Below, piece by piece: positions 1-64,000 of a DNA stretch of 64,000 bases. The notes beneath the pieces are model-generated. The model saw only the letters and a list, made by a program, of their open reading frames with translations. It made no database searches and was not told the DNA's origin. The number at the start of each line of letters is the position of its first letter. Position 1 is the stretch's first letter. The position numbers and the translations under genes are program-made. Source of the stretch: Raoultibacter phocaeensis (GTDB taxonomy: Bacteria; Actinomycetota; Coriobacteriia; Coriobacteriales; Eggerthellaceae); NCBI RefSeq assembly GCF_901411515.1, contig NZ_CABDUX010000002.1:62001-126000 (forward strand), written 5' to 3'.

Positions 1-62
1 GGTCGGCCCTCGGAAAGTTCCTTTTCCAGTAGCCTGTTCGGGTAGGTCTTGACCGATAGTGG

Positions 63-140
63 GATCGACCTTTCAGACGCAGTAGCGCTCGAAAGGTCGA
101 TCTTCAGCGGAACCGTCCGTTGCAAAATGCGCTACTGCGG
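63..140. repeat. nested inverted repeats, potential RNA pseudoknot
   Basis: GATCGACCTTTC (63-74) pairs perfectly with GAAAGGTCGATC (91-102). The intervening loop contains CGCAGTAGCGC (78-88), which is exactly complementary to GCGCTACTGCG (130-140). Together they could form an H-type pseudoknot or two mutually exclusive hairpins. No T-run follows on either strand, so it is not an ordinary terminator. The overlapping 47-aa frame on the minus strand may constrain it. Function unknown. Confidence 0.45.
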
Positions 141-216
141 CGTGGGCCACTCCCGGCGGAAGGACGGATGCGAGCGCAACCATGTCGAGCTCTGCAAACT
201 CCTCCCCAAGAGCCAT
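73..216 (-). CDS. small hypothetical ORF (47 aa), possibly truncated gene
   Basis: A 47-codon frame on the minus strand begins with ATG behind a GAAGGAG run only 2 nt away and ends inside a strong inverted repeat. The composition (MALGEEFAEL..., then a run ASVLPPGVAHAAVAHF) looks protein-like and is GC-rich, unlike the AT-richer DNA from 230 to 3700. I recognise no family. It could be a real small gene, the remnant of a longer gene cut off at the border of the AT-rich islet, or chance. Confidence 0.27.
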   Translation of the reverse strand: MALGEEFAELDMVALASVLPPGVAHAAVAHFATDGSAEDRPFERYCV

Positions 217-333
217 GTCTCCTTCGGTCAGCCTTTTATTGGGGGTAAGGCTGCGACTAACCTATCTTTGTTATTTGATAGAATGCAAAAGGTCATATAA
301 GCGCTTCAGTCTTTGTTTGGTTAGGATGGATAC

Positions 334-495
334 ATGGAGTATGTTGAAATACTTGATTCCGATGCGTCTTTAGCGGGCTATTCAGCCATGTCTCATCTAT
401 TCAGGACTGTATCGCAACTATTAATTTCGGAATGCGTTGTATCTGGGATATGCAGGCACGGGGCGAAGTGTTGGGCAAATAGGATAAAGCTATGA
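334..495 (+). CDS. small hypothetical protein (53 aa) upstream of trlF-like gene
   Basis: This frame of 53 codons starts with ATG about 5 nt after an AGGAT element and ends with a TGA that overlaps the next gene's ATG as ATGA, the usual sign of translational coupling. The sequence starts MEYVEILDSDASLAGYSAM. I recognise no family. Being AT-rich like the gene it precedes, it would be part of the same transferred unit. The overlap is the main support; length and lack of homology keep confidence modest. Confidence 0.38.
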   Translation: MEYVEILDSDASLAGYSAMSHLFRTVSQLLISECVVSGICRHGAKCWANRIKL

Positions 496-2873
496 TTTCA
501 ACTAAGAAGATCGTCAATACACCTGTTAAAGTCGACTTCCATATCCATTCCGCCGCTTCCGCCCACAAGGACGGAGAAAAGGTCAAAGACGGAACGGCGG
601 ATAATACTAGTGTTCTTTTTAGCATGCTTGAAGAGAATCAAGTGAATATGGCCGCTATAACTGACCACGATATTTTCGACTACTCAGTATACAAGGCTTT
701 GCGGGCTAAAACAAAAAATGCTGTCCATCTGCACCGAGTTCTGCCAGGCGTCGAGTTTACTGTTTCCTTCAAAACTGACAGAGGCGATAGGCCTGTCCAT
801 ATTGTCACCTTGTTTGACGATACGAAGCAGGAACTTGTGCAATCCATCGCTAATGCGATTCCGCTCAAAAACGGAAAACCTGACTATGATATGAGCAATG
901 CTTTCAGCGAAGACAAGTACTGGGGCATCATTCGCGCAATCGGTCTCGACATCGTTGCGATTGCCCACCAGAAAGCATCCCCTGGTTCGGACCGGAAAAG
1001 AAAAAACGATGCAAATAGCGTTGGTGACGCGCTCTTCAACGAGTTCCTCTTTGTTGAGTACTTCGAGGCTTACGAATACAAAAACCGTCGGAATGAGCTA
1101 TTCAACAAAAATTACGCCTACTCGACAGACCAGCTTGAACAGCTACGATTCATTACGGGATCCGATTGTCACACTTGGAGTTCATACCCTGCATATGATG
1201 CCAGCTCTGACCCAGATCTTCCCTACTCCTACCTCAAGTGTTTGCCAACCTTCAAGGGCCTCGCTATGGCCGTGACAGACGTTTCTCGCATCAGGACTGT
1301 TCCGAGTTTCTTTAGCGGCTCTACAACAACGCTCGATGCAATTGAGCTGACCTTGAATGGTGCGGACGTAAGCATACCTTTATCGCCCGGAATAAACGCA
1401 ATCATTGGCGACAACTCGATAGGCAAGTCTTCTCTGTTGAATGCCATAAATGGCTATCGAGAAATTGGGGCCACAGTTCAGAAAGGGCAGTCAAGGTACC
1501 TTGAGGAGTCGGGTCTTGTCCTGAAAACCACCATTCCGGAAGATTACCTTTTGCAGTTCGACGGGCAGGATGCTATCAGGAAGAGTTTTGAGGGCTTGAG
1601 TGTGGGCAAGGCTAAAAAGCAGCTCGAAAAGCATTTCCCGGATCCCGTGAACCCGGATTCGTTCAAGAGTTTTGCAATGAACCAGTTTAAGAAGTTTCAT
1701 GCAGCCCTGAGAAAGTCGTGTAAGTACCAGGAGTCACTTGCAGCCCTAGGTGTATTCAAACTTCCTGAGCAACCGCCGTTGGGTGCACCTCAGAGTATAA
1801 CCTTTGATAAAAGCGTCAAACTAGACGATGTCTCATGTCATAATGGGCTCGTCAATGATGTCAAGAATGCTCGTATCCAGCTTGGAGGTGTCATCGAGCT
1901 TCATGAAGAGGCCATCCTGAAAGAAGATGAGCCGGACTTTGAAGCTGCGATAGCCGCTCTGGATCGTATCGTAAAACGCCATCAAACCATCGTTGATGAA
2001 ATAACCTTGGAAGCGCGCGTTGCCAACAAAGTGATTGAGGCTATAACTACTCGCGAGAACGAGCAGGATAAGGTCATTACCGATGCCCAGAAAGCGCAGG
2101 CTGAATTCTTGCGCGCTATTGACCGAGCCGGAAGCAGCCTTGCCAATGCGGTGATGAACGAACAGCGGCTTCTTAACTTCAGCTTCGACTTTAAGCCCCT
2201 AGAGATAACGCCTAACACTAACCCCGTTGGTGACTTACAATTCGTATGCAAACTTGGTATCGATGAGATAACGCCTGGTCTTTTATCCGAGCTTATCGAT
2301 GGTCTTATTGGCAAGAGGAAGGACCTCGATACGCTCACTTCCAGCTATGAAAGCGTCAAGGATGCTATTAATAACTACCCAGAAAATGAGGACGATCCTC
2401 TTGTGGCGTTAGAGGCAAAATTTGAGGTGGCTCTGGACGCAAAGCTCAAGGCGGTTAAAACAATCAACCGCGAGGATGATGATGTATTCGACGAACTTTC
2501 GCGAGGGTACAACGCGCAGATGTATTTTAAACTTATGGCCGACCGAAATGTTGGAGACGGAATCTATATCGTCGATCAACCAGAAGACCAAATATCGCAG
2601 CGAGCTATAAAACAAACGGTACTCAAGGAGTTTCGCGATATTGCTGGTGCCCGCCAGGTTATACTCATCACGCATAATCCCCAATTTGTAGTGAATCTTG
2701 ACGTCGACAACGTGATTTTTGTAGGCAAGAAGGATGGAAAGCTTTTTTTGAGGAGCGGCGCACTTGAGTACGAGTGCTCAGAATACGGCATACTGGAAAC
2801 TGTTGCCGAGAACATTGAAGGTGGCTTAGAAACCATCCAGAGGAGGATGAAGCGATATGAAAAAGCAAGTTAA
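492..2873 (+). CDS. TrlF-family protein: PHP phosphoesterase + AAA/ABC-type ATPase
   Basis: Predicted two-part enzyme of 793 aa. Residues 1 to about 265 form a PHP domain: HIHS near residue 17, ITDHD near 57, GVEF, and GSDCHTW near 225 supply the metal-binding His/Asp set. From about 290 it is an SMC/RecF-like ATPase: Walker A GDNSIGKSS near 305, a helical, probably coiled-coil middle (about 430-620), Walker B VDQPED near 691 and the H-loop ITHNPQ near 724. NCBI groups this arrangement as TrlF-family AAA-like ATPases; such PHP-ATPase fusions are commonly seen in defence islands, but the target here is unknown. It overlaps the following 99-aa gene by 17 nt. Codons are AT-richer than in the rest of the window, which suggests transfer. 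Confidence 0.8.
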   Translation: MISTKKIVNTPVKVDFHIHSAASAHKDGEKVKDGTADNTSVLFSMLEENQVNMAAITDHDIFDYSVYKALRAKTKNAVHLHRVLPGVEFTVSFKTDRGDRPVHIVTLFDDTKQELVQSIANAIPLKNGKPDYDMSNAFSEDKYWGIIRAIGLDIVAIAHQKASPGSDRKRKNDANSVGDALFNEFLFVEYFEAYEYKNRRNELFNKNYAYSTDQLEQLRFITGSDCHTWSSYPAYDASSDPDLPYSYLKCLPTFKGLAMAVTDVSRIRTVPSFFSGSTTTLDAIELTLNGADVSIPLSPGINAIIGDNSIGKSSLLNAINGYREIGATVQKGQSRYLEESGLVLKTTIPEDYLLQFDGQDAIRKSFEGLSVGKAKKQLEKHFPDPVNPDSFKSFAMNQFKKFHAALRKSCKYQESLAALGVFKLPEQPPLGAPQSITFDKSVKLDDVSCHNGLVNDVKNARIQLGGVIELHEEAILKEDEPDFEAAIAALDRIVKRHQTIVDEITLEARVANKVIEAITTRENEQDKVITDAQKAQAEFLRAIDRAGSSLANAVMNEQRLLNFSFDFKPLEITPNTNPVGDLQFVCKLGIDEITPGLLSELIDGLIGKRKDLDTLTSSYESVKDAINNYPENEDDPLVALEAKFEVALDAKLKAVKTINREDDDVFDELSRGYNAQMYFKLMADRNVGDGIYIVDQPEDQISQRAIKQTVLKEFRDIAGARQVILITHNPQFVVNLDVDNVIFVGKKDGKLFLRSGALEYECSEYGILETVAENIEGGLETIQRRMKRYEKAS

Positions 2874-3156
2874 CTTTGAAGACGCAGTCGAGGCGTATCG
2901 CTTCGAAGTCAGCAAGAGCACCCTTGCTTTTAACGCGGACAGTTTCTACAAATGCTTCTTTAAGGGTCTCGATGAAAAGCCGCTATACGAGCTTATTAAA
3001 CCTCCGTCTGATCTGGATATAAAGGCAAAGCATGTCTTCGCTACGGTTGAGGCTATTTTCAAGAAGACTTGTGACTCGATTGACGAGAAATGGTTTGCGC
3101 CCGTTGGCGAACATGATGAAGACAAACCTGTGCCAGTCGAAAACATAAAATTGTAA
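2857..3156 (+). CDS. small hypothetical partner of the TrlF-like ATPase (99 aa)
   Basis: A 99-aa acidic, mostly helical protein (MKKQVNFEDAVEAYRFEV...) whose start lies 17 nt inside the end of the TrlF-like gene, behind GAGGAGGATGAAGCGAT, so translation is coupled. It has no membrane segment and no motif I recognise. Position, overlap and shared base composition suggest it works with the PHP-ATPase as an adaptor, immunity or regulatory subunit; that role is inference only. Confidence 0.7.
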   Translation: MKKQVNFEDAVEAYRFEVSKSTLAFNADSFYKCFFKGLDEKPLYELIKPPSDLDIKAKHVFATVEAIFKKTCDSIDEKWFAPVGEHDEDKPVPVENIKL

Positions 3157-3206
3157 GTATCTATTTGCAAGGGGCAAAGTGGCGTATTCGAGCCACCTAA
3201 TTGTTC

Positions 3207-3598
3207 CGTCAACGAGTGCAAGAAACTTAAGGTTACCCTCCTCTAAAACGCAAAGGACAGGTGCTTTATCTGGGCATAAGATCGATATGTCAGTTCTGGT
3301 GGGTTTATTGCGCCCGATAAACGGTTGTGGTTGAGTTTTCTTCGGATAAGAATGACTTTCTAGCGGAGCTAAAAGAAGGCGATACAATCAAAACTACAGG
3401 ATATAAATCACCGATTAAAAGTGGTAATAAGGAGAATATTATAGTGATACGTTCGATAACCCTCTAAGACTTGAAGAGGGATACACCCTCGAAAAGACGC
3501 CAATCACTATCAGAAGGGGCTTAGCGATGCAAATTGCATCACACCAAGTCTGCCTGACTATTGCGAGCCCCTTCCTATTTGGCTCCTCTGTTATCTGA
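3207..3598 (+). pseudogene. possible decayed coding sequence downstream of the TrlF locus
   Basis: No intact gene is present, but three successive open stretches in different frames read like protein: one with LSGHKIDMSVLVGLLRPING (about 3240-3330), one with FSSDKNDFLAELKEGDTIK (about 3330-3465) and one with NPLRLEEGYTLEKTPITIRRG (about 3455-3600). Two frameshifts would join them. The base composition matches the TrlF gene. This suggests a degraded third gene of the islet, but family and true ends are unknown and chance cannot be ruled out. A near-palindrome GATGCAAATTGCATC lies within it at about 3525-3540. Confidence 0.3.
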
Positions 3599-3730
3599 TT
3601 TCGTCGTTCTCTTACCACTGCAGTATTGCAGGATATTCGGATCACTCACCATTTCGGTTTTATAGATGCTCAGTTTGATAGTATCTTCATTTCGTTCTCG
3701 TATTGCATGGCAAAAACATGACGGCGATAA

Positions 3731-3764
3731 AGAACGCCCGCCTAAAGAAAATGGCGAGCGTTCT
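3731..3764 (-). terminator. probable rho-independent terminator of guaA
   Basis: AGAACGC at 3731 and GCGTTCT at 3758-3764 pair, and the stem extends through CGCC/GGCG after one mismatch. On the minus strand it lies about 35 nt past the guaA stop and is followed by a short T-containing tail (TTTATC). Confidence 0.5.
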
Positions 3765-3797
3765 GATCAGAAATTACATTTGCTGATTTGTAGAGTG

Positions 3798-4781
3798 TTA
3801 CTCCCACTCAATGGTCCCAATAGGCTTGGGCGTGAGGTCGTAGACCACGCGGCAGATGCCCGGGACTTCGTCCAGGATACGGGCAGTGATCTTCTTGAGC
3901 AGCGCCCAATCGAGTTCCGGCACCTCGGCGGTCATGGCATCCACCGTGTTTACCGCGCGGATGATGGCGGGCCACTCGAAGGCGCGGACGCCGTCGCGGA
4001 CGCCGGTGGCGCGGAAGTCGGGGATGCTCACGAAGTACTGCCACACCTTGCCCTCGAGCCCAGCGTTGTCGAACTCCTCGCGCAGAATGGCGTCGGCTTC
4101 GCGCAGCGCTTCCAGTCGATCGCGGGTGATGGCGCCGAGGCAGCGCACGCCGAGGCCGGGGCCGGGGAAGGGCTGACGGTACACCATCTCGTCGGGAAGG
4201 CCGAGTTCCTTGCCGATCACGCGCACCTCGTCCTTGTACAGCAGTTTTACGGGTTCGCACAGCTCGAATTGCAGATCGTCGGGCAGGCCGCCCACGTTGT
4301 GGTGCGCCTTCACGCCGTCGGATTCGATGATGTCGGGATAGATCGTACCCTGGGCGAGGAAGCTCACTTCGTCGCCGACTTTTCGGGCCTCTTCCTCAAA
4401 CACGCGAATGAATTCAGCGCCGATGATCTTGCGCTTGGCTTCGGGCTCGGCAACCCCGTCGAGGAGCTCGAGGAAGCGATCGACGGCGTCTACGTACACG
4501 AGGTTCGCGTCGAGCTGGTTTTGGAACACATCGACGACTTGCTCGCTTTCGCCTTTGCGCATGAGGCCGTGGTTCACGTGCACGCAGATGAGTTGCTTGC
4601 CGATGGCCTTGATGAGCAATGCCGCGACAACCGATGAATCCACGCCGCCCGAGAGGGCCAGAAGCACCTTCTTATCGCCGACCTGATTCTGTATGGCAGA
4701 AACCTGTTCGTCGATGAACGCTTGTGCTTGTTCGGGTGTGGTGATTCGTTCCATGTCGTCGGTACGCTTGTTCGGGTCCAT
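3798..4781 (-). CDS. guaA: GMP synthase ATP-PPase subunit lacking the glutaminase domain
   Basis: Converts XMP to GMP with ATP and ammonia. The 327-aa protein has the PP-loop LSGGVDSSV near residue 42, the domain core with GTIYPDIIES, and the C-terminal GMP-synthase dimerisation domain ending in the characteristic PKPIGTIEWE. Start ATG at 4781 is preceded by GAAGGAGCACGA. Ordinary bacterial GuaA is about 510-525 aa with an N-terminal class I amidotransferase; here the DNA upstream encodes no such domain, so the enzyme matches the stand-alone ATP-PPase half known from the archaeal two-subunit enzyme. Ammonia must come from a separate glutaminase subunit or from free ammonia. Upstream is a TATAAT box; downstream a hairpin. 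Confidence 0.92.
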   Translation of the reverse strand: MDPNKRTDDMERITTPEQAQAFIDEQVSAIQNQVGDKKVLLALSGGVDSSVVAALLIKAIGKQLICVHVNHGLMRKGESEQVVDVFQNQLDANLVYVDAVDRFLELLDGVAEPEAKRKIIGAEFIRVFEEEARKVGDEVSFLAQGTIYPDIIESDGVKAHHNVGGLPDDLQFELCEPVKLLYKDEVRVIGKELGLPDEMVYRQPFPGPGLGVRCLGAITRDRLEALREADAILREEFDNAGLEGKVWQYFVSIPDFRATGVRDGVRAFEWPAIIRAVNTVDAMTAEVPELDWALLKKITARILDEVPGICRVVYDLTPKPIGTIEWE

Positions 4782-4817
4782 TCGTGCTCCTTCTCGTATC
4801 CGATGATGTTTTGGAAG

Positions 4818-4823
4818 ATTATA
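4818..4823 (-). promoter_or_regulatory. -10 box of guaA promoter
   Basis: On the minus strand TATAAT lies 36 nt before the guaA start codon, leaving room for a leader of about 30 nt with the GAAGGAG ribosome site. No good -35 hexamer is visible 17 nt further upstream. Confidence 0.4.
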
Positions 4824-4971
4824 CGGGATATGATGCACGTTGGTATGCAGGTCGTTTGTTCTTTTTGGCGACGCGCCGATCCGATTGGGTACACCGTTTC
4901 CCCGCGATGGCGCAAAGCCCGTCGCGGGCACGGGCTTGTACGTGCGCGATGCGCCAAAGGCTGCTCGGCAG

Positions 4972-5286
4972 CTACCGCAGGGGTTCGATCGAGACGATGT
5001 TTTTAATCGGGAGCACCCAGCGCGTGCCTTCCGGCACGGTGAACGAGGCGTATGCGCTTTCGGCCAGCACACAGTAATCGTCGATGTCGAGGATGCGAAC
5101 CGTGTCCTTGCTGCCCGTGCTAAACGTCATCTTGACACAGGATCCCACCGCATCGCGCAAGCTGTCGGTGGACGTGCCCTTTGGCGAGCCGACGCTGCGC
5201 ACGAGACTCCTGAGCTTTCCGTACATGCAGAACAACGCGATAACGATCAGGAAAAGCCAGAAATTCGTCCAACTACTCGCATCCAT
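4972..5286 (-). CDS. small membrane-anchored protein with Sm-like C-terminal region
   Basis: A 104-aa protein with one N-terminal membrane helix (FWLFLIVIALFCMYG, residues about 8-24) followed by a soluble part of about 75 aa predicted as beta strands (SCVKMTFSTG, TVRILDIDDYCVL, RWVLPIKNIVSIEPL). The start ATG at 5286 follows AGAAAGAGAG and overlaps the end of the upstream HTH gene by 14 nt, so the two are co-translated. The C-terminal strand pattern resembles that of the HTH protein's own C-terminus, which suggests a shared fold. Function unknown; partnership with the regulator, for example as a membrane sensor, is inference. Confidence 0.65.
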   Translation of the reverse strand: MDASSWTNFWLFLIVIALFCMYGKLRSLVRSVGSPKGTSTDSLRDAVGSCVKMTFSTGSKDTVRILDIDDYCVLAESAYASFTVPEGTRWVLPIKNIVSIEPLR

Positions 5287-5779
5287 CGAACGTGCTCTCT
5301 TTCTGCTCGTGTCGGCCATCGGCGTTCGGCGGCGCAACGATCTGGAATCCGGCAATCGAGCTCATGTCGACAAGCTCGACCACGCGACCTTTGCGCGGGC
5401 GGTCGTATTCGACGCGTACCCAATCGGTATCCGCATCGAGCACCCGAACGACGCCATCGAAGCCAGAGTCTGCCATGAGCAAGCCGGAGGTGAGCGCGAT
5501 TCGGCATTGCGAACCCTCGAGCGACTTCAGTACATGGGTATCGATCTCGCCGTCGCTTCCGCTGTCCTCGGCGATCGTCACGTCGATTTCGTCATTAACC
5601 AGATCGTCGAGACTGATGCGGTAGAGGGCAGCGAGGTCTATCGCTTTGCCTATGTCGGGTGCGCTCGATCCGCTTTCCCAGTTCGAGATGGTTTGCCGCG
5701 AGACAGAAAGCGCAATCGCCACATCCTGCTGGCTCATCCCGCTTTTCCTACGCAGCTTCATAAGCTTCTCGCCTAACAC
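5273..5779 (-). CDS. XRE-family transcriptional regulator with C-terminal beta domain
   Basis: Of 168 aa, residues about 8-65 are a Cro/C1-type HTH (MKLRRKSGMSQQDVAIALSV, then SRQTISNWESGSSAPD). The C-terminal 70 residues form a strand-rich domain similar in pattern to that of the small membrane protein encoded next. I chose GTG at 5779 because AAAGGA lies 7 nt upstream and the HTH then starts normally; the ATG at residue 7 is an alternative. The ORF's upstream extension shows no conserved domain. The gene is transcribed divergently from the tetR-polyferredoxin pair. Confidence 0.75.
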   Translation of the reverse strand: MLGEKLMKLRRKSGMSQQDVAIALSVSRQTISNWESGSSAPDIGKAIDLAALYRISLDDLVNDEIDVTIAEDSGSDGEIDTHVLKSLEGSQCRIALTSGLLMADSGFDGVVRVLDADTDWVRVEYDRPRKGRVVELVDMSSIAGFQIVAPPNADGRHEQKESTFDGCE

Positions 5780-5956
5780 GTGTGCGGTCCTTTCTCGCTG
5801 GTGCGTGCGGTTTTCATTATTCCAGACGCGCCCATGCCGATGCCGGCAAATATCATTGGAATCTTGTCCAATCTTTCTTCCATTGTGCAAATCGAGAGAT
5901 GCGGCATCGTTCTGCGAAAAACTTCCAGCATTGACAACCATCTTCTTCAGAATTAT

Positions 5957-5984
5957 ATTACAACTGTTATATAACAGATGTAAT
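5957..5984. promoter_or_regulatory. 28-bp palindromic operator upstream of tetR
   Basis: ATTACA-A-CTGTTATATAACAG-A-TGTAAT is a perfect 28-bp palindrome except for one symmetric A/A pair. It sits 15 nt before the TetR start codon, within AT-rich DNA that must hold the promoter. Size and symmetry fit a TetR dimer-of-dimers site, so autoregulation is likely; binding itself is inferred. Confidence 0.65.
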
Positions 5985-5999
5985 GTAAGGAAGTGGGCC

Positions 6000-6572
6000 A
6001 TGCCTAAACAGTGGGTAGCGCGGGAGACGGTGCTCGATGCGGCGCTTTCGATACTGCGTGAAAAGGGGGAAGCGGCCTTGAGCGCACGAGCCGTCGCCGA
6101 GGCGGCGGGTTGCTCGGTGCAGCCGATTTACAGCCTGTTCGACGATATGACGGGTTTGGTCGCGGAGCTGTACGACCACGCGCGGGCGTGGGTTGCTGCG
6201 TACAACCTCGATCATGCGCATGACGGGGCGAACCTCTTCGAATCGAACGGCTTCTCGCATCTGCGGCTCGCGAAGACCGAGACCAACCTGTTCCGTTTCC
6301 TCTACCTTTCGCCCCATATGCGACCCCGGGGATTCGAAGAGCTGTTTCAGAGCGTGGCGCTCGACGGGGTCGTGGAGTGCATCCAGGATCTGGGACATCT
6401 ATCGGCCGAAGCCGCTCACGAGCTGTATCTCAACATGATTGTCTACACGCACGGCATGGCTGCCATGATCGCGTGCGGCGCTCGGTTCACCGAGCAGGAG
6501 CTGCACGAACGGATCGACCGGTCTTTCCGGGCATTCGTTCGGCAGGTTCGAGAAAGAGGGGACGAGGTATGA
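6000..6572 (+). CDS. TetR/AcrR-family transcriptional regulator
   Basis: A 190-aa protein. Residues about 8-55 give the TetR HTH (ETVLDAALSILREKG, then LSARAVAEAAGCSVQPIYSLF). The rest is a helical ligand domain. Start ATG at 6000 follows AAGGAAGTGGGCC, just after a 28-bp palindrome. Its stop overlaps the next gene's start as ATGA, so it is co-translated with a membrane polyferredoxin and probably controls it. The ligand is unknown. Confidence 0.85.
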   Translation: MPKQWVARETVLDAALSILREKGEAALSARAVAEAAGCSVQPIYSLFDDMTGLVAELYDHARAWVAAYNLDHAHDGANLFESNGFSHLRLAKTETNLFRFLYLSPHMRPRGFEELFQSVALDGVVECIQDLGHLSAEAAHELYLNMIVYTHGMAAMIACGARFTEQELHERIDRSFRAFVRQVRERGDEV

Positions 6573-7363
6573 GCGTGCACGCGGAGCCGACGTCCAAAGC
6601 GAAAGGGCGCGGCAGCCAAAGCCGTGCGGGGAAGCGCCAGCAAGTACGCCGTTTGGTATTGCTCGTATCGTTTCTCCTGTTCCCGATCACCATATTCTAC
6701 TTCTCGCCGGTGCTTAGCGTCAGCGGGGCGCTTGAAGGCGTGGTCGCTGGAAGCATCATCGTGTTTGCGCTGCAGTTCTTATTCTCCTTCGTGTTCGGCC
6801 GTGCGTTTTGCGGATGGATGTGCCCGAGCGGCGGTTTGCAGGAGATTGCCGCAACGGTGAACAGCAAGCCTGCGAAGCTTGCATGGCGGCGTTTCATCAA
6901 GTATGCGATCTGGATACCGTGGGTCGCCTCGATTGTGGTCTGCGCGTGGATCGCGGGCGGTTTTGCGGTTGTCGATCCGGTGTACCACACGCCGGGAGGC
7001 ATTTCGGCAAACAGCCCCTTAGGCCTTGGGATATACTTTGGCATCGTAGCGCTCTTCTTCATTCCCAACCTGTTTCTCGGAAGGCGCGCCATGTGCCACT
7101 ACATCTGCTGGATGGCCCCCTTCATGGTGCTCGGCGAGAAGCTCGGAAGGCTTATTCGCCTACCTCAGCTGGGTATCGATGCAAAGCCCGAAGCATGCGT
7201 GTCATGCGGTGCATGCACGAAGGCATGCCCGATGAGCCTTGATGTTTCGACGCTGCTCGAGAAGGGGAGCATCGCCGATGCCGAATGCATTCAATGCGCC
7301 GAGTGCGCCGACTCGTGTCCGAAACACGTGCTCAAGCTGACGATTCGATCCCGAAGACGGTGA
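6569..7363 (+). CDS. membrane polyferredoxin, NapH/NosR/CcoG-like 4Fe-4S protein
   Basis: A 264-aa membrane electron carrier. There are hydrophobic helices at about 28-50, 60-85, 110-135 and 150-170; between them lies the family motif CGWMCPSGGLQE near residue 82 and a second cytoplasmic Cys pair (CHYICWMAP near 179). The C-terminus has two ferredoxin clusters, CVSCGACTKACPM near 211 and CIQCAECADSCPK near 242. Proteins of this class pass electrons from quinols or cytoplasmic donors to exported redox enzymes. No terminal reductase is adjacent, so its partner is unknown. The start overlaps the tetR stop. Confidence 0.82.
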   Translation: MSVHAEPTSKAKGRGSQSRAGKRQQVRRLVLLVSFLLFPITIFYFSPVLSVSGALEGVVAGSIIVFALQFLFSFVFGRAFCGWMCPSGGLQEIAATVNSKPAKLAWRRFIKYAIWIPWVASIVVCAWIAGGFAVVDPVYHTPGGISANSPLGLGIYFGIVALFFIPNLFLGRRAMCHYICWMAPFMVLGEKLGRLIRLPQLGIDAKPEACVSCGACTKACPMSLDVSTLLEKGSIADAECIQCAECADSCPKHVLKLTIRSRRR

Positions 7364-7368
7364 CGTGC

Positions 7369-7506
7369 ATGTCTGATTGGAATGAGCTCGTTCGCGAACC
7401 CGACAGCCTCGATGCGTGGCCCGAGCCCGCCGTTGCCTCTATGGTGCTCCATTGGCGGCATCTTGGCGTTGAGGGGCGGCCGAAGACCCAAAAAGTCGCG
7501 CTCTGA
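7369..7506 (+). pseudogene. possible methyltransferase N-terminal fragment (45 aa)
   Basis: After the polyferredoxin gene an ATG opens a 45-codon frame (SDWNELVREPDSLDAWPEPA...) that resembles the first residues of small SAM methyltransferases, which have W..L....AWPEP before the glycine-rich SAM loop. The frame ends where a palindromic element starts at 7487, so the gene may have been cut by that element or a deletion. The resemblance is weak and is my own reading. Confidence 0.22.
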
Positions 7507-7664
7507 AGGCGTCGGTATCATGATACCGAAATACGCCGTTCTAAGTGTCAGTAAAACACCAGTTCGGGGGCTTACATATTCGAGATGTTCGTAACCGCTT
7601 CCCGCAAACGTGCCCAGTGGCGCTTCGATCCGGCGCAAAACCCTTCACAGCGCGACTTTTTGGG
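7487..7664. repeat. 178-bp element with terminal inverted repeats (MITE-like)
   Basis: CCCAAAAAGTCGCGCT at 7487-7502 is repeated inverted and exactly at 7649-7664 (AGCGCGACTTTTTGGG); after one mismatch TGAAGG/CCTTCA extends the match to 23 nt. The interior also holds an 18-bp perfect palindrome, TCGGTATCATGATACCGA (7512-7529). No open frame spans it and no target duplication is obvious. It fits a non-autonomous mobile element or a large hairpin repeat in a 559-bp gap without an intact gene. Confidence 0.5.
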
Positions 7665-7922
7665 CTTTGGCACTGGATTTCGGGCACTGTAGTTTCCGCG
7701 GCACGCCCCAGCTGCGAGAAAATCGGCTCATGGTATACTCGCGGGCAGATGCGTGATGCGAGCAGGCGCGGGTGTGCGGTAGGCGGGTGCGACCACGGGT
7801 TGTCCGCCTACGGGGGCTCGGCTGCGAAAAGCGCGGGTGTGCGGCGCGGATGGGTTTGAACGGGTACTTGGCGAGGGCGTGTGTGAGCGAGTGTTTCCGC
7901 GAAGGCGAGAGCGAGGAGGCGT

Positions 7923-9743
7923 ATGGATCACGGGTTTCTGCCAGTAACCAGGCAGGAGATGCTCGATCGGGGGTGGGATGCGGTCGATTTCGTGTACGTG
8001 TCGGGCGATGCGTACGTGGACCATCCGTCGTTCGGCAGTGCCATCATCACGCGGCTCCTAGAAGCCAACGGCTACAAGGTCGGGTTCATCGCGCAGCCCG
8101 ACTGGACCGACGAACGGAGTATCGCCGTGTTCGGTGAGCCGCGGCTCGGCTTCCTCGTTTCGGCGGGCAATATGGACTCCATGGTAAACCACTACACGGT
8201 GGCCAAGAAACGCCGCAAAAGCGATGCATATACGCCGGGCGGCGCGGCGGGCAGGCGCCCGAACCATGCGGCGGTGGTGTACGGCAACCTCATCCGCCGC
8301 ACGTACAAGAAGACGCCCATCATCCTCGGTGGCATCGAAGCGAGCCTTCGCAGGCTTTCGCATTACGACTACTGGTCTGACAAGCTCAAACGTTCCATCC
8401 TGCTCGATTCGGGTGCCGATCTTGTCTCGTACGGCATGGGGGAGCACTCGATCATCGAGATCGCCGACGCGCTCGCAAGCGGCCTTTCCATCGAAGACGT
8501 CACCTACATCGACGGCACGGTGTATCGCGCTTCGACGCTCGAGCACGTCTACGATGCGGAAGTGCTCCCATCGTTTCCCGAGATGCAAACCGATAAACTC
8601 GCTTATGCGAGAAGCTTTGCCATCCAGTACCGAAACAGCGATCCGTTTATGGGCAAGCGGCTCGTCGAGCCGTATTCCGATCACGAGTTCGTGGTGCAGA
8701 ATCCGCCTGCACGTCCGCTCACTCAAGAAGAACTCGACGCGGTGTATCGCTTGCCGTATGCTCGCGCGTATCATCCGATGTACGAGAAGGACGGCGGCGT
8801 CCCCGCAATCGCCGAGGTTAAGTTCAGCCTGACGAGCAACCGCGGCTGTTTCGGCGAATGCTCGTTTTGCGCGCTTACCTTCCATCAGGGCCGTATCGTG
8901 CAGGTGCGCAGCTGCGAATCGCTTCTCGAAGAAGCGAAGCGTATCGTGGGTGACTCCGATTTCAAAGGCTACATCCACGATGTGGGCGGACCTACGGCGA
9001 ACTTCCGTGCTCCCGCATGCGCAAAGCAGCTCAAAGCGGGTGCCTGCCCGAACAAGCGCTGTTTGTCTCCCGAGCCGTGCAAAGAGCTCAATGCCGACCA
9101 TACCGATTACCTTGATGTACTGCGAAAGCTGCGGAAGCTGCCCGGTGTGAAGAAGGTGTTCGTGCGCTCGGGCATCCGCTTCGACTACGTGCTGGCCGAT
9201 ACGCAGCACGGCGACGAATTCATCCGCGAGCTTGCCGAACACCACGTGAGCGGTCAGCTGCGCGTGGCCCCCGAACACGTGTCAAACGCGGTACTCTCGG
9301 TGATGGGCAAGCCGCAAAATGGCGTATACGAGCGGTTCGTACACAAGTTCGATGCCGTCAACGAGAAGCTCGGCAAGAAGCAGTTCGCGGTCCCGTACCT
9401 CATGTCGTCGCATCCGGGCTCGACGCTTGTCGAAGCGATCGAGCTCGCCGAGTATTGCCGCGACTTGGGCTACATGCCCGAGCAGGTGCAGGATTTCTAC
9501 CCGACGCCCTCCACGATGGCCACCTGCATGTACTACACGGGCGTCGACCCGCGTACTATGGAGCCGATCTACGTGCCGAAGAGCCCGCACGAGAAGGCAC
9601 TCCAACGTGCGCTTATCCAATACCGCAATCCGAAGAACTACGAGCTCGTCCTTGAGGCTTTGCGCAAAGCGGGCCGCATGGATTTGGTCGGTTACGAACC
9701 CGAATGCCTTATTCGGCCGAGAAAGAAGAAAAAGGGTCTATAA
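7923..9743 (+). CDS. YgiQ-family radical SAM protein
   Basis: A 606-aa member of UPF0313/YgiQ. The N-terminal 300 residues hold the family sequence GFLPVTRQEMLDRGW and a B12-binding-like region; the radical SAM cluster motif CFGECSFCAL is near residue 312; then follow HDVGGPTANFR and a Cys-rich GACPNKRCLSPEPC near 380; the lysine-rich tail RPRKKKKGL ends it. Family members reduce a 4Fe-4S cluster to cleave SAM, but the substrate is not established. Length is typical (about 600-700). The start ATG follows GGCGAGAGCGAGGAGGCGT. It appears monocistronic. Confidence 0.92.
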   Translation: MDHGFLPVTRQEMLDRGWDAVDFVYVSGDAYVDHPSFGSAIITRLLEANGYKVGFIAQPDWTDERSIAVFGEPRLGFLVSAGNMDSMVNHYTVAKKRRKSDAYTPGGAAGRRPNHAAVVYGNLIRRTYKKTPIILGGIEASLRRLSHYDYWSDKLKRSILLDSGADLVSYGMGEHSIIEIADALASGLSIEDVTYIDGTVYRASTLEHVYDAEVLPSFPEMQTDKLAYARSFAIQYRNSDPFMGKRLVEPYSDHEFVVQNPPARPLTQEELDAVYRLPYARAYHPMYEKDGGVPAIAEVKFSLTSNRGCFGECSFCALTFHQGRIVQVRSCESLLEEAKRIVGDSDFKGYIHDVGGPTANFRAPACAKQLKAGACPNKRCLSPEPCKELNADHTDYLDVLRKLRKLPGVKKVFVRSGIRFDYVLADTQHGDEFIRELAEHHVSGQLRVAPEHVSNAVLSVMGKPQNGVYERFVHKFDAVNEKLGKKQFAVPYLMSSHPGSTLVEAIELAEYCRDLGYMPEQVQDFYPTPSTMATCMYYTGVDPRTMEPIYVPKSPHEKALQRALIQYRNPKNYELVLEALRKAGRMDLVGYEPECLIRPRKKKKGL

Positions 9744-9871
9744 TGGCCCGCAGTACGGCGTGTCCGTACCGCGTCTCCTGCGTTGCATGGTTGCACTGAA
9801 GGAGACGTGACGAAACCTGGTTCGAAATCGCTGCTTCGGCACCGTTGTCGCTGCGGCGAAAGGGGGACGCT

Positions 9872-11320
9872 ATGGTAGTGCTCTTCGTTGTTGTGGCAAT
9901 CGTCGTCGTGCTCGCGATCGTGCTGGTGGTGAATGCGGCGCGGCTCAAACCGACGCCGGTTGCCAATCCGCTGCCACAGAGCAAGGCAGCGGGAGATGAT
10001 GCGGCGGTCGTACGGTTCCGGGAGATGCTGCGCATCCCGACCGTGTGGGGCGCCGAGAATCCCGCCGCTGATCACGAGCCGTTCGATCGGTTCGTTTCAC
10101 GCATGCGCGAGCTGTATCCTCGCATGTTCGAGAACCTCGAGCTCACCTTGGTGGAAACGTACGGCATCATGCTCAGGTGGAAGGGAGCGAACCCCAACCT
10201 TGGCCCGGTCGTTCTCATGGCGCATCACGATGTCGTGTCGGCTAATCCCGAGGAATGGACGCACGATCCGTTTGCGGCCGATATCGAGGACGGCAAGATC
10301 TGGGCGCGCGGTGCAGTTGATACCAAGTGCATCCTCGCGGCGCTTTTCGAAGCGACCGAAACTCTGCTCGCGGAAGGCTACGTACCCCCGCGCGACATCT
10401 ACCTCTGTTCATCGAACTGCGAAGAGGACAACGGTAACACGGCTCCCGCCATGGTCGAGCTCTTCAAGGAGCGCGGCATAGAGCCCTATCTGGTTCTCGA
10501 CGAGGGCGGTGCGGTCATCGACAATCCGCCGCTCGGCGTGACGCGACCCTTCGCAGCTATCGGCGTGACGGAGAAGGGGCTGTTCAGCGCATTTCTCACC
10601 GTTGACTCGCAAGGCGGGCACGCCTCGACGCCCTCGCCCGAAGATGCAACGGCGAAGCTCGTATCGGGCCTTGATGCGCTTCAAAAGAACCCTGCCCCCG
10701 CAAAGCTCTCCACGCCGATCGAAGCCATGCTCAAGGAGCTCGCTTCCTACGGTGGGTTCGGGCTTCGGCTTGTGTTCGGCAACCTCTGGTTGTTCCGCCC
10801 GCTCGTCCTCAAAATCATGAAGGGCAACCATGAGACGGCGGCCATGGTGCGCACCACCTACGCCATCACCGAGCTCGAGGGATCTCCTGCGGCGAACATC
10901 ATCCCGAAACAGGCGAAGGGCACGGTGAACGTGCGCATCGATCCGTCTGAGACGATCGATGTCGCTTTCGAGCGCATCAAGGAGCGTTTCGACGATCAAA
11001 CGGCGTACGAGCTGCGCTTCGCTATCGATCCTTCGCCCATCTCGCCGTTCGACGATGCGGCGTTCAATTACCTACGTGCGGTTACGCACAGCATCTATCC
11101 CGATGCGGGTATCGCCCCCTACGTGCAATCATCTTCGAGCGACGCACGCCATTGGCATCGCATCTGCCCGCGCACCTATCGATTCGCCGGCTTCTTGTTC
11201 AAGGGCGATCAGCGCGCCCGCATTCACGGACAGGACGAGAACCTCGATGTGGATGCGTACAAGAAGGGCATCGGGTTCTACCTCGAACTGATCCGCAACC
11301 TCGACCGATTGGGAAAGTGA
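9872..11320 (+). CDS. M20-family metallopeptidase with N-terminal membrane anchor
   Basis: A 482-aa zinc carboxypeptidase-like hydrolase. An N-terminal helix (VVLFVVVAIVVVLAIVLVV) anchors it. Motifs: AHHDVV near residue 118 (first His ligand), GAVDTK near 148 (bridging Asp), SNCEEDNGN near 187 (catalytic and metal Glu residues), LDEGGA near 210 and SSSDARHW near 428. The order fits the CPS1/M20 group acting on peptides or N-acyl amino acids. I start at ATG 9872 after AAAGGGGGACGCT rather than the TTG at 9845. A carrier gene follows 6 nt after the stop, so uptake or release of the peptide product is plausible. Confidence 0.86.
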   Translation: MVVLFVVVAIVVVLAIVLVVNAARLKPTPVANPLPQSKAAGDDAAVVRFREMLRIPTVWGAENPAADHEPFDRFVSRMRELYPRMFENLELTLVETYGIMLRWKGANPNLGPVVLMAHHDVVSANPEEWTHDPFAADIEDGKIWARGAVDTKCILAALFEATETLLAEGYVPPRDIYLCSSNCEEDNGNTAPAMVELFKERGIEPYLVLDEGGAVIDNPPLGVTRPFAAIGVTEKGLFSAFLTVDSQGGHASTPSPEDATAKLVSGLDALQKNPAPAKLSTPIEAMLKELASYGGFGLRLVFGNLWLFRPLVLKIMKGNHETAAMVRTTYAITELEGSPAANIIPKQAKGTVNVRIDPSETIDVAFERIKERFDDQTAYELRFAIDPSPISPFDDAAFNYLRAVTHSIYPDAGIAPYVQSSSSDARHWHRICPRTYRFAGFLFKGDQRARIHGQDENLDVDAYKKGIGFYLELIRNLDRLGK

Positions 11321-11326
11321 GGCATC

Positions 11327-12859
11327 ATGGGCGACAGCGCAACGCGGAAAGGGGACAAACGGGACATGGCAGCCACGCAAGGCAGCAAACAGGATCCGGC
11401 AGACGCGCAAGGTGCGGCGACCACGCAAGGTGCGGCAGACGTGCGGGGCGCAACGGCCCTGCAGGATCCGGCAACCCCGCAAGGTGCGGCAGCCACGCAA
11501 GGCGGCAAACAGGGCAAGTTCTTCTACGGATGGTGGATCGTAATCGGCGGTCTTCTGATCATGGCTACCTGCTACACGATCTTCGTGAACTGCATTCCGC
11601 TGTTCCAGTCGCACATGGTGGCCGATCTCGGTATTTCGGTGGGGCAGTTCAATACTGGCGTGTCCATCTGCACGGTTGTTGCGGTGTTCGCATCGCTCGT
11701 CATAGGCAAGCTCACCGACAAGTGCTCGGCGCGCGTGCTCGCGGCGGTTACGATCCTCACGAGTTCGATCGTGCTCGTCCTGTTCTCGTTCATCACGGCG
11801 CTCTGGCAGCTCTACGTGCTCTGCGTCATCGCGGGCATGGTGGTGGTTGCGGGCACGCGCCTGCTCGTATCGGTGGTCATCGCGAACTGGTTCACGCTCA
11901 AGCGCGGGCTTGCCGTGTCGATCGCGCTTGCCGGTTCGGGCTTGGGCGGTGTGGTACTCTCGCCGGTGACGAGCGCCATGATCGACGGCTACGGATGGCG
12001 CCCCGCGTTTCTTTTGCTTGCCGTCACGTGCCTCGTGGTTGCGCTGCCGCTTTCGGTGGCGACGTTTCGCAGCCGTCCCAGCGACAAGGGGCTCGAGCCT
12101 TACGGGGCCGGTCAGGTTGAACAGACGAAGTCCGACCGCTCGCCCGATGTGCCCGTCACCGTATCGATCGGGTGGAAGCATCTGCGCAAGAGCGCCGGGT
12201 TCTGGCTGCTCATCATCGGTTTCGTTATGATGGGCGTCACGAACGGCGCCATCATCACCAACTCCATCTCCAACATGACATCGGTTACGCTCGACGGCGT
12301 CGAGGTGGTCACGGGCGGGCATTCGACGCTCTGGGCGGGCTCGGTGTGGTCGTTCTACTTGGCTGTGGTCATCTTCGCGAAAGTGGCGCTCGGCGCGATC
12401 TACGACCGCTGGGGCATGAAGACGGGTACTGTTCTCGGTACCATCACCTCGGTGCTCGCGGGCGTCGCGCTCTGTTTTCCGGCGACCGATTGGGGCCCGA
12501 TTCTCGCGTGTTTGTTCTTCGGGTTTGCTACCTGTATGGGAACGGTGGCACCGCCGATCATGGTAGTGAAGGAGTACGGCAAGAAGGATCTCGGCACCGT
12601 AACGGGTATCGTGACCGCGTTCGAGATGTTCGGTGCGGCGGTGGGTTCGGTCGTCTCGGGCATCATGTTCGATGCGTACCTGTCGTTTATCCCCGTGTGG
12701 ATCATGGTCATCATCGCGTCGGTGGTGATGGGTGTGACGCTGATTGCGTCGATTCCCGCAGCCCGCAGGCTCGTCGAGCGCCGCAAGGCAGAAGGTGCGC
12801 CCGAGCTCGATGCGGAAGGGTTCGAGATCGACGCGTCGGGCGCGCGCATAGGGGCGTAA
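11327..12859 (+). CDS. MFS transporter (OFA-like) with repetitive Q/A/G N-terminus
   Basis: A 510-aa carrier. Residues 1-62 are soluble and built of degenerate repeats of the type TQGAAD/PQGAAA, encoded by repeated units around ACGCAAGGTGCGGC. From FFYGWWIVIGG (about 65) it is a 12-helix MFS core; the RPSDKGLEPYGAG loop in the middle fits the oxalate/formate antiporter-like group. It follows the M20 peptidase gene by 6 nt and is probably co-transcribed. The substrate is unknown. The N-terminal repeat is unusual for this family. Confidence 0.85.
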   Translation: MGDSATRKGDKRDMAATQGSKQDPADAQGAATTQGAADVRGATALQDPATPQGAAATQGGKQGKFFYGWWIVIGGLLIMATCYTIFVNCIPLFQSHMVADLGISVGQFNTGVSICTVVAVFASLVIGKLTDKCSARVLAAVTILTSSIVLVLFSFITALWQLYVLCVIAGMVVVAGTRLLVSVVIANWFTLKRGLAVSIALAGSGLGGVVLSPVTSAMIDGYGWRPAFLLLAVTCLVVALPLSVATFRSRPSDKGLEPYGAGQVEQTKSDRSPDVPVTVSIGWKHLRKSAGFWLLIIGFVMMGVTNGAIITNSISNMTSVTLDGVEVVTGGHSTLWAGSVWSFYLAVVIFAKVALGAIYDRWGMKTGTVLGTITSVLAGVALCFPATDWGPILACLFFGFATCMGTVAPPIMVVKEYGKKDLGTVTGIVTAFEMFGAAVGSVVSGIMFDAYLSFIPVWIMVIIASVVMGVTLIASIPAARRLVERRKAEGAPELDAEGFEIDASGARIGA

Positions 12860-12916
12860 AGGCGGGGTCGCCGAGAAATCGCTCCCTGCGCCACCGAAGC
12901 ACAAAGCCGAACACCG

Positions 12917-12957
12917 TGCGAGCCTCCCTGGAAGCAGGCGGGGCTCGCGTTCGTTTG
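12917..12957 (+). terminator. weak hairpin after the MFS gene
   Basis: GCGAGCC at about 12917 pairs with GGCTCGC near 12943-12949, followed by GTTCGTTT. The tail is poor in T, so it is only a possible terminator between the peptidase-carrier pair and the carotenoid operon. Confidence 0.3.
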
Positions 12958-13102
12958 AGGCAAGGTGCATGCTGGTAAGCGGTAACGCCTTCTTTACACG
13001 GATGGAACAACTTGCCCTAAAAAGGCTGATCAAGGAGCTATGAATGTAAACCCGAACATACAATGACTCTATCGGTAAGCACAAGCGTTACTAAGGAGCC
13101 GT

Positions 13103-14599
13103 ATGAAACGGGTAATCGTGATCGGCGCGGGAGTTGCGGGTTTGGCCGCTGCGATCCGGCTGCAGCATGCTGGATACGAGGTCGAGCTCTACGAGAAAGA
13201 GCCTCGCGTCGGCGGAAAGATGAACCAGATAACGGGCGACGGTTTCACGTTCGACGTGGGACCGACCATCGTGATGATGCCCTCGCAGTACCGCGAGGTG
13301 TTCGAACTTGTCGGACGCGACCCAGACGACTACATCCCTATGGAAAAAATCGATCCGATGCTCGAGATCAGCTTCTCGCCCGATGAGCGCCTGGCGCTTT
13401 CGAACGACCTCTCGGAACTTACAGCAACCGTCGAAGCGGTGAGCGAGGGGGATGCGCAAGGGTATTTCGAATACCTCGCAACGCTGTACAAGCGCTATCT
13501 TATCGCGAAGAACAACTTCCTCCAGCGTTCGTTTAGGGGGCCGGCCGATTTTTACAATCCAAAAAGCCTGATGGCGGGTTTGCGGCTCCATACGCTTGGC
13601 GACGCGTACTCGTCGGTGTCGAAGTACGTGCATGACGATCGGCTCCGCAAAGCTCTTGCTTTTCAAACCCTCTACATCGGGATATCGCCTTACGAAGGGC
13701 CTTCGCTCTACATGATCATCCCCATGATCGAGCTTCTGTACGGCGTCTGGTTCATCAAGGGCGGCATGTACGCGATGGCGGATGCTTTGGGCAGGCTCTT
13801 CACCGAGCTGGGCGGAACGCTGCACCTGGCCGAGCCGGTCGAGCGCATTGCCATCAAAGACGGGCAGGCCATCGGGGTCGTGGTAGGCGGAGACATGCGC
13901 GAGTCCGACTACGTGGTGTGCAACGCCGATTTCCCGTACGCTGCCAAAAACCTCGTGCAGGACAGCCGGGCGCGCGGAAAGTATACGCCCGAGAAGGTCG
14001 ATGCGATGGATTACTCGTGCTCGTGTTTCATCCTGTACCTCGGGCTCGACAAGCGCTATCCGCAGAGCGCCGTGCATTCGATCAGGTTCGCCTCGGATTT
14101 CAAGAAGAACATCGCGGATTTGTTCGACGAGGGGCGCTTTCCCGAAGATCCGTCGTTTTACCTGTATGCGCCTTCCGTGCTTGATCCGTCGCTTGCACCC
14201 GAGGGCTGCCAGACGCTGTACGTGCTCGTTCCCGTTCCGCCGATTTCCGAGAAATCGCCTTCGTGGTCGCCCGATGCGACGGCGCGCTACCGTGCGCGCG
14301 TGCTCGATCTGATCGAGCGGGAAACCGTGTACGACGATATCCGCGAGCACATAACCTTCGAGAAAGTATACACGCCGGTTGATTTTTCCGAGCGGTTCAA
14401 CGCATACAACGGCGCGACGTTCGGGTTGCGACCGACGCTCTTGCAGAGCAACTACTGGCGGCCGCACAACAAGGCGACCGACTGCGAGAACCTGTATTTC
14501 TGTGGAAGCAGCACCCATCCGGGTGCCGGAGTGCCCATCGTGCTCATGAGCGCGAAATTGGCTGCTGAGGAGTTGATGCATGATGACCGTGCAAACTGA
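13103..14599 (+). CDS. crtI: phytoene desaturase family protein
   Basis: A 498-aa FAD enzyme that introduces double bonds into phytoene or a related C30/C40 polyene. It has the dinucleotide fold VIGAGVAGLAAAIRLQ at residues 5-20, the family motif GGKMNQITGDGFTFDVGPT (about 36-54), and the C-terminal CrtI signature with FCGSSTHPGAGVP near 472-484. Length matches CrtI/CrtN (about 490-510). AAGGAGCCGT precedes the ATG. It overlaps the phytoene synthase gene by 20 nt, so the two form one operon. Whether the product is C30 or C40 cannot be told from this. Confidence 0.92.
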   Translation: MKRVIVIGAGVAGLAAAIRLQHAGYEVELYEKEPRVGGKMNQITGDGFTFDVGPTIVMMPSQYREVFELVGRDPDDYIPMEKIDPMLEISFSPDERLALSNDLSELTATVEAVSEGDAQGYFEYLATLYKRYLIAKNNFLQRSFRGPADFYNPKSLMAGLRLHTLGDAYSSVSKYVHDDRLRKALAFQTLYIGISPYEGPSLYMIIPMIELLYGVWFIKGGMYAMADALGRLFTELGGTLHLAEPVERIAIKDGQAIGVVVGGDMRESDYVVCNADFPYAAKNLVQDSRARGKYTPEKVDAMDYSCSCFILYLGLDKRYPQSAVHSIRFASDFKKNIADLFDEGRFPEDPSFYLYAPSVLDPSLAPEGCQTLYVLVPVPPISEKSPSWSPDATARYRARVLDLIERETVYDDIREHITFEKVYTPVDFSERFNAYNGATFGLRPTLLQSNYWRPHNKATDCENLYFCGSSTHPGAGVPIVLMSAKLAAEELMHDDRAN

Positions 14600-15485
14600 A
14601 CGTTTCAAGGAACGTGCCGAAGATTTCGCGTGGTGCGAAGGGGTTATCAAGCGCAATTCGAAAAGCTTCTACCGCGCGTTCTCCCTGCTGCCCGCCTGCA
14701 AGCGCGCAAGCGTGTACGCTCTGTACGCGTTCTGCCGCGCCGCCGACGATTCGGTCGATCGCGATAAAAGTGCCGAAGCGCTCGATCGCCTCGAAGGAGA
14801 TCTTGTCGACTTTTTTGCGGGCAGCGTTTCCGACCAGCCGCTGTGGCGGGCGCTGGAAGTTGTATTCGAAAACTTCGCCATCGACGAGCAGCCGTTCTTC
14901 GACATGATCGAGGGACAGCGACGAGACCTTTCGTTCCAGCAGCCGAAAACGCTTGCCGACCTCGAGGAGTACAGCTATTACGTAGCCGGTTCGGTCGGCC
15001 TGATGCTGCTACCGATTCTCCACGCTCGCGCGGAGGTGCCCGAAGAGCTGAAACGAAGCGGTATCGACCTCGGCGTAGCCATGCAGATCACGAACATTCT
15101 GAGGGATGTAGGCGAGGATCTGGACAACGGGCGGGTGTATCTGCCGCTCGAATCGATGCGCGAGGCGCGTTATTCGCGCAGAGATCTCAAGCGGCGTATC
15201 GTCGACGAGTCGTTTGTGAGCCTATGGGAGTCGCTCGCCGAGCGCGCCGAGGTGCTGTATCTTCCCATGCAGCTCGACGCAATGCAGCTTGACGAGGACA
15301 GCCGGTTCGCAACGATTTCCTCGCTGTTTCTGTACCGTGGCATACTCGATCAGGTGCGCGACGGGGGATACCAATGCCTCACGTCGCGCAGTGTCGTGCC
15401 GAAAGAGCAGGCGCGAAGGCTTGTTGCCGAAGCCGAAGCGCTTTTGAGTGCCGATCGCACCCTCGCGTTTGCGGATGCGAGGTGA
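14580..15485 (+). CDS. crtB: phytoene/squalene synthase family protein
   Basis: A 301-aa prenyl synthase that joins two prenyl diphosphates head to head. The first Asp-rich motif is AADDSVDRD near residue 57 and the second is DVGEDLDNGRVYLP near 176, both as in CrtB/CrtM. The N-terminal SKSFYRAFSLLP matches the family. Start ATG 14580 lies inside the crtI end, behind GAGGAG; the stop overlaps the next gene as GTGA. Substrate chain length (C15 or C20) is unresolved; the kinase-like gene downstream favours C20 salvage as one option. Confidence 0.92.
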   Translation: MMTVQTERFKERAEDFAWCEGVIKRNSKSFYRAFSLLPACKRASVYALYAFCRAADDSVDRDKSAEALDRLEGDLVDFFAGSVSDQPLWRALEVVFENFAIDEQPFFDMIEGQRRDLSFQQPKTLADLEEYSYYVAGSVGLMLLPILHARAEVPEELKRSGIDLGVAMQITNILRDVGEDLDNGRVYLPLESMREARYSRRDLKRRIVDESFVSLWESLAERAEVLYLPMQLDAMQLDEDSRFATISSLFLYRGILDQVRDGGYQCLTSRSVVPKEQARRLVAEAEALLSADRTLAFADAR

Positions 15486-17068
15486 TCGGGGTGGGAAACC
15501 TCGCGGGAATCGTCGTGTCGATCGTCTACATCGGGCTCGTGCTCGGTGCATCAGAGCTTTTGTCGCGCAGGGGCATGTCGTCGGAGGGAACGCGCAAGGT
15601 CGTCCACATCGCGCTCGGTGGTTGGTGGATCATCGCGATGCTGTTCTTCGATTCGCCTTGGTGGGCTGCGGCGCTTCCCGTCGCGTTCATTTTCGTGAAC
15701 GGCTATGCGTACCGCCGCGCAAAACTCACGTTCATGGCGCGCGAAGAGGACGATACGCCGGGCACAGTGTACTATGCCGTGTCGCTTACGGTGCTCGCGC
15801 TGTTCTCGTTCGGCATCGGCGCGCCCTACGCAGGTGCGCTCGGCGTGTTTGCGATGGCGTTCGGCGACGGTTTCGCCGCCGTCGTTGGCAAACGGTTCAG
15901 TGCGCGGAAGCTGCCGTTTGTGCAAGGCAAGTCGGTTGCTGGAAGCGCGACCATGTTCGCGGTGAGTTTTGCGGCGTGCGCGGCGGTGCTGCTTGCCGCA
16001 GGCGTGCCGTTTGCGCTTCCGATTGCGCTTTTTCTGGCCGTTACGGCGACGGTCATCGAGGCCTTCTCGACCGAGGGGCTCGACAACCTATGGGTTCCGC
16101 TTGGAGTATCGGCCCTGTACGTGGCGTTGTTCCTTCCCGCTACACCGTTTACGCCCGCGCTTTTCGGCATGCTTTTGAGCGGTATCATCGTCATGGCGTC
16201 GCTTCGGTTGCGGCTTTTGACCGTGGGCGGCGGCCTGGGTGCGCTTGTGGTGGGAACGCTCGCATTCGGCATCGGCGGGTGGCCGCTCTGGCTTCTGCTC
16301 ATGTGGTTCTTCGGCAGCTCGAACATCGCCTCTAAGATCATGGCGAAGCGCACGGGGGCGGTGACGAAAAAGGCGCACGAAACGCGTACGCTCAAGCAGG
16401 TGCTCGCGAACAGCGTGCCGTTTCTCGTGTGCGCCCTCGCGTACGTGGCAACAAACGATGCGCGCTTCCTCATCGTATCGGCAGCGGCGCTTGCGGCGAG
16501 CACCGCCGATACCTGGGCATCGGAGATCGGTGTGTTCAGCAAGAATCCCCCGATCAACATCCTCACCGGTAAAAGGATGCAGCGCGGTCTTTCGGGAGGC
16601 GTAAGTCCCCTCGGTCTTGTTGCGACGGCGATCGGATCGACGACGTCCGCCTTCCTTGCGATGCTCTTGTTCCATACGTTCGGCTATGCGGTGCCCACGG
16701 GCCCCGACGCCTTCTTCTTTATCATCGCGTGCGGTATCTTGGGGTCGCTTGTCGATAGCGTCCTTGGATCGCTGCTGCAGGCGAAATACCTGAGGTCTGC
16801 GGGTGCGGGCGGCGAATCCGACGGAGGTGCGGGCAGGCAGGCGGGCGGCGGGCAATCCCTCGGCAGCGCGTTCGGCGGACCTGCAAGCGGTTCGGGGTCG
16901 ATTGGCGGCGGGTATGCGGGAAGTGCGCCCGTTCTGGTCGAGAAGCTGCCCCGGGGAGACCGTGCGGGATATGCGCTCGTATCGGGGTTCGCGTGGGTTA
17001 CCAACGACGCGGTCAACCTCATGAGCGGCGCGATTGTTGTCGCGCTCGGGCTGCTGCTCGTGATCTAA
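15482..17068 (+). CDS. fused phytol kinase-like (VTE5) and DUF92 (VTE6-like) membrane protein
   Basis: A 528-aa integral membrane protein with two homologous parts. Residues about 1-215 fit the CTP-dependent polyprenol/phytol kinase family (EGTRKVVHIALGG near 36, DGFAAVVGKRF near 130, KSVAGSATM near 149, FSTEGLDNLWVPL near 197). Residues about 220-430 plus the last 40 fit DUF92 (ADTWASEIGVFSKNP near 338, RGLSGGVSPLG near 370), the phytyl-phosphate kinase family VTE6 of plants and cyanobacteria. A Gly/Ser-rich insert of about 55 aa splits DUF92 near its end. In series the two activities would turn a prenyl alcohol into a prenyl diphosphate, a substrate for the phytoene synthase encoded just before. 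GTG start 15482 overlaps the crtB stop; GTG 15491 is an alternative. Confidence 0.75.
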   Translation: MIGVGNLAGIVVSIVYIGLVLGASELLSRRGMSSEGTRKVVHIALGGWWIIAMLFFDSPWWAAALPVAFIFVNGYAYRRAKLTFMAREEDDTPGTVYYAVSLTVLALFSFGIGAPYAGALGVFAMAFGDGFAAVVGKRFSARKLPFVQGKSVAGSATMFAVSFAACAAVLLAAGVPFALPIALFLAVTATVIEAFSTEGLDNLWVPLGVSALYVALFLPATPFTPALFGMLLSGIIVMASLRLRLLTVGGGLGALVVGTLAFGIGGWPLWLLLMWFFGSSNIASKIMAKRTGAVTKKAHETRTLKQVLANSVPFLVCALAYVATNDARFLIVSAAALAASTADTWASEIGVFSKNPPINILTGKRMQRGLSGGVSPLGLVATAIGSTTSAFLAMLLFHTFGYAVPTGPDAFFFIIACGILGSLVDSVLGSLLQAKYLRSAGAGGESDGGAGRQAGGGQSLGSAFGGPASGSGSIGGGYAGSAPVLVEKLPRGDRAGYALVSGFAWVTNDAVNLMSGAIVVALGLLLVI

Positions 17069-17174
17069 CCTGCAAGTGGCTTCCTGCCTCGTGCGGTATG
17101 GGTCTCGTGCTTAGTGCTGAGGGCGAGACCTTGATTCGCCGGGCAGAGTGTGCGGAAATGAGGGGCTTCCGCAG

Positions 17175-17351
17175 CAGATTTTTTCGACTTGTGCACGTTT
17201 TAGCGCGGTCTCTGTAAAAGCTCTCATTGAGCGCGTTCTGAAAAGCCAGATCAGAAATTATTCTTTAAAAGGTATAGAAAAGCAAACGCCGGTATTGTCT
17301 CTGGGAAGGTGCTCGCAAGCGGCTTTTTACAGCACAAGTCGAAAAAATCTG
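17175..17351. repeat. 177-bp element with perfect 20-bp terminal inverted repeats
   Basis: CAGATTTTTTCGACTTGTGC at 17175-17194 is repeated as its exact reverse complement at 17332-17351. The interior is AT-richer than its surroundings and has no open frame. No target duplication is apparent. This is likely a MITE-like element, and it fills most of the 526-bp space between two convergent genes, where I see no gene. Confidence 0.55.
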
Positions 17352-17477
17352 TTACCAAGGCGACTTTTTTTCGCCCGCTGTCCGTCGCCGCGAGCCTTGA
17401 GGTCAGTTCTGAGAAGACGCCGGTGTCGCTTGCTTTGCTATTACCATGCGGTCTTTGGTGATGCTCCGACGAAGAAA

Positions 17478-17510
17478 AAGCACAGTCGCCCAAGTCGGAC
17501 GACTGTGCTT
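17478..17510 (-). terminator. rho-independent terminator of the DUF5692 gene
   Basis: AAGCACAGTCG and CGACTGTGCTT form an 11-bp perfect stem with an 11-nt loop. On the minus strand the stem is followed by TTTTTC, so it ends transcription about 85 nt past the stop codon. Confidence 0.8.
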
Positions 17511-17594
17511 CGATCGCTTGCGCTCGGGAAGGGAGCTGGGGCGTTCCCGTGTTGGGCCATACGCCCATGCGGGCGGTTTGCGGCATCGCCGCCC

Positions 17595-18593
17595 TTACGC
17601 TGCCTTGGGTGCGGGGGCATCCTCGGCGCGCGCCATGGCCTCTTCGTAATCCTTCGTGCCGACGAAGATCTCGTTGGTGTAGGGGTTGCGCTTGAGCTTC
17701 TTCGAGCGGTAGATCACGTAGCTGATCGCGGCGATGTTGGCGAGCAGCGAGATGATCGAAACGACGAGGTTCACGTTGGGGTTGTTCACCGATTGCACGG
17801 CGAATACGCTCGAATCGAGGAACATCGGGAAGCACTGGGCGAACATGCACCAGATCGCAAGCGTGAACGCGCGGTTCTGGATCCAGCCGCCCTTGTTCCA
17901 GAAGAATGCGGCGATGGTGGGGGCCAGCAGAAGCGCGAGGCCGCAGTAGAAGGAGTGCGTGGGCAGGCAGTTGTAGGTGTAGCAGAAGTTCCAGATGTCG
18001 TAGGAGATGATGAACACCCACGTCATGTCGGGCCAAAGCATGTCTTGCTTCTTCTTGGACACGTAGATGCCGAACCAGCCGGTCATGACGAAGATGTTGA
18101 TGAGGCCGGCGACTCCATTGAACACGTTGTGCCAACCGCCGTAGAGCGTGACGCCTTCAGACGATACCCAGGTGGTGCCGAATGCCCGAACCGCCGATTC
18201 GAAATCGCTCACGACGGCGATGAGGATGTTGATGGCCACGATGACGAACGGGAAGCACTTGAACCAGTGAGACTTGCCGATCTTGCCCCATCGGTACTTG
18301 AGCGCCATGAAGCCGATGCAGCCGATGGTGGCTGCGTAGAGCTTCGCATAGTGGAACCAGCTGTTCATATACAGGTGGGTCGGGTTGTTGAGCGCCCACT
18401 CGGCACCCGATGCGGCGCTTACGGTGATGGCGATGAAGTAGATGGTGAGTCCGGCGGGCAGCACGAGGAAGCAGAAGATGCCTCCGGCTTTCGTTCGACG
18501 GGCGAACTCGTTGATGAGGATGAGGCTGATGAGCACTACGGCCCAGCCGAGCCACTGGTAGAGGGCGTTTTCGCCGTACACTTGGAAAAGCAT
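17595..18593 (-). CDS. DUF5692 family membrane protein
   Basis: A 332-aa protein with about eight or nine membrane helices (WAVVLISLILINEFA near 17, FCFLVLPAGLTIYFIAITV near 40, FPFVIVAINILIAVV near 113, and further ones up to about 295) and a charged cytoplasmic tail. It resembles DUF5692 proteins, which I recall as frequent in Eggerthella relatives; function is unknown. The region NELWFIISYDIWNFCYTYN-like (WVFIISYDIWNFCYTYN near 190) is distinctive. RBS AAAGGACCGATC precedes the ATG at 18593. A TetR gene lies 110 nt upstream on the same strand. Confidence 0.72.
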   Translation of the reverse strand: MLFQVYGENALYQWLGWAVVLISLILINEFARRTKAGGIFCFLVLPAGLTIYFIAITVSAASGAEWALNNPTHLYMNSWFHYAKLYAATIGCIGFMALKYRWGKIGKSHWFKCFPFVIVAINILIAVVSDFESAVRAFGTTWVSSEGVTLYGGWHNVFNGVAGLINIFVMTGWFGIYVSKKKQDMLWPDMTWVFIISYDIWNFCYTYNCLPTHSFYCGLALLLAPTIAAFFWNKGGWIQNRAFTLAIWCMFAQCFPMFLDSSVFAVQSVNNPNVNLVVSIISLLANIAAISYVIYRSKKLKRNPYTNEIFVGTKDYEEAMARAEDAPAPKAA

Positions 18594-18702
18594 GATCGGT
18601 CCTTTCTATCGGGTATCGAGACGTGCGAAGCCAAGCATCCGCTAAGACGCTCCTTTCCTGCGGCCGGGCTGCTTCGCGGCGCTCGGCCCTGTTCTGCGGT
18701 TC

Positions 18703-19500
18703 CTAGTCGTTCTCCTTGCGACGATCCTGCGGCGAGCGTGGATCGGCTTTCCCCTTGTCCTTGGTTTGCGGCGCGTTTCGGCCGAAGCCTTGTTCGGCAG
18801 CGGCTTTCGATGCGAGCGGATTCGCGCGGTGCGTCGCAGGGTCTTTTAGCACGCACGGGCCGTCGGCATCCTCGTCGTCTGCGAGCGCATGCAGGTCACC
18901 GGTTTTGTCGTCTGCGAGCCCACATCCTCGATCCATGTGCAGCGTTTGGGCGATGATGTCTTTGAGCACCTCGTCGTCTGCTTCTGGATGGCGGCGGACG
19001 AACCCGACGATGCCGATGATCAGCACGTAGAAGGTTTCGTACACATGGTCGATCCTGATTTCGTGAAGCGTTTCGTAATCGCGCACGGTGGTTTCGACGA
19101 TATAGGAGGCGGTGCGGTCGGCCACGCGGTTGAGGAACTCGAGGTAGAGCGCCGAGTTTTCCCGCGAGGCGAGCGCGCGCCGAAACGAATCGTTCTCGAA
19201 TACACCGAGGCGGAGAATCCTCACCACGCTGTCCAGTGCATGTTCGATGTTGCCGCGCTGCCGCTCGGCATTCCAATGCTGAAGCGCTTCGAGGTAATCG
19301 CCGATGTAATCGTCGAGCACGGCAGAGGTTACGGCGTCCTTGTCGGCGAAGTAGTGGTAGAACAGCGTCCTGGTGACGCCGACGCGGTTCGTGATGTCCT
19401 GCACCGACGTGCGGGAGAGCCCTTGCTCTTCGTAGAGCTGTCTGGCCGCTTCGACGATGCTTGCGCGGCGTGCGGCATGCAGCTCGCTTTCGGTGTCCAT
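18703..19500 (-). CDS. TetR/AcrR-family transcriptional regulator
   Basis: A 265-aa protein. The TetR HTH is at about residues 10-56 (RRASIVEAARQLYEEQG, TSVQDITNRVGVTRTLFYHYF). The C-terminal 70 residues are a charged, disordered tail. Start ATG 19500 follows GGGGTGAG. It is divergent from the cytochrome-reductase operon, and paired TTGACGGAT/ATCCGTCAA half-sites lie in the shared intergenic region, so it probably represses both itself and that operon; the inducer may be the reductase's substrate. Confidence 0.85.
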   Translation of the reverse strand: MDTESELHAARRASIVEAARQLYEEQGLSRTSVQDITNRVGVTRTLFYHYFADKDAVTSAVLDDYIGDYLEALQHWNAERQRGNIEHALDSVVRILRLGVFENDSFRRALASRENSALYLEFLNRVADRTASYIVETTVRDYETLHEIRIDHVYETFYVLIIGIVGFVRRHPEADDEVLKDIIAQTLHMDRGCGLADDKTGDLHALADDEDADGPCVLKDPATHRANPLASKAAAEQGFGRNAPQTKDKGKADPRSPQDRRKEND

Positions 19501-19560
19501 CGGTCTCACCCCGCTCGATTCGCTCGGATCTCTTTCGATGAGCGCAGAATACGCTCTTGG

Positions 19561-19599
19561 TTGACGGATCGTCAATAGACACTTTCGATAATCCGTCAA
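19561..19599. promoter_or_regulatory. inverted TTGACGGAT repeats between tetR and the cytochrome operon
   Basis: TTGACGGAT (19561-19569) and ATCCGTCAA (19591-19599) are perfect inverted 9-mers, and CGTCAA at 19570-19575 forms a shorter palindrome with the first (TTGACG-GAT-CGTCAA). TTGACG is also a good -35 hexamer on both strands. The layout fits a TetR operator overlapping divergent promoters. Confidence 0.55.
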
Positions 19600-19697
19600 T
19601 GACTTTTCCTTCCGAGCCTGATACCATGTGCGGCATAAAAGTTCATTGCTGAAATAAAAACAATACTGCAATGAAGAAATAAGGAGGAAGGATACAA

Positions 19698-20273
19698 ATG
19701 GGGAATTCTGAGGAGGCATCTGCAAAGCGGAAGCAAAGGCGCTGGCCCATTATCGTCGGTGTCGTTGCGATCGTGGTTGTTGCGGCGGGCGCCGGTTTTC
19801 TCGTGTGGCACGAGCAGCCTGGATTTTGCAACGCCGTCTGCCACGATCCGATGGATAGCTATGTCGAGGGCTACCACAACGACGAGACGCTCATGGCATA
19901 CACCCACGCACGCGAGAACGTGACGTGCCTGCAATGCCACGAACCCAGGATGGATGAGCAGATTGCCGAAGGCATCGCGTGGGTGACGGGCGATTTCGGG
20001 ACCGACGACGCAGGCAAGATCGTTCGGACGGGTGTGACGGCCGACGAGAAGATGTGCACGCAGAACGGCTGCCACGATTTCAGTGAGGTTAGAGCGGCAA
20101 CCGCCGATTGGGGTGGCGAGACCGGGGTCAACCCGCACGACTCGCACCAGGGCATCGCCCTTGACTGCAGCAATTGCCACGGCGCGCACGGGCAATCGTA
20201 TATGTACTGCAATACGTGTCACGACTACGAGGTTCCCGGCGGCTGGGCGGACCCCGGGATTCGCGGTGTCTGA
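19698..20273 (+). CDS. multiheme c-type cytochrome (cytochrome c3/NapC-NrfH-like)
   Basis: A 191-aa exported electron carrier. An N-terminal helix (WPIIVGVVAIVVVAAGAGFLV, about 16-37) anchors it to the membrane. It holds five possible haem sites: CNAVCH, CLQCH, CTQNGCH, CSNCH and CNTCH, of which three are canonical CxxCH and two have longer spacing. AAGGAGGAAGGATACAA precedes the ATG. It is the first gene of an operon with an FMN-binding lipoprotein and a Tat flavoprotein, so it should carry electrons from the menaquinol pool to that reductase, as in other Eggerthellaceae cytochrome-flavoprotein pairs such as Cgr1-Cgr2. Confidence 0.87.
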   Translation: MGNSEEASAKRKQRRWPIIVGVVAIVVVAAGAGFLVWHEQPGFCNAVCHDPMDSYVEGYHNDETLMAYTHARENVTCLQCHEPRMDEQIAEGIAWVTGDFGTDDAGKIVRTGVTADEKMCTQNGCHDFSEVRAATADWGGETGVNPHDSHQGIALDCSNCHGAHGQSYMYCNTCHDYEVPGGWADPGIRGV

Positions 20274-20393
20274 TCACGCGGCGCTCGGCTGGCGTGCCGG
20301 GTGGAAGCGAAGGAGGTCCGCACGCGACGGTATGTTGATGCGGAACCGAGTTTTACGGAATGCGGGTTGCCGCATTCGATCAAGGAGGTTTTG

Positions 20394-20957
20394 ATGAAAA
20401 GGGAAGCACTACTTGCATGCGGCGCCGTACTGACGCTCGGGCTTTCGGGGTGCGCAGCATCGTTCGAGGGATCGGGATCGAAGGACGCGGCGAGCGCTGA
20501 ACAGCTGGCGTTGCGCGCCGACGATCCGTGGGCGCATGAAATCGCCGTCGATGCGTCGGCGAGGACTGCGGGAAACCTGCACGACGGCGTGTACACCGGC
20601 ACGGGCAAAGGCATGGAGGGCCTGATACGGGTTTCGCTGCTCGTCGACGACGGACGCATAACCTGTTTGGAGATCACGCAGGAAGGTGAAAGCCAGAGCA
20701 GAGGCGGTTTCGAAGCCATTCGCGACGGAAAGTTCGCGGCCATGATCGACGCTGCCCAAGGCTCTGAAATCGATGCGGTTTCGGGGGCGACCATTACCAC
20801 AGCAGGCGTGCGTCAAGCGGTGGACGACGCGCTCGCCCAGGCGCAGGCCGGTGTAGCCGCATCGCCTTCGGCTGATGAGGGCGATGCGGCGCAAGGGGCC
20901 GATGCGCGGCCGATCGCAACCGCCCAGGCGGAGGAAGGAGCAGGCGATGAGCGCTAG
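20394..20957 (+). CDS. FMN-binding domain lipoprotein
   Basis: A 187-aa exported protein. The lipobox LGLSGC (Cys near residue 19) predicts lipid attachment. The FMN-binding domain at about 62-145 ends in the covalent-flavin motif DAVSGATITTAG, where the Thr after SGA would be flavinylated by an ApbE-type transferase. The Ala-rich tail is low complexity. AAGGAGGTTTTG precedes the ATG. It overlaps the next gene by 11 nt. Its role is to relay electrons between the cytochrome and the flavoprotein reductase. Confidence 0.88.
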   Translation: MKREALLACGAVLTLGLSGCAASFEGSGSKDAASAEQLALRADDPWAHEIAVDASARTAGNLHDGVYTGTGKGMEGLIRVSLLVDDGRITCLEITQEGESQSRGGFEAIRDGKFAAMIDAAQGSEIDAVSGATITTAGVRQAVDDALAQAQAGVAASPSADEGDAAQGADARPIATAQAEEGAGDER

Positions 20958-22806
20958 CAAACACGAGGCGGGCAACCTCTCCCGTCGTGACTTCCTAGCA
21001 AGCGCTGCTGCCGTTGTCGGCAGCACGGCGGCAGCGGGCGTGATGGCGGCGGCGATGCCAGTGCCGGTTGCCTACGGCATGGAGAACGGCGCTATCGGCG
21101 ATTGGTCCGCCGACGGTTCGAAGAACTTCGAGGTGCCTGCGAGCAACCAGACGAACGCAACCGGTTCTGACGGTACGTACCGCGAGCATAACGGCGCCGC
21201 CTTCCCAGCCGACGACGCGAGTCCGATCCCGCCCCGCGCTGTGCCCGCTACGTGGGACTACGAATGCGAGATGTGCGTGGTGGGTGCGGGCGGCGGCGGC
21301 TTGAACGCGGCTGCGCGTGCGGCCGAGCTCGGCGCGCGAACCATCTGCGTAGAGGCGATGGGGCTTCACGGCGGCAATGCGCAGGAGGCGGGCATGTGCG
21401 CCATCCTCGGTGGATCGAAGCTGCAGGAATCCAAGAGATTCGCCTTTCCAAGCTATCCGTTCGACGCTCGCAAACTCGCCGATTGGGCCATCGACGAGTA
21501 CCATTACGCCGCCGATCCGCACCTCATCTACCGTATCGCTGAAGCGGGCGGCACATGCATCGACTGGATGGGCGATTGCGGCGTACGGTGGCGCCTCGGC
21601 GAGGTACCCGTGTACGTGGCACCGAAGAACTCGACGCTCGACCACCATGTCCTCAAGATGAAGGATGCCACTGACGCCATGTTCAGCTTCGGGCAAAAGC
21701 ATGGCGTCGAGTACCATTTCCAGAGTCCGGCCGAGGCGCTCGTGCAAGACGATGCCGGCCGTATCGTGGGCGTGGTGTGCCGCGAGGACTACGAGCGCGA
21801 GGTATACATTCACGCGACGAAGGCGGTCATCCTTACGGCTGGCGGCTTCTGCAACAACAAGGCGCTTCTGAAAGCGTACATTCCCACTGCCGCGATGGGC
21901 TGCGCTTCGAGCTATCTGACGGCGGGGGAGACCGGCGAATGCTTCCGCATGGGACTCGGCGCAGGCGCCGACGTGTCGGGCTTCAACAGCTCGGCATCGT
22001 TTGACGGGGGAGTCGATTGGGAGGCCGAAGGCGGGCAGTGGGCGCGCTTCCTCTACGACGGCATGACGCAGCTTTCGCGCCAGCCGTGGTTCACGATCGA
22101 CCGCTGCGGCAACCGTCTGCGCTACATGGACAGCCGCGTGCACGAAGACGGCGCGAACGCCATCTACGCGCTCGGCGATTTGGCGACCATCCAGATGACG
22201 CCCCCGGGGCACCGCTCCTACATCATCTTCGATGCGAACTACGAGGATCATCTGGCAGGGTTTGCGCAGGAGCACTGCCGTAAGCTCATTACGCCCGATC
22301 TGGAGCAGATCGAGAAGGTGCCCGAGCATTACCGCGATTGGCATCACGGCGTGCAAGACGCCATCGACGCTGACGTGCTGAAGAAGCGCGATACACTCGA
22401 GGAGCTTGAACGCGATCTGGGATTCGCCGAAGGCGTGCTCGTAGAAGCCGTTGCCACGTGGAACGAGACGTGCGAGAAGGGCGAGGACGACTATATGTAC
22501 CCGATGCCGCCCGAGTGGCTCCACGCCATAGCGACGCCGCCGTTCTACGGTTGCCGCATCGGCGGAAACCTGTACGGTACGAAGGCGGGCCTGCTCATCA
22601 ACGACGAGATGCAGGTGATTTCGACCGGCGGCCGGCCCATCCCCGGCCTGTACGCTGGCTGGCATACGGCAGGCGGCGCGTGCGGCGAGAACAGCTACAT
22701 CGGAGATCCGATCTTAGGTTCGCTGCTCGGCGACGTGAGCCTCGCCTTCTGCGGCGGGTACCTGTGCGGAACGTACGCGGTTAAAAACGAAATAGAGGAA
22801 GCGTAA
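20947..22806 (+). CDS. Tat-exported FAD-dependent reductase, fumarate reductase flavoprotein family
   Basis: A 619-aa respiratory reductase. The twin-arginine signal SRRDFLASAAAVVGSTAAAG is near residue 14; the FAD fold VVGAGGGGLNAAARAAE starts near 113 and the C-terminal FAD-binding end is GRPIPGLYAGWHTAGGACG near 562. The family's usual GANRLGGN-type segment is replaced by GENSYIGDPILGSLLG, so the substrate is likely not fumarate. The neighbours supply the cytochrome and FMN subunits. Start ATG 20947 follows AGGAGCAGGCG. Substrate unknown; plausible ones are unsaturated dietary or host acids. Confidence 0.87.
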   Translation: MSASKHEAGNLSRRDFLASAAAVVGSTAAAGVMAAAMPVPVAYGMENGAIGDWSADGSKNFEVPASNQTNATGSDGTYREHNGAAFPADDASPIPPRAVPATWDYECEMCVVGAGGGGLNAAARAAELGARTICVEAMGLHGGNAQEAGMCAILGGSKLQESKRFAFPSYPFDARKLADWAIDEYHYAADPHLIYRIAEAGGTCIDWMGDCGVRWRLGEVPVYVAPKNSTLDHHVLKMKDATDAMFSFGQKHGVEYHFQSPAEALVQDDAGRIVGVVCREDYEREVYIHATKAVILTAGGFCNNKALLKAYIPTAAMGCASSYLTAGETGECFRMGLGAGADVSGFNSSASFDGGVDWEAEGGQWARFLYDGMTQLSRQPWFTIDRCGNRLRYMDSRVHEDGANAIYALGDLATIQMTPPGHRSYIIFDANYEDHLAGFAQEHCRKLITPDLEQIEKVPEHYRDWHHGVQDAIDADVLKKRDTLEELERDLGFAEGVLVEAVATWNETCEKGEDDYMYPMPPEWLHAIATPPFYGCRIGGNLYGTKAGLLINDEMQVISTGGRPIPGLYAGWHTAGGACGENSYIGDPILGSLLGDVSLAFCGGYLCGTYAVKNEIEEA

Positions 22807-22833
22807 GCGGTCGCTTACAGAAGGAGGTTTGAC

Positions 22834-23571
22834 ATGCTGCATCAACTGAAAAGCATGGCGCGCCCGTATGCGACGCTGTTCGCCCTCGCGCTTGTGGTGG
22901 CCGTGGTCGCGCGGATCGGGCTTGCCGTGATGGATGTGACGGGCGCGCTTTCGTACGATTACATTTCGGCGGCCGATGTGCCCATGCTCGAGGTGATCTG
23001 CTCGATCCTTACGGGTTCGACGCTGGTGGCGTTCATGGTTTTGGCGGGGCTTGTGCTCGTGATATCGACCGCGGGCGTTGCGCTGTACGGCTTTCTGTAC
23101 GAGCGAGGCTATGAAGGAACCGGCAAGCCGGCGACGGCGTTTCTGTGGGGATGGGCCACCGTACTCGTCGCTCTCGTGTGCGCCTTCGTTGTGGCAAGCG
23201 GCATCCTCTCTGCCGTGCAGGTGGGCTCCATGAGTTCGAAGCTGCCGTCGCCTTTGGTGCTCGCGGTGGCGCTCGTCGTTTTCGCAGCGTTCATCGGCAC
23301 GCTTTTGGCGGCGGCCTCGCAGGTGGTCTGTTTGTGCATCGCGCAGGCGCGTGCGAGGGGCGGGGAAGGTTTGGGCCGCCGGCTCGTGGCGGCGGCCGCC
23401 GTGTGCGGGCTTGCGATCATGGTGCTCACGGTGGGCACCTTCGCCTCGATCAACGCCGCGTCGATCGAGCTGGGTGTCGTGCTCGGATGGTTCGCTGTCG
23501 ATATCGTCGTGAACCTGGGCATCCTGTTCGGCGCGCGTGCGCTCGAAAGACGGGCGGAGGCTGTGGCGTAG
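22834..23571 (+). CDS. hypothetical membrane protein of the reductase operon
   Basis: A 245-aa protein with about six hydrophobic helices (for example FALALVVAVVARIGLAVM near 16, VAFMVLAGLVLVISTAGVAL near 66, LVLAVALVVFAAFIGTLL near 137). No redox motif or known family is recognised. AGAAGGAGGTTTGAC precedes the ATG, and the gene lies 27 nt after the flavoprotein, so it is likely in the same operon. Possible roles are substrate uptake or anchoring of the reductase; both are inference. Confidence 0.72.
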   Translation: MLHQLKSMARPYATLFALALVVAVVARIGLAVMDVTGALSYDYISAADVPMLEVICSILTGSTLVAFMVLAGLVLVISTAGVALYGFLYERGYEGTGKPATAFLWGWATVLVALVCAFVVASGILSAVQVGSMSSKLPSPLVLAVALVVFAAFIGTLLAAASQVVCLCIAQARARGGEGLGRRLVAAAAVCGLAIMVLTVGTFASINAASIELGVVLGWFAVDIVVNLGILFGARALERRAEAVA

Positions 23572-23626
23572 AGGGTCGTGAGGTGCGCTTGCGCCTGCGA
23601 TGTGCAGGCCAAGGCGGGGCCGCAAA

Positions 23627-24556
23627 CTATCGGATGGGTTCCAGGAGGTCGAGCGCGGCTTTGCGTTCGGCCTCCTCGCGCGATTGGATGTCGACGAGCA
23701 CCACATGCCCCGCCTCGGCGAGCGCGCGGCTTTGGCTCTCGTCGAGCCTGCTCCACAAAAACGTCTCGGCTACGCCGTCGACGGCGTCTGCGATCTGCCG
23801 TTGCGCCCGTGCCCCTTCGGCGGTTGGCGACACGAACACCGCTTTGCGATCGGCAGGGCTGGCGAGCCGCTGTGCCCACGAACGGGCGACGAGTCTATCG
23901 GTTGCACGGGCGACGGTGACCGGCGTGAGCTGGAGCTGCCGCGCCAAATCGCCGATGCGCAGCGGATCGCGCGCTTCCCCAAGCTTCATCAGCACGATGC
24001 ATTCGCTGACGGATGCGCCGCACGCTTCGCGCAGCGCATCTTCCATGGCTTTTCTGATGAGTTCAAGCGAAACGAGCGTTCGCGAGGCGAAGTAGCGCTT
24101 CGCCGCCTCTTTCGAAAGCGGGGGATCGATGTTGGCGCCTGCGGCGATCGATGCCTCTAGAATGCTGCGATACGCCTTGTTCTGGGTGGGAAAGAGCGTG
24201 TAGAGCTCCTCGACGATGGCCGTGTTCGCACGCTCGACCAGGTTCGTACCCGCTTTGGTGATGTGCACGAAACGGACGCGTCCGTCGCCGTTTGCGCACT
24301 TGCGCCGCTTGGCGTATCCTGCCGCCTCAAGCGCGTTGACTACCTGCGAAGCGACGTTCGCCTTGATGCCGAGCAGTTCAGAAAGCTCCGATTGGGTCAT
24401 ACCGGAAGGCGCTGTTGCCACCAGTTTGACGAGCGCCCGAAACTGCGTGACGCTCAGATCGCTCACGCTGGTCAGCCCCCCTTTAAGGGCGCGATGGGTC
24501 AGGTCGCATGCGACGAAGAACGATGAATCGAGCGAAAGCTCGCTCTGGCTGGCCAT
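23627..24556 (-). CDS. tandem MarR-domain transcriptional regulator
   Basis: A 309-aa protein that contains two winged-helix MarR-like domains in one chain. The first (about 12-140) has SVTQFRALVKLVA, MTQSELSELLGIKANVASQV and the wing KRRKCANGDGRVRFVHIT. The second (about 165-300) has SVSECIVLMKLGE, RIGDLARQLQLTPVTVARAT and RLASPADRKAVFVSPT. A single chain could thus act as a pseudo-dimer. Start ATG 24556 follows AAGGAGCCCCCGTCC. It is convergent with the reductase operon and divergent from the M-box/mgtA unit. Typical MarR proteins are about 150 aa, so the duplication is notable. Confidence 0.78.
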   Translation of the reverse strand: MASQSELSLDSSFFVACDLTHRALKGGLTSVSDLSVTQFRALVKLVATAPSGMTQSELSELLGIKANVASQVVNALEAAGYAKRRKCANGDGRVRFVHITKAGTNLVERANTAIVEELYTLFPTQNKAYRSILEASIAAGANIDPPLSKEAAKRYFASRTLVSLELIRKAMEDALREACGASVSECIVLMKLGEARDPLRIGDLARQLQLTPVTVARATDRLVARSWAQRLASPADRKAVFVSPTAEGARAQRQIADAVDGVAETFLWSRLDESQSRALAEAGHVVLVDIQSREEAERKAALDLLEPIR

Positions 24557-24793
24557 GGACGGGGGCTCCTTACCGGTTTTACGCGATTGTTGCAGTGTTG
24601 AACTAATGGTATCTGTTCGCCCTCTGAGGGAGAAGCGGTGTGCGAAGTCTCCATGCAAACCGCAGCCGCCAATCGCTTTGAGTACGCGGGCGGCGATCTG
24701 AAAGGAGCGCCGTTGTCCGACGACTCGGACCAGATCGGCATCGTTGCGGTGAGGTGCGAGCAATAATTTATTTCGTAAATTCCCTTTTTGTGC

Positions 24794-24822
24794 TTGACGC
24801 GAAATGGATAAGCGATTACCCT
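24794..24822 (+). promoter_or_regulatory. promoter of the M-box/mgtA transcript
   Basis: TTGACG (24794-24799) and TACCCT (24817-24822) are separated by 17 nt, with AT-rich DNA upstream. The start would be near 24829, just before the riboswitch. Confidence 0.5.
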
Positions 24823-24837
24823 GCATAAGGTTTCAAA

Positions 24838-24990
24838 ACCGACTCGGTAGGTGAGGCTACCGCAGGGATACGGGTTGCTGCCGCGAAATGATGGAGACAC
24901 CATGAGCTGGTTAGCAGTCCAGGTCGAGACAAGGCCTGGACTAATGCAACTACATCGCCCTGCGAAGCTGAAGCTCAAACGATGGGTCCT
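24838..24990 (+). ncRNA. M-box (ykoK) Mg2+ riboswitch
   Basis: The conserved M-box core is recognisable: GGTAGGTGAGGCTACC at 24846, then GGGATACGGGTTGCTGCCG, GATGGAGACACCATGAGCTG, the stem AGTCCAGG...CCTGGACT, and AATGCAACTACATCGCCCTG followed by GCGAAGCTGAAGCTCAAACG. The class folds around Mg2+ and then favours a downstream terminator. A terminator follows at 25032 and a P-type Mg2+ ATPase gene lies beyond, which fits exactly. Ends are approximate. Confidence 0.92.
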
Positions 24991-25031
24991 CGGCGTCTGC
25001 GCATGCGCGGCCCCCGTAAACGGATGCGTGC

Positions 25032-25072
25032 ATCCCTTGCCATCGCGAGAGCTTTGGCAAGGGATTTTTTCG
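25032..25072 (+). terminator. riboswitch-controlled terminator
   Basis: ATCCCTTGCC and GGCAAGGGAT form a 10-bp perfect stem with a 14-nt loop, followed by a T-run. It lies 40 nt after the M-box and before the transporter gene, so it is the expression platform: high Mg2+ should end transcription here. Confidence 0.88.
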
Positions 25073-25090
25073 TTTGTAGGAGGTGAGGAC

Positions 25091-25195
25091 ATGGACGGAG
25101 ACGAACCGAGCCGAAGGTGCGGCTGCTCGGCGGATGACGACCATCCTGGGTCCTTGCCCCTAGCGGGCTCGTATCCTCAATGCGCTCGTTTCTGA
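25091..25195 (+). CDS. possible leader peptide (34 aa) between riboswitch and mgtA
   Basis: An ATG preceded by TAGGAGGTGAGGAC opens a 34-codon frame, MDGDEPSRRCGCSADDDHPG..., ending well before mgtA. The ribosome site is better than those of many real genes here. Being downstream of the terminator, it would be translated only when the riboswitch permits read-through. Other mgtA genes (Salmonella mgtL) have regulatory leader peptides, but no sequence similarity is claimed. It may be chance. Confidence 0.3.
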   Translation: MDGDEPSRRCGCSADDDHPGSLPLAGSYPQCARF

Positions 25196-25360
25196 TCGGG
25201 ACGCGGTTCCCCTCAGATCATGCGCCAAGCTGCGCATCTTAGGCATTCCCGCGACAATACAAAGAAGTTCGGCACGCAGACAGGATGGTTCGCGTAGGCG
25301 ATTCGTGCGCTCTCGCATGCAGTCCGTGTGTCCACGTGCCGCGCAAAGGAGGAATGACCC

Positions 25361-28079
25361 ATGATCCAGACATTGCTGACAACGATGCAGCCGAACGCCC
25401 AGAAGGTCCGCGCAGCCGACATGCGCCGGACCGAGCTTGACGACCGGTTGCTGTTCGCCTCGCAGGCGAATCCCGACGAGCTGTACATCGCGTTCTCGAG
25501 CACACCGAACGGGCTTAGGGCCGATCGGTTTGAAAAAATGCGCGACGAGTACGGTGCGAACATCGTCACCAAAGGAAAGAAAACCTCGCTGCCCAAGCGC
25601 GTTATCCAGGCGTTCGTCAACCCGTTTACGGCCATCCTGTTCGTGCTGGCCCTCGTGTCGGGGTTCACCGACATCATCGCTGCCGATCCGGGGGAGGCTG
25701 ATCCGACGACGGTGATCATCATCGCCACGATGGTGATCATCTCGGGAGCGCTTCGCTTCGTGCAGGAGGCGCGCAGCGGAAGTGCGGCCGAGAACCTGCT
25801 CAAGATGATTACCACGACAACCTGCGTTGACCGGCTCGGCGTAGGCGAGCGCGAAATCGACATCGAAGAGGTTGTGGTGGGCGATGTCGTGAGACTTGCA
25901 GCGGGCGACATGGTTCCTGCCGATATGCGCATCGTGCAGGCGAAGGACCTGTTCGTAAGCCAGTCGTCGCTTACCGGCGAGAGCGAGCCGATCGAGAAGA
26001 CCCCCCGCTCGGGGCGAGGCCGTCACCGATCTCGATTCGATCGCCTTCATGGGCACCACCGTGATCAGCGGAAGCGCTACAGGCATCGTGGTCGCCACCG
26101 GCGACGACACCGTATTCGGCTCGATTGCCAAATCGCTCGATGTCAAACCCGTGAAAACCGGGTTCGAGAAGGGCGTGAACTCGGTATCCTGGTTGCTCAT
26201 CAGATTCATGTTCGTCATGGTTCCCGTCGTGCTGTTCATAAACGGGTTCACGAAAGGCGACTGGATGGAAGCGACCCTCTTCGCTATCTCGGTCGCCGTC
26301 GGCCTGACGCCGGAAATGCTTCCGATGATCGTGACCACGTGCCTTGCGAAGGGTGCGACGGCGATGTCGAAGAAGACCATCATCAAGAACCTCAACTCGA
26401 TTCAGAACCTCGGATCGATCGACATCCTGTGCACCGACAAGACCGGCACGCTCACGCAGGACAAGGTGGTTCTCGAGTACCACCTCGACATCGAGGGGAA
26501 CGAAGACGATCGCGTGCTGCGCCATGCGTTCCTCAACAGCTCCTTCCAAACAGGACTTCGCAACCTCATGGACAGGGCCATTATCGCAAGCCTTGAGGAA
26601 GAGCAGGCCGAAAAGCCTTCGCTGCAGAACCTGTCGTCCCGCTATCGGAAGGTGGACGAAATTCCCTTTGATTTCGAGCGCCGCCGCATGAGCGTCGTCG
26701 TGGAGGACGAAGCGGGCAAAACGCAGATGATCACGAAGGGGGCCGTCGAGGAGATGCTCGTCGTGTCCTCGTACGCCGAGTACCACGGGCAGGTGGTCGA
26801 GCTCACCGACGAGGTACGGCGCTTCATACTCGAGAAAGTCGATGCGCTCAACGAAGACGGGATGCGCGTTATCGCCGTCGCGCAGAAGACCGATCCCCGC
26901 CCCGTCGGCGCGTTCGGCGTCGACGACGAGCGCGACATGGTACTCATCGGCTACCTCGCGTTCCTCGATCCGCCGAAGGAGTCGGCGCAGGCTGCCATTG
27001 CCGCTTTGAACGAGCACGGCGTCGACGTGAAGATTCTCACCGGCGACAACGATAAAGTGGCCCGCACCGTGTGCCGTCAGGTGGGCATTCCGGTTGACAA
27101 GATTCTCACGGGAGCCGATGTCGATTTGCTCAGCGACAGCGAGCTCATGCGCGAAGCGCGCGACGTGCAGGTATTCGCGAAGCTTTCGCCCCAGCAGAAG
27201 GCACGGATCGTCACAGTGCTGCGCGATAGCGGGCGCAGCGTGGGCTACATGGGAGACGGCATCAACGACGCCGCCGCCATGCGGGCGTCCGATGTCGGCA
27301 TTTCCGTCGACACCGCGGTCGACGTGGCCAAGGAGTCGGCCGACGTGATTCTGCTCGAGAAGGACCTCATGGTTCTCGAAACGGGCATCGAAGAGGGACG
27401 CAAGACCTACGCCAACATGATCAAGTACATCAAGATGACCGCGAGCTCGAACTTCGGCAACATGTTCTCGGTGCTCGCCGCCAGCGCGTTTCTGCCGTTC
27501 ATGCCCATGATGAGCCTGCACCTTGTGTTGCTCAACCTCATCTACGACCTTTCGTGCACGGTCATTCCCTGGGACAACGTCGATAAGGAGTACCTCGACA
27601 AGCCCAGGGCATGGAACGCGACCAGCATCGGCAAGTTCATGGTGTGGATAGGGCCTACGAGCTCCGTGTTCGATATCACCACGTACCTGCTCATGTATTT
27701 CGTGGTCTGCCCGATGATGTGCGGCGGCATGCTCTTCCACGAAATCGCCGATCCCGCGATGCAGGCGTACTACATCGCCGTGTTCCAGGCGGGCTGGTTC
27801 GTCGAGTCGATGTGGACGCAGACGCTTGTGATCCACATGATTCGCACGCCCAAGATCCCGTTTCTGCAAAGCAGGGCTTCGGCTCCGGTCATGCTGCTCA
27901 CGTTTACGGGCATCGCCGTTCTGACGATCATTCCGTTCACCGCTTTCGGCGCTTCGATCGGGCTCGCTCCGTTGCCGCCGATCTTCTTCGTCGGGCTTGC
28001 CGTGACCGTCGTGCTCTACATGGCACTCGTCACAGTGGCGAAACGGGCGTACGTTCGCACATACGGGGAGCTGCTGTAA
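25361..28079 (+). CDS. mgtA: Mg2+-transporting P-type ATPase (MgtA), frame broken by +1 base in a C6 run
   Basis: Imports Mg2+ with ATP hydrolysis. In one frame from ATG 25361 (RBS AAGGAGGA) come the N-terminus and the [12 protein letters not shown] actuator motif; after the CCCCCC at 26001-26006 the protein continues in another frame with [14 protein letters not shown], the phosphorylation motif [12 protein letters not shown] near 26440 and the hinge [18 protein letters not shown] near 27260. Removing one C gives a chain of about 905 aa, the normal MgtA length, with [12 protein letters not shown] at the joint. The break is a recent mutation, a sequencing error, phase variation or programmed shifting. 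The M-box upstream confirms the Mg2+ role. Confidence 0.88.
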
Positions 28080-28095
28080 TTCGCTCGCTGTTGTG

Positions 28096-28131
28096 CTGCG
28101 ACCCCGGTGCGCGTCTGCCCTGGGGTCGCAG
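28096..28131 (+). terminator. hairpin after mgtA
   Basis: CTGCGACCCC (28096-28105) pairs with GGGGTCGCAG (28122-28131) in a 10-bp perfect stem, 16 nt past the mgtA stop. The tail is AAATGAG, not a T-run, so termination strength is doubtful. The rest of the 346-bp gap to the AraC gene holds an imperfect duplication of about 50 bp around CCCTTCTGC-CGTCG (28149 and 28199) and no gene that I can see. Confidence 0.45.
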
Positions 28132-28425
28132 AAATGAGACAGTGCGGCCCCTTCTGCGCGTCGCCAGGGTATCCGATGCCGTGCGCGTCTCCTTCGCTCC
28201 CTTCTGCACGTCGTTGGGATACCCGATGACGCGCTCGTCCTTTTCGCCCCCTGTCCGCCGCGAAAGGGTTTCTTTCCGACGCCGAGGCGCTCGGGCATTC
28301 GGTGGCATTCTCTCTACGCTTATGCCGTGTGCAGGCAATCCGCGAGAAGAGCAAGTAGAATCAAGCCGTACCGCCCCAGTTTGCCTATAGTGCAAAGAGG
28401 GTTGCAGAAACGAGGTGAAAAGACC

Positions 28426-29394
28426 GTGTATGAATGGCAGAAGCAGATCCAAACGATCGTCAACAAGATCGACGAAAGCATCGAGCATCACGACGACGAG
28501 GCGTTGACGCTGCGTTCGCTGTCCCGCATGCTCGGATACTCCGAGTTTCATACGACGAGGAAATTCAAAGAGATTTCGGGCATGCAGCTGCGCGACTACC
28601 TTCGGCGGCGGAAGCTCGCCTTCGCGCTCAGAGAGGTGCGAGATAGCGAGAAAAGCCTGCTCGATATCGCCTTTGAGTACGGCTTCTCCTCGCACGAGGC
28701 GTTCACCAGAGCATTCAAAGATGCGTACGGCGTGGCTCCCAGCGAGTTCCGAAAACACCCGAAGCCCGTCGTCCTTCGCACGAAGATCAACCCCTTCGAC
28801 CGCTACTTATTGGGATTAGGAGAGATTGGCATGGTTAAATCTACCGACGACGTCAAGGTGTACTTCGTGACCATTCCGGCGCACAAGTTCTTGCACGTGA
28901 AAAACTACGAGAGCAACGGGTACTGGGATTTCTGGCAAAAGCAGAGTCTCGTACCCGGTCAGGATTACGAGACGATCTGCGGCTTGCTCGACAGCATCAA
29001 AGGCAAACTCGACGACGACGGGGGAAGCGAACCCAATGCCGGCGGCGGGCAGGTTATGGCGTATATCAGCGATCCGGAAGGGAGGCTCTGCGACTGGGGC
29101 TTTCCGCGCACGGAATGCCACGGTGCGCGTTTGCCTGCCGACTACGACGGCGAGGTCCCGCCGAACATGCTCATGGTTGACGTCCCCGAGGGCGAGTACA
29201 TCGTGTTCGAGCACGGGCCGTTCGATTACGAGCAGGAAAACCGCAGCGTGGAGGAAAAGATCGAGAAGGCGATGAGCGCGTTCGAGGTATCGGATGACGA
29301 GTACCGCTTCGATACCTCGCCGGGGAAGATCCTGTATTTGTACTACGATCCCGAGCAGTTCTGCAAGTACGTGAGACCCGTTCGAAAAAGGTAG
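28426..29394 (+). CDS. AraC-family regulator with GyrI-like effector-binding domain
   Basis: A 322-aa protein. Residues about 10-110 are the double HTH (TLRSLSRMLGYSEFHTTRKF, then LLDIAFEYGFSSHEAFTRAF, KDAYGVAPSEFRKHP). Residues about 130-320 resemble the SOAK/GyrI-like ligand domain used by Rob/BmrR-type regulators (VYFVTIPAHKFLHV, PEGEYIVFEHGPFDYEQ). I chose GTG 28426, with GAGGTG 8 nt upstream, because the HTH follows directly and the longer frame has no domain. It probably senses a small hydrophobic compound; its target is unknown. Confidence 0.8.
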   Translation: MYEWQKQIQTIVNKIDESIEHHDDEALTLRSLSRMLGYSEFHTTRKFKEISGMQLRDYLRRRKLAFALREVRDSEKSLLDIAFEYGFSSHEAFTRAFKDAYGVAPSEFRKHPKPVVLRTKINPFDRYLLGLGEIGMVKSTDDVKVYFVTIPAHKFLHVKNYESNGYWDFWQKQSLVPGQDYETICGLLDSIKGKLDDDGGSEPNAGGGQVMAYISDPEGRLCDWGFPRTECHGARLPADYDGEVPPNMLMVDVPEGEYIVFEHGPFDYEQENRSVEEKIEKAMSAFEVSDDEYRFDTSPGKILYLYYDPEQFCKYVRPVRKR

Positions 29395-29447
29395 CCGCAG
29401 CGCGAAATGTCGGGTCCGATCCTCAGTAAAAATCTGCTTCCATAATA

Positions 29448-29466
29448 AGAACAAATGTTCTATACT
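29448..29466 (+). promoter_or_regulatory. LexA-like palindrome overlapping a -10 box
   Basis: AGAACAAATGTTCT (29448-29461) has the GAAC-N4-GTTC core of the Gram-positive/actinobacterial LexA box, and its last base begins TATACT, a good -10 hexamer. A bound repressor would block the promoter of the flavin-binding gene 92 nt downstream. The flanking bases deviate from CGAAC...GTTCG. Confidence 0.35.
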
Positions 29467-29557
29467 TGGAAATGGCACGCATGCCATCGGGTGCTCAGGT
29501 GCCTGATTCGACAACGCGGCGGACCGCTTTTTGCGGGTCGCACAGGAAAGGGATGCT

Positions 29558-30007
29558 ATGGAACTTAACGTGGACGACTTCATTGAAACGGTGCGTACCG
29601 AAGAGATCATGTTTCTTGCGACGGCAGCAGGTGACGAAGTGTCGGTGAGGCCGGTGAGTCCGCTGATGGGCGAAGGCAACGTGGTGTACTTCTACACGAG
29701 CAAAGATTCGCGGAAGTACCGTCAGATGAAAGAGAATCCGGTTGCCGCCTTTGTCATTGGGGCGGCAGGCCGCTACCAGGCCGAAGGTACCGTGCGGTTT
29801 CTCGGAAGCGTGTTCAGCGAAGAGAACGAAGAGCTTAACGGGCAGTATAGGGCTAAGTACCGCGGTGCGTTCGAAGAGGCGGCACCAGGCGAGGATATGG
29901 AGTCGAACGAGTTCATCGCTTTTGACCTGAAAACGCTCAAGGGATGGATTTTCGATACGGAGAATCCCGAGATACCCATCGGCAAAGGCGAGCTCACATT
30001 CGCGTAG
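29558..30007 (+). CDS. pyridoxamine 5'-phosphate oxidase-family flavin-binding protein
   Basis: A 149-aa split-barrel protein (MELNVDDFIETVRTEEIMFL..., then VRPVSPLM, VYFYTSKDSRKYRQMKENP, AAFVIG). The pattern fits the PNPOx-like superfamily of small FMN- or F420-binding proteins; the substrate is unknown. ATG 29558 was chosen after AAAGGGATGCT. The upstream region contains a LexA-like box over the promoter. No partner gene is adjacent. Confidence 0.8.
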   Translation: MELNVDDFIETVRTEEIMFLATAAGDEVSVRPVSPLMGEGNVVYFYTSKDSRKYRQMKENPVAAFVIGAAGRYQAEGTVRFLGSVFSEENEELNGQYRAKYRGAFEEAAPGEDMESNEFIAFDLKTLKGWIFDTENPEIPIGKGELTFA

Positions 30008-30164
30008 CTTCTCATGCGGCGCGACGGGCTCTGAACTCGGCAGAGCCTGTCCGCCTGGTTCACGCGGTGCGCAAGGCTGTGCATGCGGTGATGCGCCGAC
30101 GATCGGGATGTCGCACCGGAGGTCACTTCACCGCTCTTTTCCTTTGATTCAGTCTATGAACGGG

Positions 30165-30170
30165 TATAAT
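30165..30170 (+). promoter_or_regulatory. -10 box giving a leaderless patatin transcript
   Basis: TATAAT lies 8 nt before the ATG at 30179; a TTTGAT element is 16 nt upstream. Transcription would begin at or next to the A of the start codon. No ribosome site is present, which agrees with a leaderless mRNA. Confidence 0.55.
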
Positions 30171-30178
30171 CGTTTTTC

Positions 30179-31084
30179 ATGGAATCTCTTACAGTAAATA
30201 TCCCCGATACCGCCCTCATCATCGAGGGCGGAGGAATGCGGGCGAGCTATACGGCCGGTGCGATGGTCACGCTACTCGAGCGCGGCTTGCATTTTGGTAA
30301 GGCGTATGGCATCTCGGCCGGTTCGAGCCACGCCGTGAACTACGTATCTCGCGACATTCCGCGCACCAAGGCATCGTTTGTCGACCTGGTGAACGATCCG
30401 CAGTTCGGCGGCGTGAAAAGCATGCTGTCTGGCAGGGGTTACTTCAACGGCCCGCACTTGTACGAAGGGCTTGCCGAGGACTTCGCTGGAACCGATGAGG
30501 TGTTCGCCTTTGACTGGGATACGTTTCAGGCAAACCCGGCCGACGTGCATATCGAAGGCTTCGACTGGGAGTCGGGCGATACCGTCGCATGGACCAAGGC
30601 CGATATGCCGAGCGTCCGCGATATGATGCTGCGCGTTCGAGCGAGCTCCACCATGCCTCTTTTCATGCCCCCAACAGAAATCGAAGGCCGTACCTACATG
30701 GACGGCGGCATGGGCACGAGCTGGGGGATCCTGCTTGATGCCGCTCGGCGCGATGGATTCGAGCGGTTCTTCATCGTGCGTACGCAACCGCGTGCGTACC
30801 GCAAAAAACCGATGGGCGCGACAACGCAGGCGCTCTTCCGCGCGCTTTTCCGCAAGCATCCGCTCGTGGCTGAACGATCGATCGAGCGCTGGCATCATTA
30901 CAACGACCTGCTTGACGAGGTTGAGCGGCTCGAGCAGGCGGGCGATGCGTTCGTGTTCTATCCCGATAAGATGCCTGTTTCGAATAAAGAGACCAACTAC
31001 GCGAAGCTGCGGGCGTCATACGAGCACGGTTACGCCCAGGCTCAGCGCGAAGTTGCCGCGTGGGAAACGTGGCTCGGGCGATAG
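30179..31084 (+). CDS. patatin-like phospholipase
   Basis: A 301-aa serine esterase of the RssA/YlaK-like patatin group. The oxyanion loop IIEGGGMRASYTAG is at residues 13-26, the nucleophile elbow GISAGSS near 42-48, and the catalytic Asp in YMDGGMG near 167. It should hydrolyse acyl esters of phospholipids or lysophospholipids in the cytoplasm; no signal peptide is seen. A TATAAT box 8 nt from the ATG predicts a leaderless transcript. Confidence 0.87.
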   Translation: MESLTVNIPDTALIIEGGGMRASYTAGAMVTLLERGLHFGKAYGISAGSSHAVNYVSRDIPRTKASFVDLVNDPQFGGVKSMLSGRGYFNGPHLYEGLAEDFAGTDEVFAFDWDTFQANPADVHIEGFDWESGDTVAWTKADMPSVRDMMLRVRASSTMPLFMPPTEIEGRTYMDGGMGTSWGILLDAARRDGFERFFIVRTQPRAYRKKPMGATTQALFRALFRKHPLVAERSIERWHHYNDLLDEVERLEQAGDAFVFYPDKMPVSNKETNYAKLRASYEHGYAQAQREVAAWETWLGR

Positions 31085-31115
31085 ACTCCTTCGAGTACGC
31101 CTCACCTGGGATTTA

Positions 31116-31250
31116 GAATTCCACTACTGTACGGCCTTCGGACGTTTGCTGTGGGGTTCCGAGTTCCATTGCTGCGCGGTCTTCGGTGTCTGCTTTGTAG
31201 CTACGGGATCCTCCTGTTTGTACGGCCTCCGGGTGCCCCGACTACGCAGA
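31116..31250. repeat. three degenerate 45-bp tandem repeats
   Basis: GAATTCCACTACTGTACGGC at 31116, GAGTTCCATTGCTGCGCGGT at 31161 and GGATCCTCCTGTTTGTACGG near 31206 start three units spaced exactly 45 bp apart, each containing ACGGCCTTCGG or a variant. They lie in the non-coding space after the patatin gene, next to a palindromic element. The open frames across them have no recognisable domain. Confidence 0.45.
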
Positions 31251-31308
31251 CCAGCTGTTACGTGGTTCTCTGTGTTCCCGAGATCCCGAATTACGGCACA
31301 AAATCCGA

Positions 31309-32874
31309 GGTTGGGGGTGCGGCAGGATTCTTGGACTGCTCAGGCCGCCAGCCCGAGCCTCCTGCGGCGGCCCTCGATGGTCTCGCAGGTGGCCTTCTTC
31401 CCGTTCTCCCTGAACGTCTTGAGGCGGCCGTCATTGTACCACGTGATGTAGCGCGCGACGGCCTCGAATATCTCGGCGACGGGCGCCCCCGCGCGCACGA
31501 GCGAATGGAACGCCTCGACCTTCGCCCGGCCGAAGAAGCCCTCGCACGCCGCGTTGTCGGGGCTGTGCCCCTTGCGCGACATCGAGCGCACGAGGCCGGC
31601 CCCCTCGCACAGCGCGATCCACCCCTTCCAGCGGTAGTGCCCGCCGCGGTCGGAGTGGATGACGGGACGCTGGCCCTCCCGAAGCGTCGCTATCGCGTCG
31701 GCGAGCGTGGAGTTCGCGAGCTCGGCGTTGGGGCTCTCCGAGGCGCGCCAGGCGACGACCTTGCCGTCGAAGCAGTCGACGACGGCGGACAGGTAGCACT
31801 TGCCGTCGCGCCCCCGCATCTCGGTGATGTCGGTGAGCCACAGCTCGTTGGGCGCGTCCGCCGAGAAGTCGTGCCTCCCGTGCTCGCCGAGCAGCAGGTT
31901 CCCGGGCGCGTCCGACACCTCGCCCGCGTACGAGCTCCATCTCTTCTCCGACCTGGAGCACCGGGCGACGAGCCCCTGGCGCGCCATCGACTCGCGCACC
32001 CTGCGCTCGGGCGCGCGGACGCCGCCGGCCTCCAGCGCCGCCTTGAGGCGGCGGTAGCCGTAGATCCCGCCGTTCTCCGCGAAGGCCGCGGCCACGGCCC
32101 CGTCGAAGCCCCCGTCCGTCATGCCGGACGGGCTATCGAGCCTCGCCCGGTGGTAGAGGTAGGTGCTCTTCGAGATTCCCAAGAACGTCGAGATCCGGGC
32201 CAGGGAGCACCCGCAGTCCCGCCTCAGCCTCTCGCCTAACCCGACGAGCCGCCTCTTCGACAGGCTCGCCGGGCTTGCGGCTTTTGGGTCGCGCATCAGC
32301 TCCTTGTAGACGCTCACCTCGAAGAGCGCCTCCTCGAGCTCGGCCCGGAGGGCCTCGATCCGCCTGTCGTCCGATCCCGCCGCCTGCCCCATGCCCGGCT
32401 TCGCCCCCTCGTCCTCGCGCGGCGCGCCCTCCGCGCCGGTCTCGGACATGATAGCGCTTTTGCGGGCCTTCCTGCTCCAGACCGATATTATGCTCGCTTC
32501 GGCGATGCCGAGGCGGCGGGCGATGTGCGCGGGCTTCTCCCCGAGGCCGTAGAGGCGGACGGCCTCCGCCTTGGTGGCCTCGGGGTAGCGGGAGTGGGGC
32601 GCGTGCTCGGCGCGCCCCTTCACCCTGGGCATCTCCGCCGGCAGGGAGCCCTCCTCGGCCTGCTCCAGCCACCGCCTCAGCGACTCCCTGGACGGGGTCC
32701 CCCATTTCCGCTCGGCGGCGCGGGGCGTGAGCCCCTCGGCCCACATCGTCTCGACGTAGCGGACCTTCTCCCTTTCCGTGTACATGCGGCTCCCTCCTCG
32801 CGGCCCCCGCGGGGGCCGCTCGATCGGTCGTGGACCGCCTGCCGGCGGTCCAACTTCCTGCCGCACCTCCGGTT
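31309..32874 (-). mobile_element. IS3-like insertion sequence with 4-bp target duplication
   Basis: The element spans about 31313-32870. Its imperfect inverted ends are GGGGGTGCGGCAGGA (left) and TCCTGCCGCACCTCC (right, inverted), followed inward by TTGGAC/GTCCAA. GGTT flanks it on both sides (31309-31312 and 32871-32874), which is the size expected for this family. Fusing the flanks at one GGTT rebuilds the uninterrupted palindromic element, direct evidence for a nested insertion. The single transposase gene is intact, so the IS may be active. Confidence 0.75.
31340..32785 (-). CDS. IS3-family transposase (single ORF, DDE integrase core)
   Basis: A 481-aa transposase. The N-terminus has two helix-turn-helix parts (LTPRAAERKWGTPSRESLRR near 19; KPAHIARRLGIAEASIISVW near 85), the middle a HTH_21-like segment (GIYGYRRLKAALE near 245), and the C-terminus the rve core with the triad in LTDITEM near 328, IHSDRGGHY near 390 and SPDNAACEGFFG near 425. 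Unlike classic IS3 elements it is one uninterrupted frame rather than orfA-orfB needing frameshifting. ATG 32785 follows GAGGGAGCCGC. Confidence 0.9.
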   Translation of the reverse strand: MYTEREKVRYVETMWAEGLTPRAAERKWGTPSRESLRRWLEQAEEGSLPAEMPRVKGRAEHAPHSRYPEATKAEAVRLYGLGEKPAHIARRLGIAEASIISVWSRKARKSAIMSETGAEGAPREDEGAKPGMGQAAGSDDRRIEALRAELEEALFEVSVYKELMRDPKAASPASLSKRRLVGLGERLRRDCGCSLARISTFLGISKSTYLYHRARLDSPSGMTDGGFDGAVAAAFAENGGIYGYRRLKAALEAGGVRAPERRVRESMARQGLVARCSRSEKRWSSYAGEVSDAPGNLLLGEHGRHDFSADAPNELWLTDITEMRGRDGKCYLSAVVDCFDGKVVAWRASESPNAELANSTLADAIATLREGQRPVIHSDRGGHYRWKGWIALCEGAGLVRSMSRKGHSPDNAACEGFFGRAKVEAFHSLVRAGAPVAEIFEAVARYITWYNDGRLKTFRENGKKATCETIEGRRRRLGLAA

Positions 32875-33164
32875 TGACAATTATGGAATGAGATACATTA
32901 ATATCTTAGAGCTATTAGCGAGCAAAAGGCCTGATGGCAGATTTTCAAGGTGCCGCATTTTAAATACATGATATTCCCTAATTGTCAAACCTCCAATTTT
33001 GTGCCAAGATCTCAGACTTCGGGAACAAAAGGGGGTTCTAACGAGCGGAATGCTCAAGCCATCGAGCAAACTGCTTGGCTCTCGCAGCAAGAGGAGTTAA
33101 GGGTTTGTTGGCGGGCGCTTTCGGTGCAGTCGTGCTACCATACTGCCGACGGAAAGGGCGGTTC

Positions 33165-33989
33165 ATGGCAGACGACGCGCAAAGCGCTACAGCGAAACTT
33201 GAAGTTATACTCGGCCAAGAGGGGGTCGAGCGGCTTCGGGCATCGACCGTGATGGTGCTCGGGCTCGGTGGCGTCGGCTCGAACTGCGTCGAGGCTCTGG
33301 TGCGCGGCGGTGTGGGAAAGCTCATCGTCGTCGATCACGACGTCGTGCAAGCAAGCAACATCAACCGGCAGGCCATCGCGTTTCACAGCACCATCGGCCG
33401 AAAGAAAACCGATGTCATGAGCGCAATGATCGCCGACATCAATCCGTCGGCCGAGGTGATCGCCTACGATACGTTCGTGCTTGCCGAAAACCTCGAAGAG
33501 GTGATCGGAGCGCATCTCGATGAACTCGATTACGTGGTCGATGCCATCGATACCGTTTCGACGAAACTTGCACTTGCGCGCTACGCAGAAACATGCGGAT
33601 TCGAGCTTATCAGCAGCATGGGGGCCGCCAACAAGCTCCATCCTGAATGCTTCAGAATCGCTGATCTGTACGATACGGTCAACTGTCCGCTTTGCCGTAT
33701 TATGCGAAAGGAGGCGCGCAAGCGAGGTGTCGGGCGATTGCGCGTGCTGTACTCGTGCGAAGACCCGGTGCGCACAGTTGCGCGCGAGGGCGCTTCTCGC
33801 CGTGAACGGTCGGATCTCGGGACCGCTTCGTTCGTGCCGCCGATTATGGGGCAGATGATCGCCGGCGAGGTCATCCGCAGCATATCGGGTATAGGATGCG
33901 ACAAGCAGGCGAAACGCGATGCGATGAGGCTCGCCGATACGATAGGTGCGCGTCCGCCCGAGACTGCAACGACGAAAGAGGCGCGATGA
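33165..33989 (+). CDS. tcdA: tRNA threonylcarbamoyladenosine dehydratase (TcdA-like, ThiF/E1 fold)
   Basis: A 274-aa E1-like enzyme that would use ATP to cyclise t6A37 of tRNAs to ct6A. It has the nucleotide loop VLGLGGVGSNCVEALVRGG near residue 27, NINRQ near 62, the family motif DAIDTVSTKLALA near 126, ISSMGAANKLHP near 148, and CPLCRIMRKEARKRG near 178, which separate TcdA from MoeB and ThiF. Start ATG 33165 follows AAAGGGCGGTTC. It overlaps the tatD-like gene as ATGA. Confidence 0.88.
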   Translation: MADDAQSATAKLEVILGQEGVERLRASTVMVLGLGGVGSNCVEALVRGGVGKLIVVDHDVVQASNINRQAIAFHSTIGRKKTDVMSAMIADINPSAEVIAYDTFVLAENLEEVIGAHLDELDYVVDAIDTVSTKLALARYAETCGFELISSMGAANKLHPECFRIADLYDTVNCPLCRIMRKEARKRGVGRLRVLYSCEDPVRTVAREGASRRERSDLGTASFVPPIMGQMIAGEVIRSISGIGCDKQAKRDAMRLADTIGARPPETATTKEAR

Positions 33990-34747
33990 ACCTGTTCGAT
34001 ATGCACTGCCATCTCGACTTCATGGAAAATGCAGGCGGTGCTGCCGAGCGGGCGCAGGCGCTCGGCATAGGATGCTACTCGGTGACCGTGACGCCGCACG
34101 ACTACGAGCGGGTAAGCAGGGAGTTCGCCGCGCATGAGAACGTACGCGTGGGGCTCGGGCTTCATCCGTGGTGGATCGCCGACGGCAGCTGCGGGGAAGA
34201 GGATATCGACCGGTTCGGGGTGCTGGCAGCAGAAACGCGGTTCATCGGAGAAGTGGGGCTTGACTTCGGAAAGCGCTGCGCGGGAACCGAAGAGCTCCAG
34301 ACGGCGGCATTCGAGCGGATTGCCTCTGCGTGCTCGCAGGGGGGCAAGGTCGTATCCCTTCATGCGGTCAAAGCGGTCGGCGCGGTGCTCGACGTGCTCG
34401 AACAGTTTTCGTGCCTCGAAGGCAACGCATGCATACTCCACTGGTTTTCCGGCACCTCCGACGAACTGCAGCGCGCCATCCGGATGGGCTGCTATTTCTC
34501 GGTCGGCCCGAGGATGCTTGCGGCCAAGAGGGGTGTCGAATACGTGAAAGCTATACCCGCTTCGAGGCTGTTGCTCGAGACCGATGCTCCGCCTGAGTCT
34601 GGCTCGACTATGCCGTATGACGAGATAGCCCAGCAGCTTCGCGAAACGCTCGAGCGGATCGAGCGTTTGCGAGGTGACGGAGTCGCCGAGGAGATAGCAG
34701 GCGCGAGCAAGGAACTGCTCTTTTCTCGTGCATGTTCGGTGGGCTAG
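33986..34747 (+). CDS. TatD-family metal-dependent hydrolase/DNase
   Basis: A 253-aa amidohydrolase-fold protein. Metal residues are in FDMHCHLDF at 4-12, GEVGLDFG near 91, SLHAVKA near 123, LHWFSGT near 148 and LLETDAPPE near 197. Family members are Mg2+-dependent 3'-5' nucleases or related hydrolases in the cytoplasm. It is shorter than E. coli TatD (260 aa) only by a few residues. It is translationally coupled to tcdA. Confidence 0.88.
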   Translation: MNLFDMHCHLDFMENAGGAAERAQALGIGCYSVTVTPHDYERVSREFAAHENVRVGLGLHPWWIADGSCGEEDIDRFGVLAAETRFIGEVGLDFGKRCAGTEELQTAAFERIASACSQGGKVVSLHAVKAVGAVLDVLEQFSCLEGNACILHWFSGTSDELQRAIRMGCYFSVGPRMLAAKRGVEYVKAIPASRLLLETDAPPESGSTMPYDEIAQQLRETLERIERLRGDGVAEEIAGASKELLFSRACSVG

Positions 34748-35322
34748 CGATAATCCTCTTCGCTCGCAAACTGCCAACCGAGCAGCGCATCGCCGACGAG
34801 GCGGAATTCGAACGGCAGCGGTTTTACAAGCTTGCCTTCGTCGATATTGGTGGGGATGGATTCCAACTCGCTTTGCATCTCGAAGAACGTATCGTCCTCG
34901 AAGTCATCGAGATGCCCTTCGATTTCGTTCGGATCGGTTTTTAGTATACGTATGACGATGTCGAGATAGCCGTCAAGGCTTTCAGAGCTTTCTCGGATGG
35001 CTTCCAGCTCGCTTTGCTTGAACACCGACAGCTCGCCGCAATACCAACCGATCGCATCGTCGTCGTCCTCGCCCATGCGGGTGCTCAGTACGATGCCGTG
35101 GTTTTCGAGGTCTTCGATCGTGTAGCATTCGGCAAGCAGCTCGGGCGTGACGAGCATCTCGTCATCCTCGTCGCAATCGCTCATAACGTACACGGCCAGC
35201 ACGATGAGCATCTGGTCGCGGAAGTCGAGCGAAATGCCGAAGTGATAGTTCGGATCGTCGTGATAGGAACCCCAGAACAGCTCGTCTTGGTTCTCGAGGA
35301 GGGTTTTGACGGTAGCGCCCAT
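34744..35322 (-). CDS. hypothetical acidic protein (192 aa)
   Basis: A strongly acidic cytosolic protein (runs such as SDCDEDDEML and GEDDDDAIGW) with no signal, membrane helix or known motif. ATG 35322 follows GGGAGCTTC and was chosen because the longer frame has no conserved look. Its 3' end overlaps the tatD-like gene tail-to-tail by 4 nt. The GC content and codon use match the neighbours, so it is likely a real lineage gene. Function unknown. Confidence 0.65.
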   Translation of the reverse strand: MGATVKTLLENQDELFWGSYHDDPNYHFGISLDFRDQMLIVLAVYVMSDCDEDDEMLVTPELLAECYTIEDLENHGIVLSTRMGEDDDDAIGWYCGELSVFKQSELEAIRESSESLDGYLDIVIRILKTDPNEIEGHLDDFEDDTFFEMQSELESIPTNIDEGKLVKPLPFEFRLVGDALLGWQFASEEDYR

Positions 35323-35561
35323 GAAGCTCCCTTCGTTGAATTCTGCTTCCAGGAAACTATAGCACGGAATCGACCGATGCCTCCGTGCATGTTTTACCGC
35401 GGGAAGGTCTTTGCCGCTCGGGAAAGGATTGCGGAAGGTTTCAGGAGGCGATGCGCATGTTTCATGGCTGCGAGGTAACGGTTGGATGGAGAATCGAACG
35501 CTCGTTTCTCTGTGCGGTATGTTCGATATGTCAGCAATACCGACGGCGAAGGAGGTCGAAC

Positions 35562-36530
35562 ATGGAGCGCGATTCGAGCGATCAAAAGCCCAAGAAGGGC
35601 GGCTTGTTCGACGACCTGTCTGCCACACAGGTGATCGCCGGTGCTCTTGCCGCCGTTACTTCGATGCTGCTTGCTTCGCAGATCGGCATCGCCGGCTCGG
35701 TTATCGGCGTTGGCGTGGGTTCTATCGTGTCGGCGGTGGCATCGCAGCTGTACAAGAAATTCCTTGCCGCCTCTGCCGACAAGCTGAAAGACCTCCATCC
35801 TACGGAGATATTGGCGGGCGGAGCACAGGTCGAGAGCGGATCGGGCGTTCACGTTGGTGACGCATCGCGTCCTCTAGCCGCAGAAAAGACGGCAGTGTTG
35901 AACCCGGTTGCGCGCCGCGCGTCGAACACTCCGAGCATCGACGACGCCGCGCTTGCAGACGATGCCACCGTTCTCAAGGTGCAGTCGCTGCGCACGAACA
36001 AGCGGAAGCTGCAGCGCCGTGTTGCCGCAGTTGCCGTTGCGTCGGCGCTGGTGGCGGTTGCGCTCACCGCATTTTTCGTAAACTTCGTAACAGATGGCGA
36101 AGGGTTCGGCGAGAAGGTTTCCACGCTGCCCTACGTGCAATCCCAGCCGACGGATGAGGGGGCGCAACAAGGTAACGACAGCGGTTCGGACAAGGCTCCA
36201 AGCGATTCGGCGTCAGAGAGCGGCAGCTCGACTTCCGGCGACGCGAAAAACGACCAGAGCACGGACGGCAAAGACGACTCCGCTTCAGGTTCGACCGACA
36301 ATGGCCAACAGGGAGGTTCGACCGATCCTTCGAATCCATCTGAGGGAAGCGGCGATCAGGGAACGAATGGTGGATCGGGAGACGACGGTACGGAGGACGG
36401 CGGCCAAGGGTCAAATAACCAGGGTTCTGGTTCGGGAACGAACAACGGCTCGAGCGCCGGCAGCCAACCGAATACGGGCAGCAGCCAAGGGTCGGGAGGC
36501 GCTCAGGGTTCGACTTCTGCTAGCAGGTAG
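35562..36530 (+). CDS. membrane protein with Ser/Gly/Asn-rich extracellular tail
   Basis: A 322-aa protein with one hydrophobic region at about 22-65 (QVIAGALAAVTSMLLASQIG, VIGVGVGSIVSAVASQL) and a single helix at about 153-172 (VAAVAVASALVAVALTAFFV). The last 130 residues are a low-complexity tail rich in Ser, Gly, Asn, Asp and Gln, probably outside the cell and spanning the wall. GAAGGAGGTCGAAC precedes the ATG. No family is recognised; the tail is of the type found in surface-exposed linkers. Confidence 0.68.
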   Translation: MERDSSDQKPKKGGLFDDLSATQVIAGALAAVTSMLLASQIGIAGSVIGVGVGSIVSAVASQLYKKFLAASADKLKDLHPTEILAGGAQVESGSGVHVGDASRPLAAEKTAVLNPVARRASNTPSIDDAALADDATVLKVQSLRTNKRKLQRRVAAVAVASALVAVALTAFFVNFVTDGEGFGEKVSTLPYVQSQPTDEGAQQGNDSGSDKAPSDSASESGSSTSGDAKNDQSTDGKDDSASGSTDNGQQGGSTDPSNPSEGSGDQGTNGGSGDDGTEDGGQGSNNQGSGSGTNNGSSAGSQPNTGSSQGSGGAQGSTSASR

Positions 36531-36548
36531 GCGGTACCGGTTGTTGGA

Positions 36549-36595
36549 CCGATGGGCGGATGCGATGGTAGCTTGCGTGTGCATCCGCCCATCGG
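36549..36595. terminator. bidirectional terminator hairpin
   Basis: CCGATGGGCGGATGC (36549-36563) and GCATCCGCCCATCGG (36581-36595) form a perfect 15-bp stem between two convergent genes. The flank CGTTTCGTT on the plus side supports termination; the minus side is less T-rich. Confidence 0.65.
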
Positions 36596-36657
36596 CGTTT
36601 CGTTCGGCTTCGCCGCGGAAAGGCATGCGGAGCCGTCTGTGTACGCGGTTGGTTTTC

Positions 36658-37641
36658 CTACAGAAGATGTTCGCGCAGGTATTCGGGACTCTTCGGCGAG
36701 AGGTATGAAGGCGCGATATCGAACACCGTGCGTGCACCCGTCTGCCCCTCTTTGACGAGCCGGTACGCAGCACGCGCATACGCCACGAGCACATTTCCGG
36801 TAAATCCGGGGTTCGAGCCGAGCTTGAGCGAATATTCCACGAGTGCGGGATTGCCGTCGCCCGTCTTGCCGCTTCTGAGAACGAATCCGCCGTGGGGCAT
36901 GGCAGAATGGTCGCGGTCGAGCTCTTGCTGAGAGATGAAGTGCACGGTTGTGTCGTAATCGGCGAAGTAGTTGGGCATCTCGACGATCTCTTTTTCGACG
37001 GCTGCTGCGTCGGCTCCGTCTTCGAGCACGACCCAACAGTCACGCAGATGCTTTTGGCGTGTGGTGAGCTGCGGGTTCGATCCCGACCGAACGGCTTCGA
37101 GCGCCGCTTCGACAGGTACGGTGTACTGCTTCGCATCGGCTACGCCCTCGATGCGGCGAATCGCGTCGGAGTGGCCCTGGCTGACGCCGCGGCCCCAGAA
37201 CGTGTAATCTGCTCCTTCGGGCAGAATGCAGGTGCCGTACAGGCGGTTGAGCGAGAACATGCCCGGATCCCAGCCGCACGAGATGACGGCAATCGTACCT
37301 GCATCTTGAGCGGCATCGTTCGCCGCGGCGAAATGCTCGGGTATGTTCGCGTGGGTGTCGAAGCTGTCTACCACGGTGAATCGTTCGGCGTAGTACGGCG
37401 TCTGCTTGGGCAGGTCAGTCGCGCTGCCTCCGCACAGGATAAGCACGTCGACGTCGTTCGCCCCCTCGTCGAGCTCGCTTGCCGAACGCACCGCCACGCC
37501 CTTGGTGAGCGCTTCGACGGTGGCGGGATCGCGCCGGGTGAAGATGCCGGCGAGTTCCATATCTTCCTGCTGGGCGATGGCGGCTTCGACGCCGCGCCCG
37601 AGATTGCCGTATCCGAGAATTCCTATGCGAATGCTGTTCAT
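36658..37641 (-). CDS. ddh: meso-diaminopimelate dehydrogenase
   Basis: A 327-aa NADP-dependent enzyme that makes meso-DAP directly from tetrahydrodipicolinate, for lysine and peptidoglycan. The Rossmann motif GILGYGNLGRGVEAAI is at residues 6-21; family motifs include LCGGSATDLP near 72, SFDTHANIPEH near 93, CGWDPGMFSLNRLYG near 119 and GGFVLRSGKTGD near 252. Length matches known Ddh (about 320-330). The start ATG lies behind AAGGAGCACC. It stands alone, divergent from a response regulator. Confidence 0.93.
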   Translation of the reverse strand: MNSIRIGILGYGNLGRGVEAAIAQQEDMELAGIFTRRDPATVEALTKGVAVRSASELDEGANDVDVLILCGGSATDLPKQTPYYAERFTVVDSFDTHANIPEHFAAANDAAQDAGTIAVISCGWDPGMFSLNRLYGTCILPEGADYTFWGRGVSQGHSDAIRRIEGVADAKQYTVPVEAALEAVRSGSNPQLTTRQKHLRDCWVVLEDGADAAAVEKEIVEMPNYFADYDTTVHFISQQELDRDHSAMPHGGFVLRSGKTGDGNPALVEYSLKLGSNPGFTGNVLVAYARAAYRLVKEGQTGARTVFDIAPSYLSPKSPEYLREHLL

Positions 37642-37817
37642 GGTGCTCCTTGCATGTTGTTGCGTACGGGTTCGTGTGTTTTGCACTGTATATACTAATG
37701 CCACAGTGTTGCTTGCGGGTAAAATCTTCGAAAGACAACGAAAGAATCCAAGGACGTGCGCTCGGCGGACGGCGTGCCTCACTCGAGCCGCATCGCACGG
37801 CGATAAGGCCGCTTTGC

Positions 37818-37823
37818 TATAAT
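37818..37823 (+). promoter_or_regulatory. extended -10 box giving a leaderless response-regulator transcript
   Basis: TTTGCTATAAT, an extended -10 (TGn TATAAT), ends 6 nt before the ATG at 37830. No Shine-Dalgarno sequence fits between, so the transcript should start at or within a base of the start codon. Confidence 0.55.
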
Positions 37824-37829
37824 CGCCGT

Positions 37830-38552
37830 ATGGCAACTGGAAAGAACAAGGTGAAAAGTATCCTCATCGTCGAAGACGATGCGGCTATCAACGACGTCGT
37901 CTGCTCGTTTCTTGCGAAGGCGGGATACGCATGCACCCCGGCGTTCTCGGGTACCGAGGCCCGCTTGCTTTTGCAAGGCTCTTCTCGCTTCGATATGGTG
38001 ATTACCGACCTCATGTTGCCGGGGATGTCGGGAAAAGACGTGGTGAGCCTCGTCCGCGCAAGCGGCGATGTGCCGATCATCGTGGTTTCTGCGAAAAGCG
38101 AGGTTTCGGACAAAGTCGATCTGTTGAGGATTGGTGCGGACGACTACCTCGTGAAGCCGTTCGACCTCGAAGAACTGCTCGCTCGCGTGGAGGTGCAGGC
38201 AAGACGAAACGCGCAGCGCAGCGATTCAGGATCGGTGCCGGGGCGTCTGCTCCGATTCGCCTCATGGGAACTCGATCTCGATGCCCGCACTCTCCGGGTG
38301 GCGGGCGAGTCGATCAAGCTTACGCGTACCGAATTCGAGATGGTTGCCGCGCTCATGGCTCATCCGATGAGGGTGTATTCGAAGAGGGATCTTTCGATGG
38401 CTGCGTGGGGTGATGAGGCGGCGCTTGAGGAGAAGAGTGTGAGCACGCATATCGGCAACATTCGCACCAAACTCAAGGGCACGGGCACCGACGGGTGCAT
38501 CGAGACGGTGTGGGGTGTTGGGTTTAGGCTCGTCGACGATGCGCGTCGATAA
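37830..38552 (+). CDS. OmpR/PhoB-family response regulator
   Basis: A 240-aa regulator. The receiver domain (about 10-125) has the acidic pair EDD, the phospho-acceptor Asp in MVITDLML near 62 and the Lys in LVKPFDLEELL near 111. The C-terminal winged helix (about 145-238) has KLTRTEFEMVAALMAHPMRV and the CIETVWGVGFRL strand. With the ABC transporter and kinase downstream it forms a BceRS/lantibiotic-immunity-like set, presumably sensing an envelope-active peptide. Direct repeats upstream of the ABC gene are likely its target. Confidence 0.87.
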   Translation: MATGKNKVKSILIVEDDAAINDVVCSFLAKAGYACTPAFSGTEARLLLQGSSRFDMVITDLMLPGMSGKDVVSLVRASGDVPIIVVSAKSEVSDKVDLLRIGADDYLVKPFDLEELLARVEVQARRNAQRSDSGSVPGRLLRFASWELDLDARTLRVAGESIKLTRTEFEMVAALMAHPMRVYSKRDLSMAAWGDEAALEEKSVSTHIGNIRTKLKGTGTDGCIETVWGVGFRLVDDARR

Positions 38553-38577
38553 GTGGCCTGCTGCGGCCTGGCAGCCT

Positions 38578-38680
38578 GTGACCCCCCGATCAGGTACGCA
38601 GACCGTCGCGGCTCGCTCTCTCGTGACCCCCCGATCAGGCAAGCAGACCGTCGTGGCTCGTCCGCCCGTGACCTCGCGCG
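38578..38680. repeat. two and a part copies of a 45-bp tandem repeat
   Basis: GTGACCCCCCGATCAGG starts at 38578 and again at 38623; each 45-bp copy continues with (T/C)A(C/A)GCAGACCGTCG(C/T)GGCTCG. A third partial copy begins GTGACC at 38668. It fills the 318-bp gap between the response regulator and the ABC gene. It is too short and has no spacers, so it is not a CRISPR. Confidence 0.65.
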
Positions 38681-38784
38681 CCCGCGGGCGGCTCGGTGCG
38701 GCTTGTCCGCGCGCGATCTTTGCGGAATGCCTGCGTGCTTGCCGGCCGTCTGTTTGGCAAGCGTCGCTCGTGTCACGATCTTGC

Positions 38785-38802
38785 AGCTTTCTTGTAGCTT
38801 TC
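38785..38802 (+). promoter_or_regulatory. direct repeats AGCTTTC with 11-bp period (OmpR-type site)
   Basis: AGCTTTC occurs at 38785-38791 and 38796-38802, one helical turn apart, about 70 nt upstream of the ABC ATPase start. OmpR-family regulators bind such head-to-tail repeats, and one is encoded just upstream. Confidence 0.45.
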
Positions 38803-38870
38803 CCAGGGGTTCCTGAAAATCCGTTTCCTATCGTGGGGATACGACAAAACCCCCAGGGAAAGGAGACGGT

Positions 38871-39815
38871 ATGAATGCTCTTAAAACCGTAGCGCTCGGC
38901 AAGCGATACGGTGGGACATGGGCGGTCGACCATGTGACCATGACGGTTGCCGAAGGCGATATCTACGGATTCGTCGGCCGCAACGGGGCGGGGAAGTCGA
39001 CGCTCATGCGGGTGGTGGCGGGGCTGTCGCTTCCGACGGAGGGCTCCGTCGAGCTGTTCGGCGAAGTCGTCCAGCCCGGCGAAACGAGTCCCCGCTTGGG
39101 TTCGATCATCGAAGGCCCCGGGTTGCACCCGAACCTTTCGGGGCTTGACAACGTGATGTGCCGTGCGCTCGCGCTCGGTGCTGCGAACCCCCGAGCGATT
39201 TCGGGAGATGTGCTCGAGTTCGTGGGGCTCGCCGATGTTGCCAAGCAAAGGGCGTACTCCTATTCGCTCGGCATGAAGCAACGTCTCGGTCTCGCGCTCG
39301 CTCTCGTGGGTTCCCCGGACCTTCTGTTGCTTGACGAGCCGTTCAACGGTCTCGACCCGGAAGGCGTACGCGATATCCGCAGCCTCATCATGCGCCTTAA
39401 CGCGGAACGCGGTATCACGGTGTTCATCAGCTCGCATGTGCTCGACCAGCTCGAGCGCATGGTTACGCGCTACGGCGTCATCCGCGAAGGCCGATTGGTG
39501 CGGGAGCTGACGGTTGAGGAGCTCGATCGTGAGTGCTCGGATTACCTGTGCATCCAAAGCCCCGAATGCGAAACGGCGCTTGCGGTACTCGAGCGCGCAC
39601 GGCCCGACATCGCGTTCGGCGTCTACGAGGACGGGTCGATCCGGGCTGCAACCGAGCTCTCTTCCGACGAGGTGGGATGGATACTTGCTAAGGCGGGTAT
39701 TCCCGTATCGGCGATGTATCGCCATTCGCGCGATATCGAAGACTACTTCGTCGAGCTGATGGGTGAAGAGCCTTCGCGGGGCAGTCGCGCGAAAGGGGGC
39801 GGTGCGTCATGCTGA
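38871..39815 (+). CDS. ABC transporter ATP-binding protein (BcrA/lantibiotic-immunity type)
   Basis: A 314-aa ATPase: Walker A GFVGRNGAGKST near residue 34, signature YSLGMKQRLGLALAL near 131, Walker B LLLLDEPFNGLDPEG near 151, H-loop FISSHVLDQ near 184. The C-terminal 100 residues are the extension common in peptide-antibiotic exporters such as BcrA. AAAGGAGACGGT precedes the ATG. It overlaps the permease gene by 7 nt. It would power export or removal of a membrane-active compound. Confidence 0.88.
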   Translation: MNALKTVALGKRYGGTWAVDHVTMTVAEGDIYGFVGRNGAGKSTLMRVVAGLSLPTEGSVELFGEVVQPGETSPRLGSIIEGPGLHPNLSGLDNVMCRALALGAANPRAISGDVLEFVGLADVAKQRAYSYSLGMKQRLGLALALVGSPDLLLLDEPFNGLDPEGVRDIRSLIMRLNAERGITVFISSHVLDQLERMVTRYGVIREGRLVRELTVEELDRECSDYLCIQSPECETALAVLERARPDIAFGVYEDGSIRAATELSSDEVGWILAKAGIPVSAMYRHSRDIEDYFVELMGEEPSRGSRAKGGGASC

Positions 39816-40597
39816 GCATGCTGAGATCGAACCTGTATCGCCTGATCAAAACACGATCTACCTGGGCTTTCCTCTTTCTTTACGCTCTTACTGTATATCT
39901 TGGCGCCTCATTTGTCTTGTTCGTCGCATCGAACACGACCGACAGCTCCTATATCGCATCGTCCTCCTCGCTCAGCATCACGGCGGCGCAGATGTACGGA
40001 AAGGCCCTTGCGTCGACAGTCACGGTGCCGATTGCCGCAAGCGTGTTTCTTGCGAACTTCTTCTGCGCCGATTTCAAGACGAAGGCGGTCAAGAACGTGC
40101 TCCAAGCAAAGGGCGGAAGGACGTCGTATGCGCTTGCCGCCGTGGTTACGACTTGTATCGTGGTCGTGGCGGCGATGGTTGCGGCGATAGCAGTTGCGGA
40201 GATCGCGTACCGAACCCTTGGCTTCGCGATCACCGATTACGACTTCGCGGGGTTGGCGCTGTTGGCGTGTCAGGTTCTGCTCGTTTCGGTGGCGTACGCC
40301 TGTATCGCCGTTTTTCTGACGTTTGTTTCAGGCGACGAGACGTTTTCGGTTATGGCGGCGCTTCTCGTGTCCTCGGGGCTCATAGAATCGTTTCTGAGCA
40401 TGGTGTTCTCGAACGTGTTCAGCGGGTTTCCGCCCCTGCGCGATTGTCTCGACGGGTACCTCGCCGCTCAGGTGGCAGTACAGCTGAGCTCGGGTGCGGT
40501 GTCGGATGCAGGCGGCTTCGTAGCCGCTGGGGTTACCTGCGTCGTTGCCGTCGGTCTGTGCGTGTTCGTGATGAGGAAGCGGGAGCTTGCAAAATGA
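39809..40597 (+). CDS. ABC transporter permease (ABC-2/lantibiotic-immunity type)
   Basis: A 262-aa permease with six predicted helices (for example WAFLFLYALTVYLGASFVLFV near 18, VVTTCIVVVAAMVAAIAVAEIA near 110, LALLACQVLLVSVAYACIAVFL near 146). Size and topology match the BcrB/MutE-type partners of the ATPase before it. It ends in ATGA overlapping the kinase start, so the three genes form one operon. Confidence 0.8.
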   Translation: MLSMLRSNLYRLIKTRSTWAFLFLYALTVYLGASFVLFVASNTTDSSYIASSSSLSITAAQMYGKALASTVTVPIAASVFLANFFCADFKTKAVKNVLQAKGGRTSYALAAVVTTCIVVVAAMVAAIAVAEIAYRTLGFAITDYDFAGLALLACQVLLVSVAYACIAVFLTFVSGDETFSVMAALLVSSGLIESFLSMVFSNVFSGFPPLRDCLDGYLAAQVAVQLSSGAVSDAGGFVAAGVTCVVAVGLCVFVMRKRELAK

Positions 40598-41472
40598 TCG
40601 TTGCCATCGTCATCCTGTCGCTTGCTGTCGTGCTGCTTGCGGTACTGGTCGTGTGCTACGAGCGCGAGTTTCGCCGGTTCGCACATTTTCTTGCGCATCG
40701 AAATGCAACCAGCAATCAGCGCTTGGCAGTTGAGCTTCGCACGCGGGGAACCGTTGGTGCTGCGCAGGAGGCGAATGGTCTGCTAGATGGCGAGCGGCGG
40801 CTGCACATCGAAGTCGATGACGAGCGGCAGCGTTTCCACGAGGATCTCGTAGCGCTCTCGCACGATGTGCGCACGCCGCTTGCCGGGGCGCAAGGCTACC
40901 TCCAGCTCTACGGGTTCGAAGACGATCCGGCCGAGCGCGAGCGATGCGTGCGCGAGGCGCAGGATCGGTTGGCGGCTATGAAGCAGCTCGTCGATCAGCT
41001 GTTCGAGTATACGAAAGCTCACGATCCCGGTCGCGAGTCGTGTGCGGATAAGGTTTCGGTGTATGAAGCGGTCGTCGAGGCGTTCACTGCGCTCTATCCC
41101 GATTTCGAAAGCAAGGGATGGGAGCCGGTCATCGATTTCGAAGACGAGGGGTTTGCGGTAAAGGCGGCTCGAGACGATGCGGTGCGCGTGTTTTCCAACC
41201 TTGCCATGAACTGTCTCAAGCACGGCTCATCCGCCCCTGTAGTGGTGCAGCGAGGCAGTGTGATTACCGTGTCGAACCGCGTCGACGCGCCCCGCGCCAT
41301 CGATATCGACCAGCTGTTCACAAGATTCTACCGTGCCGACGTATCGAGGGGCGCTATAGGTAGCGGCTTGGGTTTGGCGATCGTCGCGCGCTTGTGTGAG
41401 AGCATGGGGGCAACAGCCGAAGCCGAGATTGAAGGAGACGTGCTTTCAATCAGGATCGCGTTTAGGCGCTAA
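40594..41472 (+). CDS. sensor histidine kinase (small, single-TM)
   Basis: A 292-aa kinase. One N-terminal helix (VAIVILSLAVVLLAVLVV) is followed by an H-box ALSHDVRTPLAGAQGYLQL near residue 86, an N-box NLAMNCLKHG near 204 and the G-box GSGLGLAIVARL near 254. It has no extracellular sensor domain, as in intramembrane-sensing kinases that read the state of a neighbouring ABC transporter. It pairs with the response regulator at 37830. Confidence 0.86.
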   Translation: MIVAIVILSLAVVLLAVLVVCYEREFRRFAHFLAHRNATSNQRLAVELRTRGTVGAAQEANGLLDGERRLHIEVDDERQRFHEDLVALSHDVRTPLAGAQGYLQLYGFEDDPAERERCVREAQDRLAAMKQLVDQLFEYTKAHDPGRESCADKVSVYEAVVEAFTALYPDFESKGWEPVIDFEDEGFAVKAARDDAVRVFSNLAMNCLKHGSSAPVVVQRGSVITVSNRVDAPRAIDIDQLFTRFYRADVSRGAIGSGLGLAIVARLCESMGATAEAEIEGDVLSIRIAFRR

Positions 41473-41484
41473 CACGCTTCGGCT

Positions 41485-42180
41485 TCAGCACGCTTCGGGC
41501 TCGAGCCGGTAGCCGATGCCCCAGACGGTTTGGATGATGCGCGGGTCGGACGGATCGTCTTCGACCTTCTCGCGGAGTTTCTTGATGAACACCGTGATGC
41601 TTGATGTTTCGCCGACGAACTCCTTGCCCCACGCCGCTTCCACGAGCTGCTCTTTCGAAAGCACGACGCCGGGATTGCTGGCGAGCGCGAAGAGTATCTT
41701 GAACTCTTTCGGGGTGAGCGAAATCCGCGCGTCTTCCTTGGTTGCACGGAATTGGGCGGCATCGAGCGTAAACCGGCCGAAACGCAGCACCTCTTCTTTC
41801 GCCGTCGCCGCAGTGGTCATGCTCGCCCGGCGCAGGTGCGCTTCGATATGCATGAGCAGTTCGCGCGGATCGAACGGTTTTACCATGTAGTCGTCGCCGC
41901 CAGCTTGAAAACCGATGCCCTTGTCGACGATGTCGCCTTTCGCTGAAAGGAAGATGACAGGCGCCGTGACGCCGCGTGCGCGCAGTTCGCGGCAGGCGGT
42001 GAACCCGTCCATTTTCGGCATCATCACATCCATGATGATGAGGTCGGGCTTTTCCTCTTCGGCAACGGTAAGGGCATCGTGTCCGTTGTCGGTGTAGGCG
42101 AACTCGTAGCCCGCATCAGTTATCATGCTCGACACCAAACGTTCGATGCTGGCTTCGTCGTCAACAAGCAGTATCTTCAT
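41485..42180 (-). CDS. OmpR/PhoB-family response regulator
   Basis: A 231-aa regulator: receiver domain (about 1-118) with LLVDDE, phospho-acceptor in DLIIMDVMMPKMDG near 51 and MVKPFDPREL near 102; winged helix (about 132-229) with SLTPKEFKILFALASNPG and IIQTVWGIGYRL. It overlaps the upstream kinase gene by 20 nt. It is the presumed partner of the DUF3365 kinase and may control the divergent molybdenum-enzyme operon. Confidence 0.88.
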   Translation of the reverse strand: MKILLVDDEASIERLVSSMITDAGYEFAYTDNGHDALTVAEEEKPDLIIMDVMMPKMDGFTACRELRARGVTAPVIFLSAKGDIVDKGIGFQAGGDDYMVKPFDPRELLMHIEAHLRRASMTTAATAKEEVLRFGRFTLDAAQFRATKEDARISLTPKEFKILFALASNPGVVLSKEQLVEAAWGKEFVGETSSITVFIKKLREKVEDDPSDPRIIQTVWGIGYRLEPEAC

Positions 42181-43960
42181 CGTATTCCTCCGTATCAACG
42201 GGCGCATAGGGAATCCGTACCGTAAACGTGCTACCTTTTTTACGGGCCGATGCAACTGATACCGTACCCCCGTGGAGTTCGGTGAGCTCCTTGACCACGG
42301 CGAGCCCGAGACCCGTGCCGCGATAGCGTCGGTTGGGGGATTGGCCTGCTTGGCGGTACCGCTCGAAGATGTGCTCTTGGTCTTCCTCGGCGATGCCGAT
42401 GCCGTCGTCGGTGACCGCTATGGCGATGTCGCCGTGGCGTGGTGGTGCCGTGGCCTCCGGGTCCGTCTCCTGGGCCGGCGTATCGCGGTCCGCGGCGTCC
42501 TTGGCATCGGTGGATGATGCCTCCGAATCGTCGAACCAGACGCGGACATCGACCGATCCGCCGGGATGGGTGTACTTGATCGCGTTGTCGACGAGGTTCT
42601 CGACGATGCGCCGAAGCTTTTCCCAATCAGCCATCGAAAGCGGCACGTCGGCGTCTGCCTTCGCGCTCAACGAAACGTTCTTGTTCTTGGCGACCGGCTC
42701 GAGCGAGCTTCTGATGAATCCGATCAGATCGACGAAATCAACGGGCTCGATAACGAGCTCGTTTTTGCGGGCTTCGGCTTTCGAAATGGTGAGGATGTTG
42801 TTGACCATGTTGAGCAAAAGCGTTGCGTTCGCCTCGATCTCCTCGACGGCATTGCGTGTTTTATCGTCAAGCGAATCGACGCCGCGCAGGATGCGTGCGA
42901 AGGCGAGAATGGAGGTAAGCGGCGTGCGCAGCTCATGGCTCATGATAGCGAAGAACTCGTTTTTGTACGCGGTTTCCTCGCTTAAACGGTCGAGCGTTTT
43001 CTTGAGTTCGGCTTTCTGATAGATGAGCAGGTCGTTCAATGCAGAGAGCTCGTCGGTTTGTTTTTGCACTTCGCTTTCCATGTTCGTGTAGAGGCGCTCG
43101 AGCCTGCGCGCCATCTTATCGAAATCGTTGGCGAACTCGGTTATCTCGTCGGGCTTTCGGGTGCTTTCGAGACCAAGTTCGTATTCGAATTCCCCTTCGC
43201 CGATCTTCTTGGCGGCGGTTCCGAGCGCCTCGATGGGGCGCAGCACGAGTTTGCTCACCGCCGCGTAGATGCCGATACAGGCGATCACCAACACGAGCAG
43301 CACCATGAACACCTGCTGGAACACGCTTACCTGCATACCCGAGGCGTAGATGTCCATGGGCTCGATGATCGACATGGCGCCGCCGATGTCGCCGACGCGC
43401 ATGCCCTCCTTCTCGTATCCGTACTGGTCGAGTTCTCCTGCAGGCTCTCCGTGGCATTCGAGGCACGTTTCGGTAACGTAGAGGGGTTCGGTATAGCGGA
43501 AGACCCGCTGTCCGTCCGCCTTGGTCTCGACGTCGTAGTAGGCCTCAAGCGATGGATCGGCTTTGAAGGCGGCGAAAGCTTTCTCCTCGAACGCATCCGG
43601 CGCGCTTGCGCGCTGGCGCGGCGTCTGGTTGGTGAAGTGGATCTCGTACTCCGAGTTCGTGGTGAAAAGCGTGCTCACCGATTTGGCCGCCACCACGCAC
43701 ACGAGGTGCTTCGTGCGAAACGAACCGTCTTCGTTTCTGTTGATGATATCTTGGTTGATGTCGATGAAATTCCAGACGGCGCGCATCTCCTCGGCGAGCA
43801 CCTCGGCTTTCTCGAGCGCCTCGTTCTTCGACTGCTGCTCTTGCAGATTGATGTTCCATAGCGCGTCGACTGCCATGAGCGCAACCACCAGCGCGCCGAT
43901 CAGCACGGCGAACTTGAAGCGGATGCCGTAGCGAAACGGCTTGACGCGCGTGGCTTTCAT
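42161..43960 (-). CDS. histidine kinase with DUF3365 (haem-binding-type) sensor domain
   Basis: A 599-aa kinase. After a membrane helix at about 14-33 comes an exported DUF3365/Tll0287-like domain (about 40-200) with TCLECHGEP near 163, a CxxCH motif that could bind c-type haem. A second helix (QVFMVLLVLVIACIGIYAAV near 210) leads to HAMP, a coiled coil, HisKA with FAIMSHELRTPLTSIL near 344, and HATPase with N-box NLVDNAIKYTHPGG near 453 and GTGLGLAVVKEL. It likely senses redox state or a gas outside the cell. It faces a DMSO-reductase-family operon, its probable target. Confidence 0.88.
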   Translation of the reverse strand: MKATRVKPFRYGIRFKFAVLIGALVVALMAVDALWNINLQEQQSKNEALEKAEVLAEEMRAVWNFIDINQDIINRNEDGSFRTKHLVCVVAAKSVSTLFTTNSEYEIHFTNQTPRQRASAPDAFEEKAFAAFKADPSLEAYYDVETKADGQRVFRYTEPLYVTETCLECHGEPAGELDQYGYEKEGMRVGDIGGAMSIIEPMDIYASGMQVSVFQQVFMVLLVLVIACIGIYAAVSKLVLRPIEALGTAAKKIGEGEFEYELGLESTRKPDEITEFANDFDKMARRLERLYTNMESEVQKQTDELSALNDLLIYQKAELKKTLDRLSEETAYKNEFFAIMSHELRTPLTSILAFARILRGVDSLDDKTRNAVEEIEANATLLLNMVNNILTISKAEARKNELVIEPVDFVDLIGFIRSSLEPVAKNKNVSLSAKADADVPLSMADWEKLRRIVENLVDNAIKYTHPGGSVDVRVWFDDSEASSTDAKDAADRDTPAQETDPEATAPPRHGDIAIAVTDDGIGIAEEDQEHIFERYRQAGQSPNRRYRGTGLGLAVVKELTELHGGTVSVASARKKGSTFTVRIPYAPVDTEEYDEDTAC

Positions 43961-44244
43961 GGTACCCCTCGTCCCCTTGGCGGTGGGATTTCGCTGAATC
44001 AGACGTTCGGCCCCGTGCTCGAACGCAAACCCCTCGCCGCGATGTCCATTATCGGCGAAAATGAAACCGAAGGGAACAGGGACGAGCCTCGGTAATTCTT
44101 TTTTAATACTTCGCAGGAATTTCTTAAGGGAAAGTTCAATTCGTATGCATTGCAAGTCGTTTTCGAAGTGCGGAGAATGGGACGAGAGATGCACCGGGGG
44201 ATGAAACGGTGCGTCGAGACGAGACGATTCGAGAGGGGAACGCT

Positions 44245-46608
44245 ATGAAGCAATCTGCCGATCATGGAATGCCGTCGGTGTCGCGCAGGACGTTCGTTGC
44301 AGCGGCGGCTGCAACGGGCGCGGTCGCTGCGGCGGGGCTTGCAGGATGCAGTCCGGCGGCCGAGAAGGAGCCCAAGAAGGAAGCATCGCCGGTCGCCGAA
44401 GACCCGTTTGTCGATTGCGAGTACGTGTACGGATGCTGTTCTCCGGAATGCCAGCATCATCTGCTGAAAGGCTATGTGCGCGACGGCAAGCTGCTGAAGG
44501 TTGAGAGTGGCGAGGTGAATGAGAGTCCTGCATGTCTGCGTGGTTTTGCGCGCGCTGAGATGTGCAATAGTGAAGATAGGTTGACCAAGCCCTTGAAGCT
44601 CGTCGGCGAAAAGGGTTCTGGCGATTTCGAAGAGATCAGCTGGGATGAAGCGTACGATCTTATCGAGGAGAAGCTTCGTTACGCGCTCGACAACGGCGGC
44701 AGTCAATCCATTATCGTCCAAGGAGGTTCGGGCAATTTCAGTTCCTTCCTCGATGCCATGGGGGTGTTCGGATCTTGGCTTGGGGGGACGACGTCTGTTG
44801 CGGGCAATATGTGCTGTGCAGGCATCGATTCGGGTCTCGGAACTGTGTTAGGATCGCGTACGAGTCTCATTCGCAATGAAATACCGAAATCGAAGTACAT
44901 CATCGCGTGGGGCAACAATCCCGTAATCAGCATGACGGGCTACTTCGCGCGCTTCCAGCAGATGATCGACAACGGCGGCACCCTTTGCACGATCGATCCC
45001 TTCTATTCGGAGACGGCGGACAAGTCGCAAGAGTGGATTCAGCCGTTGCCAGGTACCGATTCCGCCGTTGCGCTTGCAATGCTGAAGGTAGTTATCGATG
45101 AGGGCCTTTTCGACGAAGAGTATCTGCTTGCACATACGACGGCTCCATGTTTGATCGACAAGGCGACAAATGCTCCGTACTTCTCCGATCTTGCCGACGA
45201 TACCACCTATATGGTATACGATGGTGCTTCTGGGAAGATCGCGGCGCATGACGAAGCGAGTGCAAAACCCGTGCTCACCGTCGAGGGCACCGACGCTGCC
45301 GCACAATACGTCACCATCTTTGACCTCGTTAAGGCTGAAGCTGACAAGTGGGGCAAAGAAGCCGTCGAAGCCGAGTCGGGTTGCTCATACGATGACATAG
45401 CCCGAATTGCGCGCGATTACGCCAAAGCCGATGCGGCCATCATCATTCAGAACATGGGAGGCTATCAGCGGACCGAAAACGGTGCGTACGCAACGGCAAC
45501 TCAGGTGTATTTGGCGCTGTTCTGCGGACACATCGGCCACGAGGGCGATGGCGTCTACGATGCGGGTGGAGCGGGCAACCTTGTGCCAACGGGCGCTCCG
45601 TTCGAGAGTAATCCCGATGCAAAGGAATTCGAATCCATTCCCTTCTCTCACTTTGGAGAGTTCGTTCTCGAAGACAAGCCTACGAAGATCAACTTCATGT
45701 GGATACACTGCGGAAACATCGCCACTCAATGGCCTAATTCTAATATGGTCAAAAAAGGCCTCGAGCACATCCCGTTTGTTGTGAAGGTCGATCACTTTAT
45801 GACCTCCACGGGGCTTTGGGCCGACCTCGTCTTGCCGTGCACGGCTTTGTTCGAAACGCCAAATGTAACGGCAAGCGTTCGTTCTTCGGTTATTCAGATC
45901 AGTGAAGCGGGTGTGACTCCTCCGGGTGAAGCGAAGACCGATTTGGAGATAACGGCAGATATTGCGAAGCGATTCGGCTTCGATCAATATTTCAATGAAG
46001 ATCCCAGCGTGTATATCAAGCGCGTTCTCGAACCGACGGGCGTCACCTATGATGAACTGATGGAGAAGAAGGGCGTCGATGCGTGGGATCTCGTGCCAAA
46101 CTGGATAGCATACGAGGGAGGAAACTTTGACACCTCGACTGGGAAAGCGCATCTTTGGGTGCAGGCTTGGGTTGACGAGGGATATCCCGGAATCGCTTGT
46201 CATCAGCGTCCTGTCGAGCATCCCCTCAACACCGACGGCTTGGCTGCCACCTATCCGCTTGCGGCTGTGCAGCGCAAGACTCGCAATCAGGTCCATACGA
46301 TTTTCAAGAATCTGGAAACTATGCTCGATCTTGATGGGCACGAGCCGACCATAACCATTAATCCTGTCGACGCCGAAGCTCGCGGCATCGCGCAAGGGGA
46401 TCATGTCGTTGCCTACAACGACCGTGGAGAACATGCGGGCAGGGCATATGTGACAGACCATGTGAAGCAGGGGGTTGTTGTGTTGGAAAACGGATGGGAC
46501 GATACGACTGCTTCGCCATCGAGCAACGTCACCAATAACGCTTGGCCAACGCTCGGCACCATCCATTGCTGCAATTCCACGCTCGTCGAAGTGAAGAAGG
46601 GGGCATAA
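44245..46608 (+). CDS. Tat-exported molybdopterin oxidoreductase (DMSO reductase family, catalytic subunit)
   Basis: A 787-aa enzyme. Twin-arginine signal VSRRTFVAAAAATGAVAAAG near residue 11, followed by a Cys in LAGCSP that may be lipidated. A 4Fe-4S site is formed by YGCCSPECQHH and PACLRGFAR; the guanylate cofactor domains follow (GGTTSVAGNMCCAGIDSG near 178, WGNNPVISMTG near 224, GGYQRTENGAY near 405, VLENGWDDTTASPSSNVTNN near 748). ATG 44245 was chosen behind GAGGGGAACGCT. Substrate is unknown. The Fe-S subunit follows directly; unusually, no membrane anchor subunit does. Confidence 0.87.
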   Translation: MKQSADHGMPSVSRRTFVAAAAATGAVAAAGLAGCSPAAEKEPKKEASPVAEDPFVDCEYVYGCCSPECQHHLLKGYVRDGKLLKVESGEVNESPACLRGFARAEMCNSEDRLTKPLKLVGEKGSGDFEEISWDEAYDLIEEKLRYALDNGGSQSIIVQGGSGNFSSFLDAMGVFGSWLGGTTSVAGNMCCAGIDSGLGTVLGSRTSLIRNEIPKSKYIIAWGNNPVISMTGYFARFQQMIDNGGTLCTIDPFYSETADKSQEWIQPLPGTDSAVALAMLKVVIDEGLFDEEYLLAHTTAPCLIDKATNAPYFSDLADDTTYMVYDGASGKIAAHDEASAKPVLTVEGTDAAAQYVTIFDLVKAEADKWGKEAVEAESGCSYDDIARIARDYAKADAAIIIQNMGGYQRTENGAYATATQVYLALFCGHIGHEGDGVYDAGGAGNLVPTGAPFESNPDAKEFESIPFSHFGEFVLEDKPTKINFMWIHCGNIATQWPNSNMVKKGLEHIPFVVKVDHFMTSTGLWADLVLPCTALFETPNVTASVRSSVIQISEAGVTPPGEAKTDLEITADIAKRFGFDQYFNEDPSVYIKRVLEPTGVTYDELMEKKGVDAWDLVPNWIAYEGGNFDTSTGKAHLWVQAWVDEGYPGIACHQRPVEHPLNTDGLAATYPLAAVQRKTRNQVHTIFKNLETMLDLDGHEPTITINPVDAEARGIAQGDHVVAYNDRGEHAGRAYVTDHVKQGVVVLENGWDDTTASPSSNVTNNAWPTLGTIHCCNSTLVEVKKGA

Positions 46609-46609
46609 C

Positions 46610-47203
46610 ATGTCATTGGGATTCCATGTGGCGACGGATCATTGCTACGGATGCAAAACCTGCACGGTCGGGTGCGCTAACGAACATCTTTTGAACCCTG
46701 GCGTTCTTTTGCGGCGTGTCCGTCAAATCGACTCATCCGATCCTATCGGGCACGCATTCGTTTCCATGAGCTGCAACCATTGTGATGAACCGGTATGCGT
46801 TGCAAACTGTCCGGTTGGTGCGTACACCAAGCAAGAAGACACCGGCTTAGTCATTCAGGACCACAGCCTCTGTATCGGCTGCAAGACGTGCATCGAAGCA
46901 TGCCCGTTCAATGCGCCAAGTTACGATGAAGTGAGCTCAACCACCTACAAGTGCGACGGCTGTATCGCGCGCCGTCAAAAGGGCCTTCCCCCTGTATGTA
47001 CGGTTGTCTGTCCGAGTGCGAATATCTCTATGGACGAGTTTGACTCGCTGGCGAGCTCCTATGGCGATAGCGCTTCGGTCAAAGAGATAGGTGAGACCAT
47101 GCCGAACCTGATCGTATCGCTCGACCCCGACATCACGGTAGACGTATTCGCTGATATTGACGGTTGGGAAGAGACGGTAGACCGCGGAGGAGAAGCGTAT
47201 TAG
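46610..47203 (+). CDS. 4Fe-4S ferredoxin subunit (DmsB/NrfC-like)
   Basis: A 197-aa electron-transfer subunit with four cysteine groups: CYGCKTCTVGCANE near 12, CNHCDEPVCVANCPVG near 55, CIGCKTCIEACPFNAP near 88 and CDGCIARRQKGLPPVCTVVC near 113, ligating four 4Fe-4S clusters. It starts 2 nt after the catalytic subunit gene and should shuttle electrons to it. Confidence 0.9.
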   Translation: MSLGFHVATDHCYGCKTCTVGCANEHLLNPGVLLRRVRQIDSSDPIGHAFVSMSCNHCDEPVCVANCPVGAYTKQEDTGLVIQDHSLCIGCKTCIEACPFNAPSYDEVSSTTYKCDGCIARRQKGLPPVCTVVCPSANISMDEFDSLASSYGDSASVKEIGETMPNLIVSLDPDITVDVFADIDGWEETVDRGGEAY

Positions 47204-47296
47204 CGAAATAGCTTGGACGTGCGATCTGATCGATGGTGCTTGATAACAAGCGGAAAACGCGGGCCATGTTCGTGTTTTCCGCTTTAGGGGATGCCG

Positions 47297-48493
47297 ATGC
47301 TGTATCTTGCTTGGAGAAATATAACGCGACGATTAGGGCAATCTGTTGCGACGGGAATCATCGTTTTCATATCCGTGTTTGCACTCACCGCCTCCTGCGT
47401 GATCGTCTCTTCGCTCGAGGAGAGCATTAGCCTTTCGCGTGAGCGCCTTGGTGCTGACATCATGGTTTTGCCAGCGGGAGCGTCGGCAGATGCTTCAAGC
47501 GTGTTGTTCACGGCCCAGCCCATCAACGTGTATCTTCCGAAAACGGTATGCGACGAAGTGTCTGCCGTCGAAGGTGTTGAGCGGATAACACCGCAATTTT
47601 TCACCCAGACCGTCGATCAGAGCTGTTGCTCGGTTGTTGGCGTGACCCGTATCGTTGGCATTGATTCCGAAAGCGATTTCATCGTAACTCCTTGGCTTTC
47701 AGGAGAGAGCCGAACGAGCTTGGATGACAACGAGATTCTCCTTGGTTCGGCGGCGCCTCGTGTGGATGGGGGCGGCGTCGCGATCCTCGGAAGAACGTTT
47801 GAGGTTGCTGGTACGGTGGAACCGACGGGTACGAGCGTCGATGAGACCATCTTTATGAATATTGACGCTGCCCGCGCGCTTGCCGCAGAAAGCCCTTACC
47901 TCGTGGGGCTCTGGGAGAAAACAGACCCGCTCGCTTCCGTTTCGTGCGTAATGGTGGGCGTTCGAGACGGGTTTGATGCGGCGACGGTCGCCGATGCTAT
48001 TACCCAGGCGTGCGTGGGTACAGTTGCCGTTACGACATCGGACATGATAGTGGGCGTCTCATCGCAGATGAGGGTGCTGGAGGTCGCTCTGATCACCTTG
48101 ATCGGCCTGCTTATCGTCGTGGCAGCATTCGCCTTGACGGGGCGCATCTCTGCTCTTGTCGCGAATAGGAAAAAAGAACTCGGTCTCATGCGCACCCTGG
48201 GCATTTCCGCAAAGACTGTACTCGCAAGCCTTGCCCTTGAGACGGGAATCACAACGGTTTTGTCTGCTGTTGCGGGCATCGCCTGCGCATGCGCCGCGGC
48301 GGTTCATGCAGTGGGGCTCTTGCACGAGTCGTTCAACGTGCCGGGTTCAGCCCCTTCTTACGAGGTATATTGCGCATCGGCTGTTCTCGGGCTTGCGTTC
48401 GCTCTCGTTTTGAACGGAGCAACGTTGGTTCGCCCTATGATCGGGCTTTTGCGCACCGATCCTCAAGCGATGCTTTCGAAGGGAGACCTGTGA
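47297..48493 (+). CDS. FtsX/MacB-like ABC transporter permease
   Basis: A 398-aa permease with the four-helix MacB topology: a first helix at about 15-37, a large extracellular domain of about 225 residues (LGADIMVLPAGAS..., with CC at 114-115), and three helices at about 255-275, 305-330 and 350-375. I prefer ATG 47297, which has GGGG 6 nt upstream, over ATG 47291. It overlaps the ATPase gene by one base. The family moves substrates across or out of the membrane mechanically; the cargo here is unknown. Confidence 0.83.
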   Translation: MLYLAWRNITRRLGQSVATGIIVFISVFALTASCVIVSSLEESISLSRERLGADIMVLPAGASADASSVLFTAQPINVYLPKTVCDEVSAVEGVERITPQFFTQTVDQSCCSVVGVTRIVGIDSESDFIVTPWLSGESRTSLDDNEILLGSAAPRVDGGGVAILGRTFEVAGTVEPTGTSVDETIFMNIDAARALAAESPYLVGLWEKTDPLASVSCVMVGVRDGFDAATVADAITQACVGTVAVTTSDMIVGVSSQMRVLEVALITLIGLLIVVAAFALTGRISALVANRKKELGLMRTLGISAKTVLASLALETGITTVLSAVAGIACACAAAVHAVGLLHESFNVPGSAPSYEVYCASAVLGLAFALVLNGATLVRPMIGLLRTDPQAMLSKGDL

Positions 48494-49176
48494 TGGACCC
48501 CTTGATGAGCCTAGTCGGCATAGAAAAAACCTTTCAAACAAATCCTCCCATACAGCCTCTTTCGCAGCTTGATCTTGAGGTTGATGCAGGTCAGATGGTT
48601 GCGATCACCGGAGTTTCGGGTAAAGGGAAGACGACGCTCCTGAGCGTTATGGGCGGGATACTGCGACCCGATGCGGGGGCGGTGCTCTACCGAGGCGAGA
48701 ATCTTGCATGTGCCTCGGCGAAACGACTTGACGCGTTGCATCGGCAAGGCATCGGGTTTGTTTTCCAGAGCCCGTATTTGTTCCAGGCGCTTACTGTCGA
48801 AGAGAATCTCTTGTTCTCGGCAAAGGTTCAGCGATCGGGTGCCGATGCTGAGACGATAGGTACAGCGCTTGAAGAATTTGGTCTGGCCGATCGCAAAGGG
48901 CATCTTCCGTGCGAATTGTCGGTCGGACAAAAGCGGCGTCTTGTTATCGCTCGAACGCTGCTTGCCGAACATGATCTCATCCTCGCAGACGAACCGACAA
49001 ATGATCTGGATGCTACCTGGTCGGACTATGTATTCGAGAAGCTGAAAAACGTAGCGGCTCAAGGGGAGAAAGCCGTTGTTGTCGTTACGCACGATGAGGC
49101 ATATGCGCGGCGTGCCGACGCTGTTTATGCTCTCGACAAAGGCGCCCTGATGCCGCTTAAGGAAGGATGCTCATGA
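48493..49176 (+). CDS. ABC transporter ATP-binding protein (LolD/MacB type)
   Basis: A 227-aa ATPase: Walker A GVSGKGKTTLLS near residue 39, Q-loop FVFQSPYLFQ near 90, signature LSVGQKRRLVIARTL near 139 (LSVGQ for LSGGQ), Walker B DLILADEPTNDLD near 158 and H-loop VVVTHDEAYA near 195. It is the partner of the permease before it, with the start overlapping its stop. Together with the propeller protein and DUF4418 it appears to be part of the molybdenum-enzyme operon. Confidence 0.87.
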   Translation: MDPLMSLVGIEKTFQTNPPIQPLSQLDLEVDAGQMVAITGVSGKGKTTLLSVMGGILRPDAGAVLYRGENLACASAKRLDALHRQGIGFVFQSPYLFQALTVEENLLFSAKVQRSGADAETIGTALEEFGLADRKGHLPCELSVGQKRRLVIARTLLAEHDLILADEPTNDLDATWSDYVFEKLKNVAAQGEKAVVVVTHDEAYARRADAVYALDKGALMPLKEGCS

Positions 49177-50321
49177 GTCGTTCGATGACGCGTCGCTCTT
49201 TTTCGCTGCTGCTCGGTTCCGTTGCTGCAGGTGTTGCGATCTCCTCTATGTGCGGTTGCGCAACCGAAGCTCCAAAACAAGAGGGCGAAAGGACGGGTGT
49301 TGTCGATCGAGCCGAGGGCGAGGGGAGTCCGTCTGAACGATCTCGTGTGCCATTGCCGATCGCGGGAGGCTCTATCTGCGTTACCGAGTATGCGGGGAAC
49401 ACAATGGCGATCGTAGATGGCGATACCGAAACGGTTGTCAGCCGGGTACCCGTAGGTCAGAATCCGGCCATGATCGAGCTTGCTGGCGAGACGATTTTCG
49501 TTGGCAGTTCGGGAGGTGGAGAGATCGCCGCTGTTCCCGTCAATGACTGGTCGCTGGTCGGGTGCGTTCCTGTTGGAACGCAGCCGCTAGGTCTTTGCTT
49601 CGACGAGGCGAGAAAGTGTGTCTACGTCGCCGACTATCATGGCGGTAGCGTCCATGTGGTCGATCCGGCTTTGGGATCAATGGTCGAGACTTTCGTGCTT
49701 TCTCGTACGGGGTATCATAATCGAACCGATCCGCCCGCGTGCTGTCGGGAGTCGGCTGCGACGGGTCGTCGCACTGTTGCGCTGGCGCTTGCGCCCGATG
49801 GTTCGATCTTGTACTGCGCGAATTACGGCACCTATGATATCGCGCGCATCGATCTACGAACCGGCGCCGAGATAGAGGCTTTCGATGGTGTGGTGGGGCC
49901 GCGAGCCTTGGTTGTTTCGGAGGATGGAAAAGAACTCCTCCTTGCGGGCGCAGGGGGAGAAGAGAGCGAGAAGGTCGATTCGCTCTATGTCATCGACGCC
50001 GCGACGGGAAAGCGGCTGCATGAGGTGTTCGTGGGACTTGCTGTAGTCGATTTGTGCCAAGTTCGCGACGGATCGACGGTGTACGCTATTGCGCGAGACG
50101 AAGGTGTTCTCGTTGGGTTTAATCGCGAGACATGGAGCGAGCTCGGTCGTGTAGACGTCGGAGTGGGGGTTGACTCTCTTGCGATATCAGCCGATGGCGA
50201 GACTGTCTATATCGGGAACGGATCGACGGGCGATCTGCTGATCGTAGACGCTGCTTCTTATACGGTTTCGGGTAGCGTTGGGGGATTTGCGAACCCCAAA
50301 GACGTCTACGTTCTTCCCTGA
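49173..50321 (+). CDS. exported YncE-like beta-propeller protein
   Basis: A 382-aa secreted protein. A twin-arginine-like signal (MTRRSFSLLLGSVAAG) ends in a possible lipobox SSMCGC. The rest is a seven-bladed propeller of YVTN/YncE-type repeats (YAGNTMAIVDGDTETVVSRV, GGSVHVVDPALGSMVETFVL, VDSLYVIDAATGKRLHEVFV, NGSTGDLLIVDAASYTVSGS). A loop with DPPACCRESAATGRR carries a Cys pair. ATG 49173 overlaps the ATPase stop. Such propellers bind partners or metals; the role here, perhaps with the ABC permease or reductase, is open. Confidence 0.78.
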   Translation: MSRSMTRRSFSLLLGSVAAGVAISSMCGCATEAPKQEGERTGVVDRAEGEGSPSERSRVPLPIAGGSICVTEYAGNTMAIVDGDTETVVSRVPVGQNPAMIELAGETIFVGSSGGGEIAAVPVNDWSLVGCVPVGTQPLGLCFDEARKCVYVADYHGGSVHVVDPALGSMVETFVLSRTGYHNRTDPPACCRESAATGRRTVALALAPDGSILYCANYGTYDIARIDLRTGAEIEAFDGVVGPRALVVSEDGKELLLAGAGGEESEKVDSLYVIDAATGKRLHEVFVGLAVVDLCQVRDGSTVYAIARDEGVLVGFNRETWSELGRVDVGVGVDSLAISADGETVYIGNGSTGDLLIVDAASYTVSGSVGGFANPKDVYVLP

Positions 50322-50385
50322 GCGGTGAAGAACAGGGGTTTCGCAATCGTTGGATGAGTGGGGCTATTCGGAGGGAGACTTGCGA

Positions 50386-50805
50386 ATGAAGAAAAACATC
50401 GGTGTAATCGTGAACGGTATATCCATCTTATGCGCTTTAGCTGTCGTGGGAGCTGTTGCTTTTTGGGCTAAACCCTGCCAGGCGACTCTTGAACTGGCGA
50501 ACGGATCTGCGGTCCCCATGCGCTGTGCCTTTACAGGAAAGGTTGCACTTTTGCTTGCCGTAGTGCTGATCGTTGTGTGCATTGCTTCGATCGCGACAAA
50601 GAAACCAATGAGCGTTGCCGTTGCGGCAATTTCGATAGCCCTTATTGTCTTGACGTTCGATACGCCGATCTCGATCGGCATCTGCAAAGACGGCATGGCG
50701 TGTTCGGCGACTGCGTTTTGGTTGAGATTGGGCGCAGTGATCTCCTTTGTTGCTGCATGCGCTGGTTTTGCTCTTGATGGCAAACGGGTTCACGTTAAAC
50801 CCTAA
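50386..50805 (+). CDS. DUF4418 family membrane protein
   Basis: A 139-aa protein with four hydrophobic helices (IVNGISILCALAVVGAVAFWA, VALLLAVVLIVVCIASIA, SVAVAAISIALIVLT, LRLGAVISFVAACAGFAL) and conserved-looking Cys and Met residues (FWAKPCQ, VPMRCAFTGK, IGICKDGMACSAT). The pattern fits DUF4418, known to me mainly as small proteins near FtsX-type ABC transporters. GGGAGACTTGCGA precedes the ATG. Last gene of the operon. Confidence 0.72.
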   Translation: MKKNIGVIVNGISILCALAVVGAVAFWAKPCQATLELANGSAVPMRCAFTGKVALLLAVVLIVVCIASIATKKPMSVAVAAISIALIVLTFDTPISIGICKDGMACSATAFWLRLGAVISFVAACAGFALDGKRVHVKP

Positions 50806-50855
50806 GACCGTCGGCGGGAAATCTGCGCGAAGATTGCCTTTGTTGTCATGAGGTC

Positions 50856-53018
50856 CTATTCCAAACCCTCAACCAACCCGTCGAAATCGAGGAAGTCTTC
50901 GACGAACTGCTTGCGCAAAAGGGGATAGGGGACGTATTCGTTGTACTTCGCGGCTATCTCGATATCGTCGGGCAGGGGCAGTTCGTGCAGGTTGGGCTTC
51001 GATGCAAGGATGTCGGCTATCTCGCGTTCGAGTTCTTCTGCTGTGCCCCCGAAGCATACCTCGAGATAGACCGCGGTGCGCCAGGGCATCTTGCTTTTGA
51101 TTCCCCGTCCGAGCAGGCAGAAGTGCAGTGTGAAAAGCTGGCGCGTGCCCACCCAGGGAAAGACGGCGAAGGTGTGTTCGGAGAGCTGCGTGACCAGATT
51201 CTCGGTGATGGTGCTGCCTAAAGCGAGATAGCGGATTTCGGCGAGGCGCTCCTTGCAGCTGTCGCTGAGGTAGGGATACGACTCGTTGCCGCGAAGGATG
51301 CTGCGCATGGTGCGCACAAGTACGGTATGGAGCTCCGATTCGAAATCGACGTTCCAATCGACGACGGATATGCCGGGCACGCGCTTCACGAACAAAACCT
51401 TTGATTTCTCGTTCACGTCGAGTGTTTCCCAGGTGATGCCGGCAAGCGAGAAGCGCACACCGACCGGGTATATCTTATCGACCGTGCCTATGGGCTTGTT
51501 TTCGTCTTTGACAAGATAATACTCGGGTACGATGAACACCGTATAGAAATGGAAGTGATTCACGATCTTCTCGCCCACGCGCCCGATAATGAGGCCGCCT
51601 TGCTCCGTCTTTTGGATATGCTCGGTGGCGATGAGATGGTTGAGAAGCAGTTTGAAATCGTCTTGGCTGATACTCTTAAAGCTTCCGAGTGAAAGAACTT
51701 CCTGAGCGAGTTTGGCAGCCGAAAGCTCCCCGTTGCTCTTGAGCGTGCTCATGGTTTGGTGGTAGACGAGCGAGTAAGGGTGCTTTTGGGGCGGTATCGG
51801 CTCGATCCAACGGTGTTTGGTGTACAGTTGGATGATGGCTATGAGCCTGATGAAGGACCAGTTGATGGGACCGAGCTTGTCGGCAGCAGTTGCCTGGACA
51901 TCTTCGACGAACGTAAAGAGAAGCTGCGGCACCTGACCGCGTCTGCCGCAGCGGCCAAGGCGCTGGGCGAAGCTCGAAACGGTTGCGGGCGCTCCTATCT
52001 GCACTGCCTGGTCGAGTGAGCCGATGTCGATGCCGAGCTCGAGTGTGACGGTGGCTCCCGTCACGATCCGATCCTCCGATACCTTCATTTCATCTTCGGC
52101 CTGCTCGCGCAACTGGGCGGATACGTTGCCGTGGTGGACGCGATACACGTCGGGAGCCTTGTTCGCAAGTGCGATCTCGCGCAGGTTCGCCATGATGAAC
52201 TCGATCTCCTCGCGGGAATTCGCGAAGATGATCGTTTTCTTGTCGAGCGTCATTTTGAACAGGTACTCGAAGTGCGCGCGATCACCCGAATCGGCGTGCG
52301 TTGCGTCATCGTCTTGCGCTTTGACGAAGCGGTGCACGAACAGGCGGATGCTTCCGCTCTTGTCATCGGTAACAGGAGATATGCATTCGCGTCCCGAGCC
52401 GGTGTTGAGCCATCTTTCGGCAAGGCCGATGTCGCCGAGCGTGGCGGATAGCCCGATGCGGCGCGGAACGTTTCCGGTAAGCCGCTGCATCCGTTCGAGC
52501 AGGCTGAGCACCTGGATGCCGCGCGAGTCGCGCATGAAATGATGGACCTCGTCGATGATGACGTAGCGCAGATCGGAAAACATCTTGATTGAGGCCCCGC
52601 GCTTATTCATGAGCAAGCTTTCAAGCGATTCCGGCGTGATCTGCAGCACGCCTTCGGGCTTCTTCACGAGCGCGTTTTTCTTCGAGATCGATGCGTCGCC
52701 GTGCCATTTGCATACGGGGATATTGCCTTCGACAAGGATCTGTTCGAGTCGTTTGAACTGGTCGTTGATAAGCGCCTTCAGGGGGCTTATGTAAAGGATG
52801 CCCACCGATGACGAGGGGTGCTTTGCCAGGTCGGTGAGTACGGGAAGAAAAGCGGCTTCGGTTTTGCCTGAGGCCGTACCCGACGAGAGCAGGAGGTTGC
52901 ACTCGGTGTCGAAGATGACATCGCACGCGGCTACCTGTACAGCGCGAAGCTCGGTCCACTCGTTGGCGTAGATGTAGTCCTGGATGAAAGGCGCAAGCCT
53001 TCCGAACGCATCGCTCAT
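50856..53018 (-). CDS. BrxHI/Lhr-like DEAD/DEAH-box helicase
   Basis: A 720-aa superfamily 2 helicase. Motif I is SSGTASGKTEAAF near residue 42, motif II VIIDEVHHFMRD near 148, motif III LSATLG near 187, then NSREEIEFI near 262 and the second RecA lobe with TLELGIDIGSLDQAVQIG near 326 and QRLGRCGRRG near 350. The C-terminal 300 residues are a winged-helix and accessory region as in Lhr-like helicases. It overlaps the ATPase gene as ATGA. In type II BREX the homologue BrxHI accompanies BrxD; here it is paired with a BrxD-like protein but without PglX, PglY or PglZ. Confidence 0.85.
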   Translation of the reverse strand: MSDAFGRLAPFIQDYIYANEWTELRAVQVAACDVIFDTECNLLLSSGTASGKTEAAFLPVLTDLAKHPSSSVGILYISPLKALINDQFKRLEQILVEGNIPVCKWHGDASISKKNALVKKPEGVLQITPESLESLLMNKRGASIKMFSDLRYVIIDEVHHFMRDSRGIQVLSLLERMQRLTGNVPRRIGLSATLGDIGLAERWLNTGSGRECISPVTDDKSGSIRLFVHRFVKAQDDDATHADSGDRAHFEYLFKMTLDKKTIIFANSREEIEFIMANLREIALANKAPDVYRVHHGNVSAQLREQAEDEMKVSEDRIVTGATVTLELGIDIGSLDQAVQIGAPATVSSFAQRLGRCGRRGQVPQLLFTFVEDVQATAADKLGPINWSFIRLIAIIQLYTKHRWIEPIPPQKHPYSLVYHQTMSTLKSNGELSAAKLAQEVLSLGSFKSISQDDFKLLLNHLIATEHIQKTEQGGLIIGRVGEKIVNHFHFYTVFIVPEYYLVKDENKPIGTVDKIYPVGVRFSLAGITWETLDVNEKSKVLFVKRVPGISVVDWNVDFESELHTVLVRTMRSILRGNESYPYLSDSCKERLAEIRYLALGSTITENLVTQLSEHTFAVFPWVGTRQLFTLHFCLLGRGIKSKMPWRTAVYLEVCFGGTAEELEREIADILASKPNLHELPLPDDIEIAAKYNEYVPYPLLRKQFVEDFLDFDGLVEGLE

Positions 53019-54340
53019 AGCTCGAACTCCGCAAACTCGCTGTGGACATCTTCGTCGGTCAGGCCGCCCTTGGCCATCTCGAAACTGTTGCTGCCCAGAA
53101 CCGCCTGGATAGACGTTTCGGGGTTCTGATGGAGAATGCCGACAAGTTCGATGAAATCGCGGATGATCTCGCGCGGGGTAATGTGTGTATCGGCACCGAC
53201 GCGGTTGTACTCGACGGTGAGGAAATACACCAGATCGTCGTGATGAAGTACCGGCTCGTAGTCGTAGAGTTGCGCGTGGATATCACGGAGTTTCTCGATG
53301 AGCACGTACAACTCTTCCTGTGAGAGCATTTCGAGCCTGATGATGGGGGCGGTAAGATCGGTGCGTCCATCACCTGAGAAATGACCTTCAGTGAGGCGCG
53401 AACGGAGAGCCTCGTAACTGAAGATGCCCTTGTAGCGATCTTCGACGCACTGGGGTGTGCACCCCATGAGAAACCCGATGTGCTGCGCTTTTCCCTGCAA
53501 CGCGTCGTTGTACATGGTGAGGAGCTTTTCGTAGTTGTTCTGGCGTGAAATCGAATTGGGTATCTTGAAGATGTTCACCAGCTCGTCGACCATGACGAGC
53601 GTGCCCGAGTAACCCGCACCCACCATGAATGCGGCGAGGATCTTCAGGAAGTCGTACCAGGTTTCATCGGTGACGATCCAGTTGATGCCGAGATCGGCTT
53701 TTGCATCCTTGCGCGTAGCGTATTCGCCGCGAAACCATCGAAGCACGTTCGATTTCGTGAGGGCATCGTCTTCGCGGTAGGCTCGGTGGTACGCGGTGAG
53801 GGCGCGCGCGAACTCGAAGCCGTTCACCATGCCTTCGAGCTCGCCGGTTACCCGGTAGATGCGCTTCTCGACCAGGGCGTCGAACTCCGAGCTGCCAGGC
53901 TCGCATTCTTGGGCGACTGCCGATTGGATGCCCGAAATCCAGCGTTCGAGCACAAGCGGAAGCGCGCCCCCGTCGGGTTTGGATTTGACCGACACGTTGC
54001 GCACGAGTTCCTTGTACGTGGCAAGACCCTGCCCCTTGGTACCGGCAAAGCGGCGCTCGGGTGAAAGGTCCGCGTCCATCACGACGAAGCCTTTCGCGGT
54101 CGCATAGTTGCGGATGGTCTGCAGAAGAAAGCTCTTGCCCGCTCCGTATTTGCCCACGATGAAGCGAAACGATGCACCCCCGTCTTGGACGATGTCGATG
54201 TCGTGCAGGATCGCATCGATCTCGCGGGTTCGACCGACCGTTATATATTCGAGCCCAATGCGCGGCACGACGCCTCCCTTGAGCGCGTTCATGATCGTGT
54301 TGGCAACTCGTCTCGGCACCTGGTTTTCCATTTTATGCAT
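53015..54340 (-). CDS. BrxD-like P-loop ATPase (DUF2791)
   Basis: A 441-aa ATPase. RRVANTIMNALKGGVVPRIG near residue 9 and GRTREIDAIL near 36 lead to Walker A VGKYGAGKSFLLQTI near 62; Walker B is TLVMVDELVNIF near 253 and the sensor GFLMGCTPQCVED near 294. This matches the DUF2791/BrxD family. I start at ATG 54340, 6 nt after an AGGAAAG element; ATG 54331 is possible. It overlaps the TerB gene by 8 nt and the helicase by 4 nt, so all three are coupled. BrxD family members act in type II BREX; the role in this reduced set is unknown. Confidence 0.85.
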   Translation of the reverse strand: MHKMENQVPRRVANTIMNALKGGVVPRIGLEYITVGRTREIDAILHDIDIVQDGGASFRFIVGKYGAGKSFLLQTIRNYATAKGFVVMDADLSPERRFAGTKGQGLATYKELVRNVSVKSKPDGGALPLVLERWISGIQSAVAQECEPGSSEFDALVEKRIYRVTGELEGMVNGFEFARALTAYHRAYREDDALTKSNVLRWFRGEYATRKDAKADLGINWIVTDETWYDFLKILAAFMVGAGYSGTLVMVDELVNIFKIPNSISRQNNYEKLLTMYNDALQGKAQHIGFLMGCTPQCVEDRYKGIFSYEALRSRLTEGHFSGDGRTDLTAPIIRLEMLSQEELYVLIEKLRDIHAQLYDYEPVLHHDDLVYFLTVEYNRVGADTHITPREIIRDFIELVGILHQNPETSIQAVLGSNSFEMAKGGLTDEDVHSEFAEFEL

Positions 54341-56060
54341 CCATCGCTTTCCTGAGATCGTATTCGTAGTCTTCGTAGACAGAGATGCTGTCGTCGGTTT
54401 CCACGACTGCATCGCCTAGGGAATCCATGGCTTTCTCGTTGATGCCGTCGAGCAGTACTTCGAGCATGATCGCGCGGGTTTGGGCAACCTGCTTGACATC
54501 GCCACCTGCAAGAACCGCTTCGAGGGCCTCCCGTTCCGCTTCGGTGAGCGATAGGGCGAACCTTTGCCATGCGGTTTGCTGTTCGGTGCCGTGCGCTTCA
54601 GGGAAGGATGGGTCGGCAGGTGCGGTCGGGGGCGGAGTTGCCTCGACAGAAGACGCGGCGCGGATATCCTCAGCGTCGGGCACGACGAGCTTTTCTTGAG
54701 TGGAGAGCGCATCGGTGCGGATGCGCTTCAGGCTGTCGAGGTTGACCGAGACGCTTCTGAAGGTGTAGTGCTCGTAAAATTCGGTGCAGGCCTCTTCGAC
54801 AACGCGGGGTACCGATAGCCCTATCCGTTCAAAGCTGCCCTGGTCAACCGCTTTGAACGAATCGAGGTTGGCGGTAAGGCGGTGCTTGAACCGCACGGCT
54901 TTTCGCAGGTGCGCTTCGGTGGCCTTCATGAGATAGCCCGCAAGCTGCGGCCCTTGGGGGGCTAGCGCGACGCGTTTTGCCGTCCAGCGACCCGCCTCGC
55001 ACTCGTAAACTTCCTTTTCCGAGATGCGCACGGTTCGACGGGGCTGGGCAAGCGTGGGATAGAAGAGCGCTTTGCCAAACGGCGACCAGCGCGACGCGCG
55101 ACGCTCGGCTGAAAATACGGAATCCTCGAAGCGGCGCTTCTTTTCTGCAAACCTTTCGCGTAGTCGCGTGAGAACGAACCCGAAGCACTCGACGATCATG
55201 TCGCGGTGATCCTCGGTGAAGAACACCGACTTTTCGATGTCGTACGATGCGATGCGCGCATACAGCTCGAACGCTTCTGTGCCCTCGGTGCCGTAACAGA
55301 AGACGGTGGGGTAGTGCCTTTGGAGATTGTTCTGCAGCGCGAATTCCCGAAACGAAGTGTCGAGCGGGTAGTACACGCAGTAATCTTTGATCCAGCCAGG
55401 TACGTAGCGGTCGAGCACGGGAAGGTCAGCTCTGAGCGCAAACCATGTTGCGGTGAGTTTTTCTAGCCCGTCGAGAGGGCCATCTGCGCCGACGCCGTTG
55501 ATGAGCTCGTAGAGGTAGAGAAACGCAAACGACGTTGACGTTTCCTTGAAGACACCCTCGCGTGCAGCGGTGCGCCAGGTGAAATACGTTCGAAGCTGGC
55601 TGTAGTCCATTTTCTGATAGCGGGGATAGTAGCAGGATAGCGATGCGGCACCCTCGTAATCGTCGATAAAGCTTTCCATGAGCCGGGCCTGGCGGTAGAA
55701 CACCTCGGTTTTATCCATGCGGTACCACACGCCCTGCTGGGCGATATGGCGAAGTTCGCGGAAGGCTGCGCGCGTTGCGTCATCGTCGGGCTCGATCGCC
55801 TGTGCGACGGGGCGGCCGTAGACGTGCTGCACATCTTGATCGGCCTCGTTGCTGTGACCTCCTAAGCTGATTTCAGCAAAGTCGTCGAAAGTCGGTTCGG
55901 ATGTCTGGACGACGCACACCGTGCCAGGGGCGGGCTTCGGCGACATATCGCGGTGCGGCGGAATGGGGCAGGGTTTATAACCCTGATCGGAGTCGAGTCC
56001 GTATATCAGTTGTGCCGAGCCCACGCTTCTCCCGATCGCCGTTGTCCAGTAACCAAACAT
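54333..56060 (-). CDS. TerB_N/TerB_C domain protein
   Basis: A 575-aa soluble protein. Residues about 90-300 match TerB_N (MESFIDDYEGAASLSCYYPR, then MDYSQLRTYFTWRTAAREG and SFAFLYLYELINGVG). The last 80 residues match TerB_C (RAIMLEVLLDGINEKAMDSL, then GDAVVETDDSISVYEDYEYD). Between lie a charged region and a Pro/Ala-rich linker near 485. Comparative genomics ties these domains to tellurite-resistance-related stress systems. It is the first gene of the operon with a strong promoter whose -10 box is 10 nt from the ATG. MSPKPAPG near residue 39 is an alternative start. Confidence 0.85.
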   Translation of the reverse strand: MFGYWTTAIGRSVGSAQLIYGLDSDQGYKPCPIPPHRDMSPKPAPGTVCVVQTSEPTFDDFAEISLGGHSNEADQDVQHVYGRPVAQAIEPDDDATRAAFRELRHIAQQGVWYRMDKTEVFYRQARLMESFIDDYEGAASLSCYYPRYQKMDYSQLRTYFTWRTAAREGVFKETSTSFAFLYLYELINGVGADGPLDGLEKLTATWFALRADLPVLDRYVPGWIKDYCVYYPLDTSFREFALQNNLQRHYPTVFCYGTEGTEAFELYARIASYDIEKSVFFTEDHRDMIVECFGFVLTRLRERFAEKKRRFEDSVFSAERRASRWSPFGKALFYPTLAQPRRTVRISEKEVYECEAGRWTAKRVALAPQGPQLAGYLMKATEAHLRKAVRFKHRLTANLDSFKAVDQGSFERIGLSVPRVVEEACTEFYEHYTFRSVSVNLDSLKRIRTDALSTQEKLVVPDAEDIRAASSVEATPPPTAPADPSFPEAHGTEQQTAWQRFALSLTEAEREALEAVLAGGDVKQVAQTRAIMLEVLLDGINEKAMDSLGDAVVETDDSISVYEDYEYDLRKAMDA

Positions 56061-56070
56061 TCGTTCGCTG

Positions 56071-56100
56071 ATAGTACCTGAACGAACAGATGTTTGTCAA
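56071..56100 (-). promoter_or_regulatory. promoter of the TerB-BrxD-helicase operon, near-leaderless
   Basis: On the minus strand TTGACA (56100-56095), an 18-nt spacer and TACTAT (56076-56071) lie just before the ATG at 56060, only 10 nt past the -10 box. The mRNA would have at most a few untranslated bases. TTCGTT and AACGAA flank the -10 region as an inverted repeat, a possible operator. Confidence 0.6.
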
Positions 56101-56159
56101 TGGCTCATATACGGACGGTATCGTTCTCGGGTAGCGCAGGCAATGGGGTGCGGCAGACG

Positions 56160-56192
56160 GCGGCTGGTCCTCTGTATGGTGGGACCAGCCGC
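56160..56192 (-). terminator. hairpin after the YidC-TagF-sulfatase gene
   Basis: GCGGCTGGTCC-type arms (56160-56170 and 56182-56192) form an 11-bp perfect stem with an 11-nt loop, 12 nt past the stop codon on the minus strand. The tail is not T-rich. Confidence 0.5.
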
Positions 56193-56203
56193 AGGTACCT
56201 GGT

Positions 56204-59200
56204 TTAGTCTTGTGGAGGAATGATCGGCCAATCGTTGCCGGTGAGCTTCCAGGTGTTGAAATCGAGTGCATCGCCGTCGATTTCAATCTCCCGGATGCCG
56301 GTATCGTGCTTGCCGTTCGAGGTGGTCATGTAGTAGAGCCGTTTGCGGTTCGGATCGTCGATCTCGAAGATCGTGTCGCCGTACTTCTCGCTGTCGGCGC
56401 CCATCGCATCGAGCACGGTCGGTTGGAAATCCATATGGCTCACCGGCATATCGGATACAGCCAAGGGTTTGCGCTCGCCGGTTTCGTTGGCGGGTTTGAC
56501 GAGCATGATGGGGCTCGTGGTATCCCACACCATATCGGGGGTAATGTACCAGTAGCCGTGGTCGGCGGTTACGATGATCGTCGAAGAGTCGTACACGCCG
56601 AGTTCCTTCATCTGCTCGAGGTATTCGTTGACGATGGCGAGCGATCCGATCGCCTGCTGCTTGAACGAAGAACTGCTTTTGCCGACGTTGTTCCCGTTTT
56701 CGTCAAGGACATAGGGCGGATGGGCCCCCGCAAGATGTATGAAGCGAAATGCTCCCGCTTTCCCGTCATCCTCAAGGCTGAGTTTTTTGCTTTTCAGCTT
56801 CTGATGATAGGCGCCGTCGTTCATGCGGTATATAACGTTTGAATCCTCGCCCTCGTTGCTCACGAAGGTCATCTTGTCGTTCATTTCGTCAGTGTAGAAC
56901 CAAAATTGCGGCTTCAGCAGCCAGGGCATATCTCGATACAGTGCGCTTTGCGCGAGTATTTCTATGGTTCCTCGCACATCGATTTGCTTGTTTTCGATAG
57001 GGTGCAAATTGATCGTTTGTGAAGCAAGTTTTTGCTCCGATGGCATCGTGTAGTCGACGCCGAGGGAATCGCTGTATAGACCGATCGAGTATCCCGTATC
57101 GTATACGTCGCTCAAGAACGTACCCTGGCCGTACCGATCGCTGTAATACTGCTCATACGTTTCTCCGGGCCGGGGAGTGACATCGGTAAGGAGAAAAGGG
57201 ACGGCATAGCGTGTCGGTATCATCGATCCGGTGGAATTCTCGAAGAATGTGAAATTCTCGAAGGGGCGCATCAGATCAGGGTTCGTGTCGAAAACGTTTT
57301 GTAGATCGATGGTGTCGTACGTATCGAGAACGAATACTACCACGTTGTTTTCGGGGGATAATTCGAATAGGCCGTCTTCCGTGCATTCGATCTGGTCCTG
57401 CCTCGGAACAAATGAGATGTTTGACGCGGTAAAAAGGCTTGCGATGCCGACAGTTTGCACCACGATGAGTATGATGGCAACGGTTCCTGCAATCGTACGC
57501 CATAGCTTGGAGTTTCTCCTGCTCGCGATAATGGCTCCGACGATTAGTGCGAGCCATATGGCTGCGGTGGCAAACGAGACAGTTGAAAAGTCCTGCCATG
57601 GGACGGTCGAGCCATCTGCGGTCGGGAGCCCTTGGTTCATGAACATTGCCTGAAGGTAGCAGCATGTTCCTACGCTGACGATGGTGACAAGGGCGATAGT
57701 GAAGGCTCTTCCGTGAAGTGCCGAGGCGAGGAGGGCGCACCCTAATGCAAGGATGGCCGCAAATGCGATCATATACGAGCCTACATCTTGCAAGCCAAGT
57801 ATGAGACTCCCTGAGTTCGACGCGACGATTTCGAACGGTGCTACGACGAAAAGGCTATAGAAAAGAAATGCACAGGCAAGAAGAGCTTGACCAAAGCGAG
57901 CGCGCCAACGAGGGCCATCCTGCGCGGTGGACGCCCTTCGCCTTTCGCGTACTGTTTGGCTGGATTTGCCGAAGCGATAGTCTTGGTCTAAAGCCACATA
58001 GGCCCCGTTTTCGTCAACTCTTCTTCCGTCTACCACGCGGTGAATGTCGCCTTCGACAACCTTATGTGCATTCTCGTCGATCTTGAACATGGCAAAGAGC
58101 TTGCGTCTCGTTTTCCTGAAAACCACGCCGAGGACGGCCGAGAGCGCAACGGCCACGCCGGCGAGCGCCTGGATGGTGTAGGTCATAACCGAGGGGTCTA
58201 CGTACGCATAGGCGGGTTCTGCCATGAACGGCAGCGCAACAAGCGTTGCGAGAGCGGCCTCGGGCAGATGCGACGCTGCTGCCTTTGCAAGTTCGCGGCC
58301 GCGTTTCTTTTCAGGTCGCCGCTCCGCTGCGTCTGAAGAGCGCTTCTTGCCCGGATCGGACGGGGGCGTTGCCCCCTTCTTCGCTGCCTGCTTTTCGAGT
58401 AAACGCGTCAGGATGAACTCGCCGGCCACTTCGGCGCTGTGGCCGAGGTTGAACACGCTTTGTTTCGTGGCCGCCGCAATGCGGTCGTGCCACGCTTCGG
58501 GATTCGCGAGCATTTCGGCTACGGTATCGGGTAGCTGCTCAAGTCCGTCAAGCGGCAGCGAAACGCCGATTTCGTTGCGCAACGAAATGTCAGTGGGTAC
58601 GATGCCGAGCTCTTCGTAGTCGGGGTTGCACACTTTCATGGGCGTGTCGATGAAGATGCTCGGCTTGTTCGTGGAGAACGAGAACTCGTGGGCGACCGTT
58701 GACCAATCGGTGATGAGCACGTCCGACGTGAACACCGATACGTTCGATGAGAAATCGCCCTCGAAATATAGCTCGTCATCGGGCGCATCGCCGTAGCGGG
58801 CGAGAATGGCCTCCCAGCGGGGACGGTAGCGCTTCACGTATTCGGGATGCGGGCGTACGATGACGCGGTAACCGCGTCCGCGAAGCCCTCCGATGACCTC
58901 GTCGATGCACGAATCGAGGATGCAACCCTCTTGCCACGAGGGGGCGACGATCACGGTGGGGCGCTCGTTTTGTGCTTCAGCGCCGCTCGCGACGAGCGCA
59001 CGATAGGATTCGATGGTGCGGTCGAGCAGGTCGTAACCGTACGGTACGAGCGTTTTCGCGGGCGTTTTATAAAGCTCTTCGGCGCGGCGAAGCTCGTCTA
59101 CCTGATGCTGGCCTACGCACATAACGGTGTCGTATCCGTCGAACGCGCCCTTGTTCGGAGTCATGTGAGTTGAGGTCATGTGATGGAAGAAGAACACGTA

Positions 59201-60277
59201 TTCGGTGTCGTCGCATACATAGGAGCGCTTGATGTAGTAGTTGTCGAAGTCTTCGAGCGTGGCTGCGACCATCTGCGCATCCATCTTCATCATGAGCGTG
59301 ATGATGCGTTTAGGACCTATGTAGTAGGGCTGGATGCGCTCCTCGCGCTTCGCTATGCCGAATATCTGATCGTCGGGGTCGTTTGTGATGTAGTGGATGG
59401 TCATATCGGAGTTCTCAAGAAGCCACTCGATCGTGCCCTGAAAGTACTTGTAGAAGCCGCTCGATTCCGAATAGAACACGAGATGTTTGTTCACTACGTT
59501 GAAGAACCGCTTGTAATCGGCTTTCTCACGCTTGCCGAGCGGATTTCTTTGGTACCACTTCCGATCGTTCGCATCGAGCGCTTCGAGTTCTTCGAGCTCG
59601 GTACGGCTTGCTTCGAGGTCGGCGTAGTCGATGTACTTCTTCGGCTTGATGATCACGTTGCAGATAGCCTGGATCGCGACAGACATGAGGTTCGAGCACA
59701 CCCAGTAAAAACCCATGCCGGTTGCTACGAAGATACCGAGGATGAACGAGAGCCCGATCGAGAGCCCGTTCGTCATGTTCTTCTCGGCACGCGACTGCTC
59801 GCGCTGCAGCGGGTTGATGCGGTTTTGGGCGAATCCCATAACGATGGCCGAGAGCCCGGCGGCAAGCGGCATGAACCACGAAATGCCGCCGTCGGTCGCA
59901 GGCACCATGCCCAGAAGCTCGGTGCCCGGGGCGCCATAGTCGGTGATGCCGTGGATGACGTCGACGAGCCCGAACAGGATAAGTATTTGCACGGCGAGCG
60001 GCACGAGGCTTAAGAGAGGATGATAGTGCTTTTCCTTGAACATCTCATGCTGCTTATCGCCGATGGCCTCGCGGTCGCCGAAGTACTTGACCTTGATGCG
60101 GTTGATCGCCGGTATGAGCTGAACCATGACGATGGCGTTCTTCTGGCACCACAGAGACAAGGGCAGCAAGATGATCTTGACGATGACGGTAAAGAGAAGG
60201 ATGGCGATCCACCAGTTGCCGGTGAGCTGGTAGCACGGTTGCATGATGACGTTGAGCGCCTGAGCGAGCCATTCCAT
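56204..60277 (-). CDS. YidC/Oxa1 - TagF (CDP-glycerol glycerophosphotransferase) - sulfatase/LtaS-like fusion
   Basis: One uninterrupted frame of 1357 aa joins three enzymes. Residues about 1-230 are a YidC/Oxa1 insertase (WWIAILLFTVIVKIILLPLS near 22, HPLLSLVPLAVQILILFGLV near 85). Residues about 260-640 are a TagF-type glycerophosphotransferase (PSWQEGCILDSCIDEVIGGL near 448, VRPHPEYVKRYRP near 474, DVLITDWSTVAHEFSF near 519). After a charged linker and about five membrane helices (about 685-960), residues about 985-1330 are an alkaline-phosphatase-superfamily domain (VVFVLDTYDT, nucleophile region MIPTRYAVPFLLTD, TADHGYWY). GGAGGAACACGTACACA precedes the ATG. It may build, export and transfer a polyglycerolphosphate-like envelope polymer; that is inference. 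Confidence 0.85.
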   Translation of the reverse strand: MEWLAQALNVIMQPCYQLTGNWWIAILLFTVIVKIILLPLSLWCQKNAIVMVQLIPAINRIKVKYFGDREAIGDKQHEMFKEKHYHPLLSLVPLAVQILILFGLVDVIHGITDYGAPGTELLGMVPATDGGISWFMPLAAGLSAIVMGFAQNRINPLQREQSRAEKNMTNGLSIGLSFILGIFVATGMGFYWVCSNLMSVAIQAICNVIIKPKKYIDYADLEASRTELEELEALDANDRKWYQRNPLGKREKADYKRFFNVVNKHLVFYSESSGFYKYFQGTIEWLLENSDMTIHYITNDPDDQIFGIAKREERIQPYYIGPKRIITLMMKMDAQMVAATLEDFDNYYIKRSYVCDDTEYVFFFHHMTSTHMTPNKGAFDGYDTVMCVGQHQVDELRRAEELYKTPAKTLVPYGYDLLDRTIESYRALVASGAEAQNERPTVIVAPSWQEGCILDSCIDEVIGGLRGRGYRVIVRPHPEYVKRYRPRWEAILARYGDAPDDELYFEGDFSSNVSVFTSDVLITDWSTVAHEFSFSTNKPSIFIDTPMKVCNPDYEELGIVPTDISLRNEIGVSLPLDGLEQLPDTVAEMLANPEAWHDRIAAATKQSVFNLGHSAEVAGEFILTRLLEKQAAKKGATPPSDPGKKRSSDAAERRPEKKRGRELAKAAASHLPEAALATLVALPFMAEPAYAYVDPSVMTYTIQALAGVAVALSAVLGVVFRKTRRKLFAMFKIDENAHKVVEGDIHRVVDGRRVDENGAYVALDQDYRFGKSSQTVRERRRASTAQDGPRWRARFGQALLACAFLFYSLFVVAPFEIVASNSGSLILGLQDVGSYMIAFAAILALGCALLASALHGRAFTIALVTIVSVGTCCYLQAMFMNQGLPTADGSTVPWQDFSTVSFATAAIWLALIVGAIIASRRNSKLWRTIAGTVAIILIVVQTVGIASLFTASNISFVPRQDQIECTEDGLFELSPENNVVVFVLDTYDTIDLQNVFDTNPDLMRPFENFTFFENSTGSMIPTRYAVPFLLTDVTPRPGETYEQYYSDRYGQGTFLSDVYDTGYSIGLYSDSLGVDYTMPSEQKLASQTINLHPIENKQIDVRGTIEILAQSALYRDMPWLLKPQFWFYTDEMNDKMTFVSNEGEDSNVIYRMNDGAYHQKLKSKKLSLEDDGKAGAFRFIHLAGAHPPYVLDENGNNVGKSSSSFKQQAIGSLAIVNEYLEQMKELGVYDSSTIIVTADHGYWYITPDMVWDTTSPIMLVKPANETGERKPLAVSDMPVSHMDFQPTVLDAMGADSEKYGDTIFEIDDPNRKRLYYMTTSNGKHDTGIREIEIDGDALDFNTWKLTGNDWPIIPPQD

Positions 60278-60725
60278 TGTGTACGTGTTCCTCCCGATGA
60301 TGCAAGGTGTCCCCGAGCGACCGCATCAGCGGCGGCCGCGACCGCTACGGCAGTCGATCCACCATGATAACCCTTAGCGGCGATACGGGATAGCCTTAAA
60401 CGATCAGTTAACAGATAAGCGATAGCTTTGGATTGAGGGCGAGTAGACGAGTGCCCGGCCGCTCGCTTCGCGGGTGCAAGGGCGGCTGGTGGCTTTGCTG
60501 CGTTCGTTAGCCGAAAGCTGCATGGGGCTGAACGATCGGCAACGAAAAGTTGCCGAGGCGTCAATGCTCGTTTGACGGCCAGCGTTTCGAGTGCATGGTA
60601 CGCTCGTCGTGTCAAAAACACGTGTTGCAAGTACAAGGACAGAACCCCAGGGGATACCGATGATGAAAGGCGCAGGCGACTGCGGCAGGGTTGTCGTGCG
60701 CCGATTGAGCGAGGAGGGAATCACC
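60278..60725. other. 448-bp intergenic region with divergent starts
   Basis: This space separates the fusion gene from the divergent flavoprotein gene. I see no convincing gene. It contains CGTCA...TTGACG half-sites near 60560-60576 that could be an operator or -35 element for the flavoprotein gene, but no matching -10 hexamer at good spacing. Confidence 0.3.
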
Positions 60726-62567
60726 ATGGAATCATCGCACACTACATTCACTGAAGAAGAATCATCGAGCGCGTTTTCACGCAGGACGTTCGTCAAGGGC
60801 GGTCTTTTGGCGAGCGCAGCCGCGCTCGGCGGCGCGGCGCTGGTCGGATGCGCAACGCCCGCGTCGTCTGAGCCAAAAGGGTCGGGAGGCGATGCGGGTC
60901 CCGCCGATGAGATCACCGCTCGGCTCGCCGAGCGTGTCAAGGGCGCGGATCTGCCCGATGCTGCACCCATCATGCCCGCCGATCCGCCCGAGTCGTGGGA
61001 CGACGAAGCCGACGTGGTCGTCGTCGGCGTCGGCGGAGGCGGCCTTGTGGCTGTGGCGTATCTTGCCCAGCAGGGGCTGAAGGTCATCGGCATCGAGAAA
61101 GAGGGTATCGTCGGCGGCGCGAGCAGGCACGCCTGCACGTTTGCGAACGTGTTCGGCGGCTCGAAGGAGCAAAACGAGATGGAGTTCTCGGTTCCGACAT
61201 TTCCGCCCGACGTGCACGCGTTCATGCGTCTGTACGAACAGGACAACTCGTACTCGATAGACGAGAAGTACCTGAAGAACATGCTCGAGATGTCGGGTCC
61301 GGCATGCGATTGGATCATGGAACAGGATGGCATGGACATGGTGTGCCTAGGCCCCATCTGGCACGACCGCGCCGTGCACGAAGGCATGCAGAGCGTCGTT
61401 TTGGGCATGGACAACCCCACGAACGCCATGGAAGCCGTCGCACTCGCCGAGGGTGCCGATATCCGTCTGTCCACCAAGTGCGCAAAGCTCGTCAGCGACG
61501 GGGAGCGCGTGCTCGGCGTGGTTGCCGAATCGGGCGGCACGGAAAGTTACATCAAGGCGAACAAGGGCGTGATCCTGTCTGCAGGCGGGTTCGGCATGAA
61601 CCGCGATCTCATCAAAGCGTACCTTCCGAGCGCATACGAGGGCACCGTGCAGGGCGGCCCCATGCCGTCTCATACCGGCGAGGTGTTCCGCATGGGTCTC
61701 GGTCTCGGAGCCGACTTCGCGGGCTACGATTCGTGGAGCTGCTGGGAAGGTGCGATCGATGAGGAAACTTCGGGCGGCGACGGCCAGTTTTGGCACTATT
61801 TCTGGCACGGCGAGCGCCAGCTGTTCCACAATCCCTGGCTCATCATCGATAAGCGCGGCAACCGCCAGCCGTACTTCGCGCAGACCCAGGAGCTTTTCGC
61901 GAACCCCGGGGGCCAGATGGGCGATTTGAGCAACTGCGCGGCATGGATGTCGGCGGTAGGGCACAAGGTGTATTCCATCTGCGATTCGAACTTCGCTGTG
62001 AACATCTTCGAAAACAACGTGCTGCTGCCCACCCAATCGGATCGCAACCGCATTCCGATCACCGACGCCGATACGCTCATCGACAACGGCGGGCTCGTTT
62101 CGGCAGATTGGCTTTCCGAAGTGGAAGACGCCGTAGCGCGCGGTGCTGTTAAGAAGGCCGACACGCTTGAAGAGCTGGCCGAGATGCTCACGCTCGACCC
62201 CGATGTACTTACAAAGGCAGTCAAGGAGTACAACGAGCTCTGCGCCAAAGGCGTCGACGAAGAGATGTCGACTCCGTACGACCCCACGTGGCTCAATCCC
62301 GTGCAGGATCCGCCGTTCTACGGCGCGATCGTCGGCGGTCAGATGGCAAAGACCATGTGCGGTTTGCGTACCGACGAGAATCTGCAGGTCATGAAAGAAG
62401 ACGGTACGCTCATCCCGGGCCTCTACGCCAACGCGACTACCGCTGGCGGACTTTCGGGCGAAGCGAACTACGGATGCTTCTGGAACTCGACGGTGTTCGG
62501 GGGCGTGGGTACGAGCTGGATCACCGGCTGGATCGCCGCTCAGTGCTTGCTCGACAACCAGGGCTAG
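60726..62567 (+). CDS. Tat-exported FAD-dependent reductase, fumarate reductase flavoprotein family
   Basis: A 613-aa flavoprotein. Twin-arginine signal FSRRTFVKGGLLASAAALGG near residue 17, then a possible lipobox LVGCAT. FAD fold VVVGVGGGGLVAVAYLAQQG near 97; ILSAGGFGMN near 283; C-terminal FAD end IPGLYANATTAGGLSGEANYG near 562-582, where the fumarate reductase GANRLGGN-type element is absent, so the substrate probably differs from fumarate. GGAGGGAATCACC precedes the ATG. No cytochrome or FMN subunit is adjacent, so electron delivery must come from elsewhere. LysR and LuxR genes downstream are likely regulators. Confidence 0.87.
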   Translation: MESSHTTFTEEESSSAFSRRTFVKGGLLASAAALGGAALVGCATPASSEPKGSGGDAGPADEITARLAERVKGADLPDAAPIMPADPPESWDDEADVVVVGVGGGGLVAVAYLAQQGLKVIGIEKEGIVGGASRHACTFANVFGGSKEQNEMEFSVPTFPPDVHAFMRLYEQDNSYSIDEKYLKNMLEMSGPACDWIMEQDGMDMVCLGPIWHDRAVHEGMQSVVLGMDNPTNAMEAVALAEGADIRLSTKCAKLVSDGERVLGVVAESGGTESYIKANKGVILSAGGFGMNRDLIKAYLPSAYEGTVQGGPMPSHTGEVFRMGLGLGADFAGYDSWSCWEGAIDEETSGGDGQFWHYFWHGERQLFHNPWLIIDKRGNRQPYFAQTQELFANPGGQMGDLSNCAAWMSAVGHKVYSICDSNFAVNIFENNVLLPTQSDRNRIPITDADTLIDNGGLVSADWLSEVEDAVARGAVKKADTLEELAEMLTLDPDVLTKAVKEYNELCAKGVDEEMSTPYDPTWLNPVQDPPFYGAIVGGQMAKTMCGLRTDENLQVMKEDGTLIPGLYANATTAGGLSGEANYGCFWNSTVFGGVGTSWITGWIAAQCLLDNQG

Positions 62568-62589
62568 ATAATCGCTTTGCGATCCTCCC

Positions 62590-62624
62590 TTGCGGGGCCG
62601 TCTTATCGGGCGGTCCCGCTTGCT
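62590..62624 (+). terminator. hairpin between flavoprotein and lysR genes
   Basis: CGGGGCCG and CGGTCCCG pair over 8 bp with one G-U, about 25 nt after the flavoprotein stop, followed by CTTGCTTTGC. It is a weak terminator candidate. Confidence 0.35.
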
Positions 62625-62742
62625 TTGCTGGACGAGCGCGTCGATTCAGGATGAGCAAACGGTTCGACGGTGCCTGTAGCCCGAGTCGGCGCATTGCCAT
62701 GTCGCACCCGATGCATACTCAGCGCGAAAGCAGATGCAGGCG

Positions 62743-63648
62743 TCAACGCCGCACGCCGTTGCGGATGAACGCGGCGAGTCGTGCTACGGAAGGCTTCTCG
62801 TTTCTTTCGCTGTAGGCGAGGCAGAGGGGCAGATCAATTCGATCCTCGGGGTGAAACGGCATGAATTCCGATTCGGGGTAGGCCGTTTCCATCGAGGGGT
62901 CGAACGGCTGCAGGTGAACGCCTCCTTCGCGGCAGAACACGTCGATGGCGTCGTCGTTCAGCGGAACCTCGTGAAACAGCGGCTCGAATCCGCATGCGCA
63001 ACAGCGCGAGATGAACAGGTGCGTAAAGCAATCGAAATCGAACGGGCTTCGTATGGGGACACCCTTGAGGTCGGCGATCTTGAGGGGAGCGCGTTTGCAG
63101 AGGGGGTTTTCCTTGAGCGTGATGACCCTTGTTTCAACGGTTGATACGGGAATGAACTTTATGCCGGGACGCTCGTATTGGCCGTGGACGAACCCGATGT
63201 CGATCGAGCCGTCTTCCAGTGCGTTCAAGGCTGCGGTATCGGAGAGCTTGTAGGTTGCGATGGTGCAGCCGGCCGTCCGGTTTCGAAATTCGTGCAAGAG
63301 CCGTATCGGTTCGAGCGAATCGTTGAAGAACAAATAGTCGAGGGGAAACGATTTGAACGAGACCGAAATGGTCGTTCGCGTGCATGTTCCCGTCTTGCGC
63401 TCATCGAGGTACAGGTTGATTTCGTCGAGCTCTCTGAGCACGTTGTCGGCATGCTTGAGTATCTCCTTGCCCTCTTCGGTCGGGCTCATCTTCCCGTCGC
63501 GATCGAAAACATCGAAGCCGAGCTCCTGTTCGAGCGAGCGCACCGCCTTCGAGACGGCCTGCTTGGAAACGTAGAGCTCGTCGGCGGCTTTCGCTATGCT
63601 GCCGCAGCGCGCCACCGTAGCGATGTATTTCAGTTGGTGCAGCTCCAC
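62743..63648 (-). CDS. LysR-family transcriptional regulator
   Basis: A 301-aa regulator. The winged HTH is at residues 1-60 (LHQLKYIATVARCGSIAKAA, then YVSKQAVSKAVRSLEQELGF). The effector-binding domain (about 90-295) contains several Cys residues (RCCACGFEP near 234). GTG 63648 is chosen because GGGAGGAAAC lies just upstream and the HTH begins normally; the longer frame starts in another gene's spacer. It is convergent with the flavoprotein gene. The ligand is unknown. Confidence 0.85.
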   Translation of the reverse strand: MELHQLKYIATVARCGSIAKAADELYVSKQAVSKAVRSLEQELGFDVFDRDGKMSPTEEGKEILKHADNVLRELDEINLYLDERKTGTCTRTTISVSFKSFPLDYLFFNDSLEPIRLLHEFRNRTAGCTIATYKLSDTAALNALEDGSIDIGFVHGQYERPGIKFIPVSTVETRVITLKENPLCKRAPLKIADLKGVPIRSPFDFDCFTHLFISRCCACGFEPLFHEVPLNDDAIDVFCREGGVHLQPFDPSMETAYPESEFMPFHPEDRIDLPLCLAYSERNEKPSVARLAAFIRNGVRR

Positions 63649-63685
63649 GTTTCCTCCCTTTCCTTTTGCTGGTTGTTGGCGCCCG

Positions 63686-64000
63686 TCAGCCCTGCTCCCT
63701 TGAAATGTCGCTGGATCCATGAGTTTTCAGCTTCACGAACAGTTCCTCGCGGGTGGCAACGTTTGTTTTGAGATATATCTTCGAGATGTGCGTCTTCACG
63801 GTGCTTTGCGAAATATGCAGTTCCTGGGAGATGAGCCGGATTGTGTAACCGTCCATCAGAAGCGCAAATACTTCGGCTTCCCGCGTCGAAAAACTCGCCC
63901 GTGCGATAACGTCGCCGTACTCCGTTTCGGTACGACGAGCTTGATCACCCGGACTTTGCGCGGGGAATTCTGCCGCACCGAGTGCGAACAGCAGCTCGAG
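63686..64000 (-). CDS. LuxR-family regulator, C-terminal part (cut by window end)
   Basis: The visible 104 codons encode a GerE/LuxR DNA-binding domain: FSTREAEVFALLMDGYTIRL, ISQELHISQSTVKTHISKIY and LKTNVATREELFVKL, then a short tail ending SREQG. The N-terminus lies beyond 64000. In this bacterial family such HTH domains often follow a membrane-spanning N-terminus and are encoded beside Tat flavoproteins; whether that is so here cannot be seen. Confidence 0.88.
   Translation of the reverse strand, partial: LELLFALGAAEFPAQSPGDQARRTETEYGDVIARASFSTREAEVFALLMDGYTIRLISQELHISQSTVKTHISKIYLKTNVATREELFVKLKTHGSSDISREQG

What the first reader, a model, noticed from the sequence alone, without database searches (positions are those of the whole stretch)
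50856..56100. Stand-alone TerB_N/TerB_C - BrxD-like ATPase - BrxHI-like helicase operon
Three overlapping genes combine a TerB_N/TerB_C protein, a DUF2791 ATPase and an Lhr-type helicase. The last two are known as BrxD and BrxHI in type II BREX, yet no methylase (PglX), PglY, PglZ or PglW gene is near; the flanks are a DUF4418 gene and an envelope gene. The TerB protein may replace the missing parts and act as the sensor or scaffold. Tight overlaps and one strong, near-leaderless promoter show a dedicated unit. I know of no characterised three-gene system of this make-up; a defence or DNA-damage role is inferred from family membership.
Basis: partly seen in the sequence, partly recalled or inferred. 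Interest (0 to 1): 0.82.

Follow-up and report, generated by a model that had tools for sequence, protein, structure and literature searches.

The report
SOS-controlled Shango anti-phage operon
The three genes are a known bacterial anti-virus system called Shango, and its promoter here carries the same DNA-damage (SOS) switch sites as the bacterium's own lexA and recA genes, which suggests that this defence is turned on when DNA is damaged.

Summary
The triad is real, but it is not an unknown system. It is Shango (sngA-sngB-sngC), a published anti-phage system; PADLOC models match at 6e-63, 4e-178 and 1e-221. It is not a BREX remnant: SngB scores far below the curated BrxD cut-off, and the genome has no PglZ. 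Gene order A-B-C holds in about 60 of 80 related loci. The window is Raoultibacter; its SngB lies inside a Clostridia clade, apart from other Eggerthellaceae, so the operon was acquired horizontally.

New here is the control. Two LexA (SOS) boxes flank the -10 of the sngA promoter, laid out as at this genome's own lexA. The genome has only 13 exact matches to that motif; they include lexA, recA, ruvC and both sngA boxes. Boxes with at most one mismatch occur upstream of 31 of 75 related sngA genes, against 34 of 519 other genes, 3 of 91 sngB and 1 of 83 sngC. Five further loci instead encode a CI/LexA-like S24 repressor just upstream of sngA. SngA evolves fast (42% mean identity), SngB and SngC slowly (81% and 76%).

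Best model: DNA damage derepresses Shango; SngA is the sensor; SngB (ORC/Cdc6-like) loads the SngC helicase. Regulation is well supported in silico; the biochemical steps are inferred.

The parts
50856..53018 (-). sngC: 720-aa SF2 (Lhr/Ski2/BrxHI-type) DEVH helicase
   Evidence: PADLOC SngC 1.2e-221, BrxHI 1.2e-118; DEAD + Helicase_C; motif I GTASGKT (K52) and motif II DEVH (156-159) conserved
53015..54331 (-). sngB: 438-aa AAA+ ATPase (BrxC/BrxD family, ORC/Cdc6-like fold); start by homology at ATG 54331, ORF extends to 54412
   Evidence: PADLOC SngB 4.4e-178 against BrxD 3.6e-43; NCBIfam BrxD 150 bits, cut-off 350; fold like Cdc6/Orc1 2qby, Z 14.1 over 254 residues; start by alignment
54333..56024 (-). 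sngA: about 563-aa TerB_N + TerB_C protein; start by homology at GTG 56024 (longest ORF begins at ATG 56060)
   Evidence: PADLOC SngA 6.2e-63; Pfam TerB_N 7.6e-27, TerB_C 6.9e-20; start by alignment with R. timonensis; model with mean pLDDT 84 and a C-terminal winged helix
56054..56067 (-). LexA (SOS) box CGAACGAATGTTTG, just downstream of the -10 over the expected transcription start
   Evidence: one of 13 exact matches in the genome; same motif at lexA and recA
56083..56096 (+). LexA (SOS) box CGAACAGATGTTTG, between -35 and -10
   Evidence: identical to the box before recA of R. timonensis; 29 bp from the other sngA box, against 28-29 bp between boxes at lexA
56071..56100 (-). sngA promoter: -35 TTGACA (56100-56095), 18-nt spacer, -10 TACTAT (56076-56071)
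   Evidence: a consensus match, alone no more frequent than in shuffles; kept in R. timonensis as TTGACA...TATACTAT
56028..56033 (-). Shine-Dalgarno-like GGGAGA before the proposed GTG start of sngA
   Evidence: read from the sequence; start by alignment

Best explanation
The operon is a Shango anti-phage system of the short-SngA, Gram-positive branch, gained by Raoultibacter from a Clostridia-like source and placed under the host's LexA/SOS repressor. Proposed working: in unstressed cells LexA sits on two boxes flanking the -10 and keeps sngABC low. When phage replication, a mobile element or other damage makes RecA-coated ssDNA, LexA cleaves itself and sngABC is induced. SngA, the fast-evolving partner with a TerB_N domain and a C-terminal winged helix, recognises the invader (DNA structure or phage protein). 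SngB, an ORC/Cdc6-type AAA+ ATPase, assembles and loads SngC. SngC, a Lhr/BrxHI-type SF2 helicase, translocates on the target DNA and blocks its replication or exposes it to host nucleases; Pfam found no nuclease domain in the three proteins. Shown here (in silico): identity, intactness, conserved gene order, horizontal origin, LexA boxes with lexA/recA as positive controls, SngB fold, SngA winged helix (weak match), rate contrast. Inferred: LexA binding, induction, all biochemical steps and the antiviral effect in this host.
For: Identity: PADLOC SngA/B/C are the top hits; anti-phage activity of homologous operons is published (PMC10250203). Gene order: A-B-C in about 60 of 80 loci. SOS control: exact LexA boxes occur 13 times in 3.86 Mb; they include lexA, recA, ruvC and the sngA promoter twice. 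All 11 Shango-bearing Eggerthellaceae genomes searched have the motif 2-3 times before lexA. Boxes with at most one mismatch: 31/75 sngA upstreams, 34/519 other genes (Fisher p = 5e-14), 3/91 sngB, 1/83 sngC. Strict boxes: 16/65 against 6/437 in the wide set and 5/10 against 4/82 in other Eggerthellaceae; reversed, swapped and re-spaced control motifs are not enriched. 20 of 21 strict hits have a -10-like hexamer nearby. Five box-less loci carry an XRE-S24 repressor 22-123 bp upstream on the same strand. Rates: SngA 42%, SngB 81%, SngC 76% mean identity over the same 50 loci. Fold: SngB like Cdc6/Orc1, Z 14.1. Horizontal gain: window SngB inside a 12-row clade (support 100) of otherwise Clostridia, other Eggerthellaceae in a separate clade (98).
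Against: No experiment. Immediate neighbours of Gram-positive Shango loci are mostly housekeeping genes, with one Cas3 among 115 flanking genes, so defence-island support is weak for this branch. The Clostridia closest to Raoultibacter (L037-L044) lack boxes, so SOS control is not universal. Five plasmid copies were checked and only the Paenibacillus one has a box. Related loci are not independent, and starts were taken as longest ORFs. The winged-helix match of SngA is weak (Z up to 6.5) and the SngB model is of moderate confidence (pLDDT 71).
Confidence: 0.72

Rival explanations
1. In Gram-positive hosts this SngABC branch is mainly an SOS-regulon genome-maintenance module (loading a helicase onto damaged or stalled DNA); any anti-phage effect is secondary.
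For: LexA boxes shared with lexA, recA and ruvC; mostly housekeeping neighbours; very conserved SngB and SngC; a gene read as SRAP-like upstream of sngA in L105 and a RecQ-like helicase between sngA and sngB in L055.
Against: Patchy distribution (13 strong hits in 138 genomes of the family) and cross-phylum transfer are odd for maintenance; fast SngA evolution fits a sensor in an arms race; homologous operons protect against phages (PMC10250203).
Confidence: 0.2
2. A degenerate or minimal type II BREX locus in which a TerB protein replaces the missing PglX/PglZ/PglW parts.
For: SngB and SngC are homologous to BrxD and BrxHI, and a published SF2 helicase tree puts SngC beside BrxHI (PMC12278908).
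Against: Dedicated SngA/B/C models score far higher; BrxD 150 bits against a cut-off of 350; no PglZ in the genome; no BREX family among 115 flanking genes of relatives; the triad is stable as a triad in dozens of loci.
Confidence: 0.02
3. The operon is Shango, but the LexA-like boxes over the promoter are chance or serve another regulator, and expression is constitutive.
For: The sigma-70 scan alone finds no excess over shuffles; the closest Clostridia loci have no box.
Against: Two exact boxes 29 bp apart around the -10, kept in R. timonensis, in a genome with 13 such sites that include lexA and recA; enrichment across relatives with negative controls.
Confidence: 0.06

Closest known systems
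Shango (SngABC) of Pseudomonas aeruginosa PA14 and E. coli
   Same: Same three families in the same order A-B-C; PADLOC models match all three.
   Different: Window SngA lacks the TerB core PF05099 (0 of 62 relatives; present in Klebsiella, Roseobacter and Mesorhizobium SngA); SngB about 40% and SngC about 31% identical to the Klebsiella copy; LexA boxes in Gram-positive promoters, none seen in the four proteobacterial plasmid copies examined.
Type II BREX BrxD/BrxHI dyad
   Same: Homologous ATPase-helicase pair; a loader role of BrxD for BrxHI has been proposed (PMC12839542).
   Different: No PglX/PglZ/PglW/BrxC; an SngA protein instead; sequence closer to Sng than to Brx models.
Immune operons under DNA-damage regulators (CapW/BrxR, CapH+CapP, CapK/CapS)
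   Same: Immune genes switched on by DNA damage through a dedicated repressor (PMC13373217); the XRE-S24 repressor found upstream of five Shango loci is of this general kind.
   Different: In Raoultibacter the host's global LexA appears to do the job, with no dedicated regulator in the operon.
Druantia III DruE and Hachiman HamB
   Same: SF2 helicases in defence that act on ssDNA-containing or damaged DNA (PMC13192584; PMC12278908).
   Different: DruE and HamAB carry or pair with nucleases; no nuclease domain was recognised in SngABC.

Membership tests
Shango | Three-gene operon: TerB-family protein, AAA+ ATPase, SF2 helicase, order A-B-C | tested here: met
   order conserved in about 60 of 80 loci
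Shango | Best match to the SngA, SngB and SngC models rather than Brx models | tested here: met
   SngA 6e-63 as only hit; SngB 591 against BrxD 146 bits; SngC 736 against BrxHI 395 bits
Shango | Anti-phage activity | not testable with these tools
   shown for PA14 and E. coli operons in PMC10250203, not for this one
Shango, TerB-core sub-architecture (seen in proteobacterial SngA; not taken as defining) | TerB core domain PF05099 between TerB_N and TerB_C | tested here: not met
   (0 of 62); present in three of four proteobacterial SngA tested. The 528-position PADLOC SngA model aligns to the window protein over positions 68-525 without it
Type II BREX | PglZ/BrxZ | tested here: not met
   no PF08665 match in the whole genome
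Type II BREX | BrxD equivalog score | tested here: not met
   NF033438: 149.9 bits, cut-off 350
Type II BREX | PglX and PglW adjacent | tested here: not met
   adjacent genes are DUF4418 and YidC/sulfatase; PADLOC scan of 58 window ORFs showed no BREX family among the 25 of 31 families listed
LexA/SOS regulon of the host | Operator matching the host's own LexA box, placed over the core promoter | tested here: met
LexA/SOS regulon of the host | LexA binding and induction by DNA damage | not testable with these tools
   needs EMSA/footprint and RNA measurement
ORC/Cdc6-clade AAA+ (SngB) | Initiator-type AAA+ fold | tested here: met
   archaeal and eukaryotic ORC/Cdc6 lead the VIA list (2qby Z 14.1, 1w5t 13.8; TnsC 12.8); model pLDDT 71

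The most novel reading that the evidence does not exclude
Across Gram-positive bacteria Shango is a DNA-damage-induced system: its expression is wired either to the host LexA or to its own operon-encoded LexA/CI-like repressor, so it responds to the genome stress of infection (or to prophage and element induction) rather than standing guard constitutively, and it may double as an SOS genome-maintenance module.
Probability: 0.5. Interest if true: 0.68.

Novelty: new variant of a known kind. Interest (0 to 1): 0.52.

Why it matters
Shango's trigger and mechanism are listed as unknown (PMC12926258). Linking it to LexA, and in other loci to a dedicated S24 repressor, says when the system is on, gives a lab handle (mitomycin C, lexA mutants), and joins Shango to the DNA-damage-regulated immune operons. 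The contrast between a fast-evolving SngA and a nearly frozen SngB-SngC pair points to which subunit senses and which pair acts. No paper found in the held library links Shango to LexA control (the one paper that holds both words, PMC13216270, was not read); the library is partial and the original E. coli report was not held, so priority is not proven.

Tried and rejected
BREX remnant: rejected by PglZ absence and model scores. Near-leaderless start: rejected by alignment with R. timonensis. Recurrent accessory gene in the operon: genes inserted between A, B and C in about 20 loci share no common family on inspection. LexA-adjacent neighbourhood: the S24 neighbours proved to be XRE-S24 repressors, not LexA. 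E. coli-type or alpha-type LexA boxes upstream of proteobacterial plasmid Shango: none seen. Solved relatives: none for SngA or SngB by sequence; SngC hits Lhr-type structures 5v9x and 7lhl. Foldseek gave no significant match for SngA in PDB or viral models, so the fold of TerB_N (residues 95-457) remains unassigned. Defence island: 58 ORFs of the window showed only weak or housekeeping-like PADLOC matches; QatD is probably TatD and E1-E2 probably ThiF/MoeB.
Full report
Observation. Three minus-strand ORFs lie at 50856-53018, 53015-54412 and 54333-56060. Pfam gives DEAD + Helicase_C, BrxC_BrxD (PF10923), and TerB_N + TerB_C. PADLOC names them SngC (1.2e-221), SngB (4.4e-178) and SngA (6.2e-63); the Brx models are clearly second (BrxHI 1.2e-118, BrxD 3.6e-43), and the curated NCBIfam BrxD model scores 150 against a cut-off of 350 bits. 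This is the Shango system. Johnson et al. 2023 (PMC10250203) showed a three-gene TerB-like/ATPase/helicase operon from PA14 that lowers plating of several phages by 10-100-fold and protects liquid cultures, and cite the E. coli report. The genome has no PglZ, so BREX is excluded.

Gene starts and promoter. Alignment with Raoultibacter timonensis places the sngA start at GTG 56024 with a GGGAGA Shine-Dalgarno; the ATG at 56060 falls inside an operator. SngB starts at 54331, one base after the sngA stop, and sngB/sngC overlap by ATGA. The promoter TTGACA-18-TACTAT therefore has a leader of about 40 nt and is not near-leaderless.

Relatives. A genome-collection scan gave 80 loci, mostly Clostridia and Oscillospiraceae MAGs. 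SngA, SngB and SngC lie in that order in about 60 of them; most of the others are cut by contig ends, and some carry unrelated inserted genes. In the window's family 13 of 138 genomes have a strong SngB. In an SngB tree the two Raoultibacter proteins lie in a 12-row clade (support 100) whose other members are Clostridia, while 11 other Eggerthellaceae form their own clade (98); Coriobacteriia, Chloroflexota and Planctomycetota MAG copies are also scattered among Bacillota. The operon moves between phyla. On plasmids 690 records match SngB, 449 of them Klebsiella; those opened mostly carry the triad, once beside CBASS genes and once beside an ATPase plus UvrD-helicase pair.

SOS control. The sngA promoter carries CGAACAGATGTTTG (56083-56096, + strand) and CGAACGAATGTTTG (56054-56067, - strand), 29 bp apart and flanking the -10. 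R. timonensis keeps the arrangement. The pattern CGAACNNNYGTTYG occurs 13 times in the 3.86-Mb genome: before lexA, before recA, before ruvC, before a short-chain dehydrogenase gene, twice at sngA, and otherwise inside ORFs or with G+C-rich centres. The genome's own lexA has three boxes, the first two 28 bp apart flanking its -10 TATACT, the same layout as sngA. In all 11 Shango-bearing Eggerthellaceae genomes searched, lexA has two or three such boxes, and R. timonensis recA has exactly the box CAAACATCTGTTCG found at the window's sngA.

Across relatives, strict boxes occur in -200..+60 of 16 of 65 sngA genes against 6 of 437 other genes of the same loci, and 5 of 10 against 4 of 82 in other Eggerthellaceae; control motifs (reversed, halves swapped, permuted, spacing 3 or 5) are not enriched. 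Allowing one mismatch: sngA 31/75, sngB 3/91, sngC 1/83, other genes 34/519 (p = 5e-14). In 20 of 21 strict cases a -10-like hexamer is near. Five loci with no LexA box (L057, L065, L070, L081, L093) have a gene for an XRE-HTH + Peptidase_S24 repressor 22-123 bp upstream of sngA on the same strand. It is the largest homologous group of immediately upstream genes. Its sequences keep an Ala-Gly pair (PVSAG) and Ser and Lys candidates (SGxSM; KKLG), as expected of the autocleavable LexA/CI family (my reading, from knowledge of that family). So damage control appears to have been reached by two routes. The Clostridia closest to Raoultibacter (L037-L044) have neither, so the two boxes of Raoultibacter probably arose after transfer; this is inference.

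Parts. Over the same 50 loci the mean pairwise identity is 42% for SngA, 81% for SngB and 76% for SngC; between the two Raoultibacter species it is 53, 86 and 84%. SngA is thus the likely specificity or sensor subunit (inference). SngA models well (mean pLDDT 84; residues 1 to about 90 disordered) and ends in a winged helix (residues about 497-575; best matches LysR and CodY DNA-binding domains, Z up to 6.5, a weak match). Its TerB_N part has no assigned fold here. The TerB core PF05099 is missing in 62 of 62 relatives but present in three of four proteobacterial SngA tested. SngB resembles ORC/Cdc6 initiators (2qby, Z 14.1) and TnsC (Z 12.8), which fits a proposed helicase-loading role of its BREX cousin BrxD (PMC12839542). 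SngC has all helicase motifs; the nearest solved sequences are Lhr-type helicases, and a published helicase tree groups SngC with BrxHI, DruE and DpdJ (PMC12278908).

Mechanism. Damage or infection raises RecA-ssDNA, LexA is cleaved, sngABC is induced; SngA marks the target; SngB loads SngC; SngC disrupts the target's replication or passes it to host nucleases. Only the first link (operator sites) has direct sequence evidence here. The main rival, a maintenance function, draws support from housekeeping neighbours and SOS membership; patchiness, transfer and the published phage data speak for defence.

Verdict. Known system, real and intact; the new parts are the SOS wiring seen across many Gram-positive loci, the alternative S24 repressor, and the SngA against SngB/SngC rate contrast. 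The literature library is partial: no paper found in it links Shango with LexA control.

Noticed in passing
window 56204-60277 (-): A 1357-aa ORF joins a YidC-like insertase, a CDP-glycerol glycerophosphotransferase-like part and a sulfatase-like part; in R. timonensis the same region holds separate ORFs and extra copies (L034 13124-18927).
   Followed up: partly
window 29449-29460: Another perfect LexA-like box core (GAACAAATGTTC) lies just upstream of the small gene at 29531-30007, a possible further SOS gene.
   Followed up: no
G000:C1:65508-65521: Exact LexA box CGAACATATGTTTG just before a short-chain dehydrogenase gene.
   Followed up: no
L057, L065, L070, L081, L093 (upstream of sngA): XRE-S24 autocleavable-type repressor gene directly before sngA in loci that lack LexA boxes.
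   Followed up: yes
L105 431-1069; L055 5002-6861: A gene read as SRAP-like (MCGRY start, SOS-associated) just upstream of sngA, and a RecQ-like helicase gene between sngA and sngB.
   Followed up: no
window 492-2870 (+): 793-aa protein with a PHP-like N terminus (DFHIHS) and an AAA_21 ATPase match, with a weak hit to the PADLOC candidate PDC-M49A; could be another defence gene.
   Followed up: no
plasmids collection: SngB relatives on 690 plasmid records, 449 Klebsiella and 144 Salmonella; 542 of the 690 are predicted conjugative.
   Followed up: partly
L055, L056, L071, L073: An aspartate carbamoyltransferase gene lies directly upstream of sngA in four Oscillospiraceae loci, a conserved local neighbourhood.
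   Followed up: no
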